From contig NC_014012.1 of assembly GCF_000091325.1 (NCBI RefSeq), forward strand, positions 3,989,685 to 4,053,684: a stretch of DNA of 64,000 bases. The letters run 5' to 3'. The first letter of the stretch is position 1; every line of letters begins with the position of its first letter. Source of the DNA: Shewanella violacea DSS12. GTDB taxonomy: Bacteria; Pseudomonadota; Gammaproteobacteria; Enterobacterales; Shewanellaceae. The position numbers were made by a program, and so were the translations under genes. Positions 1 to 64,000 of the stretch are shown one piece after another. The notes below the pieces were generated by a model. It was given only the letters and a program-made list of their open reading frames with translations, did no database searches and was not told the DNA's origin.

Positions 1-2691
1 TACTGGCCACTCACCAGACTCGACACGGGCCGCTTCGCCGCGAATAGAGATCATAGCTTCGATGAATCTGTCCAGCTCAACCTTAGACTCAGATTCAGTG
101 GGCTCAATCATAAGCGTACCCGCAACTGGGAAGCTCATGGTTGGCGCGTGGAAACCGTAATCGTTAAGACGCTTAGCGATATCCATCTCAGTGACGCCAG
201 AAGCTTCTTTAAGCGGACGCAAATCTATGATGCACTCGTGAGCTACGCGATCGTTACGACCTGTGTAAAGCACTGGGTAGTGCTCAGACAGCTTCTTCAT
301 CACGTAGTTAGCGTTAAGCAGTGCCATCTGAGTCGATTGTCTCAGGCCTTGCTTGCCGAGTAACTTGATGTACATCCAAGTGATAGGCAAGATTCCTGCG
401 CTACCGTATGGCGCCGCAGATACTGCACCGTTATTGTCAGACTCTAAACCATGCTTAACCACAGTGTGGCCAGACAAGAATGGCGCCAGGTGTTTCTTAA
501 CACCGATTGGGCCCATACCTGGTCCGCCGCCGCCATGTGGGATAGCGAAGGTCTTGTGCAGGTTAAGGTGAGACACATCGGCACCGATAGAACCTGGCGA
601 TGTTAAACCTACCTGAGCGTTCATGTTGGCACCATCTAGGTAAACCTGACCGCCGTGTTGATGAATCACTTCACAAATCTCACCAATCGTCTCTTCGTAC
701 ACGCCGTGAGTCGATGGGTAGGTGACCATGATACAAGACAGGTTATCGGCAACTTCTGCCGCTTTTGTCTTGAGGTCTTCCATGTCTATGTTGCCGTCTT
801 TATCACAGGCGGTAACCACGATCTTCATGCCAGCAAGCTGAGCGGAAGCTGGGTTAGTGCCGTGTGCCGACTGAGGAATTAGACAGATATTTCTGTGTGC
901 GTCGCCGCGAGACTCATGGTACTGCTTAATCGCAAGCAGACCGGCGTACTCGCCCTGTGCACCTGAGTTAGGCTGTAGTGATACAGTGTCATAACCTGTG
1001 ATATCCACTAACCAGTCAGAAAGCTCGCTGACAAGTTGCGCGTAACCTTGTGCCTGATCTTGTGGGCAGAATGGGTGCATGTTAGCGAACTCAGGCCAAG
1101 TGATAGGCATCATCTCGGTGGCAGCGTTCAGCTTCATGGTACATGAGCCCAATGAGATCATTGAATGGTTAAGGGCTAAATCCTTGTTCTCGAGACGCTT
1201 GATATAACGCATCATCTCGGTTTCGCTGTGGTAGCGATTAAACGTTGGGTGAGTCAGAATCGCGTCTGTTCGGATAAGCGCTGCTGGCACCGATGTGCTG
1301 CCATTAGCCACTATGTTGCTATCGAGCGTGGCAACATCCAGACCATGACCTTCGCCAAGTATGATGTCGAACAGCTGAGCTACATCTTCACGAGTAGTGG
1401 TCTCGGCCAAGCTGACACCTAGCACTTTATCAGAGCCGGCATCAGCATCTATGCGCAGGTTAACACCTTGGGCTTCAGAGCGAGTCTTGATAGCCGCGGT
1501 GTCTAAGCCTTTAATCGATATGGTATCGAACCAGGTATTGTTAACCAGAGTGACACCCTTGGCTGTTAGGCCAGTGGCAAGAATATCGGTCAGACGATGA
1601 ATACGCTCGGCGATAGTCTTAAGACCCTGTGGGCCGTGGAATACGGCGTAAAAAGACGCCATATTCGCTAGCAATACCTGAGCGGTACAGATGTTTGAGT
1701 TCGCTTTTTCGCGGCGGATATGTTGCTCACGAGTCTGCATCGCCATACGTAGGGCGCGGTTTCCGCGAGTATCTTGTGACACACCGATAATACGGCCAGG
1801 CAGTGAACGTTTATATGCGTCACGGGTGACGAAGAAGGCGGCGTGTGGACCACCGAATCCCATAGGAACACCAAAACGCTGTGAGTTACCCAAGACTACG
1901 TCGGCGCCCATTGAGCCCGGCGACTTAAGCATAACTAGAGACATGATGTCGGCGGCAACTGCAACTACGGCCTTCTTCTCATGTAGCGCGGTGAATAGCT
2001 CGGTGAAATCTGTGATTTGACCAAAACGGTTGGTGTACTGGAACAGGGCACCAAAGATGTCATGGTTAGCGGCATCAGCTGCTGGACCCACGATAATATC
2101 GAAACCGAAACACTCGGCGCGAGTCTTGATCACATCCAGTGTCTGGGGGAACACGTCATCGGCAACGAAGAAGATGTTGGCTTTCTTGGCTTTAGAAACA
2201 CGCTTGGCCAATGCCATAGCTTCGGCTGCAGCAGTGGCTTCATCCAGTAATGATGAAGACGCTAAGTCCAGACCAGTAAGGTCCATAGACAGCTGCTGGA
2301 AGTTAAGGATAGCTTCTAAACGACCCTGAGCAATCTCTGGCTGGTATGGCGTGTAGGCCGTGTACCAACCTGGATTTTCGAGCACGTTACGCTGGATAAC
2401 AGTAGGGACTAGAGTACCGTAGTAACCCATGCCTATGTAGCTCTTATTAACCTTGTTCTTATCTGCAATGGCGCGGATATAGGCCATGCCTTCGGCTTCG
2501 CTGACATGATCGCCAACGGCAAGGTCGCGATTCATACGAATCGACTCTGGCACTATCTGCTCGGTAAGATCTTCTAAAGACTCAGCACCGACAAAATTCA
2601 GCATCTCTTGCTGCTGCGCGCTATCCGGGCCGATATGACGGCTGAGGAAAAGATCGTGCTGCTCAAGCTTAGTAAGCGTTTCAGTGGTCAT
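1..2691 (-). CDS. gcvP: Glycine dehydrogenase (decarboxylating), P protein, 3' part beyond the window
   Basis: PLP enzyme of the glycine cleavage system: it decarboxylates glycine and passes the aminomethyl group to lipoyl-GcvH. The frame is open from ATG 2691 to base 1, giving 897 codons; the family is about 960 residues, so roughly 65 C-terminal residues lie outside. The N-terminus reads [20 protein letters not shown], as in other GcvP proteins. The cofactor site is visible as [16 protein letters not shown], in which the lysine should hold PLP. It is last in a gcvT-gcvH-gcvP series on the minus strand, but a strong hairpin and about 190 bases separate it from gcvH, so it may be expressed at a different level from gcvTH. 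No frameshift was seen. Confidence 0.96.
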
Positions 2692-2836
2692 GATAACCTA
2701 ATTCCATATTTGCCAGTATCCGCCTGTAGGGGGGCTAAGGTACCGGTCTAATTGTATTATTGAATAAAAAGTTTTCTTATCTTATGTATAGCTAAATAAC
2801 TTCCAGCATTTTAAAAGTCACTTAGCTATATAAGCA

Positions 2837-2870
2837 ACAAAGCCTCATTTTTGAAGAAATGAGGCTTTGT
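2837..2870 (-). terminator. Hairpin between gcvH and gcvP (attenuator or partial terminator)
   Basis: A perfect 14-bp stem (ACAAAGCCTCATTT and its complement) with a 6-base loop begins 13 bases after the gcvH stop. Read on the minus strand it is followed by TTGCTTAT, a weak U-tract; on the plus strand it is followed by four T. It lies inside the gcv series and would lower read-through from gcvH into gcvP. Confidence 0.65.
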
Positions 2871-2883
2871 TTTTAATCGGCGA

Positions 2884-3273
2884 TTACTCTTCGTCGATTA
2901 CTGCTTGATAGCCTTCGGCATTAAGCAGATTTTCAATTTCTGCCGTATCAGAAGGCATCACGCGGAAGAACCAACCGTCACCAAATGCATCGCTGTTTAC
3001 CAGCTCAGGAGAATCTTCAAGGGCTTCGTTAATTGCCAGTACTTCACCTGAGATTGGAGCGTAGATGTCAGAAGCAGCCTTAACTGATTCAGCAACGGCA
3101 CAATCTTCACCAGCAGTTACAGTATCGCCAACGTCTGGAAGCTCAATGAATACCATGTCACCCAAAAGCTCCTGGGCGTGCTCACTGATACCTACGGTAT
3201 AGCTACCGTCTTCTTCTTTACGGATCCACTCGTGTGAAGATGCGTACCTCAATTCAGTCGGAATATTGCTCAT
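2884..3273 (-). CDS. gcvH: Glycine cleavage system H protein
   Basis: Lipoyl carrier protein that shuttles the aminomethyl intermediate between GcvP, GcvT and the shared dihydrolipoamide dehydrogenase. It has 129 residues, the normal length. The lipoylation site is seen as [13 protein letters not shown], with the lysine expected to carry lipoate. The fold is the usual all-beta biotinyl/lipoyl domain, with the C-terminal WFFRV motif just before the last helix. It lies 37 bases downstream of gcvT on the same strand, so the two are almost certainly co-transcribed. Confidence 0.97.
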
Positions 3274-3310
3274 TGTTCTTGATCCTTATTTCTATTGTTC
3301 TAATTCTGTA

Positions 3311-4405
3311 TTAAAAGGCTTGTTTACCATTGCGTACAAACGAAGGCTTGATCACTTTAACCGTAACGCGCTTCTTACGCATTTCGACTTCAGCTGTATC
3401 ACCAATACTTCTTGGGACACGAGCCATGGCGATAGAGTAGCCTAATGTTGGTGAGAATGTACCACTGGTAATAATACCTTGCTGCTCATTACCTTCACCA
3501 TCGGTGAAGAAGATAGACATACCTGGACGGATAACGCCTTTGGCTTCCATTATCAGGCCAACCATCTTCTCGGTACCGGCAGCCTTGATTGCTGCGAGTG
3601 CTTCACGACCGTTGAAATTACGATCTTCTGGCTCCCATGCTATGGTCCAGCCCATGTTAGCCGCGAGTGGGTTAACACTCTCGTCCATATCCAGACCATA
3701 GAGGTTCATGCCAGCTTCGAGGCGTAATGTGTCACGTGCACCAAGGCCACATGGCTTAACGCCAGCTTCGAGCAGTGCCTGCCATAGCACTTCGGCTTCG
3801 GCTTCAGGCACTATGATCTCGTAACCTGTTTCGCCTGTGTAACCGGTAGTGGCAATAAATAGTGAGCCTGACTGTACGCCGAAGAAAGGCTTCATGCCTT
3901 CAACCGCAGCATTCTGATCCGCATTAAATACGCTAGCAGCTTTGGCTTTGGCATTAGGACCCTGGACGGCAATCATCGCCAGCTCAGGACGCTCGGAGAT
4001 CACCACGTCGAAGCCTTTAACTTCTTGTGCTATCCAAGCCAGATCTTTTTCGCGAGTCGCAGAGTTAACCACGATGCGGTAATGAGTGTCGGTAAGGTAA
4101 TAGGTGATGAGATCGTCGATCACGCCAGCGCTATGATCTAACATTCCGCCGTAAAGCGCCTTGCCAGGTATCTTAAGCTTAGCGACATCGTTCGCTAATA
4201 ATTTACGCAGGAAAACACAGGCGTCTGTGCCAGTCACATCGACAACTGTCATGTGAGACACATCGAACATGCCAGCGTCTTGACGAACCGCATGATGTTC
4301 TTCGATTTGAGAGCCATAGTTAAGCGGCATATCCCAACCGTGGAAATCTACCATCTTAGCGTCTGATTCTAAGTGCTTGTTAAAGAGTACAGTTTTATTA
4401 GCCAT
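3311..4405 (-). CDS. gcvT: Aminomethyltransferase, glycine cleavage T protein
   Basis: Transfers the methylene group from aminomethyl-lipoyl GcvH to tetrahydrofolate and releases ammonia. It has 364 residues, the family length. Family landmarks are the N-terminal [20 protein letters not shown] segment, FDVSHM, the folate-domain stretch [11 protein letters not shown] and the C-terminal barrel ending [10 protein letters not shown]. First gene of the gcvTHP series; a 260-base leader with a good -10 element lies upstream. The start at 4405 gives the expected N-terminus MANKTVLF. Confidence 0.97.
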
Positions 4406-4668
4406 TATTATCTCGTTATTATGCCCTTTTCGGGTCTAATCTGGCGTAACTACACAGCTATCTGCTCGGCTTAGCTTCTGTATCAGAAGAAATCCAGAAC
4501 AGAAACACCTAGCGTAGGGTACATACGGCCAAAGTGTGTCTGCAAACATATTACCGCCATCAAGATTGGCTATTTAAATAGCCGGCCGTAATACATGCAT
4601 CAATTGCGTTAGATAAAATTGCATCGAAGAGTTTGATTTAAGACAAAATCTCATCGGTACTAAAATGC
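4406..4668 (-). promoter_or_regulatory. Long structured 5' leader of gcvT
   Basis: From a likely transcription start near 4668 to the gcvT ATG there are about 260 untranslated bases. On the minus strand they hold a perfect palindrome GGCTATTTAAATAGCC (4568-4583), nested inside TATTACGGCC/GGCGGTAATA arms (4584-4593 with 4549-4558, one mismatch). A later GGCCGTA (4524-4530) can pair instead with the TACGGCC of the first arm, so two exclusive folds exist. A further hairpin is CTTCTG-ATA-CAGAAG. I do not recognise the glycine riboswitch consensus here. Confidence 0.45.
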
Positions 4669-4674
4669 GCCGAA

Positions 4675-4705
4675 ATTATACCTCGCAACACCGTTTTGTA
4701 TACAA
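4675..4705 (-). promoter_or_regulatory. Probable sigma70 promoter of gcvT
   Basis: On the minus strand a perfect TATAAT (4675-4680) is preceded 19 bases upstream by TTGTAT (4700-4705), inside an AT-rich stretch. Spacing is slightly long. It is the best sigma70 match upstream of gcvT. The remaining bases up to the end of ubiI (4706-4848) show nothing else recognisable. Confidence 0.5.
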
Positions 4706-4848
4706 AAAATTTTTCTAATCCGAACCATTTTGTCATTACTTTTTCTCATGTCGAAAATGTAGTTTTTTTACACATATGTATTGTGTACACATTCACATAG
4801 AATAACTTATTGAAAATCGGGGGTTAATCATCACAATCGAATCAGTGT

Positions 4849-6075
4849 CTAGTCTTGCTTACATAGCTTGGGCAGGCTGTTTTTGTTACCCATGGCCTGC
4901 TGTATAAACAGTGTTTTCACAGGAGAAAGGTTATCGACTAAATTTAAGCCAAAATCACGGATTGCTTTCTTAAGCGGATTGCTACCTTCGAATAAACGCT
5001 TGAAACCTTCCATTGCGGCTATCATCTCCAGGGCATCGGCCTTACGCCAACGCTCCAGAGCACGTAGGTTAGCGTAATCGCCGATATCTTTTCCGTCTAG
5101 TTTGAGCTCGGTGATGGTCTCGATAATCGCCGCCGCATCTAAGAAACCTAAGTTAACCCCCTGCCCCGCCAATGGGTGTATGGTGTGAGCCGCATCGCCA
5201 GCCAGTAACATACGGTGACGGGCAAAGTGACGAGCGTAACGCATACGCAAAGGAAAGGCCTGGGGCTCACATTCGAGCTGACACATGCCCATGCGACCGT
5301 CGAACTCAGCGGTGAGGGTGCGCTCAAACTCCTGTTTACTCGCGGCCAATAATTGCTGCGCCTTTGCCGGTGGCACCGACCAGACGATGGAACATAGATT
5401 ATTTTCATATAGCGGCAGGAAAGCCAGTGGGCCATCTTTGAGAAACACCTGACGAGCGGTAGCTTGATGAGGCAGCTCAGTGCGGATACTAGCAACCACA
5501 GCATGGTGACCATAATCCCAGAAGGTCATGGGGATCTTACACTGCTCACGCACCCAAGAATTAGCGCCATCGGCACCGATAACTAAAGCGGCACTGATAT
5601 TATCGCCATTGTCTAAGGTCAGCCAGGCCTCACGTTCACCGAAGGCTATCCGGTCTAACTTGTGATTTTGCAGATAGGTTATCTCATCGAACTCGGCCGC
5701 CCGCTTAGACAGGGCAAAACGTATGTTATCGTTTTCGATTATGCTGCCGAGATACTCTTCACTAAGAGAGTGAGCGTCGAAACCTATCTTGCCCAGACTG
5801 TCCTTGTCCCAGACTTCCATCTTCTGATAAGGGCTAACGCGCTCATCATCCAGATAACTCCAGGCACCTAAGTTTTGCAGTAAGCGTTGACTCGCCTTAT
5901 TGATAGCGCTGACCCTGAGTCTGGCTTCGCCGGAGACAGCTTGTGCCTCACCCGCATCGATAACCACTACTCGCAGTTCATCCATCGCCAGCCCGATAGC
6001 GGTAGCTAATCCCACCATACCGCCGCCAATAATCGCTACATCATAGGTTTGCATTGCACTTGAGTTTGTGTGCAT
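4849..6075 (-). CDS. ubiI: FAD-dependent 2-octaprenylphenol hydroxylase (UbiI/VisC type)
   Basis: Aromatic-ring flavin mono-oxygenase of ubiquinone biosynthesis, expected to hydroxylate C5 of the octaprenylphenol ring. The 408 residues start with an ADP-binding motif (VAIIGGGMVGLATAIGLA); the second FAD motif is MLLAGDAAHTIHPLAGQG near residue 295, followed by NLGFLDAAA. Both are diagnostic of the UbiH/UbiI/UbiF/Coq6 family. The GGAAG site ahead of ATG 6075 supports this start. The position next to ubiH and the gcv genes matches the enterobacterial order ygfB-(pepP)-ubiH-ubiI-gcvTHP, which is why I prefer UbiI over UbiF. Confidence 0.9.
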   Translation of the reverse strand: MHTNSSAMQTYDVAIIGGGMVGLATAIGLAMDELRVVVIDAGEAQAVSGEARLRVSAINKASQRLLQNLGAWSYLDDERVSPYQKMEVWDKDSLGKIGFDAHSLSEEYLGSIIENDNIRFALSKRAAEFDEITYLQNHKLDRIAFGEREAWLTLDNGDNISAALVIGADGANSWVREQCKIPMTFWDYGHHAVVASIRTELPHQATARQVFLKDGPLAFLPLYENNLCSIVWSVPPAKAQQLLAASKQEFERTLTAEFDGRMGMCQLECEPQAFPLRMRYARHFARHRMLLAGDAAHTIHPLAGQGVNLGFLDAAAIIETITELKLDGKDIGDYANLRALERWRKADALEMIAAMEGFKRLFEGSNPLKKAIRDFGLNLVDNLSPVKTLFIQQAMGNKNSLPKLCKQD

Positions 6076-6253
6076 CTCACTTCCTTCACTTAAGATCTAC
6101 AAGGTTATATGTAAGTTCGTATGAATCTTTTAATTAGCCCTTGCCTTATAGAGAGCAAGAGCAAACTTTTAAATATCTGTTATTTAAATATCTGTTATAT
6201 AGAACAAGAGCAATCTTTTACCTGAGACTTTTAAACATCCCTTATTAGAGAGC

Positions 6254-7540
6254 CTAGCTTACCGACTTCCAGCCCATGGCGGTTCTTGCTACTGGCACTT
6301 TCAATGGCGGCATCCAAGAGAGTAACCTTAAGCCCAAACTACGGCCGATAACCAGAGGCCAATGGTCGTTAGAAAAGCTGCGCACCAGGAACTCAATATT
6401 AGTCATGGTACTGTTTCTGTCTTTTTCTCGGCTGTGCAGATAAGCGTGGGTCAAGCTGGCCGAGCCAAGGTCAAGCATATCTTCGCTGGAGCCTTCATCG
6501 AGCAAGGCCTGCTTTATTACATCTAATAAACTAACTAAGTCCCGCAGGCCCAAGTTAAACCCTTGACCGGCTATGGGATGCAGAGTCTGCGCCGCATTAC
6601 CGATAAACACAGTTCTGTGATAGATGGGTCTGGGCATATGTGACAGCAGCAAGGGGTAGGATAAACGCTCACCCACTTGGGTAAATCGCCCGGCGCGGAA
6701 ACCAAAGGCTGCCTGCAACTCGGCTAAAAACTCATCTTTAGCAATAGACTGTAAGCGCTTGGCATCACTAGGGGTAAGCGCCCAAACCAGGGACACTCGC
6801 GGATTTCCCTTAAGCGGCGCCATAGGCAAGACGGCTAAGGGACCGGTATTGGTGAAACGCTCGAACGCCCAGTTTTCGTGGGGCTTATCTGTCTCGATAT
6901 TAGCCACTAAGGCTACTTGCTCAAAATCCACCTGCTCCAAAGGGAGCCCGAAGGCTTGCCTAACTCTGGAATTCACGCCATCGGCGGCCACCAGCAGGGA
7001 AGTTTTGATCTGAGTGCCATCATTGAGTGTCAGCAGCTGACAATCGGTTTGGGCCTCAACATGAGCTAATGAACCTGGGCAATGCAACTGGATATCACTC
7101 TCTTGGAGCAAGTTAAACAGCACCTGACCGACCCGCTCTAACTCCACAACCTGACCTAAGTTCTGCAGATGAAAGTCTTCGGCGTTGAGCTCAGTCATGC
7201 CGAAATGGCCACGATCTGAAATATGTATGTTCTCTATGGGCGTCCCAAGATGGGCAAGCTTAGACCAGAGACCCAGGCGTTTTAGCTCGAAGATAGAACC
7301 GTGGGCGATGGCGATTGAGCGCGCATCAAATCCCGGATGTTCACTGCCGGGTTTATGGGCTTCAATAAGGGCTATTTTGAGAGGCCGGTTTAACTCTTGG
7401 CTCAATTTTTTAAGCCCCAGAGCTAAGGTAGCACCGGCCATCGCGCCGCCAACAATGGCAACATCGACCCGGCTTATTTCCTGGGGCTGCAGAGTATGGG
7501 GGCTTGTTGTATTGATGTTTTCTTCTATATCAGCTGTCAT
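6254..7540 (-). CDS. ubiH: 2-octaprenyl-6-methoxyphenol hydroxylase
   Basis: Flavin mono-oxygenase of ubiquinone biosynthesis, paralogous to its downstream neighbour. It has 428 residues; after a roughly 25-residue extension, VAIVGGAMAGATLALGLKK forms the dinucleotide-binding fold, and VFIGNAAQTLHPIAGQGFNL is the second FAD contact. GNAAQTLHP in place of GDAAHTIHP is typical of UbiH and separates it from UbiI. It lies between ygfB and ubiI, all on the minus strand; 178 bases separate it from ubiI, including a short ATATCTGTTATTTAA-type duplication near 6170-6205. Confidence 0.92.
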   Translation of the reverse strand: MTADIEENINTTSPHTLQPQEISRVDVAIVGGAMAGATLALGLKKLSQELNRPLKIALIEAHKPGSEHPGFDARSIAIAHGSIFELKRLGLWSKLAHLGTPIENIHISDRGHFGMTELNAEDFHLQNLGQVVELERVGQVLFNLLQESDIQLHCPGSLAHVEAQTDCQLLTLNDGTQIKTSLLVAADGVNSRVRQAFGLPLEQVDFEQVALVANIETDKPHENWAFERFTNTGPLAVLPMAPLKGNPRVSLVWALTPSDAKRLQSIAKDEFLAELQAAFGFRAGRFTQVGERLSYPLLLSHMPRPIYHRTVFIGNAAQTLHPIAGQGFNLGLRDLVSLLDVIKQALLDEGSSEDMLDLGSASLTHAYLHSREKDRNSTMTNIEFLVRSFSNDHWPLVIGRSLGLRLLSWMPPLKVPVARTAMGWKSVS

Positions 7541-7614
7541 TGGTCTTCTCTAATTTGCCGCAACGTTTATATGGGCCGCGGCAAGTCTAGATACAATAAT
7601 GAGATAGGGTTAGT

Positions 7615-8190
7615 TTAATGGAATACGTTGGCTTCTTTTTGATTTGGATCCGTCAAATCCGGACCAAATTCAGAATAGCAGAGCAGCGCAGCCATCTTGG
7701 CAAACTCCATCAATTCCATATAGGCCGACTCAGACTCTTCGTCTTCGGCCACATCGAACTCGACCTGGGCAATATCTGCCAGATCTTTGATGACTTCCTG
7801 TACGTCGGCAGAAGCCTTGTCTATTTTAGGCTGCACCATGGCAAGGCCCGTTAAGAAACTCTGTACCCATAATGACAGGGCCTCGACACGCTTAGTGAGA
7901 GGCTCTTCCTCTTCCGGCAACATGGGCGAGAAACCAAACTCGATATCCGAGACTCTGGTCAAGGTATCTTGATAAAGCTCTTCGATCAGAAGGTGGAGCT
8001 GTTCTGGCAAAGGCTGACCATCATTCATTAACTCAAGCAGAGGTTTAATCCAAGCATCTTTCGACAGCTCTACACCACCACAAATAATCCCCACCAGGGC
8101 ACCATGAACTTCAACCGGTGTCTGGCCGATTTCGGCTGTATCTAAGGCTGCTAATAAATTATCTATACGTAGAGAAGGAGGGGTTGCCAT
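7615..8190 (-). CDS. ygfB: YgfB/YecA family (UPF0149) protein
   Basis: Small cytoplasmic protein of the UPF0149 family, poorly understood biochemically; in other gammaproteobacteria it sits upstream of ubiH. The frame opens further upstream at 8313, but the ATG at 8190 (MATPPSLRIDNLLAALDTAE) gives 191 residues, the family length, and is preceded by GGAAACAG; the extra 41 residues upstream look like translated leader. Family features are the early VHGALVGIICGGVEL and the late FAKMAALLCYSEFGP segments. pepP, which lies between ygfB and ubiH in Escherichia coli, is absent: only 74 bases separate the two genes. Confidence 0.88.
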   Translation of the reverse strand: MATPPSLRIDNLLAALDTAEIGQTPVEVHGALVGIICGGVELSKDAWIKPLLELMNDGQPLPEQLHLLIEELYQDTLTRVSDIEFGFSPMLPEEEEPLTKRVEALSLWVQSFLTGLAMVQPKIDKASADVQEVIKDLADIAQVEFDVAEDEESESAYMELMEFAKMAALLCYSEFGPDLTDPNQKEANVFH

Positions 8191-8318
8191 AACTGTTTCC
8201 ACAGGCTGAAAATACTCAGTCCATGCTAGCAGAAGTGAGACATACAGCCAAGAAAACCCGACACCAGTCTGCTCCAACTCAGATCCAACTAGAGTTATGG
8301 GGGAAAATAGCAACGAAT

Positions 8319-8640
8319 TTAGTTGTAAGTAAATGAGGAATCGAGGAATCGAGAAGGTTCGAGACTAAGCCGAGAAAACGAGAACAAGCTCAGCTCTTCT
8401 CTCGCAGCCAACTTGTTGGCCTTCTCAAAGTGAGCTTGCGAACGTTCTCGAAGCGAAGCGACCTCGTAACTCACAGGAAGCGAGGAAAAACGAGGAAACG
8501 AGGAAACGAGGAAACGAGGAAACGAGGAAACGAGGAAACGAGGAAACGAGGAAACGAGGAAACGAGGAAACGAGGAAGCGAGGAAACGAGGAAGCGAGAA
8601 CAAGTTTGTTTAGATATAGCCAAATCAGATGGTTCTAGTA
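8319..8640. repeat. Interspersed element: inverted-repeat body plus CGAG-N4 octanucleotide array
   Basis: The body (about 8379-8452) begins CGAGAACAAGCTCA and ends TGAGCTTGCGAACGTTCTCG, an imperfect inverted repeat. It recurs at 58001-58066. It is followed by 13 head-to-tail copies of an 8-bp unit (cgaggaaa, some cgaggaag) at 8491-8594. Loose CGAG-N4 units also precede the body (8342-8378). Frames running through this region on either strand are repeat artefacts. The rest of the ygfB-zapA gap (8641-8803) shows only a probable zapA promoter region. Confidence 0.85.
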
Positions 8641-8803
8641 CCTAGCTTGAAAAACCTGACCAAATGTTTATAAAACATCCAAGTCTGTCTATCTAAACAA
8701 CATTTAATCAAATATGGCTCACCTTAACGCTTACTCATCTTGCACTTTGCGATTTAGACCGATATAGTCCGCTCAATACCCCATAACTAGGAGCCTTCGC
8801 GAC

Positions 8804-9112
8804 ATGAGTAGCCATGCTATTGATATTAGCTTACTAGGCCGTACATACTCCATCAATTGCCCGAAAGGACAAGAGAGAGCATTGCAGCATGTGGCGCAGA
8901 AGCTCGAAGTGCAGTTGAATTCGCTTAAAACACGAACTCACAATCTGAGTCGTGAAGAAGTAGCCATAATGGCTGCGTTAAATACTGGTTATGAATTGCT
9001 GGAAGAACAGCAAAAAAATCAAGATTATAATAAGCAGATGGATGAAAAAATCGGTCTGTTGCAGTCAACTATCGAAAACGCACTCGTTGAGCGTTCGATA
9101 AAAGAAGATTAA
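8804..9112 (+). CDS. zapA: Cell division protein ZapA
   Basis: Z-ring associated protein that cross-links FtsZ filaments. The 102 residues have the ZapA layout: an N-terminal beta segment ending LGRTYSINCPKGQERAL, then a long C-terminal helix that pairs into a coiled coil (from about residue 45, REEVAIMAALNTGYELLEEQ onward). AGGAG lies about 12 bases ahead of the ATG. zapA followed by 6S RNA and the formyltetrahydrofolate cyclo-ligase gene is a conserved gammaproteobacterial arrangement, and all three are present here. Confidence 0.93.
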   Translation: MSSHAIDISLLGRTYSINCPKGQERALQHVAQKLEVQLNSLKTRTHNLSREEVAIMAALNTGYELLEEQQKNQDYNKQMDEKIGLLQSTIENALVERSIKED

Positions 9113-9138
9113 ACTGTACGGATATTGTACTGTACATA

Positions 9139-9171
9139 CTTACCGAGTATTTTTGACTATCACTCGGTAAG
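9139..9171 (+). terminator. Hairpin after zapA
   Basis: Perfect 10-bp inverted repeat CTTACCGAGT / ACTCGGTAAG around a 13-base loop that itself contains TTTTT, 27 bases after the zapA stop. No U-run follows the stem, so termination strength is uncertain. Confidence 0.45.
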
Positions 9172-9287
9172 CCAGTACTGGTTAATTCGATACTCACAAT
9201 AAGTATGATTTAATCAGTACCAAAATTTAGATCCGCAAGGCTCATCATCGCGATAGCAGATGAAAATAAGCCTTACTGATCACCAGT

Positions 9288-9470
9288 TTTGCTCCCTGGT
9301 ATACGCGTCAGTCGGCAATGTCCCTGTGCCGATATTTACAAACCCAGGGTGAATGTTTTGATGACATTGAGCAAGCTCGGCTCGTATCGAGAAGCCTTAG
9401 GAGTTAATCATTTACCCGCCTTGAACCTACGGTTCAAGGGCTACGCCGGCAACGGTATTTTGGGGAGCAA
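9288..9470 (+). ncRNA. ssrS: 6S RNA
   Basis: RNA polymerase-sigma70 binding regulatory RNA. About 183 bases resemble the E. coli molecule at the diagnostic places: GTCCCTGTGCCGATATTT in the 5' half, GAGCAAGCTCGG, CGAGAAGCCTTA, then CCTTGAACCTACGGTTCAAGG in the 3' half. The ends pair as TTGCTCCC with GGGGAGCAA to form the closing stem. It lies between zapA and fau, the conserved place. Exact ends are inferred from the closing stem. The 3' end is duplicated downstream. Confidence 0.93.
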
Positions 9471-9501
9471 TTTAAATTCGACGTAAAGTTGAAATAAGAG
9501 A

Positions 9502-9529
9502 ACCATTGCTGAAAAGTGATGGTTTTTTT
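9502..9529 (+). terminator. Terminator of 6S RNA, first copy
   Basis: AACCAT-loop-ATGGTT stem followed by a run of seven T, about 30 bases after the 6S closing stem. Confidence 0.7.
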
Positions 9530-9561
9530 ATGTCTGAAAATTGTGACGATTTACAAGCAGT

Positions 9562-9699
9562 CCACCTTGAAACATCTATAGTTCAAGGGCTCTTTATAAA
9601 CAGCGTGGCGGCAAGGGTATTTTGGGGAGCAATTTAAATTCGACGTAAAGTTAAAATAAGAGAACCATTGCTGAAAAGTGATGGTTTTTTTATGTCTGA
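9562..9699 (+). repeat. Partial duplicate of the 6S RNA 3' arm with its terminator
   Basis: Bases 9617-9699 repeat 9455-9537 with one mismatch in 83 positions at an offset of 162. They carry GGGGAGCAA, the spacer and a second complete terminator (about 9664-9691). Upstream of that the similarity continues in decayed form: CCACCTTGAA...GTTCAAGGGCT at 9562-9600 against CCGCCTTGAAC...GTTCAAGGGCT in 6S. The 5' half of 6S is not present in this copy, so it cannot form a normal 6S RNA. The rest of the gap up to fau holds one REP-like unit and nothing else recognised. Confidence 0.9.
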
Positions 9700-9772
9700 G
9701 ATTTAACAGTTAATCGCCGAAAAGCTAAAGACAAGACTAAGAAAGCTGGAAGGTTACAAGCCCTCAAGCTAG

Positions 9773-9797
9773 ATTCCGGCCAAAAGCATACCGGAAT
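9773..9797. repeat. REP-like palindromic unit
   Basis: ATTCCGG - 11 bases - CCGGAAT, perfect 7-bp arms, preceded by AAGCTAG and followed by GACAT. One of five units of this family in the window. Confidence 0.8.
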
Positions 9798-9943
9798 GAC
9801 ATATGACGAATAGCACTCCGGCCTTATAGCCTCTTAGCTCTATCTTAAGCATTAAAGCATCATTCCCCTCAAGCATTTAAGTCCTTGAAACCAAGTCGGC
9901 CACAGGGCTACACTGTCTGGAGTGTTTAAACAGAGGAGCAAGA

Positions 9944-10561
9944 TTGAAGATGCCGTTCACCCCAAGCGAAATAGCCCAAACTGAGCGACAATCAATCCGC
10001 ACTCAGATCCGTCAAGCTCGCAGAGCCCTGACTGCCGAGCAACAATCTACTTATGCTACCCAAGCAGCCAAGCTTATGCTGACTCAGCCTAAGATACTTG
10101 AAGCTAAACATCTGGCCTTGTATCTGAGTAACGATGGAGAGCTCGACACAGCCCCCTTGATCCAAGCCTTATGGGCATTAGGCATTAAGCTTTACTTGCC
10201 ACGCCTGCACCCATTTAGCCAAGGAAATCTCATTTTTATGGCCTATACCCCAGAGACCGAGATGTTGAAAAATTCCTATGGTATAGCCGAGCCTAAACTG
10301 GATATTCGCGGCCTTATTCCCAGTGAAAAATTAGATGTGATCATCACTCCCCTAGTGGCATTCGATACTCAAGGTAATCGTATGGGCATGGGCGGCGGTT
10401 ATTATGATAGAACCTTAGCGAGTCATAGAAGCCAAGATAAACCTTATCCTGTGGGTTACGCCCATGACTGTCAGCAGCTCGATTCCCTGCCTTGCGAACA
10501 TTGGGATGTGCCACTGCCACTGCTAATCACACCGACTCAGGTACTTAAATTTAATATCTAG
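9944..10561 (+). CDS. fau: 5-formyltetrahydrofolate cyclo-ligase
   Basis: ATP-dependent conversion of 5-formyl-THF to 5,10-methenyl-THF (also called ygfA). The 205 residues contain the family signature GMGGGYYDRTLA near the C-terminus, which binds phosphate and the folate glutamate tail, and an N-terminal basic stretch RTQIRQARRALT that contributes to ATP binding. GAGGAG lies 5 bases ahead of TTG 9944 and 11 bases ahead of ATG 9950, so the true start may be the ATG, two codons shorter. It follows zapA and 6S RNA as in other gammaproteobacteria; in E. coli the 6S transcript can read through into this gene, but here two terminators intervene. Confidence 0.93.
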   Translation: MKMPFTPSEIAQTERQSIRTQIRQARRALTAEQQSTYATQAAKLMLTQPKILEAKHLALYLSNDGELDTAPLIQALWALGIKLYLPRLHPFSQGNLIFMAYTPETEMLKNSYGIAEPKLDIRGLIPSEKLDVIITPLVAFDTQGNRMGMGGGYYDRTLASHRSQDKPYPVGYAHDCQQLDSLPCEHWDVPLPLLITPTQVLKFNI

Positions 10562-10693
10562 ACTTAAGCTTAAGACTCATCACAGGCTTACTGTGAACTA
10601 ATTGCCACTTTCTTTTCTTAATTGTTTAATATTCATAGACTTCAGTATGTCTACTTACACATTTAACAGCCTGGAAACGTGACCTTAGTCTCG

Positions 10694-10718
10694 TGGAGGG
10701 GGGATTCCTCCCCCTTTA
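10694..10718 (+). terminator. Probable terminator of fau
   Basis: AGGGGG / CCCCCT stem with a 7-base loop followed by TT, in otherwise AT-rich sequence between fau and the next gene. The U-run is short. Confidence 0.5.
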
Positions 10719-10819
10719 TCACATTATCAGACTAAACGTGACGTCTGAATCTGATATCAGATTAAAATGTGTTAATATCTCGGCACATTTTCCAATTAAA
10801 TCATTTCATAAGGACTAAA

Positions 10820-11155
10820 ATGAAATTACAACTTATTGCAGTTGCACTATTGGCTCTCGGCGCTACAGCTTGTTCTCAGCAAGAGACTCAAACACCTAAC
10901 AGTGAACAAGAAGTTCAGGTTCAGGTAGAGCAAGTTGAAGCTCAGGTAAGTGACAAGGTTGAACAAGTCGCCGAACAAGTGAATGATAAAGTTGAACAAG
11001 TTGCTGTTGAAGTTAGCGACAAAGTTGAACAGGCTAAAGTTGAGCTTAATGACCAGGTTGAGCAAGCTAAAGTTGAGCTTAATGACAAGGTTGAACAAGC
11101 TAAAGTTGAGCTTAACGACAAAGCTGCGCAACTAAAAGAACAAGCAATCAAGTAA
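10820..11155 (+). CDS. Small lipoprotein with 11-residue coiled-coil repeats
   Basis: No named family recognised. The start is ATG 10820 behind AAGGA; an earlier in-frame codon at 10769 would add 17 residues ahead of an otherwise perfect lipoprotein signal. The product has 111 residues: MKLQLIAVALLALGATACSQ is a signal peptide with lipobox and acylated cysteine, with no Asp after it, so outer-membrane sorting is likely. The mature part is low-complexity and strongly acidic/basic, built from 11-residue repeats of the type VEQAKVELNDK, at least five in a row, which should form a long helix or coiled coil comparable to Lpp or LEA-like repeat proteins. The signal peptide, ribosome site and terminator are shared with the next gene. 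Confidence 0.8.
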   Translation: MKLQLIAVALLALGATACSQQETQTPNSEQEVQVQVEQVEAQVSDKVEQVAEQVNDKVEQVAVEVSDKVEQAKVELNDQVEQAKVELNDKVEQAKVELNDKAAQLKEQAIK

Positions 11156-11211
11156 ACAGCCAAGGGGAAGACTTAAGCTCTTCACCTAAGCGAAACTTGA
11201 AGCTTGACCAT

Positions 11212-11238
11212 AAAAATGGAGCCTTGGGCTCCATTTTT
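11212..11238 (+). terminator. Rho-independent terminator
   Basis: AAAAATGGAGCC - TTG - GGCTCCATTTTT, perfect 12-bp stem and T-run. Nearly the same hairpin follows the next gene. The rest of the 300-base gap to that gene shows only a probable promoter region. Confidence 0.92.
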
Positions 11239-11456
11239 ATTTTACGTTATAGTAACTAAATTATTTTTAACTGTTTAGATCTCTTAAATATGAGATGGTC
11301 CCACAAGAACCGAAGGCAGCGTTTTTTATAGCCTCGCCCTTTGGCTGCAGATAAAAGCGATTGATGACCCCTGCTAAATTATCCATTTCATAAAACCTAG
11401 CAGGCGGCAAATAAACTCAAGCTCTCATTCCAAAAAATTATTTCATAAGGACTATG

Positions 11457-11960
11457 ATGAAACTACCAATTATTACTGTTTCACTGCTGGCACTTTGTAT
11501 TACCGCTTGCTCTGAACAAGAAATTAAAACCAGCGAAAGTAAGCCACAAATTCAATCCCAGCCACAGGCTCAACTTGAGCAAGTAAAAGAGTCTCAGCCT
11601 CAGGGAGATACCAGCCGCACATCATTGGATTGGCAGGCTACCTATTCAGGCGTGATCCCTTGCGCAAGCTGTGAAGGCATTAAGACTGTGCTGACACTGA
11701 AGCAAGATAACACCTATGTATTAGAGAGCATTTACTTAGGTACATCAGCTCCAGGAGAAAAGCCTAATGTCTTCACCGAAGCGGGTCCATTCCAGTGGAA
11801 TGACGCAGGTAACACCATCAGCTTAATGGGTGATACCAGTGAGTTAGCTAAGCCTAAGCAGTATCGAGTCGGTGAGAGTCAGCTGATGATGTTAGATAGG
11901 CAAGGTAACACAATCACAGGTTCACTAGCCGACAACTACCGTCTAGAAAAAAAGGGATAA
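11457..11960 (+). CDS. NlpE-like lipoprotein
   Basis: Outer-membrane lipoprotein candidate with an NlpE N-terminal-like domain. The 167 residues begin MKLPIITVSLLALCITACSE (lipobox and acylated Cys), followed by a Gln/Ser-rich linker and, from about residue 58, a domain with YSGVIPCASCEGIKTVLTLK. The CxxC and the 'GxxPCAxCxGI' pattern are the hallmarks of NlpE/DUF306-neighbouring small lipocalin-type domains linked to copper and surface stress sensing in E. coli. It lacks the second (OB-fold) domain of full NlpE. I take ATG 11457 as the start: by analogy with the preceding gene the AAGGA lies 5 bases upstream; ATG 11454 is the alternative. Confidence 0.75.
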   Translation: MKLPIITVSLLALCITACSEQEIKTSESKPQIQSQPQAQLEQVKESQPQGDTSRTSLDWQATYSGVIPCASCEGIKTVLTLKQDNTYVLESIYLGTSAPGEKPNVFTEAGPFQWNDAGNTISLMGDTSELAKPKQYRVGESQLMMLDRQGNTITGSLADNYRLEKKG

Positions 11961-12010
11961 CCCCTTAAGCCTAGAGGCTAAGAGCATGATAACCGTGAGT
12001 ATATCATCAT

Positions 12011-12042
12011 AAAAAATGGAGCCCTTAGGCTCCATTTTTTTT
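12011..12042. terminator. Bidirectional terminator
   Basis: AAAAAATGGAGCC - CTTA - GGCTCCATTTTTT. It ends the lipoprotein gene on the plus strand and can end the collagenase gene on the minus strand. Confidence 0.92.
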
Positions 12043-12068
12043 TACGTTATTTTACATTCTAGCTTAGA

Positions 12069-14852
12069 TTATTGCTTAAATTTTGCCTTCAGGTTCACCT
12101 TGCTGAAGTCACCATCTCTGGCTTTTAGCATGATGTAATAGAAATCTTCACCTTCTGGGCGCTTAACGATAATGCGCTCGCGGCCAAGATCTTTGGTATC
12201 GGTAAAGTCATACTCATCCATAGTTGGAATCGCACCGAAACGTACATACATATCCGCTTCACCTTTACCGCGAGACATGATGAATTTAACCTTCTTCATA
12301 TCACCGGGTACAAAAATCTTAAAGTAAAGAGCATCATCACTAGCCAGCTTCTTAACGCGAACGCCTGACTGTAACTCAGTGACCTCAATAGGTTCTACCG
12401 GGTCTACGGGCTCAGCATCCACATTAAACTCGGCTAACAAGTTCAGACCATCGAACGCATCGCTACTATCGAGTGTCACATAATAGTAATCACCGCCGAC
12501 AATCTCAGTGACTAGCACTGACTCATCGTTGCCTGCATTTTCTGATGCCTGATCATAATCTGTGCTAGTCGCCCAAGCGCCGGCCTTAGCATACAGGTTC
12601 GCATCACCAGTTCCACCAGTAGAGCTGAACTGTATGTTCTCGGTTCCCTCTGGTACCCAGATGTAGTAATAAGCCGTACCACCGGAAACGCCTATCTTAG
12701 CCACACCATCGACTAGGTTAGAGTTCGCTGGATCACAAGCTTCATCAGTACACTCCTCTGGAGGACAAGAGTTAGTGTCTTCACAAGGCTCTACCGGACA
12801 AGTATCAGTCTCTTCACATGGCACAGGTGGACAGGTATTTGTCTCCTCACATGGTGGCGGCAAACACTCATCACCTTCACAGCCAGCTAACGGCTCATCG
12901 TTACTGGTAACTGTCGACAACCAGGTATTCCACTCTGCATCATACTGAGTACCGATTTCATTATCGATATAGCCAAGCCAGCCACTAGCGTCACCACCAC
13001 GAGCTAACTCAAGTAGTTGATCCACATCGTCTCTGTGATTCTCGAATAGGAAACGCACACCTAAGTAACCCCAACGATAGACACGCTCACTACCACTGTT
13101 GTAAGTATTAGACAGGATCTCACTGAGTGTGAAGCTCTGACTACGGCCAGTCTCTACGGCCTCATCGTAACGGTTTTGATGGGAGATATACTCGGCTAAA
13201 CCTTCCGACCACCACACAGACTTACCCGTGTCGATATCGAAATAGTTGAAAGCACCATACTGGTTGTATCGGCCATCGAGATAATGCACATACTCATGGC
13301 GTAGGTTCCATACCAGAATTTCATCAGTCCAGGTCGCTTCATGGGCGATAAATCTCGCCTGGTTGTCTACATCCGATGGCGTGCCTTCCAAATACATGCC
13401 GCCGTTGTCGGTGCCTATACCGAAGATGATGCCTGCATACTGGTTGTAGTCACTGTAGCTGTCGAAGATATTCACTTCTAAGTTAGTGTTGTTATCGTCG
13501 GCAACAGGCTGATACTCAGTGTCGAGTACTTCATGGAACAAGATCTCTTCACCGCCCATCAGATCACATGATGCTTGTAGCTCATCTGTGGTCAACTGCT
13601 GGGCACGGATATTGATAGTGTCGCTACATGAGTAGTTAATTGAAAGAATCGTCGCTTCAAGCTCTTCAGCCCAGCCACAAATTCCAAATTGCTCACACTC
13701 ACCTGGGTTATACCAATCGAGGTAACCTGCGGCATCAGCCCACTCACTGGACATACGCTCGAAGTTATTCATGTATTCAACAACACCTTCGTTGAGGCGT
13801 GTCTTTAGGGCTGCAGAAAGTCCCCAATATTCCTGATACTCGTAGAAGCGGCCGAACTCATGAAAGGCATCGGAAGACTCATAACTATAATCTGAGTTAT
13901 AGATATACTCAGAGGTCGCTATCTTAAGTAAGCCGTTAATTAAGCTTGTATGCGATTCTGCAGCACCTGTATAAGTCGCATCCCAGCTGCCGTAATAAAG
14001 TGTCGTCAGTGCCTTTGTTAGTGCGTATCTATGATCTGAATTGGCAAGATGCTCTGGGCTAAAGACTTCGAGATAGTTAGAAATAGCCTCGACACCTTCG
14101 TAATAACTGTCTGAGCTATCCCAGGCGATAAAGAACTCGGCGAGAGTGTTGCCCTGAGACGATGAGGTATCGGCAAAGTTAGGGTTCTTGGTGTACTCAA
14201 CTAATAAATCACGAACCGCATGACTGGCTGTATCGTCGCTATAGGTCAAATCGTCATTGTAGTATTCGATATAGAAGGCGCCGCGAAGAAAGTAAAACAG
14301 GTTCAGCATCTCTGAACCTGTAGTACTGTCGTAGCTAGCTGCCATCGCCTTAGCAAGATTAGCCACATCGGCAACATTGGATGCCTGATAAGCCGCCACT
14401 GCAGTCGCATCATTTTCACGATAGAGATCTGAGATACAGTTAAAATCAGTAGTGCGAACAAAATCAAACAGATCTTGGCCTGTTAGTGAGGCAAACTCAG
14501 CATATTCAACACATGCCGCTGCAGCGGGACCTTGATTACCTTCGGGGCCGACCATGCCGGTCGCACCTTGAATTACACTCTTGTTAATCTTGCCTTGTTT
14601 AATCTGACTCAGACTCATAGAAAGGAATGAGCTTGGCGCCTTTCCAGGCTGACTTGCACTTGGCTTACTGGCCGTTTTGGCACTTGCATTAAAGCCGATA
14701 GCGCTAAAATCGGCGGTATTGAAGCTATTAGCACTTAAGGTATTAGCTGTAACAGTCGAAGTTAATGCTTCGACTGGTAGATCTTGAGTACTGGCATAGG
14801 CTGGCGCAATCGCTAACGAGCAAGCCAACATAATGAGATTCTTCTTGAACAT
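12069..14852 (-). CDS. Secreted microbial collagenase (peptidase family M9)
   Basis: Extracellular zinc metalloprotease of the Vibrio/Clostridium collagenase family. It has 927 residues from ATG 14852, placed directly behind GGAGAG; a TTG four codons earlier is less likely. The order is a signal peptide (MFKKNLIMLACSLAIAPAYA), an M9 N-terminal activator region (about 110-400), and the catalytic domain with HEYVH (His519, Glu520, His523) and the downstream WWSEGLAEYISH glutamate that should complete the zinc site. Next comes a Cys-rich linker of repeated CEET-type units near residues 655-705, then two PPC-type C-terminal domains (about 715-800 and 820-927). It would digest collagen or similar proteins outside the cell. 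Monocistronic as far as visible. Confidence 0.92.
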   Translation of the reverse strand: MFKKNLIMLACSLAIAPAYASTQDLPVEALTSTVTANTLSANSFNTADFSAIGFNASAKTASKPSASQPGKAPSSFLSMSLSQIKQGKINKSVIQGATGMVGPEGNQGPAAAACVEYAEFASLTGQDLFDFVRTTDFNCISDLYRENDATAVAAYQASNVADVANLAKAMAASYDSTTGSEMLNLFYFLRGAFYIEYYNDDLTYSDDTASHAVRDLLVEYTKNPNFADTSSSQGNTLAEFFIAWDSSDSYYEGVEAISNYLEVFSPEHLANSDHRYALTKALTTLYYGSWDATYTGAAESHTSLINGLLKIATSEYIYNSDYSYESSDAFHEFGRFYEYQEYWGLSAALKTRLNEGVVEYMNNFERMSSEWADAAGYLDWYNPGECEQFGICGWAEELEATILSINYSCSDTINIRAQQLTTDELQASCDLMGGEEILFHEVLDTEYQPVADDNNTNLEVNIFDSYSDYNQYAGIIFGIGTDNGGMYLEGTPSDVDNQARFIAHEATWTDEILVWNLRHEYVHYLDGRYNQYGAFNYFDIDTGKSVWWSEGLAEYISHQNRYDEAVETGRSQSFTLSEILSNTYNSGSERVYRWGYLGVRFLFENHRDDVDQLLELARGGDASGWLGYIDNEIGTQYDAEWNTWLSTVTSNDEPLAGCEGDECLPPPCEETNTCPPVPCEETDTCPVEPCEDTNSCPPEECTDEACDPANSNLVDGVAKIGVSGGTAYYYIWVPEGTENIQFSSTGGTGDANLYAKAGAWATSTDYDQASENAGNDESVLVTEIVGGDYYYVTLDSSDAFDGLNLLAEFNVDAEPVDPVEPIEVTELQSGVRVKKLASDDALYFKIFVPGDMKKVKFIMSRGKGEADMYVRFGAIPTMDEYDFTDTKDLGRERIIVKRPEGEDFYYIMLKARDGDFSKVNLKAKFKQ

Positions 14853-15180
14853 GTGTCTCTCCAATTTGTTTTAGCCCTAGGCAAATAAGGCTAAACAGAT
14901 GACATAAATTATTATTTATTATTTATTAACAAGTTAATTGATTTGTTTATTCGATTTAAGCACTTTCATTCTGCTTTACTGCTAGGTGAATGCACTAGAA
15001 GCACCGCTGCTGAACGGGCCCTTGTTATAAACTTGTTACGATACAGTTATATTTTATACAATATGCAAGATCAAGTGAATTTTACTTAAATTCACTTTTC
15101 CCAAAACAGGAGAATCAACATAAATGCCTATTTTTACAGGGCACACAAATCGGAGGGAAGCTGGAAAGCTAGATGGCTAG

Positions 15181-15304
15181 AAGGCTGCGAGCAATGAGGC
15201 TTAGGAAAAGGCTAAGAAATATAAGAAAGCAGAAAGGTAAATAAGGCTTCGAGCAGTGAGGCTTAGGAAAAGACTAAGAAATATAAGAAAGCAGAAAGGT
15301 AAAT
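15181..15304. repeat. 62-bp direct tandem duplication
   Basis: Two head-to-tail copies (15181-15242 and 15243-15304), beginning aaggct and ending ggtaaat, differing at about four positions. Purine-rich, no coding frame of note. Confidence 0.88.
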
Positions 15305-15363
15305 AATAGCGCTGGAAGGCGGTTCTTGCTTAAAGCGAACAGATTTTCAAGAATTTAAGCTGG

Positions 15364-15388
15364 ATTCCGGCCAAAGGCATACCGGAAT
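15364..15388. repeat. REP-like palindromic unit
   Basis: ATTCCGG - 11 bases - CCGGAAT, same flanks (AAGCTGG before, GAC after) as the unit at 9773. Confidence 0.8.
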
Positions 15389-15438
15389 GACGGATATTTA
15401 GTGACGCTCTATCTTGAGCCCTCCAACATTCTAGAATC

Positions 15439-15494
15439 CGAGAATCCGAGATTACGAGAGTTCGAGAGTTCGAGAGTTCGAGAGTTCGAGAATC
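15439..15494. repeat. CGAG-N4 octanucleotide array
   Basis: Seven head-to-tail 8-bp units with CGAG every eight bases (cgagaatc, cgagatta, then cgagagtt repeats), running directly into the REP-like unit at 15503. The same phase occurs at 8491 and 57977. Confidence 0.8.
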
Positions 15495-15502
15495 TGAGCT
15501 GG

Positions 15503-15527
15503 ATTCCGGCCAAGGGCATACCGGAAT
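15503..15527. repeat. REP-like palindromic unit
   Basis: ATTCCGG - 11 bases - CCGGAAT, next to the CGAG array. Confidence 0.8.
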
Positions 15528-15587
15528 GACATGTGACCATAAGCCCTGCAGCCTGCTTAGCTTTAAAACCTTATAGCTTTGTTACAG

Positions 15588-16256
15588 CTATACCTGCCAA
15601 TCGATCTGTTTGGTTCCAAGAGATGCCAGTAATGCATTAGTCTTGGAGAAATGTTTACAGCCGAAGAAGCCGCGGTATGCCGATAGAGGTGAAGGGTGTG
15701 GGCCAGATAGTATATGGTGATGCTCTGATGTGATCACCTTGCCCTTCTTGATCGCATGGGCTCCCCAGAAGATAAACACTAGGGGTGTTTCCTGCTCGTT
15801 TAGCAGCTTGAGCGCGTTAGTGGTAAAAGTTTCCCAACCAGATTTACCATGGGAATGCGCCAGGCCCTGTTCGACGGTCAATACCGTGTTGAGCATTAAT
15901 ACCCCTTGCTCGGCCCAACTGGAGAGATGGCCATGATCTGGGGTTTTAAAACCAGTAATATCAGTCACCAACTCCTTATATATATTCACCAAAGAAGGCG
16001 GTGTTTTAACACCATGTTTAACCGAAAAACACAGACCGTGGGCTTGATTTGGCCCGTGGTAAGGATCTTGACCAATAATCACCACTCTCACCTTATCTAG
16101 TGGCGTCTTCTCGAATGCGGTGAATACCTCTTCTTGAGGAGGATATATGGCTTTGCCACTATCGCGTTCACTCTGAACAAACCCTTGAAGTTTTTGGTAA
16201 TACACTAAGCTTTTCTCGGCTTCAATAAAGGTGTTCCAATTGGAGTGTACAGTCAT
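15588..16256 (-). CDS. ung: Uracil-DNA glycosylase (family 1)
   Basis: Base-excision repair enzyme that removes uracil from DNA. The 222 residues are the usual length. Motifs are [18 protein letters not shown], whose Asp64 is the water-activating catalytic residue, and [11 protein letters not shown] near residue 187, whose His stabilises the uracil O2. [14 protein letters not shown] is the uracil-recognition strand region. Single gene, followed closely by repeat sequence; no partner gene. Confidence 0.97.
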
Positions 16257-16393
16257 AGCGTCCTCATTACAGGCTAAAAATAGTACAACGAAAACTCCCC
16301 CCTCAAGCTAAAGAGTCAGTCTTAAGTTGTAATTTTAAATAAACAAAAGTGTTACAATAAGAATCTCGAACAAGATACGGTTTACATTAGAAA

Positions 16394-16972
16394 ATGCATC
16401 ATCCTTCCCGCAAGAGCCACATTCGGGCTATATCGCTCAATAACAGAGCCGCAGGTTTCACCTTGATCGAACTTGTAGTGGTGATCATTATACTTGGAAT
16501 ACTGTCTGTGGTCGCCCTGCCAAAATTTATCAATCTTTCCTTAGATGCCCATGTATCTACGGTTAAGGGGACAGGCGGCGCATTTAAGTCAGGAATTAAT
16601 CTGGCAAGAAGTGTATGGGCTGTGCGTGTTGGTTCAGGCCCCGCCGATGACCTCCCCACCTTCGGTGATACAGAATCTGGAGAGATGGACTTCAATGATA
16701 ATGGCTGGCCAGCACAGCATTGGGGGACACCTGACTCCAATGATGACTCTCCCAAACTCGATAACACAGATGACTGCATCTCGGTCTGGGAAACGATTTT
16801 TGCGGGCAATGAGCCCAGTGTATCCAATAGCATCAGCAATGAAACTGATTATGTGGCGACCTATAATTTTGATAACTCATGCACCTATACATATTCAGCC
16901 AATACCAATCTCAGTATTACCTATGACTCACTGGACGGCAGCCTAGTTATCGATTCAGATCCACAAAACTAG
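16394..16972 (+). CDS. Orphan type IV pilin-like protein (MSHA type)
   Basis: Class III-signal protein: a 21-residue basic leader ([20 protein letters not shown]), then [21 protein letters not shown]. Cleavage is after Gly, Phe+1 would be methylated, and Glu+5 is present. The rest of the 192 residues is a globular domain with a pair of cysteines ([11 protein letters not shown] and NSCTYTYSA), like the C-terminal disulphide loop of MSHA pilins. The ALPKFINLS...A motif after the helix is also MSHA-like. No pilus assembly genes are nearby, so it must use machinery encoded elsewhere or have another role. A REP-like unit follows the stop almost at once. Confidence 0.8.
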
Positions 16973-17027
16973 CATTCAAGCTGGATTCCGGCCAAAGCAT
17001 GCCGGAAAAACATGTGAAAACTAGCAT
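16965..17027. repeat. REP-like unit bracketed by 11-bp direct repeats
   Basis: ATTCCGG (16985) and CCGGAA (17002) form an imperfect member of the REP-like family. It lies between two copies of AAAACTAGCAT (16965-16975 and 17017-17027); the first copy contains the pilin stop codon. Confidence 0.7.
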
Positions 17028-17153
17028 CCGTTAATCTGGTTAAAATCTCATATAAATAATATGACTGCTTCATTAACGGCTAATTTACGTTAGTATTCGG
17101 CCACAGCTTTAAACTCCATCTTTGTTAACTTATTCCTAACCAGTGAGAGCACC

Positions 17154-17489
17154 ATGTCAGAAGCAGAAAAAGAGACCACAATCTTTCAACTAGCCGATCA
17201 ATTTATTGCCCTTGCCAACGAGATCAATGCTAAAGAACAAGATGTAAGTAAAGTCGGCACCGCCCTAAGATTCGCAGCTTCTCGCTTCAACGCCTTCGAG
17301 GCGGCATTAAAATCAGCCGATTTAGCAGCAGAAAAAGCCAATGCTCTCGAATGGTTCACTAAAGAATATAAAGAGATGCTCAAAGATAATCTGGATGATC
17401 ATATTAACAATCCTCCACTTTCTAAGGAACTAGAGGCTAAAGAGCAAGAGCCAGCTAAAGATGATGCCGTGCAGGTGTTTACTAAATAA
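17154..17489 (+). CDS. DUF3144 family protein
   Basis: Conserved gammaproteobacterial protein of unknown function, 111 residues, no signal peptide or membrane segment. It is mostly helical; the central FAASRFNAFEAALKSADLAA and the EWFTKEYKEMLKDNLDDHI segment are what I associate with DUF3144. The C-terminal 25 residues are Glu/Lys-rich. Stand-alone gene ended by a good terminator. Confidence 0.8.
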   Translation: MSEAEKETTIFQLADQFIALANEINAKEQDVSKVGTALRFAASRFNAFEAALKSADLAAEKANALEWFTKEYKEMLKDNLDDHINNPPLSKELEAKEQEPAKDDAVQVFTK

Positions 17490-17597
17490 GAAGCTTTAAG
17501 TAAGTAAAAGTTCCGAGCTAAAGCGAAGAACACAGTCATACTGAACTTGATTCAGTATCCAGCTTAAATCTCGTAGCTCGTAGCTCGTAGAAAGAAT

Positions 17598-17635
17598 AAT
17601 GCCATCGTTCAGTGAATCACTGCGATGGCATTTTA
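17598..17635. terminator. Bidirectional terminator
   Basis: AATGCCATCG / CGATGGCATT stem extended inside by CAGTGA/TCACTG, followed by TTTT. It serves the DUF3144 gene and, on the other strand, the LysE-type gene. Confidence 0.85.
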
Positions 17636-17667
17636 ATTTCTAAGTGCTAGAAACTAGGCACCGATCC

Positions 17668-18282
17668 CTAAATCGTCACAAGTACCCGCACGGCTAATAG
17701 GATCAGTACCACTCCCGATAGTTTATCGATCAATGCAGCCTTCTCTCTGAGTTTGGGCAAGACTGACTTATGGGACAGCAACATAGCGATAATCGTGAAC
17801 CAGAGACCGTCAATAATCAGCGGCGTAAATACGATCAATGACTTGCCCCATAAGCTATCAGCAGCCATGACGAATTGACTGAATAACGCCAGAAAGAAGA
17901 GTAGAATCTTAGGGTTAAATAGCGAGATTGCCAAGCCATCTCTGGCGGCCGTAAATGAATCCGTCGATTTCCCCGCCACGAGTTTCTCAGACATACCGCC
18001 CTTAGAACGCAGGGCTTGTACCCCCATCCATGCAAGATATAGGGCACCTGTGATGGCAATACCATTAAACACCATGGGCGCTTTCTTAAGGACCACGGCC
18101 AGACCTAACAGGGTCACTAGGGCATAAATACCTATGCCGATAGAGTGAGCCCAGGCGCAGATAATGCCCTTGCCTCTGCCGCCTCCTAAGGTGTGCCTCA
18201 CCACCATAGCCAGACTAGGGCCCGGCGACATTGCGCCTAAACAACAGATGGCCACTAAACTCAGCCAAGCAGTAAAACTCAT
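17668..18282 (-). CDS. LysE/RhtB family amino-acid exporter
   Basis: Inner-membrane exporter of the LysE superfamily; substrates in the family include homoserine, threonine, leucine and lysine, and the one here cannot be named. The 204 residues have about six hydrophobic segments and the family hallmark near the N-terminus, GAMSPGPSLAMVVRHTLGGG. The NPKILLFFLALFSQF motif in the middle is also characteristic. Single gene on the minus strand. Confidence 0.9.
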   Translation of the reverse strand: MSFTAWLSLVAICCLGAMSPGPSLAMVVRHTLGGGRGKGIICAWAHSIGIGIYALVTLLGLAVVLKKAPMVFNGIAITGALYLAWMGVQALRSKGGMSEKLVAGKSTDSFTAARDGLAISLFNPKILLFFLALFSQFVMAADSLWGKSLIVFTPLIIDGLWFTIIAMLLSHKSVLPKLREKAALIDKLSGVVLILLAVRVLVTI

Positions 18283-18514
18283 ACTATTTCCTTTTTATGC
18301 TTATTAGTGGATTAATCTCTACTCACTCAGGCCAATGTCACTCAGTCCTAACGTTAGTATCTCTGAATGAATCAGTCGAACAGCTTACAAAGTTTATCTG
18401 ATACGAGCAAAACTCAATTGCAACAAATCGTTATATTCTATTTAGTCCCATTACTGGTCAATATGAGTTCCCCCTCAAGATTTCCGACTATGAGTTAACG
18501 GGAAAAACAGACAT

Positions 18515-18543
18515 AAAAAATGGCTGCATAAGCAGCCATTTTT
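18515..18543. terminator. Terminator downstream of the TonB receptor repeat array
   Basis: AAAAAATGGCTGC - ATAA - GCAGCCATTTTT. On the minus strand it lies about 720 bases after the receptor stop codon, beyond all 78-bp repeats, so the repeats are probably in the transcript. Confidence 0.88.
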
Positions 18544-18545
18544 AT

Positions 18546-19299
18546 ATCATGATTTCCCAATGAATCTAACTAACCATTGGGAAATATAGTTAACTCGTCC
18601 CTTGTAATGTCATGATTTACTAATGAATCTAACTAACCATTAGAAGATATTGTTAACTCGTCCGTAGTAGAAGCCAGCGTTGTAATGTCATGATTTACTA
18701 ATAAATCCAACTCACCATTAGAAGATATTGTTAACTCGTCCGTAGTAGAAGCCAGCGTTGTAATGTCATGATTTACTAATGAACCCAACTCACCATTAGA
18801 AGATATTGTTAACTCGTCCGTAGTAGAAGCCAGCGTTGTAATGTCATGATTTACTAATGAACCCAACTCACCATTAGAAGATATAGTTAACTAGTCCGTA
18901 GTAGAAGCCAGCGTTGTAATGTCATGATTTACTAATGAACCCAACTCACCATTAGAAGATATAGTTAACTCGTCTGTAGTAGAAGCCAGCGTTGTAATGT
19001 CATGATTTACTAATCAATCCAACTCACCATTGGGAAATATAGTTAACTCGTCCGTAGTAGAAGCCACCCTTGTAATTTCATGATTTACTAATCAATCCAA
19101 CTCACCATTGGGAAATATAGTTAACTCGTCCGTAGTAGAAGCCACCCTTGTAATTTCATGATTTACTAATGAATCCAACTCACCATTAGAAGATATTGTT
19201 AACTCGTCTGTAGTAGAAGCCAGCGTTGTAATGTCATGATTTACTAATGAACCCAACTCACCATTAGAAGATATAGTTAACTCGTCCGTAGTAGAAGCC
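18546..19299 (-). repeat. Array of 78-bp tandem repeats in the 3' untranslated region of a TonB receptor gene
   Basis: GTAGTAGAAGCC recurs exactly every 78 bases at 18664, 18742, 18820, 18898, 18976, 19054, 19132, 19210 and 19288; two further shortened units lie at the distal end. Each unit, read on the minus strand, holds the last 11 codons of the receptor (GFYYGRVNYIF), its stop, and 42 bases of what followed it. Sub-types differ (TTAGAAGATAT versus TTGGGAAATAT). The most distal unit has both arms of a potential stem changed together to a perfect 11-bp inverted repeat (ATTTCCCAATG / CATTGGGAAAT). Confidence 0.95.
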
Positions 19300-21855
19300 A
19301 CCGTTATAATCAAATGGTCCACTTTCGTAGTAAACGCCACCGAGAGCACCTAAAGTGCCATCTTTTAGCTTTTGCGCTTCTTGATCAAAGATATTGTTCG
19401 CACCAACCGAAAACGTTAAACTTTCGAGAACGGCATAGCTAATTTCTAGGTCAAAGGTCACTGCAGCATCGGCAACTTCAGAGCCCCACTCAGTAGTATC
19501 ATCAGCGTGTGTCGCATAATATTCGCCGAAATAATTAGCTCTAAGTGTCGTGCTTAATTTTGCCCAAGATTGGCCCCAAGTTAATGTCCCTCTATGAGCC
19601 GGAATACCATCTTCTAAACGACGAACCTTTCCTTCATCTGTAGTGTCAGGATCATACTTATCGACACTGGTATCATTCCAACCATAAGCCAAACTCAGGT
19701 TTGCATCGCCACTCAAAAACTCCGTCTCATAAGAACCAACAATATCGATACCTTGTGTCGTCGTGTCAAAGTCATTGGTATAAAAAGTTACCGCCGAAAT
19801 AAGTTCAGGATGCTCAATACCCGCAGCCCTTAGCTCATCATAATCTTCCTCTTCTACCGCTATTTGGCTCGACTGCGCGAGACGGCCCGTTACTTCAATA
19901 TTGTAGTAATCAAGCGTCAGAAAGAAGTTTTCATATTCAAATACAGTACCAAATGCATAACTGACAGACTCTTCTGGATTTAACACTTTACCACCATAGA
20001 ATGCTGCAAGCGGGTTAGTTGGCGGAGCGATAAAGGTTTGGATCAAGTCACCGTTCACAATCGACGTCTGCGTGTTAACAACATTTTCTTGCCCTACTGT
20101 CGGAGCTCTAAAGCCCGTACTGTGAGATGCACGAAACGATAAGTAGTCAGTGGCAGAATATTGAGTCGATATTTTATAATTAAGGGTGTCACCGAAGGTA
20201 GAGAAGTCTTCATAGCGCAACGCAACACCCAACAACCAATCATCGGTCAGGTAGCCTTCTACATCAGCATAAATACCTATGTTATTGCGTGAGTTTTTAC
20301 TTGCAGATTCTGGTCCAAAACCTTTAAAGCCATGAGAACCGATATTAAAGCCTTGATCAGCATAAGGTCCGGCAATCCAAGAGGATTCTTCGCCTTGTGT
20401 GATCTCAAAAGACTCTTCTCGCCACTCAAAACCTGTCGCAAAGCTCAGATCTTCAAGGGCACCTATGGTAATCGAGCGTGAAAAGTCGATATTGACTGTT
20501 GTTTCTGACTGCTCATAAGCACCGGTTTCAAAATCTGTAGGAGTATCTAAACCAAGAGATGGATTCAATGAGTTACGTAAACTAAATGTCGACTTATTAT
20601 TACCCATTCCTGCACTGGCATCATAGCTCCACTCTCCGATATCACCTTTGATACCGGCGAAGAATGAACTGTCTTTCACGGTACCAGCAAATTGCGGGGT
20701 ATAACCGCCTGGTCTAATTTGGTTCATAGAAAAACAGTTCGGATCTGCGAGCATATCCAGATAGGGCTGACTCGTCAGCACATTGCCATCTAGGATATTA
20801 CCGTTTGCGTCGGTAACTTTAGGAATAGGAACCGCGTTACAGCTAGATTGATCACCGTTTAAGGCCCCAACAAGCAAGGTTTCGCCGTCATCAACTGAAT
20901 ATACGTTGCCACGGTTATGAGGATTACGATAATAGAATCCCCCCACAACATCCCTTGATGACAAGTTACCAAACGCATAGAGCTGAGCACTATCATTAAT
21001 ATCGAAGCCTGTATTTACAAATACGGTGTAATCATCTTTTATTTCAGGATTACCCCAGATTTGGGCTGGATCATTAACATCCATATTTCCCTGTGCAATC
21101 AAGTTTGCCGCATCCTGGCGCTGAACACTTCTACTGGTAGCATCGGCAGTTTTATATTGCGCACTGATATTAACAAAACCACTGTCGGTAAGAGGTAAAC
21201 CGATATTTCCATCAATGGTGGTCGTCGCGCCATCACCTTTGTAATACTCCCCCTGACTGACAGTGATTGAGCCACCTTCTGCATCATCTTTTAATACAAA
21301 GTTCATCACACCGGCAATCGCATCAGAGCCGTATTGGGCTGATGCACCATCCCTTAATACTTCAACTTGCTTTAAAGCGACACCTGGAATGACCGAAATA
21401 TCGGGGCCCTGAGCACCATCGTTAATGCCACCACCTTGGAAAGCAATGACTGAAGCACGGTGACGACGCTTACCGTTAACCAATACTAAGGTGCTATCTG
21501 AAGGTAATCCCCTGAGGTTAACTGGGCGAACCAGAGTAGCCGCATCACTAATAGGCTGAGCTCTGGAGTTAAAAGATGGCACCGAAGCCACCAACATATC
21601 AATCATGTCAGTTGAGCCATTTTTTCTTAAATCTTCACTATCGATAATGTCGATTGGCACCGGAGACTCACCTACTGAGCGTGGCGCTGAGCGTGAGCCT
21701 ATGACTGCAATTCTTTCTACGCTTTCTGATATATTTTGATCTTCTGCAGCTAAAGCTTGTGTGCTGGCAAAGGACCCGGCTAGCGCTATCGAGATGGCTA
21801 AGCTCAGTGAACTAATCCCGAATTTATTATTATTACTCATGGTCATTATTCTCAT
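19264..21855 (-). CDS. TonB-dependent outer-membrane receptor
   Basis: Outer-membrane active transporter, 863 residues, substrate unknown. The order is a signal peptide ending ALA near residue 36, a plug domain (about 45-185) with VLVNGKRRHR and VEVLRDGASAQYGSDAIAGV, and a 22-strand barrel ending YYGRVNYIF with the terminal aromatic residue needed for assembly. The plug type (GGGINDGAQGPDISVIPG) is the one common in large TonB receptors of Alteromonadales. The start is uncertain: ATG 21855, or the Met codons four to six residues later. The stop lies inside the first 78-bp repeat. Upstream (21856-22307) I see an AT-rich promoter region and no clear Fur box. Confidence 0.93.
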   Translation of the reverse strand: MRIMTMSNNNKFGISSLSLAISIALAGSFASTQALAAEDQNISESVERIAVIGSRSAPRSVGESPVPIDIIDSEDLRKNGSTDMIDMLVASVPSFNSRAQPISDAATLVRPVNLRGLPSDSTLVLVNGKRRHRASVIAFQGGGINDGAQGPDISVIPGVALKQVEVLRDGASAQYGSDAIAGVMNFVLKDDAEGGSITVSQGEYYKGDGATTTIDGNIGLPLTDSGFVNISAQYKTADATSRSVQRQDAANLIAQGNMDVNDPAQIWGNPEIKDDYTVFVNTGFDINDSAQLYAFGNLSSRDVVGGFYYRNPHNRGNVYSVDDGETLLVGALNGDQSSCNAVPIPKVTDANGNILDGNVLTSQPYLDMLADPNCFSMNQIRPGGYTPQFAGTVKDSSFFAGIKGDIGEWSYDASAGMGNNKSTFSLRNSLNPSLGLDTPTDFETGAYEQSETTVNIDFSRSITIGALEDLSFATGFEWREESFEITQGEESSWIAGPYADQGFNIGSHGFKGFGPESASKNSRNNIGIYADVEGYLTDDWLLGVALRYEDFSTFGDTLNYKISTQYSATDYLSFRASHSTGFRAPTVGQENVVNTQTSIVNGDLIQTFIAPPTNPLAAFYGGKVLNPEESVSYAFGTVFEYENFFLTLDYYNIEVTGRLAQSSQIAVEEEDYDELRAAGIEHPELISAVTFYTNDFDTTTQGIDIVGSYETEFLSGDANLSLAYGWNDTSVDKYDPDTTDEGKVRRLEDGIPAHRGTLTWGQSWAKLSTTLRANYFGEYYATHADDTTEWGSEVADAAVTFDLEISYAVLESLTFSVGANNIFDQEAQKLKDGTLGALGGVYYESGPFDYNGGFYYGRVNYIF

Positions 21856-22263
21856 TTAATTATTATATTTTCACTGCAGTCTTCACCTCATAGTTTCGTA
21901 TAAATATCACTCAAATATGAAGTGGAAAGACCTACACAGCCAGAAACGCAAACATTCCCACTACTTTTTTATAACAAACGGGAAACAATTTCCAATGTTA
22001 ATTGATTAAACCTTAAAGTCAGACTTGATACTTATGCAGGGAAACCGTCTATTTGGCGTTATTATCCGCGACTAACTGAATAAAAAGTCTAATTTTAATT
22101 TCACCCCTAGGTTTTAAGCTGTAAGAAAACAAAACAATTAATTAACATATCGTTCTCGATTTACGCTCTATTCGCTCTGGAACCAGAATCGAAAATCTTT
22201 CCAGTTAAAGAATCAATCGCCTACATAGCCATCATCATGCCAATCGTTCTATAATCATAAAGA

Positions 22264-22273
22264 CGATATATCG
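22264..22273. promoter_or_regulatory. CGATATATCG palindrome upstream of the sigma54 activator
   Basis: Perfect 10-bp palindrome 35 bases ahead of the gene's ATG. The same core occurs in both arms of the inverted repeat at 23867-23894, which suggests one DNA-binding protein for both sites. Confidence 0.35.
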
Positions 22274-22307
22274 CACATTTCTAATTTAATAAGACTCTGG
22301 TTTAACT

Positions 22308-23777
22308 ATGACTAAATATGGTGATGAAATACCCGTTTCGACTCAGCTAAGTATCGATTCCCATGCCGACTTTCTGCCGGAAAATAAACTCCTACTCAAT
22401 GCGGTGGGAGAAGGCATCTACGGCTTCGATCTAAAGGGTAATGCAGTGTTCATTAACCCCGCTGCCGAGAGAATGACTGGCTGGAAGAATGAAGAGCTAT
22501 TGGGACGTAATATTCATAACAGCCATCACCATAGTCATGCCGATGGCAGCCACTACCCTCAGCAAGATTGCCCTATTTACAATACCTTACATGATGGTAT
22601 CGCCCGAGAAACAAGTCAGGATGTGTTCTGGCGAAAAGACGGTAGCAGTTTTCCGGTGCATTACACCTCAACCCCAGTCTATAAAGATGGCGAGCTTATC
22701 GGCGTAGTCGCGATATTTCGTGACATTAGTATTCAGAAGCAAACCGAAGACTCTTTAAGGCAGGCATTAGAACAAGTTCAGGCCTTGTCTGAGAAACTCA
22801 CCAACGAGAACCACTACCTGCTGGCCGAGCTGGCCGATAGAACCGGAGATGTAGGCATATCCGGGGAGAGTCAGGTGATCCAACAGATGATCCGCCAAAT
22901 AAAGCTGGTCGCTAATACTAATAGCACAGTACTCATTTACGGTGAAAACGGTACGGGTAAGGAGCTGGTAGCACGCAACCTTCATAGACTCAGCGATCGC
23001 AGCAATAAACCCATGGTGAGTGTTAACTGCGCCGCCTTCTCAACCTCGCTACTTGAGAGTGAATTATTCGGCCATGAGAAAGGGGCATTCACAGGTGCAT
23101 TCAGCCGTCGCAAGGGTCGTTTCGAACTCGCTAATAATGGCACCCTATTTCTCGATGAAGTCGCCGAATTGAGCATGGAAGCTCAGTCTAAATTACTCAG
23201 AGTCATACAAGAACAGGAATTTGAGCGAGTCGGCAGCAGCGAAACTATCAAGGTAAACATCAGGCTAGTCGCAGCTAGCCACCATGATCTACTCAAGCGG
23301 GTAGAACTGGGGTTATTCAGGATGGATCTCTATTATCGTCTCAATGTCTTTCCCATCAAGGTCCCCGCCCTTAGAGAACGCCCCGATGACATCCCCCAGC
23401 TAATCCGCCATATAGTCACAGAATTAAATAGAAAACTAGGAAAAAAAATCAAAGGTGTCAGTAAGCAAGGTCTTAAAAATCTGATGGCCTACTCCTGGCC
23501 GGGTAATGTCAGGGAGTTACAGAACCTGCTCGAGCGATTCAGCATTCTGAGCCATGGCCCCATACTGCATATCCCTAAGATAACCCCCCAAACGACTGAA
23601 AACCCAGTTAAGGGTGAGAAAACCTTAGCCCAAGTCGAAGCCGAACATATCAAACAGACACTGCAACGGCTTAGCTGGCGCATCTCTGGCCCCAAAGGCG
23701 CTGCGGCCGTATTAGGTCTACCTCCGAGTACCCTGAGATCTCGCATGAAAAAACTCAACGTAATTCGCGGGGTTTAA
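22308..23777 (+). CDS. PAS domain sigma54-dependent transcriptional activator
   Basis: Bacterial enhancer-binding protein of 489 residues. The order is a PAS sensor domain (about 25-145) with a His-rich loop [13 protein letters not shown] and Cys88, a coiled-coil linker, an AAA+ domain (about 185-410) with Walker A GENGTGKE (212-219), the sigma54-contacting GAFTGA loop (259-264), Walker B LFLDEV and WPGNVREL, and a Fis-type helix-turn-helix at the end ([22 protein letters not shown]). All key residues for ATP hydrolysis and sigma54 contact are present, so it should be functional. The target is unknown; the CcoG-like gene downstream is the nearest candidate. The last 30 bases are repeated 75 bases downstream. 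Confidence 0.93.
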
Positions 23778-23822
23778 AAACAGAAAATTAGGCCTTCATT
23801 CAAAAGTACTGAGCTCTCCTAT

Positions 23823-23852
23823 AAAAAACTAGACGTAATACGCGGGGTTTAA
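23823..23852 (+). repeat. Duplicate of the last 30 bases of the sigma54 activator gene
   Basis: It matches 23748-23777 at 27 of 30 positions and still reads KKLDVIRGV-stop. Two of the three differences are synonymous third-position changes (CTC/CTA, ATT/ATA); the third is Asn to Asp. Confidence 0.85.
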
Positions 23853-23866
23853 TCTGCACATTTGTT

Positions 23867-23894
23867 CGATATATCACAATAACGTGATATATCG
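23867..23894. promoter_or_regulatory. Inverted repeat CGATATATCAC / GTGATATATCG
   Basis: Perfect 11-bp arms around AATAAC, no T-run, about 125 bases upstream of the ccoG-like start. More likely an operator than a terminator; the arms match the palindrome at 22264. Confidence 0.45.
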
Positions 23895-24019
23895 TGACTC
23901 ATGGATTAACCTACAAATTTAAATGGCTAATTTTCAACTAGTTAAACACGTCTAATTCTGGCCTTACTCTTGCTTTAGCTGTAGCACTCTGTGTGAGAGT
24001 AAGTTGTCGGAAGCCAAAC

Positions 24020-25516
24020 ATGAAAAACAATATTAATTCATCATCTATAAACCCAATATCGATAAAGGCCGGGGCCCTAGTACAATTATCGCCAGCCCTA
24101 GCTAAGACCAGCCAGACTATTGCCATAAAACAGATCCCTGCCAGCTCAAAACCCATCAATAATAAGATCCATATCAGGGAACAGAAAGGCTATTTCCAAC
24201 GACTGAGGACAAGTCTAAATAGCATTATTATCGCGATATTTTTTCTACTGCCCTTGATTCAATACCAAGGCCGACAAGCGGTCTTATTCGATCTCAATAA
24301 ACAAGAGTTTTATTTTTTTGGTACCACACTCTGGCCACAGGACTTTACCCTTCTTGCCTGGATATTTATCACGGCAGCCTTTCTACTGTTTTTTATCACC
24401 GCCTTTCTCGGGCGAGTCTGGTGTGGATACCTGTGCCCACAGACCGCTTGGACATTTATCTTTGTCTGGATAGAGGCGCGTATCGAGGGCAGCCATAATA
24501 AACGCCGAATTCTGGATAAGAGCCCCTGGAACCGGGACAAGATAATCAAACGCAGTGGTAAGCATCTGCTCTGGGGACTGATAGCCCTGCTCACTGGCTG
24601 TGGTTTTATCGCCTACTTTGTCCCTGCCACTAGCCTGTACCCACAGATATTTAGCTTGAGTGCCAGCCCTATGCTCACGGCCTGGGTATGGTTTTTTGCC
24701 ATCTGTACCTATATCAATGCCGCCTGGATGCGAGAGATGGTATGCCTACACTTATGCCCCTATGCCAGATTTCAATCGGCCATGTTTGACGCCAACACGA
24801 TTACAGTAGCCTATGACCCCAGTCGTGGTGAATCCCGAGGACCAAGAAAGCGCAAACAAGCCACCGACTTGGGTGATTGTATCGACTGTAACTTGTGTGT
24901 CGATGTCTGTCCCACTGGAATAGACATACGTAACGGCCTGCAATATGAGTGTATTAACTGCGGCGCCTGTGTCGATGCCTGTGATCAGACCATGGATAAA
25001 TTTGGCTATGCGCGCAATCTCATCGGCTATCGCAGCGAGAATCATCTAAAGGGCCAGAGAAACAAACCCCTGACTTCACTTAAGTTCTTAGGCTATGGCA
25101 TAGCAGCCATGGTGATGTTCTCGGTGATCTGCATCGACATTTACCTGAAAAAAGATATTCAGCTCAATGTACTCAGAGACAGGCAGAGCCTCTACCGTGA
25201 GACTCTGGATGATAAAATTGAAAACAGTTACACCCTCAAGGTCCGTAATAAGACCCAGAGTGAGAAATACTACCGTCTGTCTGTCTCTGGCAACAGACAC
25301 TACAGCCTGCAGGAAAGCATAGAGCTCAAGGTCAAGGCGGGTGAACAGATAACCTACCCTCTCACTGTGTATAGCCAGGTTAACGAGGCCATAGACAAGG
25401 CCACTCCAGGTGCATATCCAATGAGAGCGGGAATGGCAAAAATCGTGTTTAAGCTCATAGACACCCAAGATCCCAACAACCAGATTTCTCAGGACTCTAA
25501 TTTTTTCACTCCATAA
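24020..25516 (+). CDS. CcoG/FixG-like polyferredoxin (cytochrome c oxidase accessory type)
   Basis: Inner-membrane iron-sulphur protein, 498 residues from ATG 24020 (GGAAG 7 bases upstream; an upstream GTG at 23993 has no good site). CcoG assists copper delivery to cbb3 oxidase. Seen: membrane helices near residues 55-75, 90-115 and 180-240; GRVWCGYLCPQTAWT; MVCLHLCPYARFQ; two 4Fe-4S motifs CIDCNLCVDVCP and CINCGACVDAC; another helix near 350-370; and a C-terminal Ig-like FixG domain. The first 50 or so residues are an unusually long Ser/Lys/Ile-rich extension. No ccoNOP or ccoS genes are nearby, so it may be a second copy. Confidence 0.88.
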   Translation: MKNNINSSSINPISIKAGALVQLSPALAKTSQTIAIKQIPASSKPINNKIHIREQKGYFQRLRTSLNSIIIAIFFLLPLIQYQGRQAVLFDLNKQEFYFFGTTLWPQDFTLLAWIFITAAFLLFFITAFLGRVWCGYLCPQTAWTFIFVWIEARIEGSHNKRRILDKSPWNRDKIIKRSGKHLLWGLIALLTGCGFIAYFVPATSLYPQIFSLSASPMLTAWVWFFAICTYINAAWMREMVCLHLCPYARFQSAMFDANTITVAYDPSRGESRGPRKRKQATDLGDCIDCNLCVDVCPTGIDIRNGLQYECINCGACVDACDQTMDKFGYARNLIGYRSENHLKGQRNKPLTSLKFLGYGIAAMVMFSVICIDIYLKKDIQLNVLRDRQSLYRETLDDKIENSYTLKVRNKTQSEKYYRLSVSGNRHYSLQESIELKVKAGEQITYPLTVYSQVNEAIDKATPGAYPMRAGMAKIVFKLIDTQDPNNQISQDSNFFTP

Positions 25517-25567
25517 CCAGAAAATAAACGTTTAAGCAAAGAGTAAACTAAACCTCCCCCGCCCACC

Positions 25568-25590
25568 CCGCTAGCCAAGTTGGCTAGCGG
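25568..25590 (+). terminator. Strong hairpin after the ccoG-like gene
   Basis: CCGCTAGCCAA - G - TTGGCTAGCGG, perfect 11-bp arms, 52 bases after the stop; followed by ACAGCCCTTTT, so the T-run is displaced. Confidence 0.6.
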
Positions 25591-25678
25591 ACAGCCCTTT
25601 TCCGGCGAATTTTGCTCCATCTAGCCAAACTAGAGCTACAACTCTAAAGTTAACATGCTGTTAGAACGAGATTAAAAG

Positions 25679-25743
25679 TGTGATCCAAGTCACATTCTTG
25701 TTGACCTAATACCATTTTTAGCTCTAATCTAAACATCTGTTTG
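25679..25743 (+). promoter_or_regulatory. fadD promoter region with CRP-like and PsrA-like sites
   Basis: TGTGATCCAAGTCACA (25679-25694) is a perfect TGTGA-N6-TCACA CRP-type site. TTGACC (25701) and TAATCT (25725), 18 bases apart, make a plausible sigma70 promoter. TAAACATCTGTTTG (25730-25743) fits the published PsrA pattern (G/C)AAAC-N2-4-GTTT(G/C) apart from the first base and overlaps the -10. Activation by CRP and repression by a fatty-acid responsive PsrA would suit fadD. Confidence 0.5.
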
Positions 25744-25812
25744 ATTTTTGAAGCTGCCGGGGTTAGCCAGTCTTACCCACAGGCATTCGCTTAATTCATA
25801 AGGGCTCAACCT

Positions 25813-27411
25813 ATGGCATATGATTCAGATTCGACACTCGACCTCACTCAATACTCATCACTTATCGATCTGATAGAAACGGCGAGTGAGAAATATGCAG
25901 ATAAAACCGCCTACGCCTGTTTAGGCCATCACGCCAGCTTCAGTGAAATTGAACGTGACTCTCGCTATTTTGCCGCCTATCTGCAGAGTATTTCGGGTCT
26001 TAATCCTGGCGATCGTATAGCCATACAGCTGCCCAACATTATTCAATATGTTATCGCCGCCTACGGTGCCATTCGTGCCGGCATGGTCTTAGTCAATACT
26101 AATCCCTTGTATACCGAGCGCGAACTTACCCATCAATATAATGATTCAGGCGCTAAAGTATTAGTGGTGCTATCGGATCTACTGCCAAAGCTGGAAAATG
26201 TGGTTGCCAACACAGGCATAGACACAGTGATCTCCACCCATGCGGCCGACTTACTCGCCCCTCAGACCCAAGCGCAAGTTTCATTTAAGACCCATAAATT
26301 CTTAGATGTATTAGCCCAGGGTGAAAGCTTGCCATTCAAGCGATTCAGTACAAAATTAGACACCTTAGCAGCCCTACAATACACAGGCGGCACTACCGGA
26401 TTATCTAAGGGGGCCATGCTTAGCCATAGCAACCTCATCGCTAATGCCATGCAAATTAAGTCTCGCTTAGGCGATAAGCTCGTCCAGGGTGAAGAGATAT
26501 TTGTCGCCCCACTGCCCGTCTATCATATCTACGCATTTATGATAAACCTGGTGCTCTATTTCGAGCGCGGTTGCTGCTCGGTCTTGGTGCCGAATCCGAG
26601 AGATATCGGGTCGCTTATTAAGACACTCTCAGACTATAAATTTACCGGTTTCGCCGGACTCAACACCCTATTTGTCGGTTTATGCCATCAAGTCGAATTT
26701 AAGGCATTGGATTTTAGTCATCTCAAGGTCACCATATCCGGTGGCACAGCCCTAACCCAAGCCGCAGCAGGCATGTGGAAAGAGACAACCGACTGCACCA
26801 TATCCGAAGGTTACGGTTTATCTGAAACCTCTCCGGTTGTTTCACTCAATGCTCCGGGTCTCGAGCAACTGGGGACGATAGGTAAGCCGGTCATAGGCAC
26901 TCAGGTTAAGATTCTCGATAATGATGGTAATGAAGTGCCCCAGGGCGAGACCGGCGAACTGGCTTTGAAGGGTCCTCAGGTGATGAGTGCCTATTGGAAT
27001 AAGCCGGAAGAAACCGCCGAGGTGATGACAGATGATGGTTACTTTAAAACCGGCGATATCGCCCTGGCGACCCAAGATGGTCTGCACCAGATAGTCGACC
27101 GTAAGAAAGATATGATTATCGTCTCAGGTTTCAACGTCTACCCTAACGAAGTTGAAAATGTACTGGCAAGCCATGAAACTGTGCTCGAGTGTGCCGTTAT
27201 TGGCGTAACCGATGAACGCTGCGGCGAAGCGGTAAAAGCCGTTATCGTACTAACCGATCCAAATTGTGACCCAGAGGCTGCCAAAGAGGCCATCATCTCT
27301 TACTGCCGCGAGCAATTAACCGCCTATAAGATACCTAAACAAATTGAGTTTATGTCAGCCCTGCCAAAGTCTACGGTAGGTAAGATTTTAAGAAGAGAGT
27401 TAAGGAAGTAA
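25813..27411 (+). CDS. fadD: Long-chain fatty acid-CoA ligase
   Basis: Activates fatty acids to acyl-CoA by an adenylate intermediate, the first step of beta-oxidation. The 532 residues contain the AMP-binding signature YTGGTTGLSKGAMLSHSN (about 192), SEGYGLSETSPV (A5), YFKTGDIA (A7), VDRKKDMIIVSGFNVYPNEV (A8) and the C-terminal catalytic lysine in PKSTVGKILRRELR. The length is a little shorter than E. coli FadD. The start at 25813 follows ATAAGGG. The upstream regulatory sites fit fatty-acid catabolism. Confidence 0.92.
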   Translation: MAYDSDSTLDLTQYSSLIDLIETASEKYADKTAYACLGHHASFSEIERDSRYFAAYLQSISGLNPGDRIAIQLPNIIQYVIAAYGAIRAGMVLVNTNPLYTERELTHQYNDSGAKVLVVLSDLLPKLENVVANTGIDTVISTHAADLLAPQTQAQVSFKTHKFLDVLAQGESLPFKRFSTKLDTLAALQYTGGTTGLSKGAMLSHSNLIANAMQIKSRLGDKLVQGEEIFVAPLPVYHIYAFMINLVLYFERGCCSVLVPNPRDIGSLIKTLSDYKFTGFAGLNTLFVGLCHQVEFKALDFSHLKVTISGGTALTQAAAGMWKETTDCTISEGYGLSETSPVVSLNAPGLEQLGTIGKPVIGTQVKILDNDGNEVPQGETGELALKGPQVMSAYWNKPEETAEVMTDDGYFKTGDIALATQDGLHQIVDRKKDMIIVSGFNVYPNEVENVLASHETVLECAVIGVTDERCGEAVKAVIVLTDPNCDPEAAKEAIISYCREQLTAYKIPKQIEFMSALPKSTVGKILRRELRK

Positions 27412-27489
27412 ATACCCTAGGTACAAGTTCCGAGCTAAAGACAAAGCAAAGAAAGCTATAAGCTGTAAGTTCGAGACACAAAAAAATCA

Positions 27490-27510
27490 GGGGCTATCTA
27501 GCCCCTTTTT
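27490..27510 (+). terminator. Terminator of fadD
   Basis: GGGGCTA - TC - TAGCCCC followed by TTTTT. Confidence 0.85.
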
Positions 27511-27579
27511 ACTCGCTGACCCCGAACATTAATCAAACCAGCACCTTTTACTTACAACTTACCGCTTAAGACTCCCGAC

Positions 27580-28632
27580 TCAAAGTGCTCTTAGCCACTG
27601 CTTGATATCTGGCCTGACATCCGGGCTAACGACTATGGCCATATGACTCAGTCCCGGTAATAGTTTCACTTCTGCCTTATTGTTATTCGGCAGCAAGCTT
27701 GAAATAAGCGCTTGGTACTTATCGGCGAACATGGTCTCGTCAGCGCTGCCTGCCAACAAGAGCAGTGGCTGACTGATGGCACTGATATCTTTTCGATAAT
27801 TCCGTGGTGCAAATGAGCTATTGAGTCTAAAGGAATAAGCCAGCGTCTCAGTGCCGTTGCGAACCGCCTCGGGCATATTGAACTCGATACAGTTGAGATG
27901 ATCCAGACCATGGATGCCAATACTATTTAGCATACTCAAGCCTATAATTCTGGCGGTATAGGGTTTAGCCCAGCCTCCGGCATTGGGCCTGGTCGTGGGG
28001 GCATTGTGATAGATGAAAGGTGCTAGCAGTAGGTAAGCATCGGCCAAATCGCCATACGCGCCTCCGGCGAAACGTATGGCTAAACCACCACCTGAAGAAT
28101 GTCCCCCCATGATGATAGTGCTGCTCTGCAAACCTTTCAGCTCAGCATCTTGTTGCAGCTGAACAATTAAATCCGCCAGATCATCTTCGAACTGGCCTAT
28201 ATAATCGATATCCCCTCGCCTGCTTGGACTCACCCCATGACCCCGCAGATCCGGCGTCACCACCTGAGCTAGCCCCTGCTCGCTAATATATTTGGCCAGA
28301 GGGAAAAATTGCTGACTGTGCCAGCCAGAGCCATGGAGCAGAATTAATACCTTGTCGGAATCACTGGCATAGTAGCGGTAATCCAATTGTGCCCCATCAC
28401 GGGCGGTATAACTCTGCAGCGCAGGCATGCCACTATAGTCGAGCCTCATCTCGGAGAAATCGATACCTTGGTCCACAAGAGCCCCTTGTTTTATCGAGCC
28501 TGCTTTATTCATCACGGCCTTAGCTTCGACAGCATCAGGCCCACCGAAATAGACAAGCCCGAAGGCTATACCCAAGTAGATAAGAATAGAGATACTTACC
28601 GAAATAAAAATCCGTTTTAATATTGGTGACAT
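27580..28632 (-). CDS. Membrane-anchored alpha/beta hydrolase (monoacylglycerol-lipase-like)
   Basis: 350 residues. An N-terminal hydrophobic helix (about 8-30, no cleavage motif) should anchor it facing the periplasm. The hydrolase fold has the oxyanion loop LLHGSGWHSQQF, the nucleophile elbow GGHSSGGG (Ser), a late acid in LAGSADETMF and the catalytic His in LPGLSHMAIV. The family is the 'hydrolase_4' lysophospholipase/monoacylglycerol-lipase group. Its substrate is unknown. Its stop is about 70 bases from the fadD terminator, on the opposite strand. Confidence 0.85.
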   Translation of the reverse strand: MSPILKRIFISVSISILIYLGIAFGLVYFGGPDAVEAKAVMNKAGSIKQGALVDQGIDFSEMRLDYSGMPALQSYTARDGAQLDYRYYASDSDKVLILLHGSGWHSQQFFPLAKYISEQGLAQVVTPDLRGHGVSPSRRGDIDYIGQFEDDLADLIVQLQQDAELKGLQSSTIIMGGHSSGGGLAIRFAGGAYGDLADAYLLLAPFIYHNAPTTRPNAGGWAKPYTARIIGLSMLNSIGIHGLDHLNCIEFNMPEAVRNGTETLAYSFRLNSSFAPRNYRKDISAISQPLLLLAGSADETMFADKYQALISSLLPNNNKAEVKLLPGLSHMAIVVSPDVRPDIKQWLRAL

Positions 28633-28728
28633 AATTTTCTATCTTGAATTAACAGGAAGTCAGAGTGACTGTATACAGAGACATAATGTCGCCATAGTCT
28701 GACAAGTTCAATAACAAGTTTGGTTCGC

Positions 28729-28936
28729 TTCGAATGAAGCTTGATTACATTTTCGGTTTTGCTTCTGGCTTTGTTGGTATTTGGTTGATTAATGAAAGTC
28801 GTACCTTCATGGTTATCTATCGCCTACCCGGCGGGGATGTGCACATGCTTCTGCGAGCCGCCGCAAGCACATCCTTGTGGGCTCTGCCAAAACATCCCTG
28901 TTTTGGAAGCTCACAGCTGCATCTACACTAGTTATT
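28729..28936 (+). repeat. Long non-coding repeat, copy R1
   Basis: Begins TTCGAATGAAGCTTGATTAC and ends GCTGCATCTACACTAG. Conserved blocks are GTCGTACCTTCA, CTGCGAGCCGC, TTTTGGAAGCTCACAGCTGCATC; CTGCGAG near the middle pairs with the CTCACAG-type block near the end. Short frames inside are not convincing genes. Confidence 0.85.
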
Positions 28937-28943
28937 TCCCCTC

Positions 28944-29370
28944 TTCGAATGAAGCTTGATTACATTTATGGTGGTTCATTTGGCAGTGTTGGTATTTGTT
29001 TGCGTGTTTGAAGGCCGTACCTTCACTGTAATTTATAGCCTGCGGCTCGCTTATGTGCACTCTTTACTTTGAGATAGTTCTGCGAGACGCCGGCTCTTGA
29101 TTTCATAAGAGTCATCCATGGAAGCTCTGCCAAATCAAACAACGTCCATGTTTAACGGCCAGTTCGGCAAAATATGTCTATATACAACAGCCAGTTCAGC
29201 TTCCATGCTTCTCGTTCATAGGCTCATGGCTATGCCATATTCACCCAGCCTCTCGTTCGGAGAGTATCACTTCGCGATACCTCACCCTGTTTTGGAAGCT
29301 CGCAGCTGCATCTACACTGGCTGATTTACAAGAAAGGTGTTTCTTCGATTTATGCTCTATTTCAGAAAAA
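28944..29370 (+). repeat. Long non-coding repeat, copy R2 (with insertion)
   Basis: Same start (TTCGAATGAAGCTTGATTAC), GAAGGCCGTACCTTCACTGTAA, TTCTGCGAGACGCC and the end GGAAGCTCGCAGCTGCATCTACACTGGCTGATTTA. It carries about 150 extra bases before the end block and continues into a TTTCTTCGATTTA tail also found in R4. Confidence 0.85.
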
Positions 29371-29410
29371 ATTATGCCTGCAGTCCTATTTATTCTGTCT
29401 TCTTTAATTT

Positions 29411-29456
29411 GCGAATGAAGCTTGATGACATTTTTGATTTAGCTTCTGCCCGTGGC
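29411..29456 (+). repeat. Long non-coding repeat, copy R3 (5' fragment only)
   Basis: GCGAATGAAGCTTGATGACATTTT followed by TGATTTAGCTTCTGCC matches the first 45 bases of the family and then stops. The bases from here to the next gene contain a short ACTAGATA tandem repeat (about 29560-29577). Confidence 0.75.
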
Positions 29457-29590
29457 CCTCTGTGTTCTCCGTGGTGAATAGCCTTTGTTATCCTCGAAGG
29501 TATGACAGTCCAATCTTTTCTTATGCCTGTGGCATAATGGCATTCAGTAGAGAACAGATAACTAGATAACTAGATAACAGAGTAGTGATA

Positions 29591-29860
29591 ATGGACAACC
29601 AGCAAGAAAGCTACATGACTGAAGAAACATTAATTGAAACTGTCGAGAATCAAATCGTCGACGGTGAACCCAAAAAGGTAAAAGAAACCTTGATGCGTCT
29701 AGTCATGACAGGAACACCGCGTGAAGAAGCGATTCAATGGATGGCCTGCGCGCTGGCTATCGAAGTATCCGATATCATGAAACATGGAGCCTCTTTTAAC
29801 GCAAAGCGTTATGACCAACATTTGGATGAATTACCTAATATGGACTGGTTAGAAGATTAA
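29591..29860 (+). CDS. Small conserved-looking protein of unknown function
   Basis: 89 residues from ATG 29591 (a GTG two codons earlier is possible). Acidic, cytoplasmic, mostly helical; KETLMRLVMTGTPREEAIQW followed by MACALAIEVSDIMKHG resembles short proteins often annotated as hypothetical in marine gammaproteobacteria. I cannot name a family. It sits between copies R3 and R4 of the long repeat with no other gene nearby, like a cassette within the repeat cluster. Confidence 0.65.
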   Translation: MDNQQESYMTEETLIETVENQIVDGEPKKVKETLMRLVMTGTPREEAIQWMACALAIEVSDIMKHGASFNAKRYDQHLDELPNMDWLED

Positions 29861-29879
29861 CAACCAAAGTGAGCTAGCC

Positions 29880-30105
29880 TTCGAATGAAGGCTGATTACA
29901 TTTTCTGATTTAGCTTCTGGCTGAGTTGATATTTGGTGATGGGTTTGAAGGTCGACCCTTCACTGTAACCTAACGCCTGTCTGGCGAGGTATGTGCATTT
30001 TTTATTTAGAGTAGGTTCTGCGAGTCGCTACAAGTCCGACCATGGAAGCTCGCAGCCGCATCTAAACAGGCTGATTTATAATAAAGGTATTTCTTCGATT
30101 TAAGT
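29880..30105 (+). repeat. Long non-coding repeat, copy R4
   Basis: Complete, compact copy: TTCGAATGAAGGCTGATTAC, TTTAGCTTCTGGCTGAG, GAAGGTCGACCCTTCACTGTAA, GGTTCTGCGAGTCGC, CATGGAAGCTCGCAGCCGCATC, GGCTGATTTA and the TTTCTTCGATTTA tail. CTGCGAG/CTCGCAG are perfectly complementary here. From 30106 to 30382 the sequence is very AT-rich with nothing recognised. Confidence 0.85.
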
Positions 30106-30382
30106 GATATTTGTTAGTGAGCTAACACGGAAATGACACCATATTATAAACGCAGCTAAATTTTACTCTTACCGATTAACTTAATTAACTTCCTACAGAA
30201 AATTAATTTATTAAAATTAAATTATTCTAGTTATAAATAACTAGTCATAAGCATACTTTAGATTGATATACATATAATATACAAAATCCATATTGCCATG
30301 AATTATTTCAGCTGTTAGCTTCCATAACTAATAAACTGATAGTCAGTAATATTGAATAATATAAAGTTATCGAGCACACAAA

Positions 30383-30790
30383 TTGAAAAATACACTACTA
30401 CATAAAGCAAAGACCTTACTTAGTTACATCCTTATTATTTCAGCTGGATTAGGTATTGGCATTGGAGCTAAGTATGGTTTAGACCTATATAATCAACAGC
30501 CAAACTTAATTTCACAAAACACAAACCCCCACTACAAAGGTGTTGATAGTAAAGTCATTATCTATACCACGCAGTGGTGTCCTTATTGTAAAAAAGCCAA
30601 GCAGTACCTAACAGATAACAGCATTGATTATATCGAAAGGGATATTGAATCAGGTAGTGAAGAAATAAATAGATTATATAAATCGATAGGCTATCCAGGA
30701 GTTCCAAAAATAGTTATCGGTAATAAAATTATAAATGGTTTTAACGAATCACTGCTATCTAATGTACTGAGCTCACAGGATTTACTTTAG
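30383..30790 (+). CDS. Membrane-anchored glutaredoxin-like protein
   Basis: 135 residues from TTG 30383 (no strong ribosome site). One hydrophobic segment (about 12-32) precedes a glutaredoxin domain (about 55-130) with the active site TTQWCPYCKKA, the cis-Pro motif GVPKIVI and the GFNES glycine motif. This is a dithiol CPYC type. With N-in topology the domain would face the periplasm, which is unusual for glutaredoxins; the orientation cannot be decided from sequence. Low GC content relative to surrounding operons and the two following unknown genes suggest an acquired segment. Confidence 0.8.
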   Translation: MKNTLLHKAKTLLSYILIISAGLGIGIGAKYGLDLYNQQPNLISQNTNPHYKGVDSKVIIYTTQWCPYCKKAKQYLTDNSIDYIERDIESGSEEINRLYKSIGYPGVPKIVIGNKIINGFNESLLSNVLSSQDLL

Positions 30791-30874
30791 GTAAACCAAC
30801 TTTAAAGATATTAATAGTAAAGCAGTAACAAGGTAGCGGAAATTACATTCATTATTTAATTACAAGGAAGCATT

Positions 30875-31159
30875 ATGATAAATAAAAAATTAGCAGTATT
30901 AGCGGCAAGTATAGGACTAGGTTTAAGCTCATTTTACGCTATTTCAGCACCGCAATGTGGAACCGATTCTCGATGCCATTATACATACGATAGAGCTATG
31001 TCTTCATGCATGAACACAACAAACCCAGTGGTGATTGATGGAGTTCGTTACGATAGATACAATACTCGAGCTGAATGTGATGCAGTCTACAGTGTCGATT
31101 TACAACGATGTCTAGCCGGTGATACCAATGGCCCAGGTGCGCCGTCGGGTTGTAATTAG
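30875..31159 (+). CDS. Small secreted cysteine-containing protein, unknown
   Basis: 94 residues with a clean signal peptide (MINKKLAVLAASIGLGLSSF...AISA) and a mature domain of about 70 residues with six cysteines (CGTDSRC, MSSCMN, AECDAVY, LQRCLAG, SGCN), suggesting disulphide-bonded periplasmic or secreted protein. AAGGAAG is well placed ahead of the ATG. No family recognised. It follows the glutaredoxin-like gene by 84 bases and could be an oxidative-folding substrate, but that is a guess. Confidence 0.7.
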   Translation: MINKKLAVLAASIGLGLSSFYAISAPQCGTDSRCHYTYDRAMSSCMNTTNPVVIDGVRYDRYNTRAECDAVYSVDLQRCLAGDTNGPGAPSGCN

Positions 31160-31168
31160 ATAAAAAAT

Positions 31169-31200
31169 TATGGGTGTAACTCAAATGATTTACACCCATA
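31169..31200 (+). terminator. Hairpin after the small secreted protein gene
   Basis: TATGGGTGTAA ... TTACACCCATA stem with a 10-base loop; followed by GTTACTTTTT. Confidence 0.75.
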
Positions 31201-31227
31201 GTTACTTTTTGATGAGATCAAGCAGAT

Positions 31228-31249
31228 AAAGGGGCCGGAGCGAATTAGG
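31228..31249 (+). repeat. 22-bp direct repeat, left copy
   Basis: AAAGGGGCCGGAGCGAATTAGG; a copy with two differences is at 32812-32833, 1.58 kb away. GGGG(T/C)CGGAGCGAATNAGG resembles the sequence found next to REP-associated or IS200-like transposases in marine gammaproteobacteria; no transposase gene is visible. The rest of the 31250-31654 gap shows nothing recognised. Confidence 0.7.
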
Positions 31250-31654
31250 AACTTCGAGTAAACTAAGATGCTTTTCCAAATCAAAACCCCATAAATTTTA
31301 GCCTGCACTCTAACCCTTCTCAGTCGAGAATTTTGTTCGTAATATCTAAGAAAATCTAAAATCGCAGAGATAACTTTCTCGAACTCATAGCCAGAGCGCC
31401 GCGTCTGAACGCATAGATTTCAAAGATAAAAGGCATGAGCCAAGAAAAAGTTATGGCTGTCCTTTATCTTTAGTTTCACTAACTCATTTCTGTCCATAAA
31501 CGAGTTACGGGCCAAGTAATCGGCTCTGTGTTTACCTGACCGAAACCGTTAAGATACAAAGTGTAACACGACATACGACCCCCAAAAGCATAACATCTTT
31601 ATTACAAACACTTCCATTTAACGGAAGAAGTCTTTATGTATAAGGATATTTATA

Positions 31655-32542
31655 ATGACACTAAAAAAAGCAGCAATTCTGGGCCTTTTATTTTCATCAA
31701 CCATTTCAGTGCCCGCACTGGCGATTGATTCAGTACATGTTGAATGCGATACCTGTGTAACAGACGCAGAGTTCATTACGGCTGCAAGGACTGAGGCTGT
31801 AAATAACAAAACAATCTTCGTTAACGTAATGAACTTCGAAAATTATGAGTTAAAAAAGTTCAAAACGACAAAAGATTACTATACGGAGTGTAAGGAAGAG
31901 CGCGAAGGCCAAATATGTCATAAGACGTATAGGACTTATACGTATGTTATATCGGTTACAAATTCAGAACTAAATCTCTTTACTGATTTAGCTGACTCAA
32001 TAAATGATGCCAGGAAATATTATTCTCAACGTTCAATAGAAATACCTTCGACAGTAGTAGGAAGTGGATATGAACTTATTGGTGCAGGTTATATAAAAAC
32101 CAAAGTCACTACCTATTTTAATCAAATGCCTCTAAAAAACAGTATCCTCGAAAAAGCGATAGTTGTTGCCGGTTCAGCTTCAAAAATAATTTCCACCTCA
32201 ATCAAATTTGAAGCCCCTGCATTAGTATTTTCTTTTGCTGATGGTGTAAAAGCCTACGCCATCGTTGATTTTGTAGACATGGATGACCAAACGCATTTTA
32301 AATTTATCAAATTAATTGATAAAAATGGAAATATTATTGATTTTACCAAATCAAATCCATTCTCTGAAAAAACCTACAATTTTACAGGAATAACACTTGC
32401 TTCATGGCAAGTATTTTACACTGCTTTGAACGCATATAGCTTAACCGTTTCAGGATCGTCAAGCAGAATAGTCCCAAGAGGAACCGTAACAATTGTTGTT
32501 TGTTCTGGTGGCGCCTCAGACCCTTGTAAAAACCCTGAATAA
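31655..32542 (+). CDS. Secreted protein of unknown function
   Basis: 295 residues with a signal peptide (cleavage near ALA-ID, residue 23). The N-terminal half has two cysteine pairs (CDTCVTDAEF and CKEEREGQICHKTY) and a TYTYVISVT strand; the C-terminal half is rich in beta-type sequence and ends VVCSGGASDPCKNPE. No catalytic motif, lipobox or membrane segment. I recognise no family. Low GC and isolation between two 22-bp direct repeats suggest horizontal origin. Confidence 0.7.
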   Translation: MTLKKAAILGLLFSSTISVPALAIDSVHVECDTCVTDAEFITAARTEAVNNKTIFVNVMNFENYELKKFKTTKDYYTECKEEREGQICHKTYRTYTYVISVTNSELNLFTDLADSINDARKYYSQRSIEIPSTVVGSGYELIGAGYIKTKVTTYFNQMPLKNSILEKAIVVAGSASKIISTSIKFEAPALVFSFADGVKAYAIVDFVDMDDQTHFKFIKLIDKNGNIIDFTKSNPFSEKTYNFTGITLASWQVFYTALNAYSLTVSGSSSRIVPRGTVTIVVCSGGASDPCKNPE

Positions 32543-32560
32543 TTACACACATTGATCAAC

Positions 32561-32586
32561 CTCTCCGCATAATAAAATGCGGAGAG
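32561..32586 (+). terminator. Terminator of the secreted-protein gene
   Basis: CTCTCCGCAT - AATAAA - ATGCGGAGAG followed by AAATCTATTTTTTC. Confidence 0.8.
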
Positions 32587-32621
32587 AAATCTATTTTTTC
32601 ACTATATCCAAGCTAAAATGT

Positions 32622-32771
32622 TTATAAACTCATCCCTCTCTCACCAAGTTCACGCCCTTGAGTCATTTCTTGCTGTAATGCCTTTCCAACTGTTGGAGCT
32701 GCTCGCTCAAGCCGTGCACTTGCCTGATCAAGTCCCTGACACTCGATTTTAATAAAAGACGGGACAGGCAT
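32622..32771 (-). CDS. Possible 49-residue small protein or gene remnant
   Basis: ATG 32771 to TAA 32622. The product starts MPVPSFIKIECQGLDQASAR, continues LERAAPTVGKALQQ and ends GRELGERGMSL. Composition is protein-like and amphipathic helical, but there is no clear ribosome site and the sequence lies beside repeat material. It could be an intact small gene or the remains of a larger one. No family named. Confidence 0.35.
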   Translation of the reverse strand: MPVPSFIKIECQGLDQASARLERAAPTVGKALQQEMTQGRELGERGMSL

Positions 32772-32811
32772 ATCTTTTGTGCTTTAGAACTTCCCCCCCT
32801 TGTTCAGTAAC

Positions 32812-32833
32812 AAAGGGGTCGGAGCGAATAAGG
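32812..32833 (+). repeat. 22-bp direct repeat, right copy
   Basis: AAAGGGGTCGGAGCGAATAAGG, partner of 31228-31249. A near-perfect stem CCCCCTTGTT - CAGT - AACAAAGGGG overlaps its left end. Confidence 0.7.
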
Positions 32834-32865
32834 TCAAACTTTCTTGTAAATCCCCAAGTGTGAAC

Positions 32866-32962
32866 GCGGCTGTGACCTTCCGTGACATGGACGTCACGGC
32901 AGAGCCCACAGGGATTGTGCTTGCGGCGAGTCACAGAAGTGTTTGCACATTTAGCGAGCCGC
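32866..32962. repeat. Nested inverted repeats (MITE-like fold)
   Basis: GCGGCT (32866) pairs with AGCCGC (32957), CTGTGAC (32870) with GTCACAG (32930), and CCGTGAC (32880) with GTCACGG (32893). One side arm contains GCCCACAGGG. No coding frame of merit. From here to the ABC transporter gene nothing else is recognised. Confidence 0.6.
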
Positions 32963-33074
32963 AGGCTATAAATATAACTGAGGTCATGGCATCCAGCCAA
33001 CCAAACACCAAAACCAAAACCAGCCCAATGAACCCACTCTAAAAAGATACTTGCTACTTGTTATCCGACAAGTT

Positions 33075-34964
33075 TTAAGTTTCTGTTATCAACTGCAAAC
33101 TAGCAAACTCTCGATAAAGTTCACTGCTCTGCATCAATTCTTGGTGAGTGCCACTCGCCACTAACTGGCCTCTTTCCATCACCAGAATCCGGTCGGCATT
33201 GAGCACTGTCGCTAAGCGATGGGCGATGATCAAGCTGGTCTTACCCACCATTAAGCTGTCTAATGCCTGCTTAACCTTGTGCTCACTGATGGCATCGAGT
33301 GCACTGGTGGCTTCATCGAGTAAGAGTATCGGCCTGTCGGCTAAAATAGCTCTGGCGATGGCGATTCTCTGCTTCTGCCCCCCGGATAATCTCACTCCTC
33401 GCTCGCCCAAATAAGTTTGGTAACCATCCCTAAATTCTGCGATAAATTCATGGGCGCGAGCGGCCTCACAGGCTTTAATCACCTCCTCCTCGCTGGCATC
33501 TAACCTGCCATACCGCACGTTTTCTAACACACTGGTGGCGAAAATAACCGACTCCTGCGGCACCAGAGCGTATTGTTGGCGTAGTATCTGCGGCTCAAGG
33601 TGGGCAATATCGATACCATCTAGCTCTATGGTGCCGGCGTTTAAACAGTAGAAACGTTGTAGCAACTCAAACAAGGTACTCTTGCCCGCACCACTGGCAC
33701 CGACCAGGGCTACCCTCTCGCCTGGGTGGATATGAATATCTAGGCCTCTAATCACCTCTGCATCATTAGCAGCTACAGACTTGTCACTAGTCTCTGTCTG
33801 CTCAAGCTGAGAGTCTTGGATATTTTGATAGCTAAAGTGCACTCCATTGAGCTTAAGATCGCCTTTGACCTTAGGTGGCAGTTCGACCGGATTATTTATA
33901 GTGGGAATATCTATGGGGGTCTCGATAAGCTCTATCAAGCGCTCGGAGGCACCGGCGGCCCTCTGTATATCACCGATCACTTCACTGATGGTGGCTACCG
34001 AACCCGCGACCATCACAGCATAGAACATAAATGCCGACAGTTCACCGCCGGTCATGCCACCGGACATCACATCATGAGCACCGACCCAAGTCACTAAGGC
34101 GATAGCAAAAATACTGAGGAACATCACTAGGGCGATGAGAATCGAGCGATACCAAATACGGCCTTTCGCCGCATCCATTACGGCTTCGACCCTGTTGCTA
34201 AACAGGGCCCTGTCTTGATCTTCATGGGAATAGGCCTGCACCGTATGGATCTCGTGTAGCGTCTCATCGACATAGGCTCCCAGATCACCGACTCTGTCCT
34301 GGCTCTTACGGGATAACTCTCTGACTTTGCGGCCGAAGAAGAAGATAGGACCCAATACCAAAGGAACGGCCAACAAGACCAGACCTGTCATCTTGATGCT
34401 GGTGATCCCCATCATCACGATACCGCCCATCACAGTCACGCTGGCGCGCAGAGCCATGGAGAGACTAGAGCCCACCACAGACTGAAGCAGAGTCGTGTCT
34501 GCGGTAAAGCGAGATATCACCTCTCCCGTTCGCAGCTTGGCATAGAAGCCCGGTGAAAGCTTAAGCAGATGGTCATATACTTTAAGACGAATATCGGCGC
34601 TGACTCGCTCTCCGAGCCAGGTCATCAGATAGAAGCGGCAGAAGACGGCTGAGCTGCTCAAGGCTGTGATACCTATCACCAGCATGATGATTTCGTTGAG
34701 ACGATTGCCATTTTCCTGTAAGAAGCCTTCATCCACCATAAGGCGAACACCTTGGCCTAAAGACAACCAGGCCATTGAGCCGATAAACAAAAATACGATG
34801 GCCGCTATGACTCTGGTCTTATAAGGTTTAAGAAAGCTCGCGATCCATGTCAACACTGACTGTTGGCGAACATGGGGCTTAGAACTCTTTGGCGCCGAAG
34901 CTGATGTAAGCGATTTAGTCGCCTCTGTGTTTATGGACGAGGCTGAAGAAGCATCTTGACTCAA
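33075..34964 (-). CDS. ABC transporter, fused permease and ATPase (MsbA/lipid-exporter-like half-transporter)
   Basis: 629 residues. After a 35-residue Ser-rich start there is a six-helix ABC type IV exporter domain (about 40-340) with coupling-helix features LSPGFYAKLRTGEVISRFTAD. The ATPase domain (about 370-625) has Walker A GASGAGKST, Q-loop, signature LSGGQKQRIAIARAIL, Walker B ILLLDEATSALD and H-loop IIAHRLATV. All catalytic residues are present; it should act as a homodimer. The cargo is unknown. It is on the same strand as the haem genes hutX/hutZ but beyond their terminator, so it is probably a separate unit. Confidence 0.9.
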   Translation of the reverse strand: MSQDASSASSINTEATKSLTSASAPKSSKPHVRQQSVLTWIASFLKPYKTRVIAAIVFLFIGSMAWLSLGQGVRLMVDEGFLQENGNRLNEIIMLVIGITALSSSAVFCRFYLMTWLGERVSADIRLKVYDHLLKLSPGFYAKLRTGEVISRFTADTTLLQSVVGSSLSMALRASVTVMGGIVMMGITSIKMTGLVLLAVPLVLGPIFFFGRKVRELSRKSQDRVGDLGAYVDETLHEIHTVQAYSHEDQDRALFSNRVEAVMDAAKGRIWYRSILIALVMFLSIFAIALVTWVGAHDVMSGGMTGGELSAFMFYAVMVAGSVATISEVIGDIQRAAGASERLIELIETPIDIPTINNPVELPPKVKGDLKLNGVHFSYQNIQDSQLEQTETSDKSVAANDAEVIRGLDIHIHPGERVALVGASGAGKSTLFELLQRFYCLNAGTIELDGIDIAHLEPQILRQQYALVPQESVIFATSVLENVRYGRLDASEEEVIKACEAARAHEFIAEFRDGYQTYLGERGVRLSGGQKQRIAIARAILADRPILLLDEATSALDAISEHKVKQALDSLMVGKTSLIIAHRLATVLNADRILVMERGQLVASGTHQELMQSSELYREFASLQLITET

Positions 34965-35034
34965 GGGGCATCCTTAATGGAGAAGCAATAACGAAAGATT
35001 AACTGCTTTTATTAACTTTATAAAAGGGAGAATA

Positions 35035-35064
35035 ACAAAGCCCGCGTTAAAAGGCGGGCTTTGT
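35035..35064 (-). terminator. Terminator downstream of hutZ
   Basis: ACAAAGCCCGC / GCGGGCTTTGT stem with an 8-base loop, between hutZ and the ABC exporter gene. Confidence 0.85.
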
Positions 35065-35115
35065 TTGTATCAGGAGGTTTTATAGCGAACATGCATGCTC
35101 GGTCTTCTCAGCAAA

Positions 35116-35733
35116 TTACGCTGACTCGGCAATCTCAGCTTCTACTTTTGGCGCGCCGCCGTGATGGCCGTCGCGCTTCCAGTCCACATCTAGCAATTCA
35201 GAACCCGTCAGGCTAAATGCCTGACCGAAGCCTTTCACATAGAGGCCATGGTGAGGTGTCAGCTTGAACAGGTTAAAATCTTTCAATACCGATAGATTAT
35301 CTATCATCTCACCAAACCGTGCCGACAGTGCCGCTACACCTTTGGTAAATACTTGGGTATCTCTGTCTACGATACTCGCATGGGCATCGAAGGTCAGGCG
35401 TTTGCGGGCGAAGATAGTTTTCGCTTCCGACTCATCTTCAACCAGCATGACAGATACTTCAGATGACTCTTTCAGGTTAGTGCCGTGTCTTGCAAGCTCA
35501 CTGACTAAGATATAGAAACCATCATCGGCGAGGGCAAAAGGGGCATAACTGGCATTTGGCACACCCGCTGCATTTTTAGTTGCCAGCTGTAATGAACTGC
35601 GACTGGCCTTAAACTCTTCGATTTCTGGCAGTAATTTTTCGCGCAATCTCTGCTCTTTAACTTGTGAGTTTTTTTTATCTGCTGACATTTTTTCTGCTGA
35701 TACTTTTGCTTCTGACGCTCTTGATTCTGACAT
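35116..35733 (-). CDS. hutZ: Haem utilisation protein HutZ/HugZ
   Basis: Cytoplasmic haem-binding protein of the split-barrel (pyridoxamine-phosphate-oxidase-like) fold, implicated in haem degradation or storage. It has 205 residues. After an Lys/Ala/Ser-rich start, EEFKASRSSLQLATKNAAGV, YAPFALADDGFYILVSELARH and LTPHHGLYVKGFGQAF are the family landmarks; the C-terminal region has another His cluster (DGHHGG). It lies 36 bases after hutX in the hugA-hutX-hutZ series. Confidence 0.92.
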   Translation of the reverse strand: MSESRASEAKVSAEKMSADKKNSQVKEQRLREKLLPEIEEFKASRSSLQLATKNAAGVPNASYAPFALADDGFYILVSELARHGTNLKESSEVSVMLVEDESEAKTIFARKRLTFDAHASIVDRDTQVFTKGVAALSARFGEMIDNLSVLKDFNLFKLTPHHGLYVKGFGQAFSLTGSELLDVDWKRDGHHGGAPKVEAEIAESA

Positions 35734-35769
35734 GAATTACTCTCTACACTCTGTATATTTAGGGCTATA

Positions 35770-36366
35770 TCAAACAGCTGATAGCTGCTTCAAGGCTTTA
35801 AATCGACTGACCTGTTCAGGGATCAGTACTCGCTTCTTGTCTCTACCCAAATAAATCTTAAATACTACTTCGCCCTTGGCGCCGAAGAAGTTGAACGCAT
35901 GACTCTCTTGGCCTCTGAACGGTCGGCTAAGTAAAGCGATTGCACTGACATCATCTAGCTTGAGATGGCCATGCAGGCCCTCGCCCTTAGTGATCAAGTT
36001 GTAATAGCCGTGGGCATATTTGCCCTTGGGGAATGCGCCTTTAAATTCGAAGATACTGCCCGAGACCGAGATTATTGTGGTCATAGCTCCCCAAGTAGGC
36101 AACTCCTCCAATAAACTGTCTTTCTCGCTCAAATCCAATAGGGAAAACTGCCCCTCGGGAAGTTGAGATACGACTTCTAACTCTGTGACTGCCAACTCGG
36201 CTGCAATCTGACCCGCCATCAACTCAGGTCTATCATTTAGCATGGAGCGAATAGCCAGTTTTATCTCATCGGTAACTTGCTCAGCGATTACTTTTTCCAT
36301 TGGATTTCCCATCAATAAATGTGTTCTCTTAGCTTCGAATGCTTTAGGTAGGATACTGACACTCAT
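35770..36366 (-). CDS. hutX: Haem utilisation carrier HutX
   Basis: Cytoplasmic haem chaperone that delivers haem to HutZ. Up to 198 residues from 36366; the internal Met at 36300 (MEKVIAEQV) gives 176, closer to the family length, and neither has a strong ribosome site. Family landmarks are LPTWGAMTTIISVSGSIFEF, KGKYAHGYYNLI and the LHGHL stretch with likely haem-binding residues. It lies 166 bases after the receptor gene and is co-directional with hutZ. Confidence 0.88.
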   Translation of the reverse strand: MSVSILPKAFEAKRTHLLMGNPMEKVIAEQVTDEIKLAIRSMLNDRPELMAGQIAAELAVTELEVVSQLPEGQFSLLDLSEKDSLLEELPTWGAMTTIISVSGSIFEFKGAFPKGKYAHGYYNLITKGEGLHGHLKLDDVSAIALLSRPFRGQESHAFNFFGAKGEVVFKIYLGRDKKRVLIPEQVSRFKALKQLSAV

Positions 36367-36532
36367 TCGAAGTGCTCTGTTAACCAGCTCAAAGAGGAAG
36401 TGCCTTACTTAGGTCACGTTAGCGGCAACTTAGTAAATATCGACAGCTTCCTCTGTGAGTAACAAGGGTTTAAATCCATTTAAAAATAGTGTGTTACTTT
36501 TTAATGCTAGCTATAACTGCTAGCTATCAAGA

Positions 36533-38569
36533 TTAGAAATTGTATCTAGCAGACAGTTTGAAATTACGCCCCTGTTCATTCAGATTCTGCCATGCCTGAA
36601 GGTACTCTTCGTCACCAATATTTTCGATAGCAAAATCAACTCTTAAGCCTTCGAATGTCCCCATGGCTGGTTCCCATGCCATATACACATCCCATAAGGT
36701 GTATTGCTCAAACTGCTCTCGATCTTGATAAGAATCAGGTCGTTGATCTTGTTTTGCCACATAGGTAAGACGGGTACCAAACTTAACATCTCCCTGCATT
36801 ACGCCTTGAGATAGATCCGCAACAAATTTCTTAGCCGGAATATCTGTCAGGTATTGATCGGTGTTTTTATCTTTACCTTCGGTCTGACCATAATTTAGCA
36901 ACAAGCGGGTCTGCTCGTAGCGGTAGCGGGTACTGATCTCGAAACCGGTTAACTTGGCCTCATCGATGTTATCCCAAGATGTGGTCATAGTCGGAGCACC
37001 ATGCTCAAACGAGATGTCCGAAACCGTCATTTCGATGAAGTCATCCACATCGTTGCGGAACACGTTCACTGTGATAGCCAGCTCGTCATCACCTGCCAAG
37101 TTGCTAAAGCGCATATCCGCCTTAATCTCTTTATTCTTGGCTTTTTCCGCTTTCAGATCTGGGTTGATCTCGAAGGTGTTACACAAAAAGTGAGGAATAC
37201 AGAAATGGGTACCGGTAGAGTACATCTCTTCTATGCTAGGTGCTCTGAAGGCTTCGTCATATCTGACACTCAAGGTCAGCCAATCTGAGGTATTCCACAC
37301 CAGACCCAAGGAGGAAGATACCGCATCGTCGTCGGAAGACTTATCTAAGTTGATGCTCTCATTCTTGAAGGTGTCATAACGTAGTGCAGGCTCTAGCGCT
37401 AAGGTATCTGTAATGTCTACTCTTGCCTTAGCGAATGCGCCCCAGACCTTAGTTTTACCGTCGATATCATCTGGACGCTCACCCGCTTGTCCCGAGTCAT
37501 CACGCACAGTTTTAATCTTATCCTGGTAACCGTCGATGCCATAAATTAGCTTGGCTGAACCTAAGGTTGAGCTGTTATTAACACTGAAACCTAAGGTCTC
37601 ATATTTAGTGCTGTCAGTCTGGCCCTTAGTGACCCTGTCTTCATCGTAGTCTGTCTTGTTCCAGTAGAAGGTGGTGTTGAGGTCCAAATAGGCATTATCA
37701 CTAGGGTTTAAGCTATAAGATAAGGTCATATTTTGATCTTTGGTGTTGCGGCGTACCAATGGCACTTCGTTGCTCACTGACGTAGATGGATTACTCGGCA
37801 CCAATTCATCAGTTTTAGAGAAACGCCCAGAGAGCTGCAGACGTTGATCATCACTAGGCTCCCAACCAAACTTCATCAAACCGCTACTTTTCTCAGACTC
37901 ACTGTTTTCTAGAGTCAGGTCATTACCTTGCTTGATGTTGTTATTATCCTTGTAGCTACCGTTAATCAACCAATCGAACTTGTCCGCCACACCGTAAATT
38001 GCACCACTGGTCTTAATCTTATCGCCATTAGTCTCGAAGCCTTGCTTAATGTAACCACCGAAGGTGTCTCCCTCATCGAGCATGTCTTGTGCCGACTTAG
38101 TATTCTGTGCCACGACACCGCCGATTGCACCACTGCCCCACAAGCTACTGGCTGGACCACGAACCACTTCAATAGATTTAAGCAGCTCAGGATCCATAAA
38201 GTAGGTTCCTCTATGGCCTGAAGTAGTATTTTGACGTGCGCCATCTATGGTCTGTAATACGCGTTGACCACCCAAGCCACGGATCTCTATCCCCTGGGAA
38301 GACGCTCTAGGACCACTGGTAACATTAATATTAGCTTCATTTTTAAGTGCCTGAGCAACCGATGCAGCTTGTAACTCCTGAAGCTTCTCTTCACCAACAA
38401 CGGCTACACTTCGGCTAGTTTCCGATGCTTTCTCGCTGATACGGGTGGCCGTAACTAATACTTCATCAAACTCAGTTACAGCGTCAGTTTCTTGAGCAAA
38501 AGTCTTAGCTGATATGGCCGTAGAACTCAGTGCTATCGCCATAGCTATCACTAACGGCTTCTTTGTCAT
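36533..38569 (-). CDS. hugA: TonB-dependent haem/haemoglobin receptor
   Basis: Outer-membrane haem transporter, 678 residues. The order is a signal peptide ending AKTFAQ (about residue 26), a TonB box near FDEVLVTATR, a plug with VEVVRGPASSLWGSGAIGGVV, and a barrel ending LSARYNF. FRAPSIEEMYSTG is the FRAP motif of haem receptors, with an NPDLK-type (NPDLKAEKAKN) segment following. It is the first gene of hugA-hutX-hutZ and divergent from tonB; the shared upstream region has a Fur box. Confidence 0.94.
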   Translation of the reverse strand: MTKKPLVIAMAIALSSTAISAKTFAQETDAVTEFDEVLVTATRISEKASETSRSVAVVGEEKLQELQAASVAQALKNEANINVTSGPRASSQGIEIRGLGGQRVLQTIDGARQNTTSGHRGTYFMDPELLKSIEVVRGPASSLWGSGAIGGVVAQNTKSAQDMLDEGDTFGGYIKQGFETNGDKIKTSGAIYGVADKFDWLINGSYKDNNNIKQGNDLTLENSESEKSSGLMKFGWEPSDDQRLQLSGRFSKTDELVPSNPSTSVSNEVPLVRRNTKDQNMTLSYSLNPSDNAYLDLNTTFYWNKTDYDEDRVTKGQTDSTKYETLGFSVNNSSTLGSAKLIYGIDGYQDKIKTVRDDSGQAGERPDDIDGKTKVWGAFAKARVDITDTLALEPALRYDTFKNESINLDKSSDDDAVSSSLGLVWNTSDWLTLSVRYDEAFRAPSIEEMYSTGTHFCIPHFLCNTFEINPDLKAEKAKNKEIKADMRFSNLAGDDELAITVNVFRNDVDDFIEMTVSDISFEHGAPTMTTSWDNIDEAKLTGFEISTRYRYEQTRLLLNYGQTEGKDKNTDQYLTDIPAKKFVADLSQGVMQGDVKFGTRLTYVAKQDQRPDSYQDREQFEQYTLWDVYMAWEPAMGTFEGLRVDFAIENIGDEEYLQAWQNLNEQGRNFKLSARYNF

Positions 38570-38708
38570 CGATCATTCCCTCAGGTCTTTTATTATTGAT
38601 ATCTTGGCAGCCCAAATAGCCAACAATATCTAGATAAGATCGTTAGCGACTTGAAATTTCAACATATTTAATGGATTTACATCACCTTACCTGAACAGAT
38701 GATTTAGA

Positions 38709-38735
38709 TCAAATGAAAATCATTTTCATTTGCGA
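38709..38735. promoter_or_regulatory. Fur box between hugA and tonB
   Basis: AAATGAAAATCATTTTCATT is a near-palindromic match to the GATAATGATAATCATTATC consensus. It is placed about 140 bases from hugA and 220 from tonB in a 384-base divergent region, so iron would repress both directions. Confidence 0.85.
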
Positions 38736-38953
38736 TCTCATTTGCGTTGGTATATCTTGTCTGGGTAGTATGGATTTACAGCGAATATTCAGGGTTGAAA
38801 ATAGAAGTTTGATGAGAATTAGGCTCACGCCTAAAAAGAGTAAACACCTTTGACAACGCTCATGTTTAGCAAGCTTTAGTTACCCAATACTAGTGAAACA
38901 TTAACGGAGCAAGTGTTCACTGTGTCCTTGATATTAGAGAAGCATAAAAGACA

Positions 38954-39694
38954 ATGACACCGAGACGATATTTGGCATTTGGTTGCATCACCTTGTTACT
39001 TCAAGGCGGCCTGATCGCGGCTCTGGATGCCGCACCACAAGATGTCCACAGGTTGCAGATGAATTCAGGCAGCGTCATGGGCCAGACTCAGTCGCTCAAT
39101 TTGTCGATCGCGAGACCTGCCAAGGTCGAAACCAAACCAACACCCCAGAAAGAGCCCGAGCCTAAGCAAGAGATAGCCAAAGTTCAACAGTCTCCCGTAG
39201 CTCAGCCCATAGAGACTCTGGTGGCCAAAACCCAGACTAAGCCCCTCGCTAAATCAAGCGTTAAACCAGTAAAACAAGTTATCGCCAAGCAGGTCAGCAA
39301 GCCAAAGACCAAGGAATTAGCTAAATCAGCCCCTAAACCTGTACTCACGGCAAAGGCCGATGTTCAGGTACCAAATCAAGCCGAATTAGCAGCCAAGCAA
39401 GGTGTCAGCAAAACGCCCATAAAGCTGAGTAAACCGACATTTTCATCTCCACCAGCCCAACCTAGGTACCCCAAACTTGCCCGTAAGCGAGGCTTCGAGG
39501 GCACGGCAACCATAGAGGTGATATTTAATCATATAGGCGAGCAACTATCACTGACACTCATTGATAGCTCAGGATTTTCATTACTCGACAGGGCGGCAAT
39601 CATGGCCGTTGAGCAGTGGCAATTCTCTCCGCCTTCGCCGCAAACGGCTTACGCTTACACGGTTAAAGTGCCGGTAAGATTTGCCCTTAATTAG
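38954..39694 (+). CDS. tonB: TonB energy-transducing protein
   Basis: Links the inner-membrane ExbBD motor to outer-membrane receptors. It has 246 residues: one N-terminal membrane helix (about 7-28), a long Lys/Pro/Gln-rich periplasmic spacer (about 50-150) and a C-terminal TonB domain with PRYPKLARKRGFEGTATIEV and AIMAVEQWQFSPP. First gene of tonB-exbB-exbD-hmuTUV; presumably dedicated to haem uptake. Confidence 0.94.
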   Translation: MTPRRYLAFGCITLLLQGGLIAALDAAPQDVHRLQMNSGSVMGQTQSLNLSIARPAKVETKPTPQKEPEPKQEIAKVQQSPVAQPIETLVAKTQTKPLAKSSVKPVKQVIAKQVSKPKTKELAKSAPKPVLTAKADVQVPNQAELAAKQGVSKTPIKLSKPTFSSPPAQPRYPKLARKRGFEGTATIEVIFNHIGEQLSLTLIDSSGFSLLDRAAIMAVEQWQFSPPSPQTAYAYTVKVPVRFALN

Positions 39695-39802
39695 CATTTA
39701 ATTTTCCCTGAAAACCAGAGTCATGTGTAACCAAGGGCCAATTAGGCTACTCGAACGAGTCATAGGTTTTCAGCAAGTAGTTTTCAACCATAAGGACTCC
39801 AG

Positions 39803-40540
39803 ATGTCTGTTAATTTGTTTACCTCCCTGAGCGAGCAGCTTGGCCCACTCACCTGGCCCATGTTCATCTGTGCCTTTATCGCCCTGATGATCATCTTAGA
39901 GCGACTCGCACTGGTGCTATTCGAGTTGCCTAAACGTGATACCTGGTTAAGAGGCATGCGCAAACAGACCAGAAGCGCAGATCCGGACCAAGTGAAATCC
40001 TTGCTGAATGAATTAAGCACGGGACGAAGCATGCTATCTAAAGGGACGCACTTACTGCTAACCCATGCAGCTCAAAACCGAGCCATGAGAGAGGAGATCG
40101 TCAATCTTTGGCTGAGTAAGCAAAAACAAGTATTGCGATCTGGCCTCAAGGTGCTGCAAGTGATTGGCATTATCACCCCGCTACTCGGTCTACTGGGAAC
40201 CGTACTGGGTTTAATCGAGATGTTTAACCAACTCGGCGCTTCAGATGGTCCAGTGACTCCATCTCAGCTGGCCTCCGGCTTAGGTTTGGCTATGAATACC
40301 ACAGCAGCGGGTCTCATCATCGCCGTCCCAGCCATCACCATGGCCCACCTATTTGGGATCTGGGCGGATCAGCGCTGCAGTAAGATTGCCCATGCCCTCA
40401 ATCAGATCAACTTGTGGATCGAAGGATTAGATCAGGCCATGACCTTAGGCTGTGATCCACGCGCCAGTGCCTTTAGCTCCTTAGCCAATGAAGCAAGAAC
40501 CAAAGAAGCTCAGACTGATAACACCCAGGTGGGCATATGA
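39803..40540 (+). CDS. exbB: ExbB-type proton channel component
   Basis: Inner-membrane motor protein of the MotA/TolQ/ExbB family, 245 residues, no signal peptide. Helices are near 20-40, 125-150 and 165-190; the family core GIITPLLGLLGTVLGLIEMF and LASGLGLAMNTTAAGLIIAVPA is intact. Its end overlaps the exbD start by 4 bases (ATGA), showing translational coupling. Confidence 0.95.
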   Translation: MSVNLFTSLSEQLGPLTWPMFICAFIALMIILERLALVLFELPKRDTWLRGMRKQTRSADPDQVKSLLNELSTGRSMLSKGTHLLLTHAAQNRAMREEIVNLWLSKQKQVLRSGLKVLQVIGIITPLLGLLGTVLGLIEMFNQLGASDGPVTPSQLASGLGLAMNTTAAGLIIAVPAITMAHLFGIWADQRCSKIAHALNQINLWIEGLDQAMTLGCDPRASAFSSLANEARTKEAQTDNTQVGI

Positions 40541-40953
40541 TTGGACTGGAGCAAGATGATGCTGGCTCAAATATACTCGGCTTAGACCTGACACCTTTGA
40601 TCGACATCATCTTCATCGTCTTAGTGTTTCTCTTGCTGACCGCTAACACTCAGTTACTGAGTCTGCCCATCGAAGTTCCAACGGAATCGACATCACAATT
40701 GCAGGCCCTATCTCAGGATAAACATCTCACCATCAATGTGATGGCTTCACAGCCATATTGGGCGCTAGATGGTGAGGAATTTGAAGACTTCGCGAAATTT
40801 GAACAAGCCTTTATCAGTAGCTTCAAGGAAAAACCAGACGTTAAGGTAATTATTGCTGCAGATAAACAAGCAAAAGTTCAGCCTTTAATGACCTTGCTTG
40901 CGCTCATGCAGAGGCAGCAAATCAGCAATACCCAGATACTGATGGAACCCTAA
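40537..40953 (+). CDS. exbD: ExbD-type proton channel component
   Basis: Partner of ExbB, 138 residues. A single helix (about 18-40) carries the proton-conducting aspartate in LDLTPLIDIIFIVLVFLLLT, followed by a periplasmic domain. Translationally coupled to exbB. Confidence 0.95.
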   Translation: MIGLEQDDAGSNILGLDLTPLIDIIFIVLVFLLLTANTQLLSLPIEVPTESTSQLQALSQDKHLTINVMASQPYWALDGEEFEDFAKFEQAFISSFKEKPDVKVIIAADKQAKVQPLMTLLALMQRQQISNTQILMEP

Positions 40954-41004
40954 ACAATTAAAAACAAGAATAATTAACTCATTACCCTTTTTTCGGAGCC
41001 GCAT

Positions 41005-41955
41005 ATGTTCAAGCCATCACAAATTTTAACGAGACAAGTTATCTCCAAGAGCCTGCTGTTATCAGCCAGCTTGTTACTGACATTCAATGTATCAGCCCAC
41101 GAAGACGGACATAGCCATGAGCAAGTACAAGCTCGCTTGGTGAGTGCAGGCGCCGGAGTAACTGAGTTGGTGCTGGCATTAGATGCTGGAGACGAGTTAG
41201 TGGCAGTGGACTCCACCAGCATACTGCCTTCATCTATAACAAAAATAGAAAAACTGGGTTATCACAGAATGCTGTCGGCAGAAGGCATTTTAGCCCTGGC
41301 TCCGACTCTGGTTTTGGGCACAGATGCCATGGGGCCAGAAACCACCTTGAAGGTGCTCAAAAGCGCCGATATCAAAGTAATCCAGCTGCCTACAGCCAAT
41401 GATCGACCTCAACTACTGAGCAATATCGATGAGATGGGCAAGCTACTGGATCGTCAGCCACAAGCCAAACAGTTAAAGCTCAAACTTCAAGCCTCTCTAG
41501 ATGCCATTGCGGCAAAGAAAAAACAACTTGGTGGCATTGAAAAAGCCCCTAAGGTTTTGTTTATGTTGTTGCAAGCCGACAGACCAGCACGAGTCGGCGG
41601 TGAGGGGACGGCGGCTGATATCATCATCAAATTAGCCGGCGGCAACAACATCGCCAATTTCTCCGGCTACAAGAGTCTGTCTCAGGAGGGTATTTTATCC
41701 CTGCAACCGGATCTTATCCTGATCTCTAATCGCTCACATGGTCAAACTGAAACATCCATGAGTCATGCAGACCAGGCTGCTAGCGACGCTGAAAAAGTAC
41801 TTAAAGCCATGCCACTGCTTGTCCATACTCCGGCTGGTAAAAACAAGCATATACAATCAATCAAACCCCAAGCCTTATTAGGCGGACTAGGCATAAGCGC
41901 CATCAAAGCGGCCGATAAGCTCGCAAGCGATCTAATTGACATTAAACGATATTAA
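41005..41955 (+). CDS. hmuT: Haem ABC transporter, periplasmic binding protein
   Basis: Receives haem in the periplasm and hands it to HmuUV. It has 316 residues: signal peptide ending NVSA, a short His-rich start of the mature chain (HEDGHSHE) that may bind metal or haem, then a class III binding-protein fold (AGAGVTELVLALDAGDELVAVD; GYHRMLSAEGILALAPTLVL). The conserved haem-ligand Tyr is probably that of GYHRM. Second half of the haem operon, 51 bases after exbD. Confidence 0.94.
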   Translation: MFKPSQILTRQVISKSLLLSASLLLTFNVSAHEDGHSHEQVQARLVSAGAGVTELVLALDAGDELVAVDSTSILPSSITKIEKLGYHRMLSAEGILALAPTLVLGTDAMGPETTLKVLKSADIKVIQLPTANDRPQLLSNIDEMGKLLDRQPQAKQLKLKLQASLDAIAAKKKQLGGIEKAPKVLFMLLQADRPARVGGEGTAADIIIKLAGGNNIANFSGYKSLSQEGILSLQPDLILISNRSHGQTETSMSHADQAASDAEKVLKAMPLLVHTPAGKNKHIQSIKPQALLGGLGISAIKAADKLASDLIDIKRY

Positions 41956-41981
41956 TCACATAACCACATCTTGGATAACTT

Positions 41982-42998
41982 ATGAATAGCCAACGTTGGC
42001 TCTGGCCTGGACTTATCGCCTTACTGGTCATCACCAGTTTACTGTCGATAAGCACAGGACCGCTTAATATCAGCCCGTCCACCAGCCTTAGGGCGGTGAT
42101 CTCCTGGGCAACTAACTACGACCTAGCCAATGTCGCTCCCTATGAGCAGCTGGTGATTAACAATGTCCGCCTGCCAAGGACTCTGCTTGCCATGGCTGTG
42201 GGGGCCATTTTGGCACAATGCGGCGCCGTGATGCAGGGGCTATTTCGTAACCCCTTAGCCGATCCCGGTATTATAGGTGTCTCATCTGGGGCCGCTCTGG
42301 GCGCCGCTATATGCATAGTCATGTTTCCCACGGCGGCGGAATATTGGGTCGCCTTCAGTGCTTTTCTCGCAGGCTTAATCACCACTCTTATGGTATATCG
42401 CTTAGCCACGAGTCCCACTGGAACCTCTGTGGTTTTGCTGCTGCTTTCCGGCGTTGCAGTCGCTTCCTTAGCTGGGGCAGGCATAGGCGTGCTGACCTAC
42501 ATGGCTAACGATATGGCCTTAAGAGATCTCACCCTGTGGCAGATGGGCTCCATTGCCGGTGCTCAATGGCAATATGTCATTCTCACCTTAGTCGCTCTGG
42601 TGGTGCTCAGCTGGCACTTCAATCGCAGCGCCAAGGCGTTAAATGCACTGCTTCTTGGAGAATCTGAGGCTCGTCACTTGGGCATAGACGTAGATAAGCT
42701 TAAATTTAAACTCATCTTGCTCTGTGCATTGGGTGTGGGGATCTCTGTGGCAGCTACCGGCATCATAGGCTTTATCGGTCTGGTTATTCCCCATCTGGTA
42801 CGCATGGTCATAGGCCCAGACCACAAGCAACTATTACCTCTCAGTGCCCTGCTTGGTGCAATAATATTGGCCATGGCCGACATAGGAGCCCGCTCACTGG
42901 TCGCGCCATCTGAACTACCCGTTGGCTTAGTCACCGCGCTACTTGGTGCCCCATTCTTTATCTTCTTGCTGTTAAAACAGCGCTCGAAATTTCTATAG
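41982..42998 (+). CDS. hmuU: Haem ABC transporter permease
   Basis: FecCD/BtuC-family inner-membrane permease, 338 residues, about nine to ten helices. Motifs are [46 protein letters not shown] (read here as its short parts [20 protein letters not shown] and [10 protein letters not shown]) and the coupling region [19 protein letters not shown]. 26 bases after hmuT. Confidence 0.95.
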
Positions 42999-43009
42999 GT
43001 GATAGGCAC

Positions 43010-43774
43010 ATGATTGAAATTAAACATCTGTCGGTCCGCATAGACAACAAGCCGGTATTGACCGACATCAACCTCACTATAGTCCCAGGTAAGGTCACCG
43101 CCTTGCTAGGCCCCAATGGTGCGGGAAAATCGACACTGCTCAAGAGTCTCTGTCAGGAAACGGAAATCGATGCTGGTGATATTTTGCTCGATAATCGTCC
43201 GATACATGAATGGGATAGAATAGATTTGGCTAAGACTCTGGCCGTGCTGCCCCAACATGCCAGCCTCACCTTCCCCTTCAAGGTGAGTGAGGTTGTAGCC
43301 ATGGGATTATATCCCTTGAGTGTTAGCCGCAGCCAAGGAGCCGAAATTGTCGTTCAACAGCTACAAAGGTTAGATCTGCTGTCACTTAAGTATCGCAGCT
43401 ACCCAACCTTGTCCGGTGGTGAGAAACAAAGAGTGCAGTTAGCTAGGGTATTGACCCAGCTACAGCAGGCGAATCGCCCACCTATCTTACTCTTGGATGA
43501 ACCCACCTCGGCATTGGATCTCGCTCAGCAACATAGGGTTTTGTCCTTAGCCAAGGCCTTAGCTCACGAGCACAATTATGCCGTCATCATAGTGCTCCAT
43601 GATCTCAATCAGGCCTCACGCTACGCCGACGACTTAGTGGTTTTAGAGCAGGGACAGATTGTTAGCCAAGGCGCCCCGGGAGTGGCTCTGTCACCCGAGA
43701 CTATTCGTCAAGTGTGGAAATACGACCCCCTAGTGGTCAAGGCACCGGATAGTGATATCCCCCTACTTTTTTAA
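43010..43774 (+). CDS. hmuV: Haem ABC transporter ATPase
   Basis: ATP-hydrolysing subunit for HmuU. It has 254 residues with Walker [14 protein letters not shown], signature [15 protein letters not shown], Walker [13 protein letters not shown] and the H-loop [13 protein letters not shown]. 11 bases after hmuU, last of the tonB-to-hmuV operon. Confidence 0.96.
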
Positions 43775-43875
43775 ACAGCTGCCAGATACCTATAGCCTGG
43801 TAAAGATCTAATCTTCCAGGCAATATTTTCAATTCACTTGATATAATCTTGATCGAAAACAACAAACCAAATTGC

Positions 43876-43899
43876 AATAATGATTATCATTATCATTAA
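43876..43899 (+). promoter_or_regulatory. Fur box upstream of hutW
   Basis: AATAATGATTATCATTATCA is an almost perfect Fur consensus, 35-58 bases ahead of the GTG start, so hutW has its own iron-regulated promoter. Confidence 0.9.
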
Positions 43900-43933
43900 G
43901 TAATCCTTGTGAGTCGCTCTCAGCGAATATTCA

Positions 43934-45376
43934 GTGAAAAATACCCATAGCAATCCAAACAATGAAGTAAACAGCCCGATTTTGACCCCCTTGATGACTG
44001 GGATATCCAGCCCAGATCCCCTTAAATTTGCCTTCGCCGTAAAAAGCTCTCCTCACGCAGGGCGAAGTGGGAGTCATCCCCTAGACTTGAGCCCACAGCA
44101 ATGGCAGTCCTGGTGGGCGACTCCGACATCGGCAACACAGCGAGCCTTGTATATACATATCCCCTTCTGCCGCAAACGTTGCAGCTTCTGTAATTTCTTC
44201 GAGAATGGCTCCAACTCAGCCCGTATTAGCCGCTATGTAGAAAGCCTGTCTCAACAGCTCTACACCGCATCGAAAACCCCATTCGTTAAAAGCGGTACAT
44301 TCGATACCGTCTATGTGGGAGGCGGTACGCCAACTGACATGCAAGCCAGTGAAATTGCCATCATAGGTGAGGCGATTCAAGCCTTCCCCTTAGCTAAAAA
44401 CGCTGAAATAACCTTGGAGGGGCGTCTCAATGATTTCACAGATGCTAAATTTGATGCGGCGCTAGCGTCAGGATTTAACCGTTTCTCCTTCGGGGTGCAG
44501 AGCTTCAATACTCAGGTGAGACTCGCCGCCGGCCGCTTCGATAATAGAGAGGTTCTGATCGAGCGCTTGCAAGAATTAAGCAAGCACCCAAGTGCCTCGA
44601 TAGTCGCCGATCTTATCTTTGGCCTCCCAGGTCAAACCATGGAGATATGGCTACAAGATCTGCAAGATGTCATCCAGTCCAGCGTCCACGGGGTGGATCT
44701 CTATCAGCTAATCGGACTACAGGGCACAAGGTTAAGTAAACAGGCCGAGAAGGAGAAAGCTAAACAAACCCAAGAGGACGGCAGCCAACAAAAACAGCAA
44801 ACACTGGTCCCCGCCGTCGACAGTCAGACTCGTGCAAGTATGTACGCCGCCGGTGCTCGCCTATTAGAATCATCGGGCTGGCAGCGCCTATCCAGTTGTC
44901 ATTGGCGCCGAGATAACCGCGAACGTAGCATCTACAACTCATTAGCCAAGAGCGGCATAGAAATCCTCCCCTTTGGCGCAGGAGCAGGCGGAAATATTCA
45001 TGGCCATGGCATGATGAATGCCAGGGACCTGTCTAACTGGCACCAAGCTCAAACCCCAGACTCAGTCACTGACACTCTGCCCTTGCGTGTGCCTGGCATG
45101 GTAATGTCACCTAACCCCTCTGCGGCCCTAGACAGCCAATTTAAGGCTGGATTAGATCATGGAGAGTTAGTCTTATCTGAATTTGATACTGAAATGGTCG
45201 ATCACTTAATGCCCCTATTTTACGCCTGGCAGACTAATGGCTTGGTCAAGATTAGTGATAAAATCATGACCCAGACCCTAGCCGGACGTTTCTGGAATGT
45301 TAACCTGCAAACAGGTCTGTTTGCCTATCTGAATCAGAACGCCTTCGAGTCATGTGCTAGCTCAATGAGCACTTAA
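43934..45376 (+). CDS. hutW: Radical SAM haem-degrading enzyme, HutW/ChuW (anaerobilin synthase family)
   Basis: Anaerobic haem ring-opening methyltransferase family related to HemN. It has 480 residues from GTG 43934; the internal ATG at 43997 (MTGISSPDPLKFAF) is a possible later start. The cluster motif IPFCRKRCSFCNFF (Cys79, Cys83, Cys86) binds the 4Fe-4S/SAM centre; YVGGGTPTDM and FNRFSFGVQSFNTQVR are HemN-type SAM motifs. The C-terminal region has several His/Cys. Placed after the haem transporter, it supports iron release from haem without oxygen. Confidence 0.9.
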   Translation: MKNTHSNPNNEVNSPILTPLMTGISSPDPLKFAFAVKSSPHAGRSGSHPLDLSPQQWQSWWATPTSATQRALYIHIPFCRKRCSFCNFFENGSNSARISRYVESLSQQLYTASKTPFVKSGTFDTVYVGGGTPTDMQASEIAIIGEAIQAFPLAKNAEITLEGRLNDFTDAKFDAALASGFNRFSFGVQSFNTQVRLAAGRFDNREVLIERLQELSKHPSASIVADLIFGLPGQTMEIWLQDLQDVIQSSVHGVDLYQLIGLQGTRLSKQAEKEKAKQTQEDGSQQKQQTLVPAVDSQTRASMYAAGARLLESSGWQRLSSCHWRRDNRERSIYNSLAKSGIEILPFGAGAGGNIHGHGMMNARDLSNWHQAQTPDSVTDTLPLRVPGMVMSPNPSAALDSQFKAGLDHGELVLSEFDTEMVDHLMPLFYAWQTNGLVKISDKIMTQTLAGRFWNVNLQTGLFAYLNQNAFESCASSMST

Positions 45377-45431
45377 TTTATGGAATGGGTATGATATAGT
45401 CGCAGCCAATAAAAACCTTGAGATTCTATAG

Positions 45432-45767
45432 ATGGCTGCGGCAAAAAATGTCTCCGACGAAACAAAAAATGAAGCGATGAAGGTGGCCAAAGCCACGCAA
45501 AAGCCAGGACAAGCCAAAGAGCAGACCAAGCTGATTGCCGCAGGTATAGAGAAAGGTATCGCTGAATATAAGAAACAACACAAGAATAAGGCCCGCGACC
45601 GAGACAAGGCCCGTAAGCAAGATATCAAAGCCAAGGCTAGGACCAATAAGACTGTAGAGAATGACACAAGTGAAGTAACAGCTAAATCCACCAATGCTCA
45701 CCTACTACCTTGGGGCCTACTCGTTATTAGCTGGATTGGATTTATCGGTTTCAGCTTGATTAAATAG
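45432..45767 (+). CDS. DUF2956 family protein
   Basis: Small conserved protein of unknown function, 111 residues: a Lys/Ala/Gln-rich, highly charged N-terminal part (SDETKNEAMKVAKATQKPGQ), a basic middle, and one C-terminal membrane helix (LLPWGLLVISWIGFIGFSLI). The helix is at the very end, so it should be a tail-anchored inner-membrane protein facing the cytoplasm. Stand-alone gene. Confidence 0.8.
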   Translation: MAAAKNVSDETKNEAMKVAKATQKPGQAKEQTKLIAAGIEKGIAEYKKQHKNKARDRDKARKQDIKAKARTNKTVENDTSEVTAKSTNAHLLPWGLLVISWIGFIGFSLIK

Positions 45768-45965
45768 GCTGATTTAAGTCTAAGTTCTGCTCTGGTATTC
45801 CCAAGTTTCACTTTCAGTTCCCCCTTAAAGCCCGGCTGTTTAGACCTTTAGCTAGCCCTGTAACGCAGGCTGCTAGGGATAAATAGCTCTAGCATGGCAT
45901 GGGGGACAGGCCGATGGGAAAGCTATGTGACGACTAGCCCTCAAGCATTCGAGAATCCGAGCTAG

Positions 45966-45990
45966 ATTCCGGCCAACACCATGCCGGAAT
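45966..45990. repeat. REP-like palindromic unit
   Basis: ATTCCGG - 11 bases - CCGGAAT, preceded by two CGAG-N4 units (tcgagaatccgag), the same association as near 15.5 kb. Confidence 0.8.
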
Positions 45991-46050
45991 GACGTGAAAC
46001 GAATAAGCCTACTTAGCTCTATCTGAGCATTCAGATATTCAATCAAAAAC

Positions 46051-46842
46051 TTACTTGGCTAATCTCGCCAATAACTTTTGGTTTTCGGCTTCAATATGCT
46101 TGTAAAAGTCACAGTCTGATAATTTAGAGGCTGCCGCTTCGTCTATTACCAATACGGCATTTTTATGCAGTTGCAATGCCGAGGCTGGACATGCTGCAGT
46201 CAACGCGCCCTCAACCGTCGCCAGAATTGCATCGGCCTTATTCTCGCCAGTCGCCAGTAGCACGACTTTTCTAGCATCCAAAATAGTACCTATGCCCATG
46301 GTTATCGACAGATGTGGCTGATATTCATCTTCTGCGAAGAAGCGCGCATTATCATCAATAGTCGCCTTAGTTAAGGTCTTGACGCGAGTGCGTGACATTA
46401 GGCCAGAAGAAGGCTCATTGAAACCTATATGTCCGTTGCGACCTATGCCTAACAGTTGGATATCTATGCCTCCCGCAGCCTCAATCCGCTCCTCATAACC
46501 CACGCAGGCTTCTATAGGATTTTCGGCATCACCCGGCGGCACATGGGTATTGGCTTTGTTAATGTCCACATGTTCGAACAGCTGCTGGTTCATAAAATAG
46601 CGATAACTCTGGGGATGAGTGCCCTCTAGGCCAAGATATTCATCCAGATTAAAGCTGGTCACCTCTTTGAATGAAATCAGCTGCTCTTTATTAGCTCGAA
46701 TCAAGCTCTGATATAGAGACACAGGTGTAGAGCCCGTCGCTAAGCCTAAAACTGAGTCAGGCTTCTTACCTAATTGTTTGATAAAGATATTGGCGCCATA
46801 TTCGGCAACTTCAGCACTATTTTTTAAAATGACTATTTGCAT
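46051..46842 (-). CDS. nagB: Glucosamine-6-phosphate deaminase
   Basis: Converts glucosamine-6-phosphate to fructose-6-phosphate and ammonia. It has 263 residues from ATG 46842 ([20 protein letters not shown]), which matches the family N-terminus; the longer frame from 46878 adds 12 residues without support. Motifs are [16 protein letters not shown] (phosphate loop), [10 protein letters not shown] (catalytic Asp) and [16 protein letters not shown] (catalytic His/Glu). No nagA, nagE or nagC genes are adjacent, so the rest of the pathway is encoded elsewhere. Confidence 0.93.
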
Positions 46843-46883
46843 TATGTTCGACTCACTTTGACTTAGAGCTAAGCTCAAGGGTA

Positions 46884-47081
46884 TTAAATATTTGGTTTAT
46901 AACCAGTTAAATAAACATTAACTATAGAACCCGCCCCTAAGCCAACTTCTTGCTCAAGATAACCACTGGTCTTATATGCTCTTACCTGGGTAATTTTAAC
47001 ATTACTATAACCCGCGATGACAGCGCTGTCATCAACTCTTGTAATATGTCTCTTATCCATATTATTTATTAGCCCAGTCAT
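46884..47081 (-). CDS. Possible small protein upstream of nagB
   Basis: 65 codons from 47081, or 58 from the ATG at 47060 ([20 protein letters not shown]). No signal peptide; ends [17 protein letters not shown]. The amino-acid composition looks protein-like but no family is recognised and no strong ribosome site is visible. It could be chance. Confidence 0.3.
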
Positions 47082-47158
47082 TATCTGAGCTTAACTGTTG
47101 TGATGCTAATTTAAGGGTATAATGACGCATCTCTTTGACCCATTTATGACACACAGCG

Positions 47159-47791
47159 ATGCATGATAACTCTTCTCAACTTGACTCCTATCCAGCCAAT
47201 AACTCAGGTCCAAGTGTGCCCCATCAAGACTATAAGATATTCAAGCCACACGGATTTCTCAGTCAGTTTGTCCCTGAAACCAAAAAGAATAAGAAGTTAC
47301 TCGGTGAACTGGCTCAGTTTCCGGTAGGCATCATGGCGATCGGCCGTTTAGATCATGACTCCGAAGGTCTGTTATTACTGACAACCGATGGCATGGTCAG
47401 TCACCGAGTACGAAGTAAAAAAGTCGAGAAGGAATACTATGTTCAGGTCGATGGAATTATCGATGACGAAGCGATAATCCGCCTTCAACAAGGGGTTGAG
47501 ATAGGCATCAAGGGAGAGAAGTACCTCACCTTACCTTGCAAGGTCGTTAAGCTCGATGGAGAACCTAATCTTCCTGATAATGGACGTAGAGTGAGAGACC
47601 CAAGACATGGCCCCCTCAGCTGGGTCTCTATCACCATTAGCGAAGGCAAGAACCGCCAAATCCGTAAGATGACAGCTGCCGCAGGATTCCCCACCATGAG
47701 GCTAGTCCGAGTACGCATCGGCAATATACACTTATCAGACATGCAGCCAGGTGAGGTCTTCGAGCTTACTCAAATAGTAAGTGTTTTATAG
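47159..47791 (+). CDS. rRNA pseudouridine synthase, RsuA/RluE type
   Basis: Modifies a uridine in ribosomal RNA; closest in form to RluE (23S U2457). It has 210 residues, no S4 domain. Catalytic motif AIGRLDHDSEGLLLLTTDG has the nucleophilic Asp; VEKEYYVQV and GKNRQIRKMTAAAGFPTMRL are further family motifs. After the stop a decayed partial copy of the 3' half follows. Confidence 0.9.
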   Translation: MHDNSSQLDSYPANNSGPSVPHQDYKIFKPHGFLSQFVPETKKNKKLLGELAQFPVGIMAIGRLDHDSEGLLLLTTDGMVSHRVRSKKVEKEYYVQVDGIIDDEAIIRLQQGVEIGIKGEKYLTLPCKVVKLDGEPNLPDNGRRVRDPRHGPLSWVSITISEGKNRQIRKMTAAAGFPTMRLVRVRIGNIHLSDMQPGEVFELTQIVSVL

Positions 47792-47832
47792 CTATAATCT
47801 GAGCTAATACGTCCGGATAATCTAGCTAGAAT

Positions 47833-47990
47833 CAGAGTTCCCAGACATGGAGCCATTCAATGAAGTTGGCTCTCTATCACTATTAGCTAAGGCAAGCAGC
47901 TAAGCCAAAATCCAAATCCGTAGCTAAGAGTTGACCAGAAAGTCGCTTAACAGGCGATCGGCTCCAACTTTTACCATGAGAAGCACTAGG
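47833..47990 (+). pseudogene. Decayed partial copy of the rluE-like gene 3' half
   Basis: Matching blocks in the same order as the intact gene (47593-47700): AGACATGG, TCTCTATCACTATTAGC, AAGGCAAG, CCAAATCCGTA and ACCATGAG. Stops interrupt every reading of it (for example AGCTAAGG for AGCGAAGG). Gaps of a few bases have accumulated. Confidence 0.7.
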
Positions 47991-48019
47991 GCGCCCCTTA
48001 TAGAAGCAGCGCCCTAGTG
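47984..48019. terminator. Strong hairpin between the rluE-like gene and the siderophore receptor gene
   Basis: CACTAGGGCGC / GCGCCCTAGTG, perfect 11-bp arms with a 14-base loop; no clear T-run. The remaining bases to 48154 show nothing recognised. Confidence 0.6.
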
Positions 48020-48154
48020 TATCTGTTTACTGACGAATAGCGCCTTAACCTGAATACCAAGCTGGGACACTTGCTTGTGACCCAAGCTAAACGACAAACG
48101 AGTTAAATAGCGTCAATAGTTTTAGCCATAATCGATATAAACACTCACTCGAGA

Positions 48155-50296
48155 TTAAAACTTATATTTCACATTCGCCGTTATGGTTCTGCGCTGACCA
48201 TAGAAGCAGTCGCCACGGACCAGACAGCTAGTGATTACCGTTTTATCTTCAAGATTATCGACATTTAAACTCAGGTCGAAATCATTAAATTCATAACCTA
48301 TCATCAAGTCAACTATATGGTACGACTCGGTATTTAATGCCTTATGCACTTGATAGCCATGAACAAACACATCGGCACTACCATCTGATGTTTCACCAAC
48401 ATAACGGAAACCTAGGCCAGCCTTAAATCCAGGCAAGAAGGCTTCAGGACGGTAAGTCACCCAAGTCGACAACATATTCTCAGGCACGGCAGAAAGCTTA
48501 GCACCATCCAGACCCGGTATTGTGCTGTGCTGCTCTGAGTCTGTGTAGGCATAGCTGGCATAAACATCGACCTCATCCCACTCCAGCTGAGCTTCTAGCT
48601 CTAAGCCCTTGATCTTAACCTCTCCTAGTTGCATGGTTAGATTAGGTCCTACTGGCTGCTTACGGTTCTTGTCTGTGATATCGAACATCGACGCGGTAAA
48701 TAGATGCTCTGTACCTACAGGCTGGTACTTAACACCGACCTCATACTGCTCCCCTTCCTGGGGCTTAAATGGCGTGCCCACCTCGTTCGAACCATATATA
48801 GGTTGGAATGATTGTGAATAACTAACATAGGGTGCTATGCCTGAATCGAAGCTATAAAGCAGACCTAAACGACCTGTGGTCGCAGTCTCCTTTTGCTTAC
48901 CAGCACTGACAGTGTTGGCCTCTACCCAGTCATGACGCAAGGCGCCACTGACGATAAGTTTGCCAAACTTAATTGAATCCTGCAGGTAAATCCCCAACTG
49001 CTTGTTGTTCTCGCCTGGTGTATCAGGAATATCCGCATCCGTTGGAAGATCTGTGATCATGCCGTAAACAGGATCGTACAAGTCAAGCATGCCACCAGCC
49101 CCCTCAAGATAGAGGCGGTCAGTGTCTGTATCAACATCTTGATAATCGATGCCAAAGGTTAAATTATGCTCCAGGGAGCCGGTATCAAACTCAGCCTGCA
49201 GACGTAAATCTGAGGTTAAGGCTTCGGCAGTTGAATCTGTCATAAGGATAGATCGTAGAATGGAGCGATTATCATCCTCAAATTTTGGCGGCCAAGCATA
49301 CATAGTATGATAGCTTGATTCACTGTCTACATAACGACTGCTCCAATACAGGGACATATAATCGTTAAGCTCCTGCTCTAGCAGGAAGGTGACTGAGCGT
49401 TGCTCGGTATCATATTTATCCCAGCCCGGCTCACTGATGAAACGCTCACTGGGGATCTGACCGTTAGGCGCAGGCAGTAATGTGCCTACATGGGGGAAAA
49501 ATTGAGTACTAGAGCCTGATTTATTCTTCTGCAGGTTAGCAAGTAAGGTTAACTTGGTCGTATCTGTGGCGTACCAAGTGATGGCTGGTGCAATAATATA
49601 ACTGTCATCGTCTACATAATCAGTTTGCGTACCACTATCACGATAAAGACCTGTTAGACGATAGAGTACTGACTCATCTTCATTCATCGAACCAGTCACA
49701 TCTGCCGCTAACTGTTGGCGATCATAGTTACCAGACTGGGCCCAAATTTCACCTTTGTGCTCCGCTTGGGGGCGTTTGGTCACCATGTTAATGATGCCGC
49801 CGGTAGAGCCTTGACCATAAAGCACCGAAGATGGACCCTTTAGAATCTCAATCTGCTGCAGCATATAAGGGTTGGTGCGTACATTATTGTAATTACCAAA
49901 CATCATCTGCAAGCCATCTTGATATTGCAGGGGTGACACAGCTCGAATTTGCGCCCAATCTCCGCGGGTATCAACACCATATGGGCCATTATAGACACCG
50001 GCAACATAACCGATGGCATCTTGAATATTTTCGGCACCAAGATCGCTTATGCGTTTCTCAGTCAGTATCGATATCGAAGAGGGGGTTTCTATGATCGGCA
50101 TATTACTTTTAGCTGCCGAGGCGCTAACATAAGAGATTAAGCCTCGCGCGCTAATAGTCATCACTTCCATTTCAGGCTCTTCGACTTTAACTTGCTTACT
50201 TTCAGCCTCCTCTGCCGATACTAGCGCGCTCGCAGAGAGAGCTAAACTCATCGCCGTAAATAAAACTGGGTATTTCAACTTGGACGTAGGGCCCAT
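48155..50296 (-). CDS. TonB-dependent siderophore receptor
   Basis: Outer-membrane ferric-siderophore transporter, 713 residues. The order is a signal peptide ending LVSAEE, a TonB box near EVMTISARG, a plug with IETPSSISILTEKRI and IEILKGPSSVLYGQGSTGGIINMVTKRP, and a barrel ending TITANVKYKF. The late cysteine pair SCLVRGDCFYGQRR is typical of hydroxamate/ferrichrome-type receptors. The exact siderophore is unknown. A probable Fur site lies upstream; no biosynthesis genes are nearby. Confidence 0.92.
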   Translation of the reverse strand: MGPTSKLKYPVLFTAMSLALSASALVSAEEAESKQVKVEEPEMEVMTISARGLISYVSASAAKSNMPIIETPSSISILTEKRISDLGAENIQDAIGYVAGVYNGPYGVDTRGDWAQIRAVSPLQYQDGLQMMFGNYNNVRTNPYMLQQIEILKGPSSVLYGQGSTGGIINMVTKRPQAEHKGEIWAQSGNYDRQQLAADVTGSMNEDESVLYRLTGLYRDSGTQTDYVDDDSYIIAPAITWYATDTTKLTLLANLQKNKSGSSTQFFPHVGTLLPAPNGQIPSERFISEPGWDKYDTEQRSVTFLLEQELNDYMSLYWSSRYVDSESSYHTMYAWPPKFEDDNRSILRSILMTDSTAEALTSDLRLQAEFDTGSLEHNLTFGIDYQDVDTDTDRLYLEGAGGMLDLYDPVYGMITDLPTDADIPDTPGENNKQLGIYLQDSIKFGKLIVSGALRHDWVEANTVSAGKQKETATTGRLGLLYSFDSGIAPYVSYSQSFQPIYGSNEVGTPFKPQEGEQYEVGVKYQPVGTEHLFTASMFDITDKNRKQPVGPNLTMQLGEVKIKGLELEAQLEWDEVDVYASYAYTDSEQHSTIPGLDGAKLSAVPENMLSTWVTYRPEAFLPGFKAGLGFRYVGETSDGSADVFVHGYQVHKALNTESYHIVDLMIGYEFNDFDLSLNVDNLEDKTVITSCLVRGDCFYGQRRTITANVKYKF

Positions 50297-50348
50297 TTCA
50301 ACCTCGTAGATAATTATTATAATTAATAAAAACGCGCCGAGATATTAA

Positions 50349-50374
50349 TGCAAATAACAATGACTCTCAATTAG
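50349..50374 (-). promoter_or_regulatory. Probable Fur box of the siderophore receptor gene
   Basis: On the minus strand TAATTGAGAGTCATTGTTAT fits the TGATAATGAGAATCATTATC pattern with several mismatches; about 55 bases ahead of the start codon. Confidence 0.5.
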
Positions 50375-50524
50375 ATTTGTGTACTGAAGACTAAATTTGC
50401 GAGCTAGCGCAAACCTGTAGCAAATGCTGAGGCTAAGTAACTAATGAGCTTAATCACAGGCACAAGACCTTCAAGCCACACTGATTTCTTAGGCTCTTAT
50501 TTTTAGAAAGGAGAAATAATAAAA

Positions 50525-50653
50525 ATGCCTCTCTGGGTAGATATTTTCCCCATAAGGGTCATTACTCCGAAGGCCCTTATACCTGACAATACTTGGCATT
50601 CTCAGTCGACGAGTAAACAGCAAAAGGCGAGGAGCCTAGACTCAACCCCATAA
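50525..50653 (+). CDS. Possible 42-residue small ORF in the 432-base gap
   Basis: ATG 50525 follows AAAGGAG by 11 bases; the product MPLWVDIFPIRVITPKALIP... ends SLDSTP. It contains a TAAGGG/CCCTTA inverted repeat. No family. Otherwise the gap 50297-50728 holds only the Fur site and low-complexity sequence. Confidence 0.2.
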   Translation: MPLWVDIFPIRVITPKALIPDNTWHSQSTSKQQKARSLDSTP

Positions 50654-50728
50654 GGCTAATACAAGTGCATCTTGGGGAGATTTTAAAAACTAATTCTAAG
50701 GCAACTTTAAAGACTTATTCTAGGACTT

Positions 50729-52906
50729 CTAGGACGATTCAAGCTTGACGGGAAACTTGATAGTAAACTCAGTGCCCTCACCCTGCTCACTGCGACAAGT
50801 AATGGTGCCGCCTAAGGTTTGGGTCACCAGATTAAAGACGATATGCAGTCCAAGTCCACTGCCGCCCTTGCCTCGTTTGGTGGTATAGAAGGGTTCAAAA
50901 ATTCGCGGTAAGCTATCAGAATCAATTCCTTGGCCATTATCACGATAAACTAAGTCCACATTTCCGCCAGCCTGTCTCGCCTCTATATGAACCTCACCTA
51001 AGTCTCCCTCCTCAAATCCATGATGCAGACTATTCATTAAAAAGCAGGTCAATATTTGAGCTAAGGCTCCAGGATGACTGAAGATAACGATTCCTTCGGG
51101 GCAAGAAACCTCAATACTGTGTTTATTAGTTCGAAATTTAGGTTGAAGGCTGAAGAGCACTTCATCGATATATTCTCTCAAGTCAAACTCGCGGCACTTA
51201 TCCGATGATTGATCTACAGCAACCTTCTTAAAGCTTTTAATTAACTCGGTAGCCCGGGTTAGATTGATCAATATGATGCCTGTACCTTCACTCGCTCCCT
51301 GGATAAATTGCTCGACATCTTCGCTAGTCAGCTCTCCCGCCTTATATTGAGACTCTAAGATCTTAAGTTCTCGTTCCAGATAGGAAGTTGCGGTCACGCT
51401 GACCCCTAGAGGCGTATTGATTTCATGAGCTATTCCCGCCACTAACCCTCCCAGAGATGCCATTTTCTCAGACTCAACTAGCTGAGTCTGGGCCAGCTGA
51501 AGCTCTCTCAATGACGCCATTAACTCGACATTGGCTCTATTGGTGTTTTCCATTTCACCGTGAGCTACACAGAGGACGCGGTTATATTCTCTGGCTATCT
51601 GGCCGACTTCGGTATGGGGCTCCTCATGGACACTCATGCCAAAATCACTTTCATTTTTCTGTCTCTCCATAGCACGTAATAGATCCAGCACTTCGGTGTT
51701 AGCATTATGCTCTGAAGTATTAAGCCCTATTATCTCATCCTCAGCTTTGACCCTTATGGGGATGAATCTTTGGACCAAGGTTAAGAAAAGATACATAGGA
51801 AAAAATGCCCAAATAAAACAGACCAGTATCCCTAAGAGTTGAACCCCTAGTTGGCCGGTGAAACTCAATCCAGTATTGAGCACCTCGGCATTACCAAATA
51901 ACGCAACACATAAGGTTCCCCATGCGCCGCAGACACCATGAACAGGGGCCGCTTTAACCACGTCATCTATCTTAAAATGTTCCAGAACCTTAGTGCTAGC
52001 AAGATAAATAGCACCACCACTTATCCCGATTAACACCGCCTGCTGAGGTAAGACGGCATTACAGCTGGCTGTAATACTCACCAAGCCAGCTAATGCCCCA
52101 TTGAGTACATGAAGCACATCGGGTTTCTGCTGTTTTAACCAGGTTAATATGAGTACAGAGATGGCACCAAAACTTGCGGCCAGATTGGTGTTGAGGATAA
52201 TCATGGGAATGGTGTCATCAAACTTGAGACTACTGCCGCCATTGAAGCCGAACCAACCGAACCAGAGAATGATGGTACCCACAGTTGCCATGGGAATGTT
52301 ATGCCCCTGAATGGGCTGGTTAGCTTCACTGAACCTGCCGAGGCGTGGGCCTATCACCATTACGGCTGCCAGTGAGGCCCAACCACCGAGAGAGTGCACC
52401 ACACTCGAGCCGGCAAAGTCGACAAAGCCTAATTGATTAAGCCAACCTAAGTTGAGCCCTTCAAAATGTCCATTCCACGCCCATCGGCCAAAAAGTGGAT
52501 AGAGCACACCTGAGACGAAAAAGGCGATCACCAGATAACCGGCAAAGGTGGTGCGCTCAGCAACAGCTCCCGACATAATCGTCGATGCAGTACCACAAAA
52601 AACCAGTTGAAAAACGAAGAAGGCGAGTAATTTAGGCGAGTCGGTAATGGCAATAAAGAAGTAATCAGGGTTGAACATCTGTCCGGCGCTGCTATACATG
52701 ATGCCAAAACCGGCAAGCCAGAAAACACCAGAGCTTAGACAGAAATCACAGAAGTTTTTTACCGCAACATTAATACTATTCTTAGACCGAACCGAGCCAG
52801 CTTCCAGAAAACAGAACCCTGCCTGCATAAACAATACACTACCCGTGGCAATCAATATCCACATGATATTTTGCAGTTCTACTACTTTTGCCAGTTCAGC
52901 GTCCAA
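50729..52906 (-). CDS. Ammonium transporter fused to a histidine kinase (Amt-HK)
   Basis: 725 residues in two modules. Residues 1-395 form an Amt/Mep/Rh ammonium transporter with about 11 helices; both pore histidines are present (SSVVHSLGG His171, APVHGVCG His323), and the family end motif DEIIGLNTSEH is intact. A linker (about 400-480) ends in a coiled coil, followed by a HisKA phosphoacceptor (VAGIAHEINTPLG, His494) and HATPase_c with N-box NSLHHGFEEGDLGE, DNGQGID and GKGGSGLGLHIV. All kinase residues are present, so it should sense ammonium and autophosphorylate; comparable fusions such as Ks-Amt5 of Kuenenia are known. No response regulator or glnK gene is adjacent. Confidence 0.93.
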   Translation of the reverse strand: MDAELAKVVELQNIMWILIATGSVLFMQAGFCFLEAGSVRSKNSINVAVKNFCDFCLSSGVFWLAGFGIMYSSAGQMFNPDYFFIAITDSPKLLAFFVFQLVFCGTASTIMSGAVAERTTFAGYLVIAFFVSGVLYPLFGRWAWNGHFEGLNLGWLNQLGFVDFAGSSVVHSLGGWASLAAVMVIGPRLGRFSEANQPIQGHNIPMATVGTIILWFGWFGFNGGSSLKFDDTIPMIILNTNLAASFGAISVLILTWLKQQKPDVLHVLNGALAGLVSITASCNAVLPQQAVLIGISGGAIYLASTKVLEHFKIDDVVKAAPVHGVCGAWGTLCVALFGNAEVLNTGLSFTGQLGVQLLGILVCFIWAFFPMYLFLTLVQRFIPIRVKAEDEIIGLNTSEHNANTEVLDLLRAMERQKNESDFGMSVHEEPHTEVGQIAREYNRVLCVAHGEMENTNRANVELMASLRELQLAQTQLVESEKMASLGGLVAGIAHEINTPLGVSVTATSYLERELKILESQYKAGELTSEDVEQFIQGASEGTGIILINLTRATELIKSFKKVAVDQSSDKCREFDLREYIDEVLFSLQPKFRTNKHSIEVSCPEGIVIFSHPGALAQILTCFLMNSLHHGFEEGDLGEVHIEARQAGGNVDLVYRDNGQGIDSDSLPRIFEPFYTTKRGKGGSGLGLHIVFNLVTQTLGGTITCRSEQGEGTEFTIKFPVKLESS

Positions 52907-53077
52907 GATTATGCCTTAGCTACACAGTCTTAATGCTTGTGACTTGTAATTATAGCCTAATCAATAGCAATCAAAATCTAAGCTTATCTAAGGATCATAA
53001 TATGGGGGTTAGCAATAATGACTAAACTTCAGGGCAAAAAATTACATCCAGGGTCAACAGTGATAGCTGAAATGGCA

Positions 53078-53707
53078 TCAATTGGAAAAAATGCTCAATA
53101 TCTTGTCCCTAAGTACCGCAGAAAAATCTTGATGCTGCTGCGCCGTCCAATGCAATCCATCGGCATCGGTCGTTGTAATAATTTCACTGGCATCCAAGTA
53201 GAAGATACCTAAGGCATCGGCCACTTTCTGGTATTCCAACGCAAATTTAACAGACTTGTCTCGGGCACCAAGAAACACCAGATCATCTTCTATCCGCGGT
53301 TTTACCACATGAGTAGGAGACACCAACAAGACTCGAGTATTGGCATTTTCCTTATAGTCATTATTCAATACCATCTCACATAACCCCTTAACACTTAGGG
53401 CTATCTCTTGAGCATTCAAATTAAACACTGATTTGAGATCATTGGTGCCAAGCATTATCACCACAAGTTCTAGGGGTCTGTGGCACTCAAGCAGCATGGG
53501 AAAATACTGAGCTGCGTTTCTAAAGTCTCGCTCAGGTTCATCAAAGCCAGATGTTCGACCGTTAAGCCCCTCCTCTATGATCCGATAGCCACTACCGAGT
53601 TTATCTTGCAGCGCACCAGTCCACCTTATATCCCAGGGATATCGCATACCAGTGACAGGGGCATAACCCCAAGTATTCGAATCGCCGAAACACAAAATAT
53701 TTATCAT
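53078..53707 (-). CDS. SGNH/GDSL-family hydrolase
   Basis: Esterase/lipase of the SGNH fold, 209 residues, no signal peptide, so probably cytoplasmic. Block I CFGDSNTWGY (nucleophile Ser), the Gly-containing GLNGRTSG, block III MLGTNDLK and block V DGLHWT (Asp and His) are all present. Short arylesterase-type relatives act on acyl or aryl esters; the natural substrate is unknown. It is separated from the Amt-HK gene by about 170 bases and points the same way. Confidence 0.88.
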   Translation of the reverse strand: MINILCFGDSNTWGYAPVTGMRYPWDIRWTGALQDKLGSGYRIIEEGLNGRTSGFDEPERDFRNAAQYFPMLLECHRPLELVVIMLGTNDLKSVFNLNAQEIALSVKGLCEMVLNNDYKENANTRVLLVSPTHVVKPRIEDDLVFLGARDKSVKFALEYQKVADALGIFYLDASEIITTTDADGLHWTAQQHQDFSAVLRDKILSIFSN

Positions 53708-53816
53708 TCATCCCTCTTTTAATCCGACAAAATCACACGCTTAAACTAGCACTAATTTCTGCAAGACTGATCTTACAAATTAAGCTGAAAAATTAAGCTG
53801 GAAATTCAAGCAAAAA

Positions 53817-53847
53817 AAAGCAGCTGAGTATTTAACTCAGCTGCTTT
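53817..53847 (-). terminator. Terminator of lysS
   Basis: AAAGCAGCTGAG / CTCAGCTGCTTT stem, flanked on the minus-strand exit side by TTTTTTTTG. It lies beyond the duplicated lysS 3' end. Confidence 0.9.
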
Positions 53848-53870
53848 CATTAAAAATTCACTTTTTTTAA

Positions 53871-53958
53871 AAGCTTAGCCTTGAGCTTGAGGACCCATAA
53901 CCGGGAACAAGATCACGTCTCGGATACATATGAGCTGGGTATTGGTAAACAACACCCA
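53871..53958 (-). repeat. Duplicate of the lysS 3' end
   Basis: Matches the end of lysS (53986-54069): about 45 of the first 50 positions agree, then a 6-base insertion. On the minus strand it still reads [20 protein letters not shown], against [20 protein letters not shown] in the gene. The copies are about 30 bases apart. Confidence 0.9.
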
Positions 53959-53989
53959 AGTCAATCCTCAGCCCTCTCTTAATCAAAGC

Positions 53990-55498
53990 TTAGCCTTGAG
54001 CTTGAGGGCGCATGGCTGGGAACAAGATCACGTCACGAATCGTATGCGTGTTGGTAAACAACATCACCAAACGATCTATGCCGATGCCTTGACCGGCAGT
54101 AGGTGGCAAGCCGTGCTCGAGGGCTCTGATATAATCTGCATCATAGAACATGGCTTCGTCATCACCAGCATCTTTCGCGGCAACCTGAGCCTTGAAACGT
54201 TGGTCTTGATCTTCAGCATCGTTAAGCTCAGAGAAGCCGTTAGCGACTTCACGGCCACCGATGAAGAATTCGAAACGGTCGGTGATGAAATGGTTTTCAT
54301 CGTTACGACGTGCCAATGGCGAAATATCTGCAGGATAACCTGTGATGAAGGTAGGCTGCATCAAATGAGGCTCGGCAGTTTCACCGAAGATCTCTTCGAG
54401 TAGCTGACCACAGGTCCAGAACTTCTCGATTTTCATGCCGATGCTCTTAGCCAAGTTACGCATAAACTCGACGTCTTTAACCTCTTCATAGGTCATAGAC
54501 TGAATAGTTTCATTGTCAGGGCAGTACTTCTTAATGGCATCCAACATGCTCAAACGCGCATATGGGCCGCCAAAATCTACCGTGTGCTCGCCGTATGGAA
54601 GCTTTGGAGAACCACAAAGCTCAGTAGCAATAGAGCTAAGCATCTCTTCGGTCAAGTCCATCAGATCTTTATAATCTGCATAGGCCATATAGAATTCCAT
54701 CATAGTGAATTCTGGGTTATGGCGAGGAGATAGACCTTCGTTACGGAAGTTACGGTTGATCTCGAATACACGCTCGAAGCCACCGACAACCAAGCGCTTA
54801 AGATAAAGCTCAGGTGCCACACGTAGATACATCTCGATATCCAGTGCGTTGTGGTGAGTGATAAACGGACGCGCCGTAGCACCACCTGGGATGGTGTGCA
54901 TCATAGGGGTTTCAACTTCCATGAACTCTTTCTTGATCATGAAGTTACGGATAGCTGAAACGACTTTAGAACGCATGATGAAAGCATTACGTGACTCTTC
55001 GTTGACGATTAGATCAACATAACGCTGGCGATATCTTGTCTCTTGATCCGTCAGGCCATGAAACTTCTCAGGAAGTGGACGCAATGCTTTAGTCAGCAAT
55101 TGGTAATCTTCCATGTTCACATAGAGGTCGCCCTTGCCAGACAGGTGTAGCTGACCGGTAACACCAATAATGTCACCGATATCTAAGCCCTGAAACTTGG
55201 CTTTAAGATCTTTCTGAACGTCTTTACCCGCGTAAGCCTGGATGCGTCCGCTAACGTCCTGGATAACTAGGAATGGACCACGCTTAGCCATGATACGACC
55301 GGCGATACTACGTTGGATCGCCATGCCTTCAAGATCTATCTTGGTATACTGACCATATTCAGCCTGAATATCTGCCGCTTTGTGTTTACGATCGAAGTTG
55401 TTTGGGTGACCATTTGCAGGGCAGTTAGCGCGTATGTGCTCAAGCTTGGCACGACGCTCTGCAATTAACTTGTTTTCGTCTTGTACTTGTTCAGTCAT
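53990..55498 (-). CDS. lysS: Lysyl-tRNA synthetase (class II)
   Basis: Charges tRNA-Lys. It has 502 residues, the normal length. An N-terminal OB-fold anticodon-binding domain (about 60-145, [20 protein letters not shown]) precedes the class II core with motif 2 [20 protein letters not shown] and motif 3 [13 protein letters not shown]. It follows prfB on the same strand, as in E. coli (prfB-lysS). Its last codons are duplicated between the stop codon and the terminator. Confidence 0.97.
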
Positions 55499-55548
55499 CT
55501 TCTTCTCTCGTAAATGTTACAGATCACACGTTAAAATAAATTAGTTCA

Positions 55549-55573
55549 ATGGGCTCAGGTAACCAGAGCCCAT
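55549..55573 (-). terminator. Hairpin between prfB and lysS
   Basis: ATGGGCTC / GAGCCCAT stem with a 9-base loop, midway in the 105-base gap; no strong T-run, so partial read-through to lysS is likely. Confidence 0.5.
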
Positions 55574-55603
55574 ATACATAAAGTCAGTAAAAATTCGTAA
55601 GTG

Positions 55604-56702
55604 TTACAAACCAGATTTAAGACTGGCTTGGATAAACATGTCGAGACCGCCATCTAAGACGGTCTGGGTATTTCGACTCTCAACCCCGGTGCGCAGATCT
55701 TTAATACGTGCATCATCGAGCACGTAAGAGCGGATCTGGCTGCCCCAACCGATATCGGACTTGGCATCTTCCGCTGCCTGCTTCTCTTGATTTTGTTTAA
55801 GCATCTCGAGCTCAAACAACTTAGCCTTCAGCTGTTTCATGGCAGCGTCTCGGTTCTTATGTTGAGATCTGTCATTCTGACACTGCACCACAGTATTGGT
55901 GGGCACGTGAGTAATACGGATCGCAGATTCGGTCTTGTTAATGTGTTGACCACCGGCGCCTGAGGCGCGATAAGTATCGATTCGCAGATCCGATGGATTG
56001 ATATCGATCTCGATGGAGTCATCTATTTCAGGATAGACAAATACCGAACAGAATGAGGTATGACGCTTACCCGATGAATCGAAAGGTGATTTACGCACCA
56101 GACGATGAACACCAGTTTCGGTTCTCAAGGAGCCAAATGCATACTCACCGTTAAACTTGATGGTTGCGCCCTTAATGCCGGCAACATCGCCCGCAGTAAC
56201 TTCGATAAGTTCAGGCTTATAATCGTGAGCCTCGCCCCAGCGCAGATACATGCGCAGTACCATGTTGGCCCAATCCTGAGCCTCGGTTCCACCTGAGCCA
56301 GACTGAATATCCAAATAACTATTGGCAATATCATGAGGGCCGGAGAACATGCGGCGAAACTCAAGATCTTCTAGGCGTTTCTCTAAGTCATCGAGCTCGG
56401 CACTTGCATCGTTAAAGGTATCTTCATCACCCTCTTCGATAGCGAGATCAAGCAGGCCTTCGACATCTTCGAGGCCCGTATCCATATCATCTATGGTCTT
56501 AACGATTAATTCTAATGCTGCACGCTCTTTACCTAAGGCTTGGGCATTATCCGGGTCATTCCAAACATCGCTATTCTCAAGCTCTCGGCTAACTTCTTCT
56601 AGACGCTCTTTCTTAGCATCGTAGTCAAAGAAACCCCCGAAGGCTAAGAGTACGTTCTGCAAGATCTTTGATTTTAAATTTTACCGGATTTACTTCAAAC
56701 AT
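55604..56702 (-). CDS. prfB: Peptide chain release factor 2, with programmed +1 frameshift
   Basis: Terminates translation at UGA and UAA. The frame opens at ATG 56702 ([20 protein letters not shown], then LRGFL, 25 codons to CTT 56628-56630), meets an in-frame TGA (56625-56627) and continues in the +1 frame as [12 protein letters not shown] to 55604. The slip site CTT TGA C with a GGGGG anti-Shine-Dalgarno match just upstream is the classic autoregulatory signal. The full product is 365 residues, as in E. coli. Motifs are [16 protein letters not shown] (catalytic GGQ) and [14 protein letters not shown] (UGA recognition). Confidence 0.96.
56624..56636 (-). promoter_or_regulatory. prfB programmed frameshift site
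   Basis: On the minus strand GGGGGTTTCTTTGAC: an internal Shine-Dalgarno-like G run, then CTT-TGA-C. High RF2 stops at TGA; low RF2 allows the +1 shift. Confidence 0.93.
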
Positions 56703-56991
56703 ATCTCTTCAACTCAAAATAGATTGGGCAGCAAGTGCAAGCCGATCATTTTAACTTAATCGGGTGAATACCACTAGTGGGACGAGGAGATGAATTGCGC
56801 TTATTTCAAGCTTTATTTGCTTAAAATTGTTAGTTAATGGCTTTAGCCACTGACTCTGTGAGCTGGTAACACACAGGAATAAAAAATCTGAATTAACGCC
56901 AAAATAAAAACATCTCCTAAACTCATGCTCTATCAGATATTTAATCTCTCAGCTTAATACAAAGCAGAAATCTCCTGTCTATACTTTCATC

Positions 56992-57975
56992 ATGACAGAT
57001 AAAACCCCAACATGTTGCTACCACGAAGATGAAGGTTATTCCTGTTCAGAACCTGCCCAAGCTTCAGGATTGTGCTATTGGCATGACACCAAAATCATCA
57101 AGGATAAACCGGAAGATATAGCCAATTTAGAACAATTTGCTCGTAGTGGAGGCATGCTCAGAGGGATTAGCCTAAAACGTGCCAAGCTCCATGGAATCGA
57201 TCTGGTTCGTCATCACCAGAAGACCGGCTTCGATATGACCAATGCTGAACTCTACCGTGCCGATCTGCAAGAGGCTCACCTATTCAACCTAAATCTGCAT
57301 AATGCCAGCCTGATGAAAGCCGATCTTAGGGAATCCAACTTACACTGCGCCAATTTAACCGGCACTAACCTGCTTGGCATCAAGTGGAATGGCGCCAAGA
57401 TAGAGAATGTCTCAATAGGCAAAAAAATAAAGCAAGAGAAGCTCGCACTAGAAGCCGAAAAAGTGGGTGAGAAGGAGATCGCCAGAGACTACTTCGAACA
57501 AGCCGAAGAGATCTACCGAGACCTGAGAAAAGCCGCCGAACGCGAAGGTTTATTTGCCATGTCAGGTGAGTATATTCGTAAAGAGCTCACCATGCGCCGT
57601 CATCAAATGCCCAAATACAGTTTCAAGCGCTTGGTGTCTAAGACAATCGATATCTTTTGTGGCTACGGAGAGGCACCGATGCGCGTTATCGGCTTCTCTA
57701 TGGGGCTGATCTTAGTCTGTGCCATGCTGTACCTTTTCACTGGCTTGAGTTACGACAGTAATGTGCACGTATTCGACATGGACAACGACTTCAGTACCAA
57801 CCTTTTTCTATTTTTTAACTGTATCTATTATTCGGTGGTGACCTTTACCACCTTAGGTTATGGCGACTTTACCCCTATTGGTTTTTCACGAGCCATAGCG
57901 GCAATAGAAGCCTTCACAGGCAGTTTCACCATAGCCCTGTTCGTGGTTGTTTTTGTGAAGAAGATGACGAGGTAA
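56992..57975 (+). CDS. Pentapeptide-repeat protein fused to a two-helix potassium channel
   Basis: 327 residues. A Cys/His-rich start (TCCYHEDEGYSCSE, GLCYWHD) may bind metal. Pentapeptide repeats follow (about 55-140; A(D/N)LxxA pattern such as NAELYRADLQEAHLFNLNL), then a charged helical segment (about 145-205). The C-terminal channel module has two helices (about 231-251 and 300-322) around a pore loop with the selectivity filter TTLGYGD (286-292), which is that of potassium channels. The cytoplasmic repeat domain would sit below the pore as a sensor. No RCK/TrkA domain. Stand-alone gene ending next to a repeat element. Confidence 0.88.
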   Translation: MTDKTPTCCYHEDEGYSCSEPAQASGLCYWHDTKIIKDKPEDIANLEQFARSGGMLRGISLKRAKLHGIDLVRHHQKTGFDMTNAELYRADLQEAHLFNLNLHNASLMKADLRESNLHCANLTGTNLLGIKWNGAKIENVSIGKKIKQEKLALEAEKVGEKEIARDYFEQAEEIYRDLRKAAEREGLFAMSGEYIRKELTMRRHQMPKYSFKRLVSKTIDIFCGYGEAPMRVIGFSMGLILVCAMLYLFTGLSYDSNVHVFDMDNDFSTNLFLFFNCIYYSVVTFTTLGYGDFTPIGFSRAIAAIEAFTGSFTIALFVVVFVKKMTR

Positions 57976-57976
57976 T

Positions 57977-58066
57977 CGAGACAACGAGGAAGCGAGGAAG
58001 CGAGAACAAGCTTTGCTCGCAGCTAAATTATTGGCGCTCTCAAAGTGAGCTTGCGAACATCCTCGA
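57977..58066. repeat. CGAG-N4 units and inverted-repeat body, second copy
   Basis: CGAG recurs at 57977, 57985, 57993 and 58001, then comes the body CGAGAACAAGCT...CTCAAAGTGAGCTTGCGAAC...CTCGAA. The body aligns to 8379-8452 with a 6-base deletion. The element fills the gap between the stops of two convergent genes. Confidence 0.85.
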
Positions 58067-58068
58067 AA

Positions 58069-59244
58069 TCACAAGATAGCAAGAGTATCAAGATCTGCGA
58101 TGGACATTCTTTTGCCTAATTTTGACTCCACCCACTGAACCACCTCTTTAGAAGTGGTTCGATAGGTAGTTAGCTTACCACCATAAAGCGTCATCAACCT
58201 GGGGTGGGTCACACTGGTTTTGAGTAATATCTCTCTTGGGCGATGAAATGAACTTCCATCGCGCTTAGGCAGCACTCTTACCCCACAAAAAGTGTCTATG
58301 ATTAAGCCTTCCAGCTGCTCAACACTCCCCAGGGCCGGAAAGTAATGTTTATATATCCCAAGCAGGTAATAGATCTCTTCTCGCGTCGACTCAGGTTTGC
58401 CATCTAGCTCCTGCAAGAGTGTTTCTGTGGTCCCGAGTAAGGTTTTTCCCTTCCAGGGCATCACAAACACCACCCTATTATCGAAGCAAGACTCCAGATA
58501 CAAGATCCCTTCGAGAGCTGGAATGTCCAATAGAAGATGAGATCCCTGTACCAGATCGACACTCTCTTTTGCCATGGGAGGGGCTAAGCTATCTATCACA
58601 TCATTGACCCAAGGACCGGCTGCATTGATAACACAAGACGCTCTTTGTATCACCAAATTATCCTGATGAAGATAACTCACGTCACAATAATCTGGGGTGT
58701 GGACTATCGCGTCACATTCAGCATGGGTGAGAACTTGTGCTCCCAGGTTTTGAGCGCTTCTCATCACAGCTTGGGTCAGTGCTTTATCATCGGTCTGCGC
58801 ATCCCAATACCTGAACACGGCTTTAAGTCCCTGCAGTTTTAATCCGGCAATGTTTGACCACTCCACCGCCGGCAGACTAGTGAAACGCCCTAGAGGATCC
58901 AACTCGCTCAGTACTGAATATGCTGTTAATCCGGCACGTATCGCCCATTGGTTGCGCTGACTCGTGTCATAGACAGGGATATAGAAAGGCACGGCTTTCA
59001 CTAGATGGGGGGCCAAACGAAGCAAGGCTCGGCGTTCAGATAAGGAGTTTCTGACCAGAGATATCTGTCCGGTTTCTAAGTAACGCAGGCCGCCATGAAT
59101 TAACTTACTGGAATTAGCCGAGGTTTGTCCGCCGATGGCGCCCTTCTCGAGTAATAAGACGCTGTAACCTGCGGCAGATGCGCATTGAGCAATGCCAGCC
59201 CCATTGATCCCACCTCCAATTATCACTAGATCGATTGTATCCAT
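58069..59244 (-). CDS. Short FAD-dependent glycerol-3-phosphate dehydrogenase-like oxidoreductase
   Basis: 391 residues with the GlpD/DAO fold: FAD motif LVIIGGGINGAGIAQCAS at the N-terminus, the GlpD signature GQTSANSSKLIHGGLRYLE, VNAAGPWVNDV and LMTLYGGKLTTYR. Classical GlpD is about 500 residues and has a further C-terminal helical domain after GGKLTTYR; here only about 25 residues follow. The stop falls 3 bases from the repeat element, so the gene may have been shortened there, or it may be a naturally short paralogue. The likely substrate is glycerol-3-phosphate or a related alcohol phosphate. Confidence 0.8.
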   Translation of the reverse strand: MDTIDLVIIGGGINGAGIAQCASAAGYSVLLLEKGAIGGQTSANSSKLIHGGLRYLETGQISLVRNSLSERRALLRLAPHLVKAVPFYIPVYDTSQRNQWAIRAGLTAYSVLSELDPLGRFTSLPAVEWSNIAGLKLQGLKAVFRYWDAQTDDKALTQAVMRSAQNLGAQVLTHAECDAIVHTPDYCDVSYLHQDNLVIQRASCVINAAGPWVNDVIDSLAPPMAKESVDLVQGSHLLLDIPALEGILYLESCFDNRVVFVMPWKGKTLLGTTETLLQELDGKPESTREEIYYLLGIYKHYFPALGSVEQLEGLIIDTFCGVRVLPKRDGSSFHRPREILLKTSVTHPRLMTLYGGKLTTYRTTSKEVVQWVESKLGKRMSIADLDTLAIL

Positions 59245-59331
59245 GGCCTACTCTCATTACTCGAATAAAACCAAGATAACACAATTATTTAACTAAGGTT
59301 TAGGCCTGAATTATCTAGAGGTGAGAGTCGT

Positions 59332-59781
59332 TTACTTGGCTGAATCGAGTAATTGATAGGCTTGATCACATAGACGTTTTAACTCACTAAATACTTGTGG
59401 ATCGCCGCCTAACTTGCATCGCATCAAGTCGGGGATTTTTGCCGCCTGTACTTCTAATGTCTTACCAGCTTGAGTGATTTCCAGCACTCTGATCCTCTCA
59501 TCTTTCTCACTGCGACCTCGAGTCACTAAGCCCTTCACCTCTAAACGCTTAAGTAAGGGGGTCAATGTACCTGAGTCCAGATGCAGTTTGTCCCCTAAGG
59601 TTTTCACGCTAATGCCTTGATGTTGCCACAATACCAACATGGCTAAATACTGAGGATAGGTAAGGTCCAGTTCATTCAATAGCGGGCGATACGCTCTCAC
59701 CATAGCATTGGTGGCACTATACAAAGAGAAACAAACTTGATTATCCAGCGAGAGAGGATTGGTATCTTTTACGTTAGGCAT
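59332..59781 (-). CDS. ohrR: MarR-family organic-peroxide regulator, OhrR type
   Basis: Winged-helix repressor, 149 residues. The N-terminal LDNQVCFSLYSATNAMVRAYRPL carries the reactive cysteine (Cys17) that OhrR uses to sense organic hydroperoxides, with conserved Tyr residues nearby (LTYPQYLAML). The recognition helix region is LHLDSGTLTPLLKRLEVKGL. The usual partner ohr is not in the window. A perfect palindrome in front of the gene is its probable operator. The downstream oxidoreductase gene is co-directional, 87 bases away, and could be part of its regulon. Confidence 0.85.
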   Translation of the reverse strand: MPNVKDTNPLSLDNQVCFSLYSATNAMVRAYRPLLNELDLTYPQYLAMLVLWQHQGISVKTLGDKLHLDSGTLTPLLKRLEVKGLVTRGRSEKDERIRVLEITQAGKTLEVQAAKIPDLMRCKLGGDPQVFSELKRLCDQAYQLLDSAK

Positions 59782-59800
59782 GTTAGCAAAACCACAGTGT

Positions 59801-59818
59801 TATATTGTGCACAATATA
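59801..59818. promoter_or_regulatory. Probable OhrR operator
   Basis: TATATTGTGCACAATATA, a perfect 18-bp palindrome 20 bases upstream of the regulator's start, well placed for autorepression. The rest of the 393-base gap to the next gene shows an AT-rich promoter-like region only. Confidence 0.7.
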
Positions 59819-60174
59819 CTTACATATAGAAAATAAATCGACTTTTATTCATAAAAAGAGGCCTAACTCGGCTAAAGCACATGATTAAGACGGTAAATTA
59901 TAATTTTTTTTAATACTGAGTACGCTTGCTGCTACATGCCAATAACATGTTTTTAAACCCATTAGCGAGAAGTGGCAAGGGTTTCGGCCCACAGCTATAA
60001 TTATGGCACTTTAGACCTGTGTTCAAAAAACACGCTATTTTGAAAAACATCAAGAATCAATGGATTGATTTTTCTCTTACATTGACATAAATTTGCACCT
60101 AAAATTATCCATCTAGACCATAAATATTATTGTCACCAGAAGGTCAACTGGACATTGCTTCAAAGGAGTTATAA

Positions 60175-60588
60175 ATGAAAGCAATCATATCTATCATCTG
60201 TTTACTGTTTGCTGGAAGTGCAATAGCACAGTGTGAACAAAATATACATATCACTGACATCCCTTATGCTAAAAACAGCTCTTACTTTCCCAGCCAATAT
60301 ACTAAGCAGTTGGATAAATTAATTGAAAATGCATCAGATAACCCAGGCTATTTAGTCCTCGAGTTTCAGATATTAAAGCATCCAAAAAGCGATGATGCTC
60401 GCAAGTACAATATGTGGCTGGCAAAACGCCGCATAGATAGAATAAAAGAATACCTAACCCATGCACATTACCCGGCACCTATCATAAGTCGTATCTTAAC
60501 GGCCAGTAACAAGGATATAAGATATGTCAGCATAAGTTGGTGTGATGCTATTCAGTCAAGTGCGGCTATAACGAATAAGAACATCTAA
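60175..60588 (+). CDS. Small exported protein with OmpA-like features
   Basis: 137 residues with a signal peptide ending AIA-QC. The mature domain contains KHPKSDDARKYNMWLAKRRI followed by DRIKEYLTHAHYP, reminiscent of the OmpA-type peptidoglycan-binding helix (NxxLSxxRAxxVxxYL) though the core NDELD-type motif is weak. Two cysteines (one at the mature N-terminus, one in SISWCDA) could form a disulphide. GGAG is well placed ahead of ATG. Could be periplasmic and wall-associated; moderately sure it is a real gene, less sure of the family. Confidence 0.65.
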   Translation: MKAIISIICLLFAGSAIAQCEQNIHITDIPYAKNSSYFPSQYTKQLDKLIENASDNPGYLVLEFQILKHPKSDDARKYNMWLAKRRIDRIKEYLTHAHYPAPIISRILTASNKDIRYVSISWCDAIQSSAAITNKNI

Positions 60589-60783
60589 CTTAGAGATAGC
60601 AATCTAGGACCTATACGCTCAGGACACTATGGCTTAGTGATTAATGCTTAGTGCTTTTGGGGCTAAGGCTTAAATACGGATATATATCGACCAAATAAAG
60701 ATAAAATAATGTTCAACATTCGGCTAAGTAAGCCGATACTTCTTTATTGATCATAAATCCTAAACCAAAGGCGAGGCATATCG

Positions 60784-60981
60784 ATGGCAATATCTTTAGG
60801 CACGACAAATCTCGAGCCACAGTTAAGCAGTGGGGGCATGATAGTTAAAGTAGCTCAGCTCGCTAAGAATCAGCAAAAAGCCGAAGGAGAGATTGCACTT
60901 CTACTGATTGAAGCTGCCAGCCCTGCCCCACAAGCTTCACCAATAGGAAATAGCGGCCACAAGATCAATATTGAGGTTTAA
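60784..60981 (+). CDS. Small protein resembling YjfB-type putative motility proteins
   Basis: 65 residues: an amphipathic helix (VKVAQLAKNQQKAEGEIALL) and an end GNSGHKINIEV that resembles the GxxIDI/V close of the YjfB-like family. AAAGGCGAGG precedes the ATG. No motility gene is nearby, so the family call is tentative. A 29-bp tandem duplication follows at 61021-61078. Confidence 0.5.
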   Translation: MAISLGTTNLEPQLSSGGMIVKVAQLAKNQQKAEGEIALLLIEAASPAPQASPIGNSGHKINIEV

Positions 60982-61020
60982 TATCGATCTAACCTAGGCA
61001 CTTCAACTTTGAGACTGGAA

Positions 61021-61078
61021 CCTTGATAACTAAGTGCCTTCATATCAGCCCTTGATAACTAAGTGCCCTCATATCAGC
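61021..61078. repeat. 29-bp tandem duplication
   Basis: Two adjacent copies of ccttgataactaagtgcc...atatcagc, one mismatch. Confidence 0.9.
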
Positions 61079-61209
61079 AAGACCTCAGCCCACTGAACAT
61101 AGCTAGCCTTAGCTATTTGGGTATTGATGGCCTTAATGCATATTATCCATTGCTGAATAGAGTTCAATACCAGGCAGGTATTGTACGAACTATCACTAAC
61201 AAGTTAGGC

Positions 61210-62337
61210 TTAGCTTGTAATAAACCTATCCCTACCGGTTGATTTTGCTTGATAGAGTAATTTGTCGGCACATCCCATTAAATCCTCTGGTCTCATCCCT
61301 TGCTGCCACAAACATACCCCTTGAGATACAGTAACTAAATCGCTCACCGCAGAATCAGGATGAATGAGTCTTGCCTCGGACAAGGCCAACTTTAATTTCC
61401 CAGCAATTAATTGACTCCCATTTAGGTCTGTATCCGGTAGTAAAATAACAAACTCCTCACCACCATAACGGGCCGCAAGATCTCTGGGACGATTAGCTAT
61501 GCTCATCAGTACTTTCGCTAGCTCAATTAAACATTCGTCTCCCACTTGATGACCTAGACTGTCATTGAGTTTTTTAAAGTAATCCACATCAATTAAGATC
61601 ACACTTAGGGGATGCTTATTACGCTCGGCGGCTCTAATCTCTTGCGACAAAACCTCATCAAAATGACGACGATTACTGATGTTTGTTAGGCCATCGATTA
61701 ACGCCACTTGCCTAAAGTACTTCAACAGATGCTGCTTCTCTACATCACGCACTATGGCTCTCTCAAACCAAGTGAACAATACCTTTTGCCCCGTGATTAT
61801 GATGGCAAGAAAACAGACAAACTTAGTCAGAGGAAACAGATAATTATCTGGTATTTCATTCACTCGAAGAACTATGCTAAGTAACATAAAAGGCAACACC
61901 CCCATCAACATGACTCTTCTATCGGGAAAGAGGGCGATGGCGAAGGTAAGCACTAAGATATCCATGAGTGACTCGACCCCGCTAAGAGCCGCGTCTCCGA
62001 GAAACAGTTCATTATAACTATCAAAAATCATCAAGATCAGAAACAGCCAACTCGCTTCTAGTAGCACAAGGTAAACCAGCAATACCCGGTTAGAAATCTC
62101 ATCGGCCGAATACATTTTCATGATAACAGCCGCAAAAACAAAGGTGCATAACAGGGGGGACATGTACAAGATAGCAATATTTAAGGCGAGTACAGGAGAT
62201 TCCCCGATCATGATATTGAATAAGATGGCGGCCAAGATGAGTACTGAGACTAATCCCGCCCAGATAGCACCTTTGAACAAATATATATGGATCTCTTTCT
62301 CTAATTCCGTTTTGGATGAGGGCATAACTAAGTCCAT
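61210..62337 (-). CDS. Membrane diguanylate cyclase (GGDEF)
   Basis: Makes cyclic di-GMP from GTP. It has 375 residues: six or seven N-terminal hydrophobic helices (about 20-200), then a GGDEF domain (about 215-375) starting ALIDGLTNISNRRHFDEVL and with the active-site ARYGGEEFVILLPD (GGEEF). The inhibitory I-site RPRD lies five residues before it, so product inhibition is expected. The membrane part matches no named sensor I know. The start at 62337 is followed by a charged segment MDLVMPSSKTELEKEI. Single gene. Confidence 0.93.
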   Translation of the reverse strand: MDLVMPSSKTELEKEIHIYLFKGAIWAGLVSVLILAAILFNIMIGESPVLALNIAILYMSPLLCTFVFAAVIMKMYSADEISNRVLLVYLVLLEASWLFLILMIFDSYNELFLGDAALSGVESLMDILVLTFAIALFPDRRVMLMGVLPFMLLSIVLRVNEIPDNYLFPLTKFVCFLAIIITGQKVLFTWFERAIVRDVEKQHLLKYFRQVALIDGLTNISNRRHFDEVLSQEIRAAERNKHPLSVILIDVDYFKKLNDSLGHQVGDECLIELAKVLMSIANRPRDLAARYGGEEFVILLPDTDLNGSQLIAGKLKLALSEARLIHPDSAVSDLVTVSQGVCLWQQGMRPEDLMGCADKLLYQAKSTGRDRFITS

Positions 62338-62418
62338 ATAGAAACCTCGTCTTGTGTTAAGTTAGGCTCAGATATGAGCTTATAGCCTTTACATAATAAG
62401 ATTATAAGCGGTAAAAAA

Positions 62419-62447
62419 ACAACAGCCAGTATTTAACACTGGCTGTT
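62419..62447 (-). terminator. Terminator of ahpF
   Basis: AACAGCCAGT / ACTGGCTGTT stem; on the minus strand followed by GTTTTTTT. Confidence 0.9.
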
Positions 62448-62476
62448 TTCATTAAGACTAGATGTAAATTAGGCTG

Positions 62477-64000
62477 TTAAGCGGCGTTAGCTTGCTCGGG
62501 TACGCTATGTCGAATTAAGTAATCGAAGGCCCCTAATGAGGCTGTCGCGCCACTGCCCATGGCGATGATTATCTGTTTATAAGGAGTGTTGGTCACATCC
62601 CCCGCAGCAAATATGCCAGGAACCGATGTTTGACCACGCTCATCGACAATGATCTCGCCTCTAGGCGTTAGATCTACCACACCTTTAAGCCATTCAGTGT
62701 TAGGCACCAAGCCAATCTGCACGAAGATACCGGCTAGCTCAACACTATGTTGCTCACCCGTGGCTCTATCTGTGTAGTTAAGCCCATTGACTCTTGACCC
62801 ATCACCCAGTACTTGGGTGGTCATGGCTTGAGTGATTATGGTGATATTATTCATAGAGGCAGCCTTGCGCTGCAGCACATCATCGGCTCTAAGTTGAATA
62901 TCAAATTCCAGTACGGTCACATGCTCAACGATATTGGCCAAGTCGATTGCCGCTTCGATACCTGAGTTACCACCGCCGATCACAGCGACACGCTTGCCTT
63001 TGAACAAGGGGCCATCACAATGTGGACAATAAGCTACACCCTTACCTCGATACTCTTGCTCGCCGGGAACATTCATCTCACGCCAGCGCGCACCGGTAGC
63101 CAGTAGTAAGGTCTGACTTTTTAATGTCGCACCATTTTCAAGCAGTAATTCATGATAAGGATTGGGTCCTTGGCTTGGAGTCAACTTAACACCGAGTTGA
63201 TTGTCCATCACGTCGACATCGTACTCACGTACATGGGACTCAAGATTAGCCACCAGCTTAGGTCCCTCAGTCGCCTTGACTGATATAAAATTCTCGATTG
63301 CTACGGTTTCAGCCACTTGGCCACCAAACTTATCGGCAACTACACCTGTATTTAGGCCTTTTCTCGCCGAGTAGATAGCAGCAGAAGCACCAGCGGGACC
63401 GCCGCCAACCACTAACATGTCGAACACATCTTTTTGAGCCAATTGCTCGGCCTGACGACCCGCAGCTCCCGTGTCTAACTTATTTAAAACCTCAGCTAAA
63501 CTGATGCGTCCCTGGGAAAATAATTTGCCATTAAGATATACCGAAGGCACAGCTAGAATATCTCGATCGAAAACTTCGGTCTGAAATAGAGCACCGTCTA
63601 TCATCACATTGGTAATTTTAGGATTAACTGCAGCCATCATATTCAAAGCCTGAACCACATCGGGGCAATTTTGGCAGCTTAGAGAAACATAGGTCTCAAA
63701 ATGATATTCGCCGGGTAACGCCTTTATCTGAGCGATGACACTATCATCTAACTTGAGTGGGTGACCGCCAGTATGTAACAAGGCCAATATTAACGAGGTA
63801 AATTCATGGCCCATGGGCAAACCAGCGAACGTTATACTTGTATCAGTTTCGGCACTTGTCACCTTCATCGATGGCATACGTTCACCTTGAACTTCTGACA
63901 CTGAGATTAATTCAGACAAACTATCGATATCTTGGGCCAGTGACTTAAGTTCCAGTGCCTTAGGGCTATCATCTGCAGACACGACAAGTTCAACTGGACG
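62477..64000 (-). CDS. ahpF: Alkyl hydroperoxide reductase subunit F, 5' end beyond the window
   Basis: NADH-dependent flavoprotein that reduces AhpC. The frame runs open to the right edge: before GTG 63982 it still reads RPVELVV, which matches the E. coli segment KPVELIATLDDS, so the true start is outside and about 18 residues are missing. Seen: an N-terminal thioredoxin-like domain with [11 protein letters not shown] (redox CxxC), FAD motif [20 protein letters not shown], the thioredoxin-reductase-type CPHCDGPL (CxxC), NAD motif [17 protein letters not shown] and the closing [16 protein letters not shown]. ahpC would be expected just outside the window. Confidence 0.95.

Follow-up and report, generated by a model that had tools for sequence, protein, structure and literature searches.

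A recently formed tandem array of gene-end copies behind a TonB-dependent receptor gene of Shewanella violacea DSS12

A TonB-dependent receptor gene of Shewanella violacea DSS12 is followed by a tandem array of copies of its own 3' end, which is a genuine and recent duplication present only in this species among those searched. We consider it quite probable that the array originated by a recent local tandem duplication (initiated at short homology and expanded by slippage or unequal exchange) and that it was tolerated, the coding sequence having been spared; its most likely nature is that of a neutral minisatellite which lengthens the untranslated tail. The array offers a clean example of a gene end that stutters into a long untranslated tail with the protein left unharmed, and the excess of gene 3'-end copies that appears linked to this lineage is, in our opinion, a more interesting result than the array itself.

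Anatomy of the receptor array

The analysed window (64,000 nucleotides of a genome that consists of one contig of 4,962,103 bases) carries on its minus strand an open reading frame of 863 amino acids (19264-21855, stop codon 19264-19266) with the Pfam domains Plug and TonB_dep_Rec_b-barrel, the TonB-dependent receptor. Between its stop codon and the receptor terminator, TRF delimited an array at 18602-19310 (period 78, 9.1 copies, 94% matches, score 1208), which, as in bacterial minisatellites, is a head-to-tail succession of units longer than 9 bases (78 bp x 9.1). Nine occurrences of the sense anchor TGGCTTCTACTAC follow one another at intervals of exactly 78 bases, the first of them (19300) being the gene's own end, and in each full unit the last 11 codons are succeeded by the stop position and by 41 flank bases. 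Read in sense direction (all features on the minus strand), the gene's own end (U0, 19223-19300: last 11 codons, TAA and first 41 flank bases) is succeeded by eight full copies (U1, 19145-19222; U2, 19067-19144; U3, 18989-19066; U4, 18911-18988; U5, 18833-18910; U6, 18755-18832; U7, 18677-18754; U8, 18599-18676), by one shortened unit of 60 bases (U9, 18539-18598) and then by an intrinsic terminator-like hairpin (18543-18516, 12 pairs and a subsequent T run), a hairpin matching it being found after the single-copy genes of two relatives (G073 and G028). No unit leaves the receptor frame open: the original TAA reads CAA in U2, U3 and U9, in which other in-frame stops remain. The TRF result and the anchor spacing confirm the tandem copies of the receptor 3' end that a preliminary description had reported behind the gene, and its claim of a receptor-frame stop in every unit holds as well; its nine full copies plus several shortened ones become eight beyond the gene end (in the 78-base phase that it had given) plus a single shortened unit, and its unit was right as to the last 11 codons and the stop position, the flank being 41 bases, not 42, and the TAA being altered in the three units named above.

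From the positions of the stop codon and the terminator, we infer that transcription presumably runs through the array to the old terminator and adds some 700 untranslated bases at the 3' end, which supports the long untranslated 3' region postulated earlier. No promoters were found near the array (18250-19400, both strands), shuffled sequences giving 4.3. Elsewhere in the window, TRF reported two repeats with 8-base units (AGGAAACG, 15.2 copies at 8475-8598; CGAGAGTT, 6.6 copies at 15439-15491) and a 62-bp unit in 2.0 copies between two genes (15181-15306).

A young array, found in one species among those searched

The nearest relatives by receptor protein (G073, 96% amino-acid identity; G028, 91%) both have the gene end in single copy: in G073 about 47 bases separate the stop codon from the matching terminator, and G028 is organised alike. 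Between S. violacea and G073, the receptor genes share 2453 of 2592 bases; of the codon changes, 100 are synonymous and 31 non-synonymous. An 851-base query produced some match in 62 of 129 genomes of the genus (S. violacea included); among the matches listed (at most three candidates scored per genome), each one outside S. violacea consists of one gene end with flank, or of the terminator, and none spans more than one gene end or terminator. This search for the unit in other Shewanella had been advised in the preliminary description, which took an identical array in all relatives as the sign of an old and inert duplication; the opposite was found, the relatives examined being devoid of the array. 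Between species (the collections hold one genome for each), the copy number is one in G073 and G028 versus ten here. Within the S. violacea genome the unit was found at this one position, the sole additional match being that of the terminator to itself on the opposite strand, which rejects a dispersed repeat of the MIRU, REP or ERIC type. Since the two nearest relatives found are single copy and the genome holds no other copy, we take the array to be young; its youth does not make it functional. Among the literature titles listed, no description was found of this array or of gene-end arrays in Shewanella.

Folding and a possible role of the untranslated tail

As the array lies between stop and terminator (and is thus likely transcribed), it might constitute a selected 3' untranslated region that alters receptor mRNA stability or yields a regulatory RNA. 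The sole positive evidence for a possible role in mRNA stability is one stable stem in U9 (18553-18584, minus strand), in which TTTCCCAATG and CATTGGGAAA form a perfect 10-bp pairing (z -2.9 for the unit against shuffles). The folding of single units (a check recommended in the preliminary description) placed the other 9 of the 10 units above the mean of their own shuffles (z +0.3 to +1.9, i.e. less stable), and the whole region of 829 bases also folds worse (z +1.2, 20 shuffles). U9 excepted, and with the stem broken in U2 and U3, the units do not show the better-than-shuffled folding and the retained pairs of a structured RNA element. A known RNA family was likewise rejected, as Rfam returned only two matches (E 0.13 and 0.14), far below the gathering scores and on the other strand. 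Furthermore, the 13 variable positions (of 78) are distributed evenly over the former coding part (6/37) and the flank (7/41), and no such array exists in the relatives examined. We regard a selected untranslated region as improbable.

A narrower alternative restricts the function to the terminal hairpin (which might, for instance, impede 3' exonucleases), the arms of which would have co-evolved under selection. The stem is perfect and both of its arms are derived relative to G073, so the earlier statement that both arms changed together in the last unit is correct; the selection that it was thought to hint at is contradicted by U2 and U3, which have the changed 5' arm (TTTCCCAATG) and an unchanged 3' arm and therefore a broken, unpaired stem, and by the poor folding of 9 of the 10 units and of the region as a whole (U9 excepted). 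The terminator hairpin itself, moreover, is situated only about 10 bases further on. According to PMC8794818, which deals with RNA genes, one template switch between imperfect inverted repeat arms can match both at once; an event of this kind, there described for RNA genes and here invoked for one unit, would make both arms of U9 complementary in a single step and is, in our view, the simpler explanation of the paired change. A functional terminal hairpin is, in our judgement, very unlikely.

Exchange among units and decay of the copies

In the four-gamete test, 45 pairs of informative sites were compared and all four combinations occurred in 24, some of which could stem from recurrent mutation. 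U3 resembles the front of U2 joined to a U0-type back and U1 (a mosaic of sub-types) has the back of U2; as far as can be read from the sequence, mosaic units of this kind show exchange, and the sub-types and the exchange among units noted previously are real. U8 and U9, which adjoin the terminator and have TTAGTTAGATT in common, look like the least homogenised units, because they carry an A (TTAGATT) that is present in G073 and gone from the other units.

The receptor ends were counted without a motif in 97 receptor loci (96 with a closed reading frame, 78 distinct ends): of the 78, 72 retain the near-terminal Tyr (2 have Phe instead) and 76 retain the final Phe, the exceptions being one close homologue in which Phe replaces Tyr (L088), two apparently broken frames (L091 and L094) and three distant homologues (L096-L098). 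Within the array, the ends of 7 of the 9 copies are damaged (Tyr to Asn in U1, U6, U7 and U8; Phe to Ser in U2, U3 and U9), while the last 11 codons of U0 are identical to those of G073, on which grounds the gene's end, but not the copies, appears to be maintained by selection. The same data bear on the proposal, made in the preliminary description, that the array serves as a recombination reservoir for the swapping of receptor C-termini: units do exchange, and U0 belongs to the sequence group of U4, U5 and U6 (1 difference each), but a reservoir in which most copies have lost a conserved terminal residue, next to a gene end that is unchanged from G073, is hardly credible. An artefact of assembly or sequencing, to which repeats are prone, deserves equally little credence, as the full units differ pairwise at 1-9 positions (an assembly duplicate would be identical) and the length of 709 bases is one that single reads of older sequencing methods can contain. 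Least probable of all is a translated extension reached via frameshift (a 26-residue repeat in the frame that stays open over parts of the array), since the one sense frame that is open across several units meets 5 stops within the array (U2, U3, U5, U8 and U9) and the relatives are without the array.

Gene-end arrays at other loci

The S. violacea genome has 35 PF00593 matches, 30 of which gave loci. In the TRF scan of 158 loci, arrays with a period of at least 30 that span a receptor gene end (by coordinates) were encountered in S. violacea only, at the gene described above and at a second TonB receptor (L138, Pfam Plug and barrel domains). The latter ends in a 161-bp x 3.1 array (L138 1061-1546 by TRF; contig G000:C1 near 3027335) built from the gene's final codons, its stop and the adjoining flank bases, and both borders carry GAAGTATATGC; in G073, G014, G074 and G095 the array has one match each, covering one copy. 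Receptor homologues at L059, L076, L089 and L046/L107 carry repeats behind the stop that do not include the coding end. In the distant homologue L089, the region just behind the stop is duplicated together with a terminator-like hairpin (5478-5811, 156 bp x 2.1). A receptor-specific phenomenon was rejected, given that 3'-end copies also lie behind unrelated genes of the genome.

One of these genes, of the T2SSF family, has a match in 124 of the 129 genomes. We examined 32 of its loci (30 returned, plus those of G010 and G041, genomes with extra matches) with a probe from the gene's own end (at least 20/28 matching, within 800 bases downstream) and found 3'-end copies in 9: seven in S. violacea (L206 1653-2227, the same as L285), four each in G073 and G074, three in G015, two each in G014, G092 and G041, and one each in G028 and G010 (remaining loci L286, L287, L288, L289, L291, L296, L315 and L316). 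The other 23 loci are without copies by this probe, G095 holding a shorter piece by eye. A copy number that differs among species at one gene end is as expected if arrays grow and shrink, and the T2SSF case, which is older, illustrates various stages in the growth of such arrays.

Excess of gene 3'-end copies in a sample of the genome

The distribution of tandem arrays was surveyed in 40 segments of 20 kb from the S. violacea genome (800 kb, window excluded) and in 20 such segments from each of four other Shewanella (single-contig genomes holding the receptor, picked by the analyst). TRF arrays with a period of at least 30 and at least 1.8 copies numbered 29 in the 800 kb of S. violacea versus 31 in the 1600 kb of the four others (conditional test, p 0.019), densities that are rough, as 23 of the S. 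violacea arrays fell in the first 400 kb and 6 in the second. A stop codon lies within nine of the 29 arrays, a start codon within one. Whether the stop-spanning arrays represent an excess over chance depends on the null, three of which disagree: random placement expects 8.5 stop-spanning arrays when array length is used, 6.1 with two periods and 3.2 with one period (p 0.001), and for start-spanning arrays the same nulls expect about 8.5, 6 and 3. A further 10 of the 29 are inside open reading frames (14.0 to 18.9 expected) and 10 are intergenic (3.2 to 4.8 expected). The four comparison genomes display the opposite pattern (4 of 31 stop-spanning, 8 of 31 start-spanning), hence a 3' bias is not general. 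Two arrays from the S. violacea segments may be recorded here: a 546-bp unit repeated 7.2 times with 99% matches inside an open reading frame (L209 4191-8096), and a 77-bp x 10 array that reaches to the end of a 390-aa open reading frame and is cut by the edge of the stretch (L221 1-778).

Copies of gene ends were counted directly by comparing the last 30 bases of each open reading frame (simple six-frame calls no shorter than 100 aa that had 1 kb of sequence to either side within the stretch) with the 1 kb downstream (at least 24/30 matching), the first 30 bases and the 1 kb upstream serving as the mirror test. In S. violacea, 12 of 491 open reading frames have 3'-end copies and 1 of 491 has a 5'-end copy (12 vs 1, p 0.003). 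The corresponding numbers are 5 of 257 and 5 in G073 (three of the 3' cases coming from one cluster of similar frames, L194), 3 of 282 and 1 in G028, and 0 of 276 and 1 in G090 as well as in G046, i.e. 0 of 552 for 3'-end copies in these two more distant Shewanella. S. violacea exceeds the latter two (Fisher p 0.0001) and also all four taken together (8/1091, p 0.007). Swapped-gene controls (three shuffles each) yielded 3, 0 and 0 in S. violacea, 0, 0 and 0 in G073, 0, 1 and 1 in G028, 0, 1 and 0 in G090, and 0, 0 and 0 in G046. The 12 cases (at loci L160, L165, L167, L171, L172, L173, L176, L177, L210 and L217) are to be read with the caveat that two are frames of about 108 aa which may not be genes and that L172 (326 aa) is at the same time the single 5' case; not all of the copies are strictly tandem, several being placed behind a spacer. 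The 10 proteins (of 12) that were scanned are unrelated: an SRP54-type GTPase (FtsY-like), an SDF symporter, NA37, a YdbH-like protein, DcuA/B, an E1-E2 ATPase, a phosphodiesterase, DUF2955, citrate synthase and one without match. A process of this Shewanella lineage that preferentially copies gene 3' ends downstream (tied to the end of transcription, to terminator hairpins or to replication under the conditions in which the lineage lives), of which the receptor array would be a well-grown case, is a tentative and rather doubtful idea. If copying of 3' ends is indeed more frequent in one lineage and greatly exceeds that of 5' ends, the copies could be counted as a record of tandem duplication and of what is tolerated by selection, and such an excess makes a comparison over cold- and pressure-adapted species testable.

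Proposed origin

Under recent local duplication, the explanation that we favour, a 78-bp piece that comprises the last 11 codons, the stop and all of the flank before the terminator would have been duplicated in the lineage of this species. Slippage during replication, or recombination at short homology, between similar bases in the coding end (ATTATAACGGTGGCT) and directly ahead of the terminator was probably the trigger, as suggested by a short stretch common to both borders: the bases before the terminator are ATATTAAAATGGCT in G073, and the duplicated piece begins near ATTATAACGGTGGCT (two sequences compared by eye). Starting from two copies, unequal exchange or more slippage may have led to the ten now present (counting the end of the gene itself) and to the mixing of units, after which only the first copy, i.e. 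the real gene end, would be held by selection and the others would drift, probably without function. The gene product would remain unchanged, and the array would be transcribed as an untranslated 3' stretch of some 700 bases. Against this explanation stands the high number of units, ten, which among the 29 arrays of the 800-kb sample is equalled by L221 only (77 bp x 10.0); the stable fold of U9 and the dependence of the stop-spanning excess on the null also count against it.

Comparison with known systems

Mycobacterial interspersed repetitive units (MIRUs) are dispersed over many loci, and the receptor unit differs from them in being found at one place only. The unit at senX3-regX3 (PMC4213456) has nearly the same length (77 bp) and is likewise arranged in tandem at a gene boundary, with differences between strains. 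The tandem repeats of Borgs (PMC9879509) are recently formed and independently arising arrays, in which they resemble the receptor array; the Borg units are perfect, A-rich and carried by archaeal extrachromosomal elements, whereas the receptor units are diverged and lie on a bacterial chromosome. As to mechanism, PMC2884548 proposes short-homology illegitimate recombination or replication slippage for small variable segments between repeats of less than 30 bp, which is the same kind of process as the trigger that we infer here.

In common with bacterial minisatellites (VNTR), the receptor array has tandem units of tens of bases, substitutions between units and a restriction to one lineage, and it differs from them in that it spans a stop codon and its unit is the gene's own end. 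In this last respect the rtT repeats of the tyrT operon of enteric bacteria offer a parallel: a tRNA gene is followed by tandem copies, each of which begins with the gene's own 3' end, and a named RNA product is associated with them. The receptor units, too, open with the 3' end of the gene before them (11 codons and the stop position per full unit), but that gene encodes a protein, and the array has no Rfam match to the rtT family up to E 1. A table entry in PMC2658671 gives a 175-bp VNTR at rtT RNA whose copy number differs between two strains.
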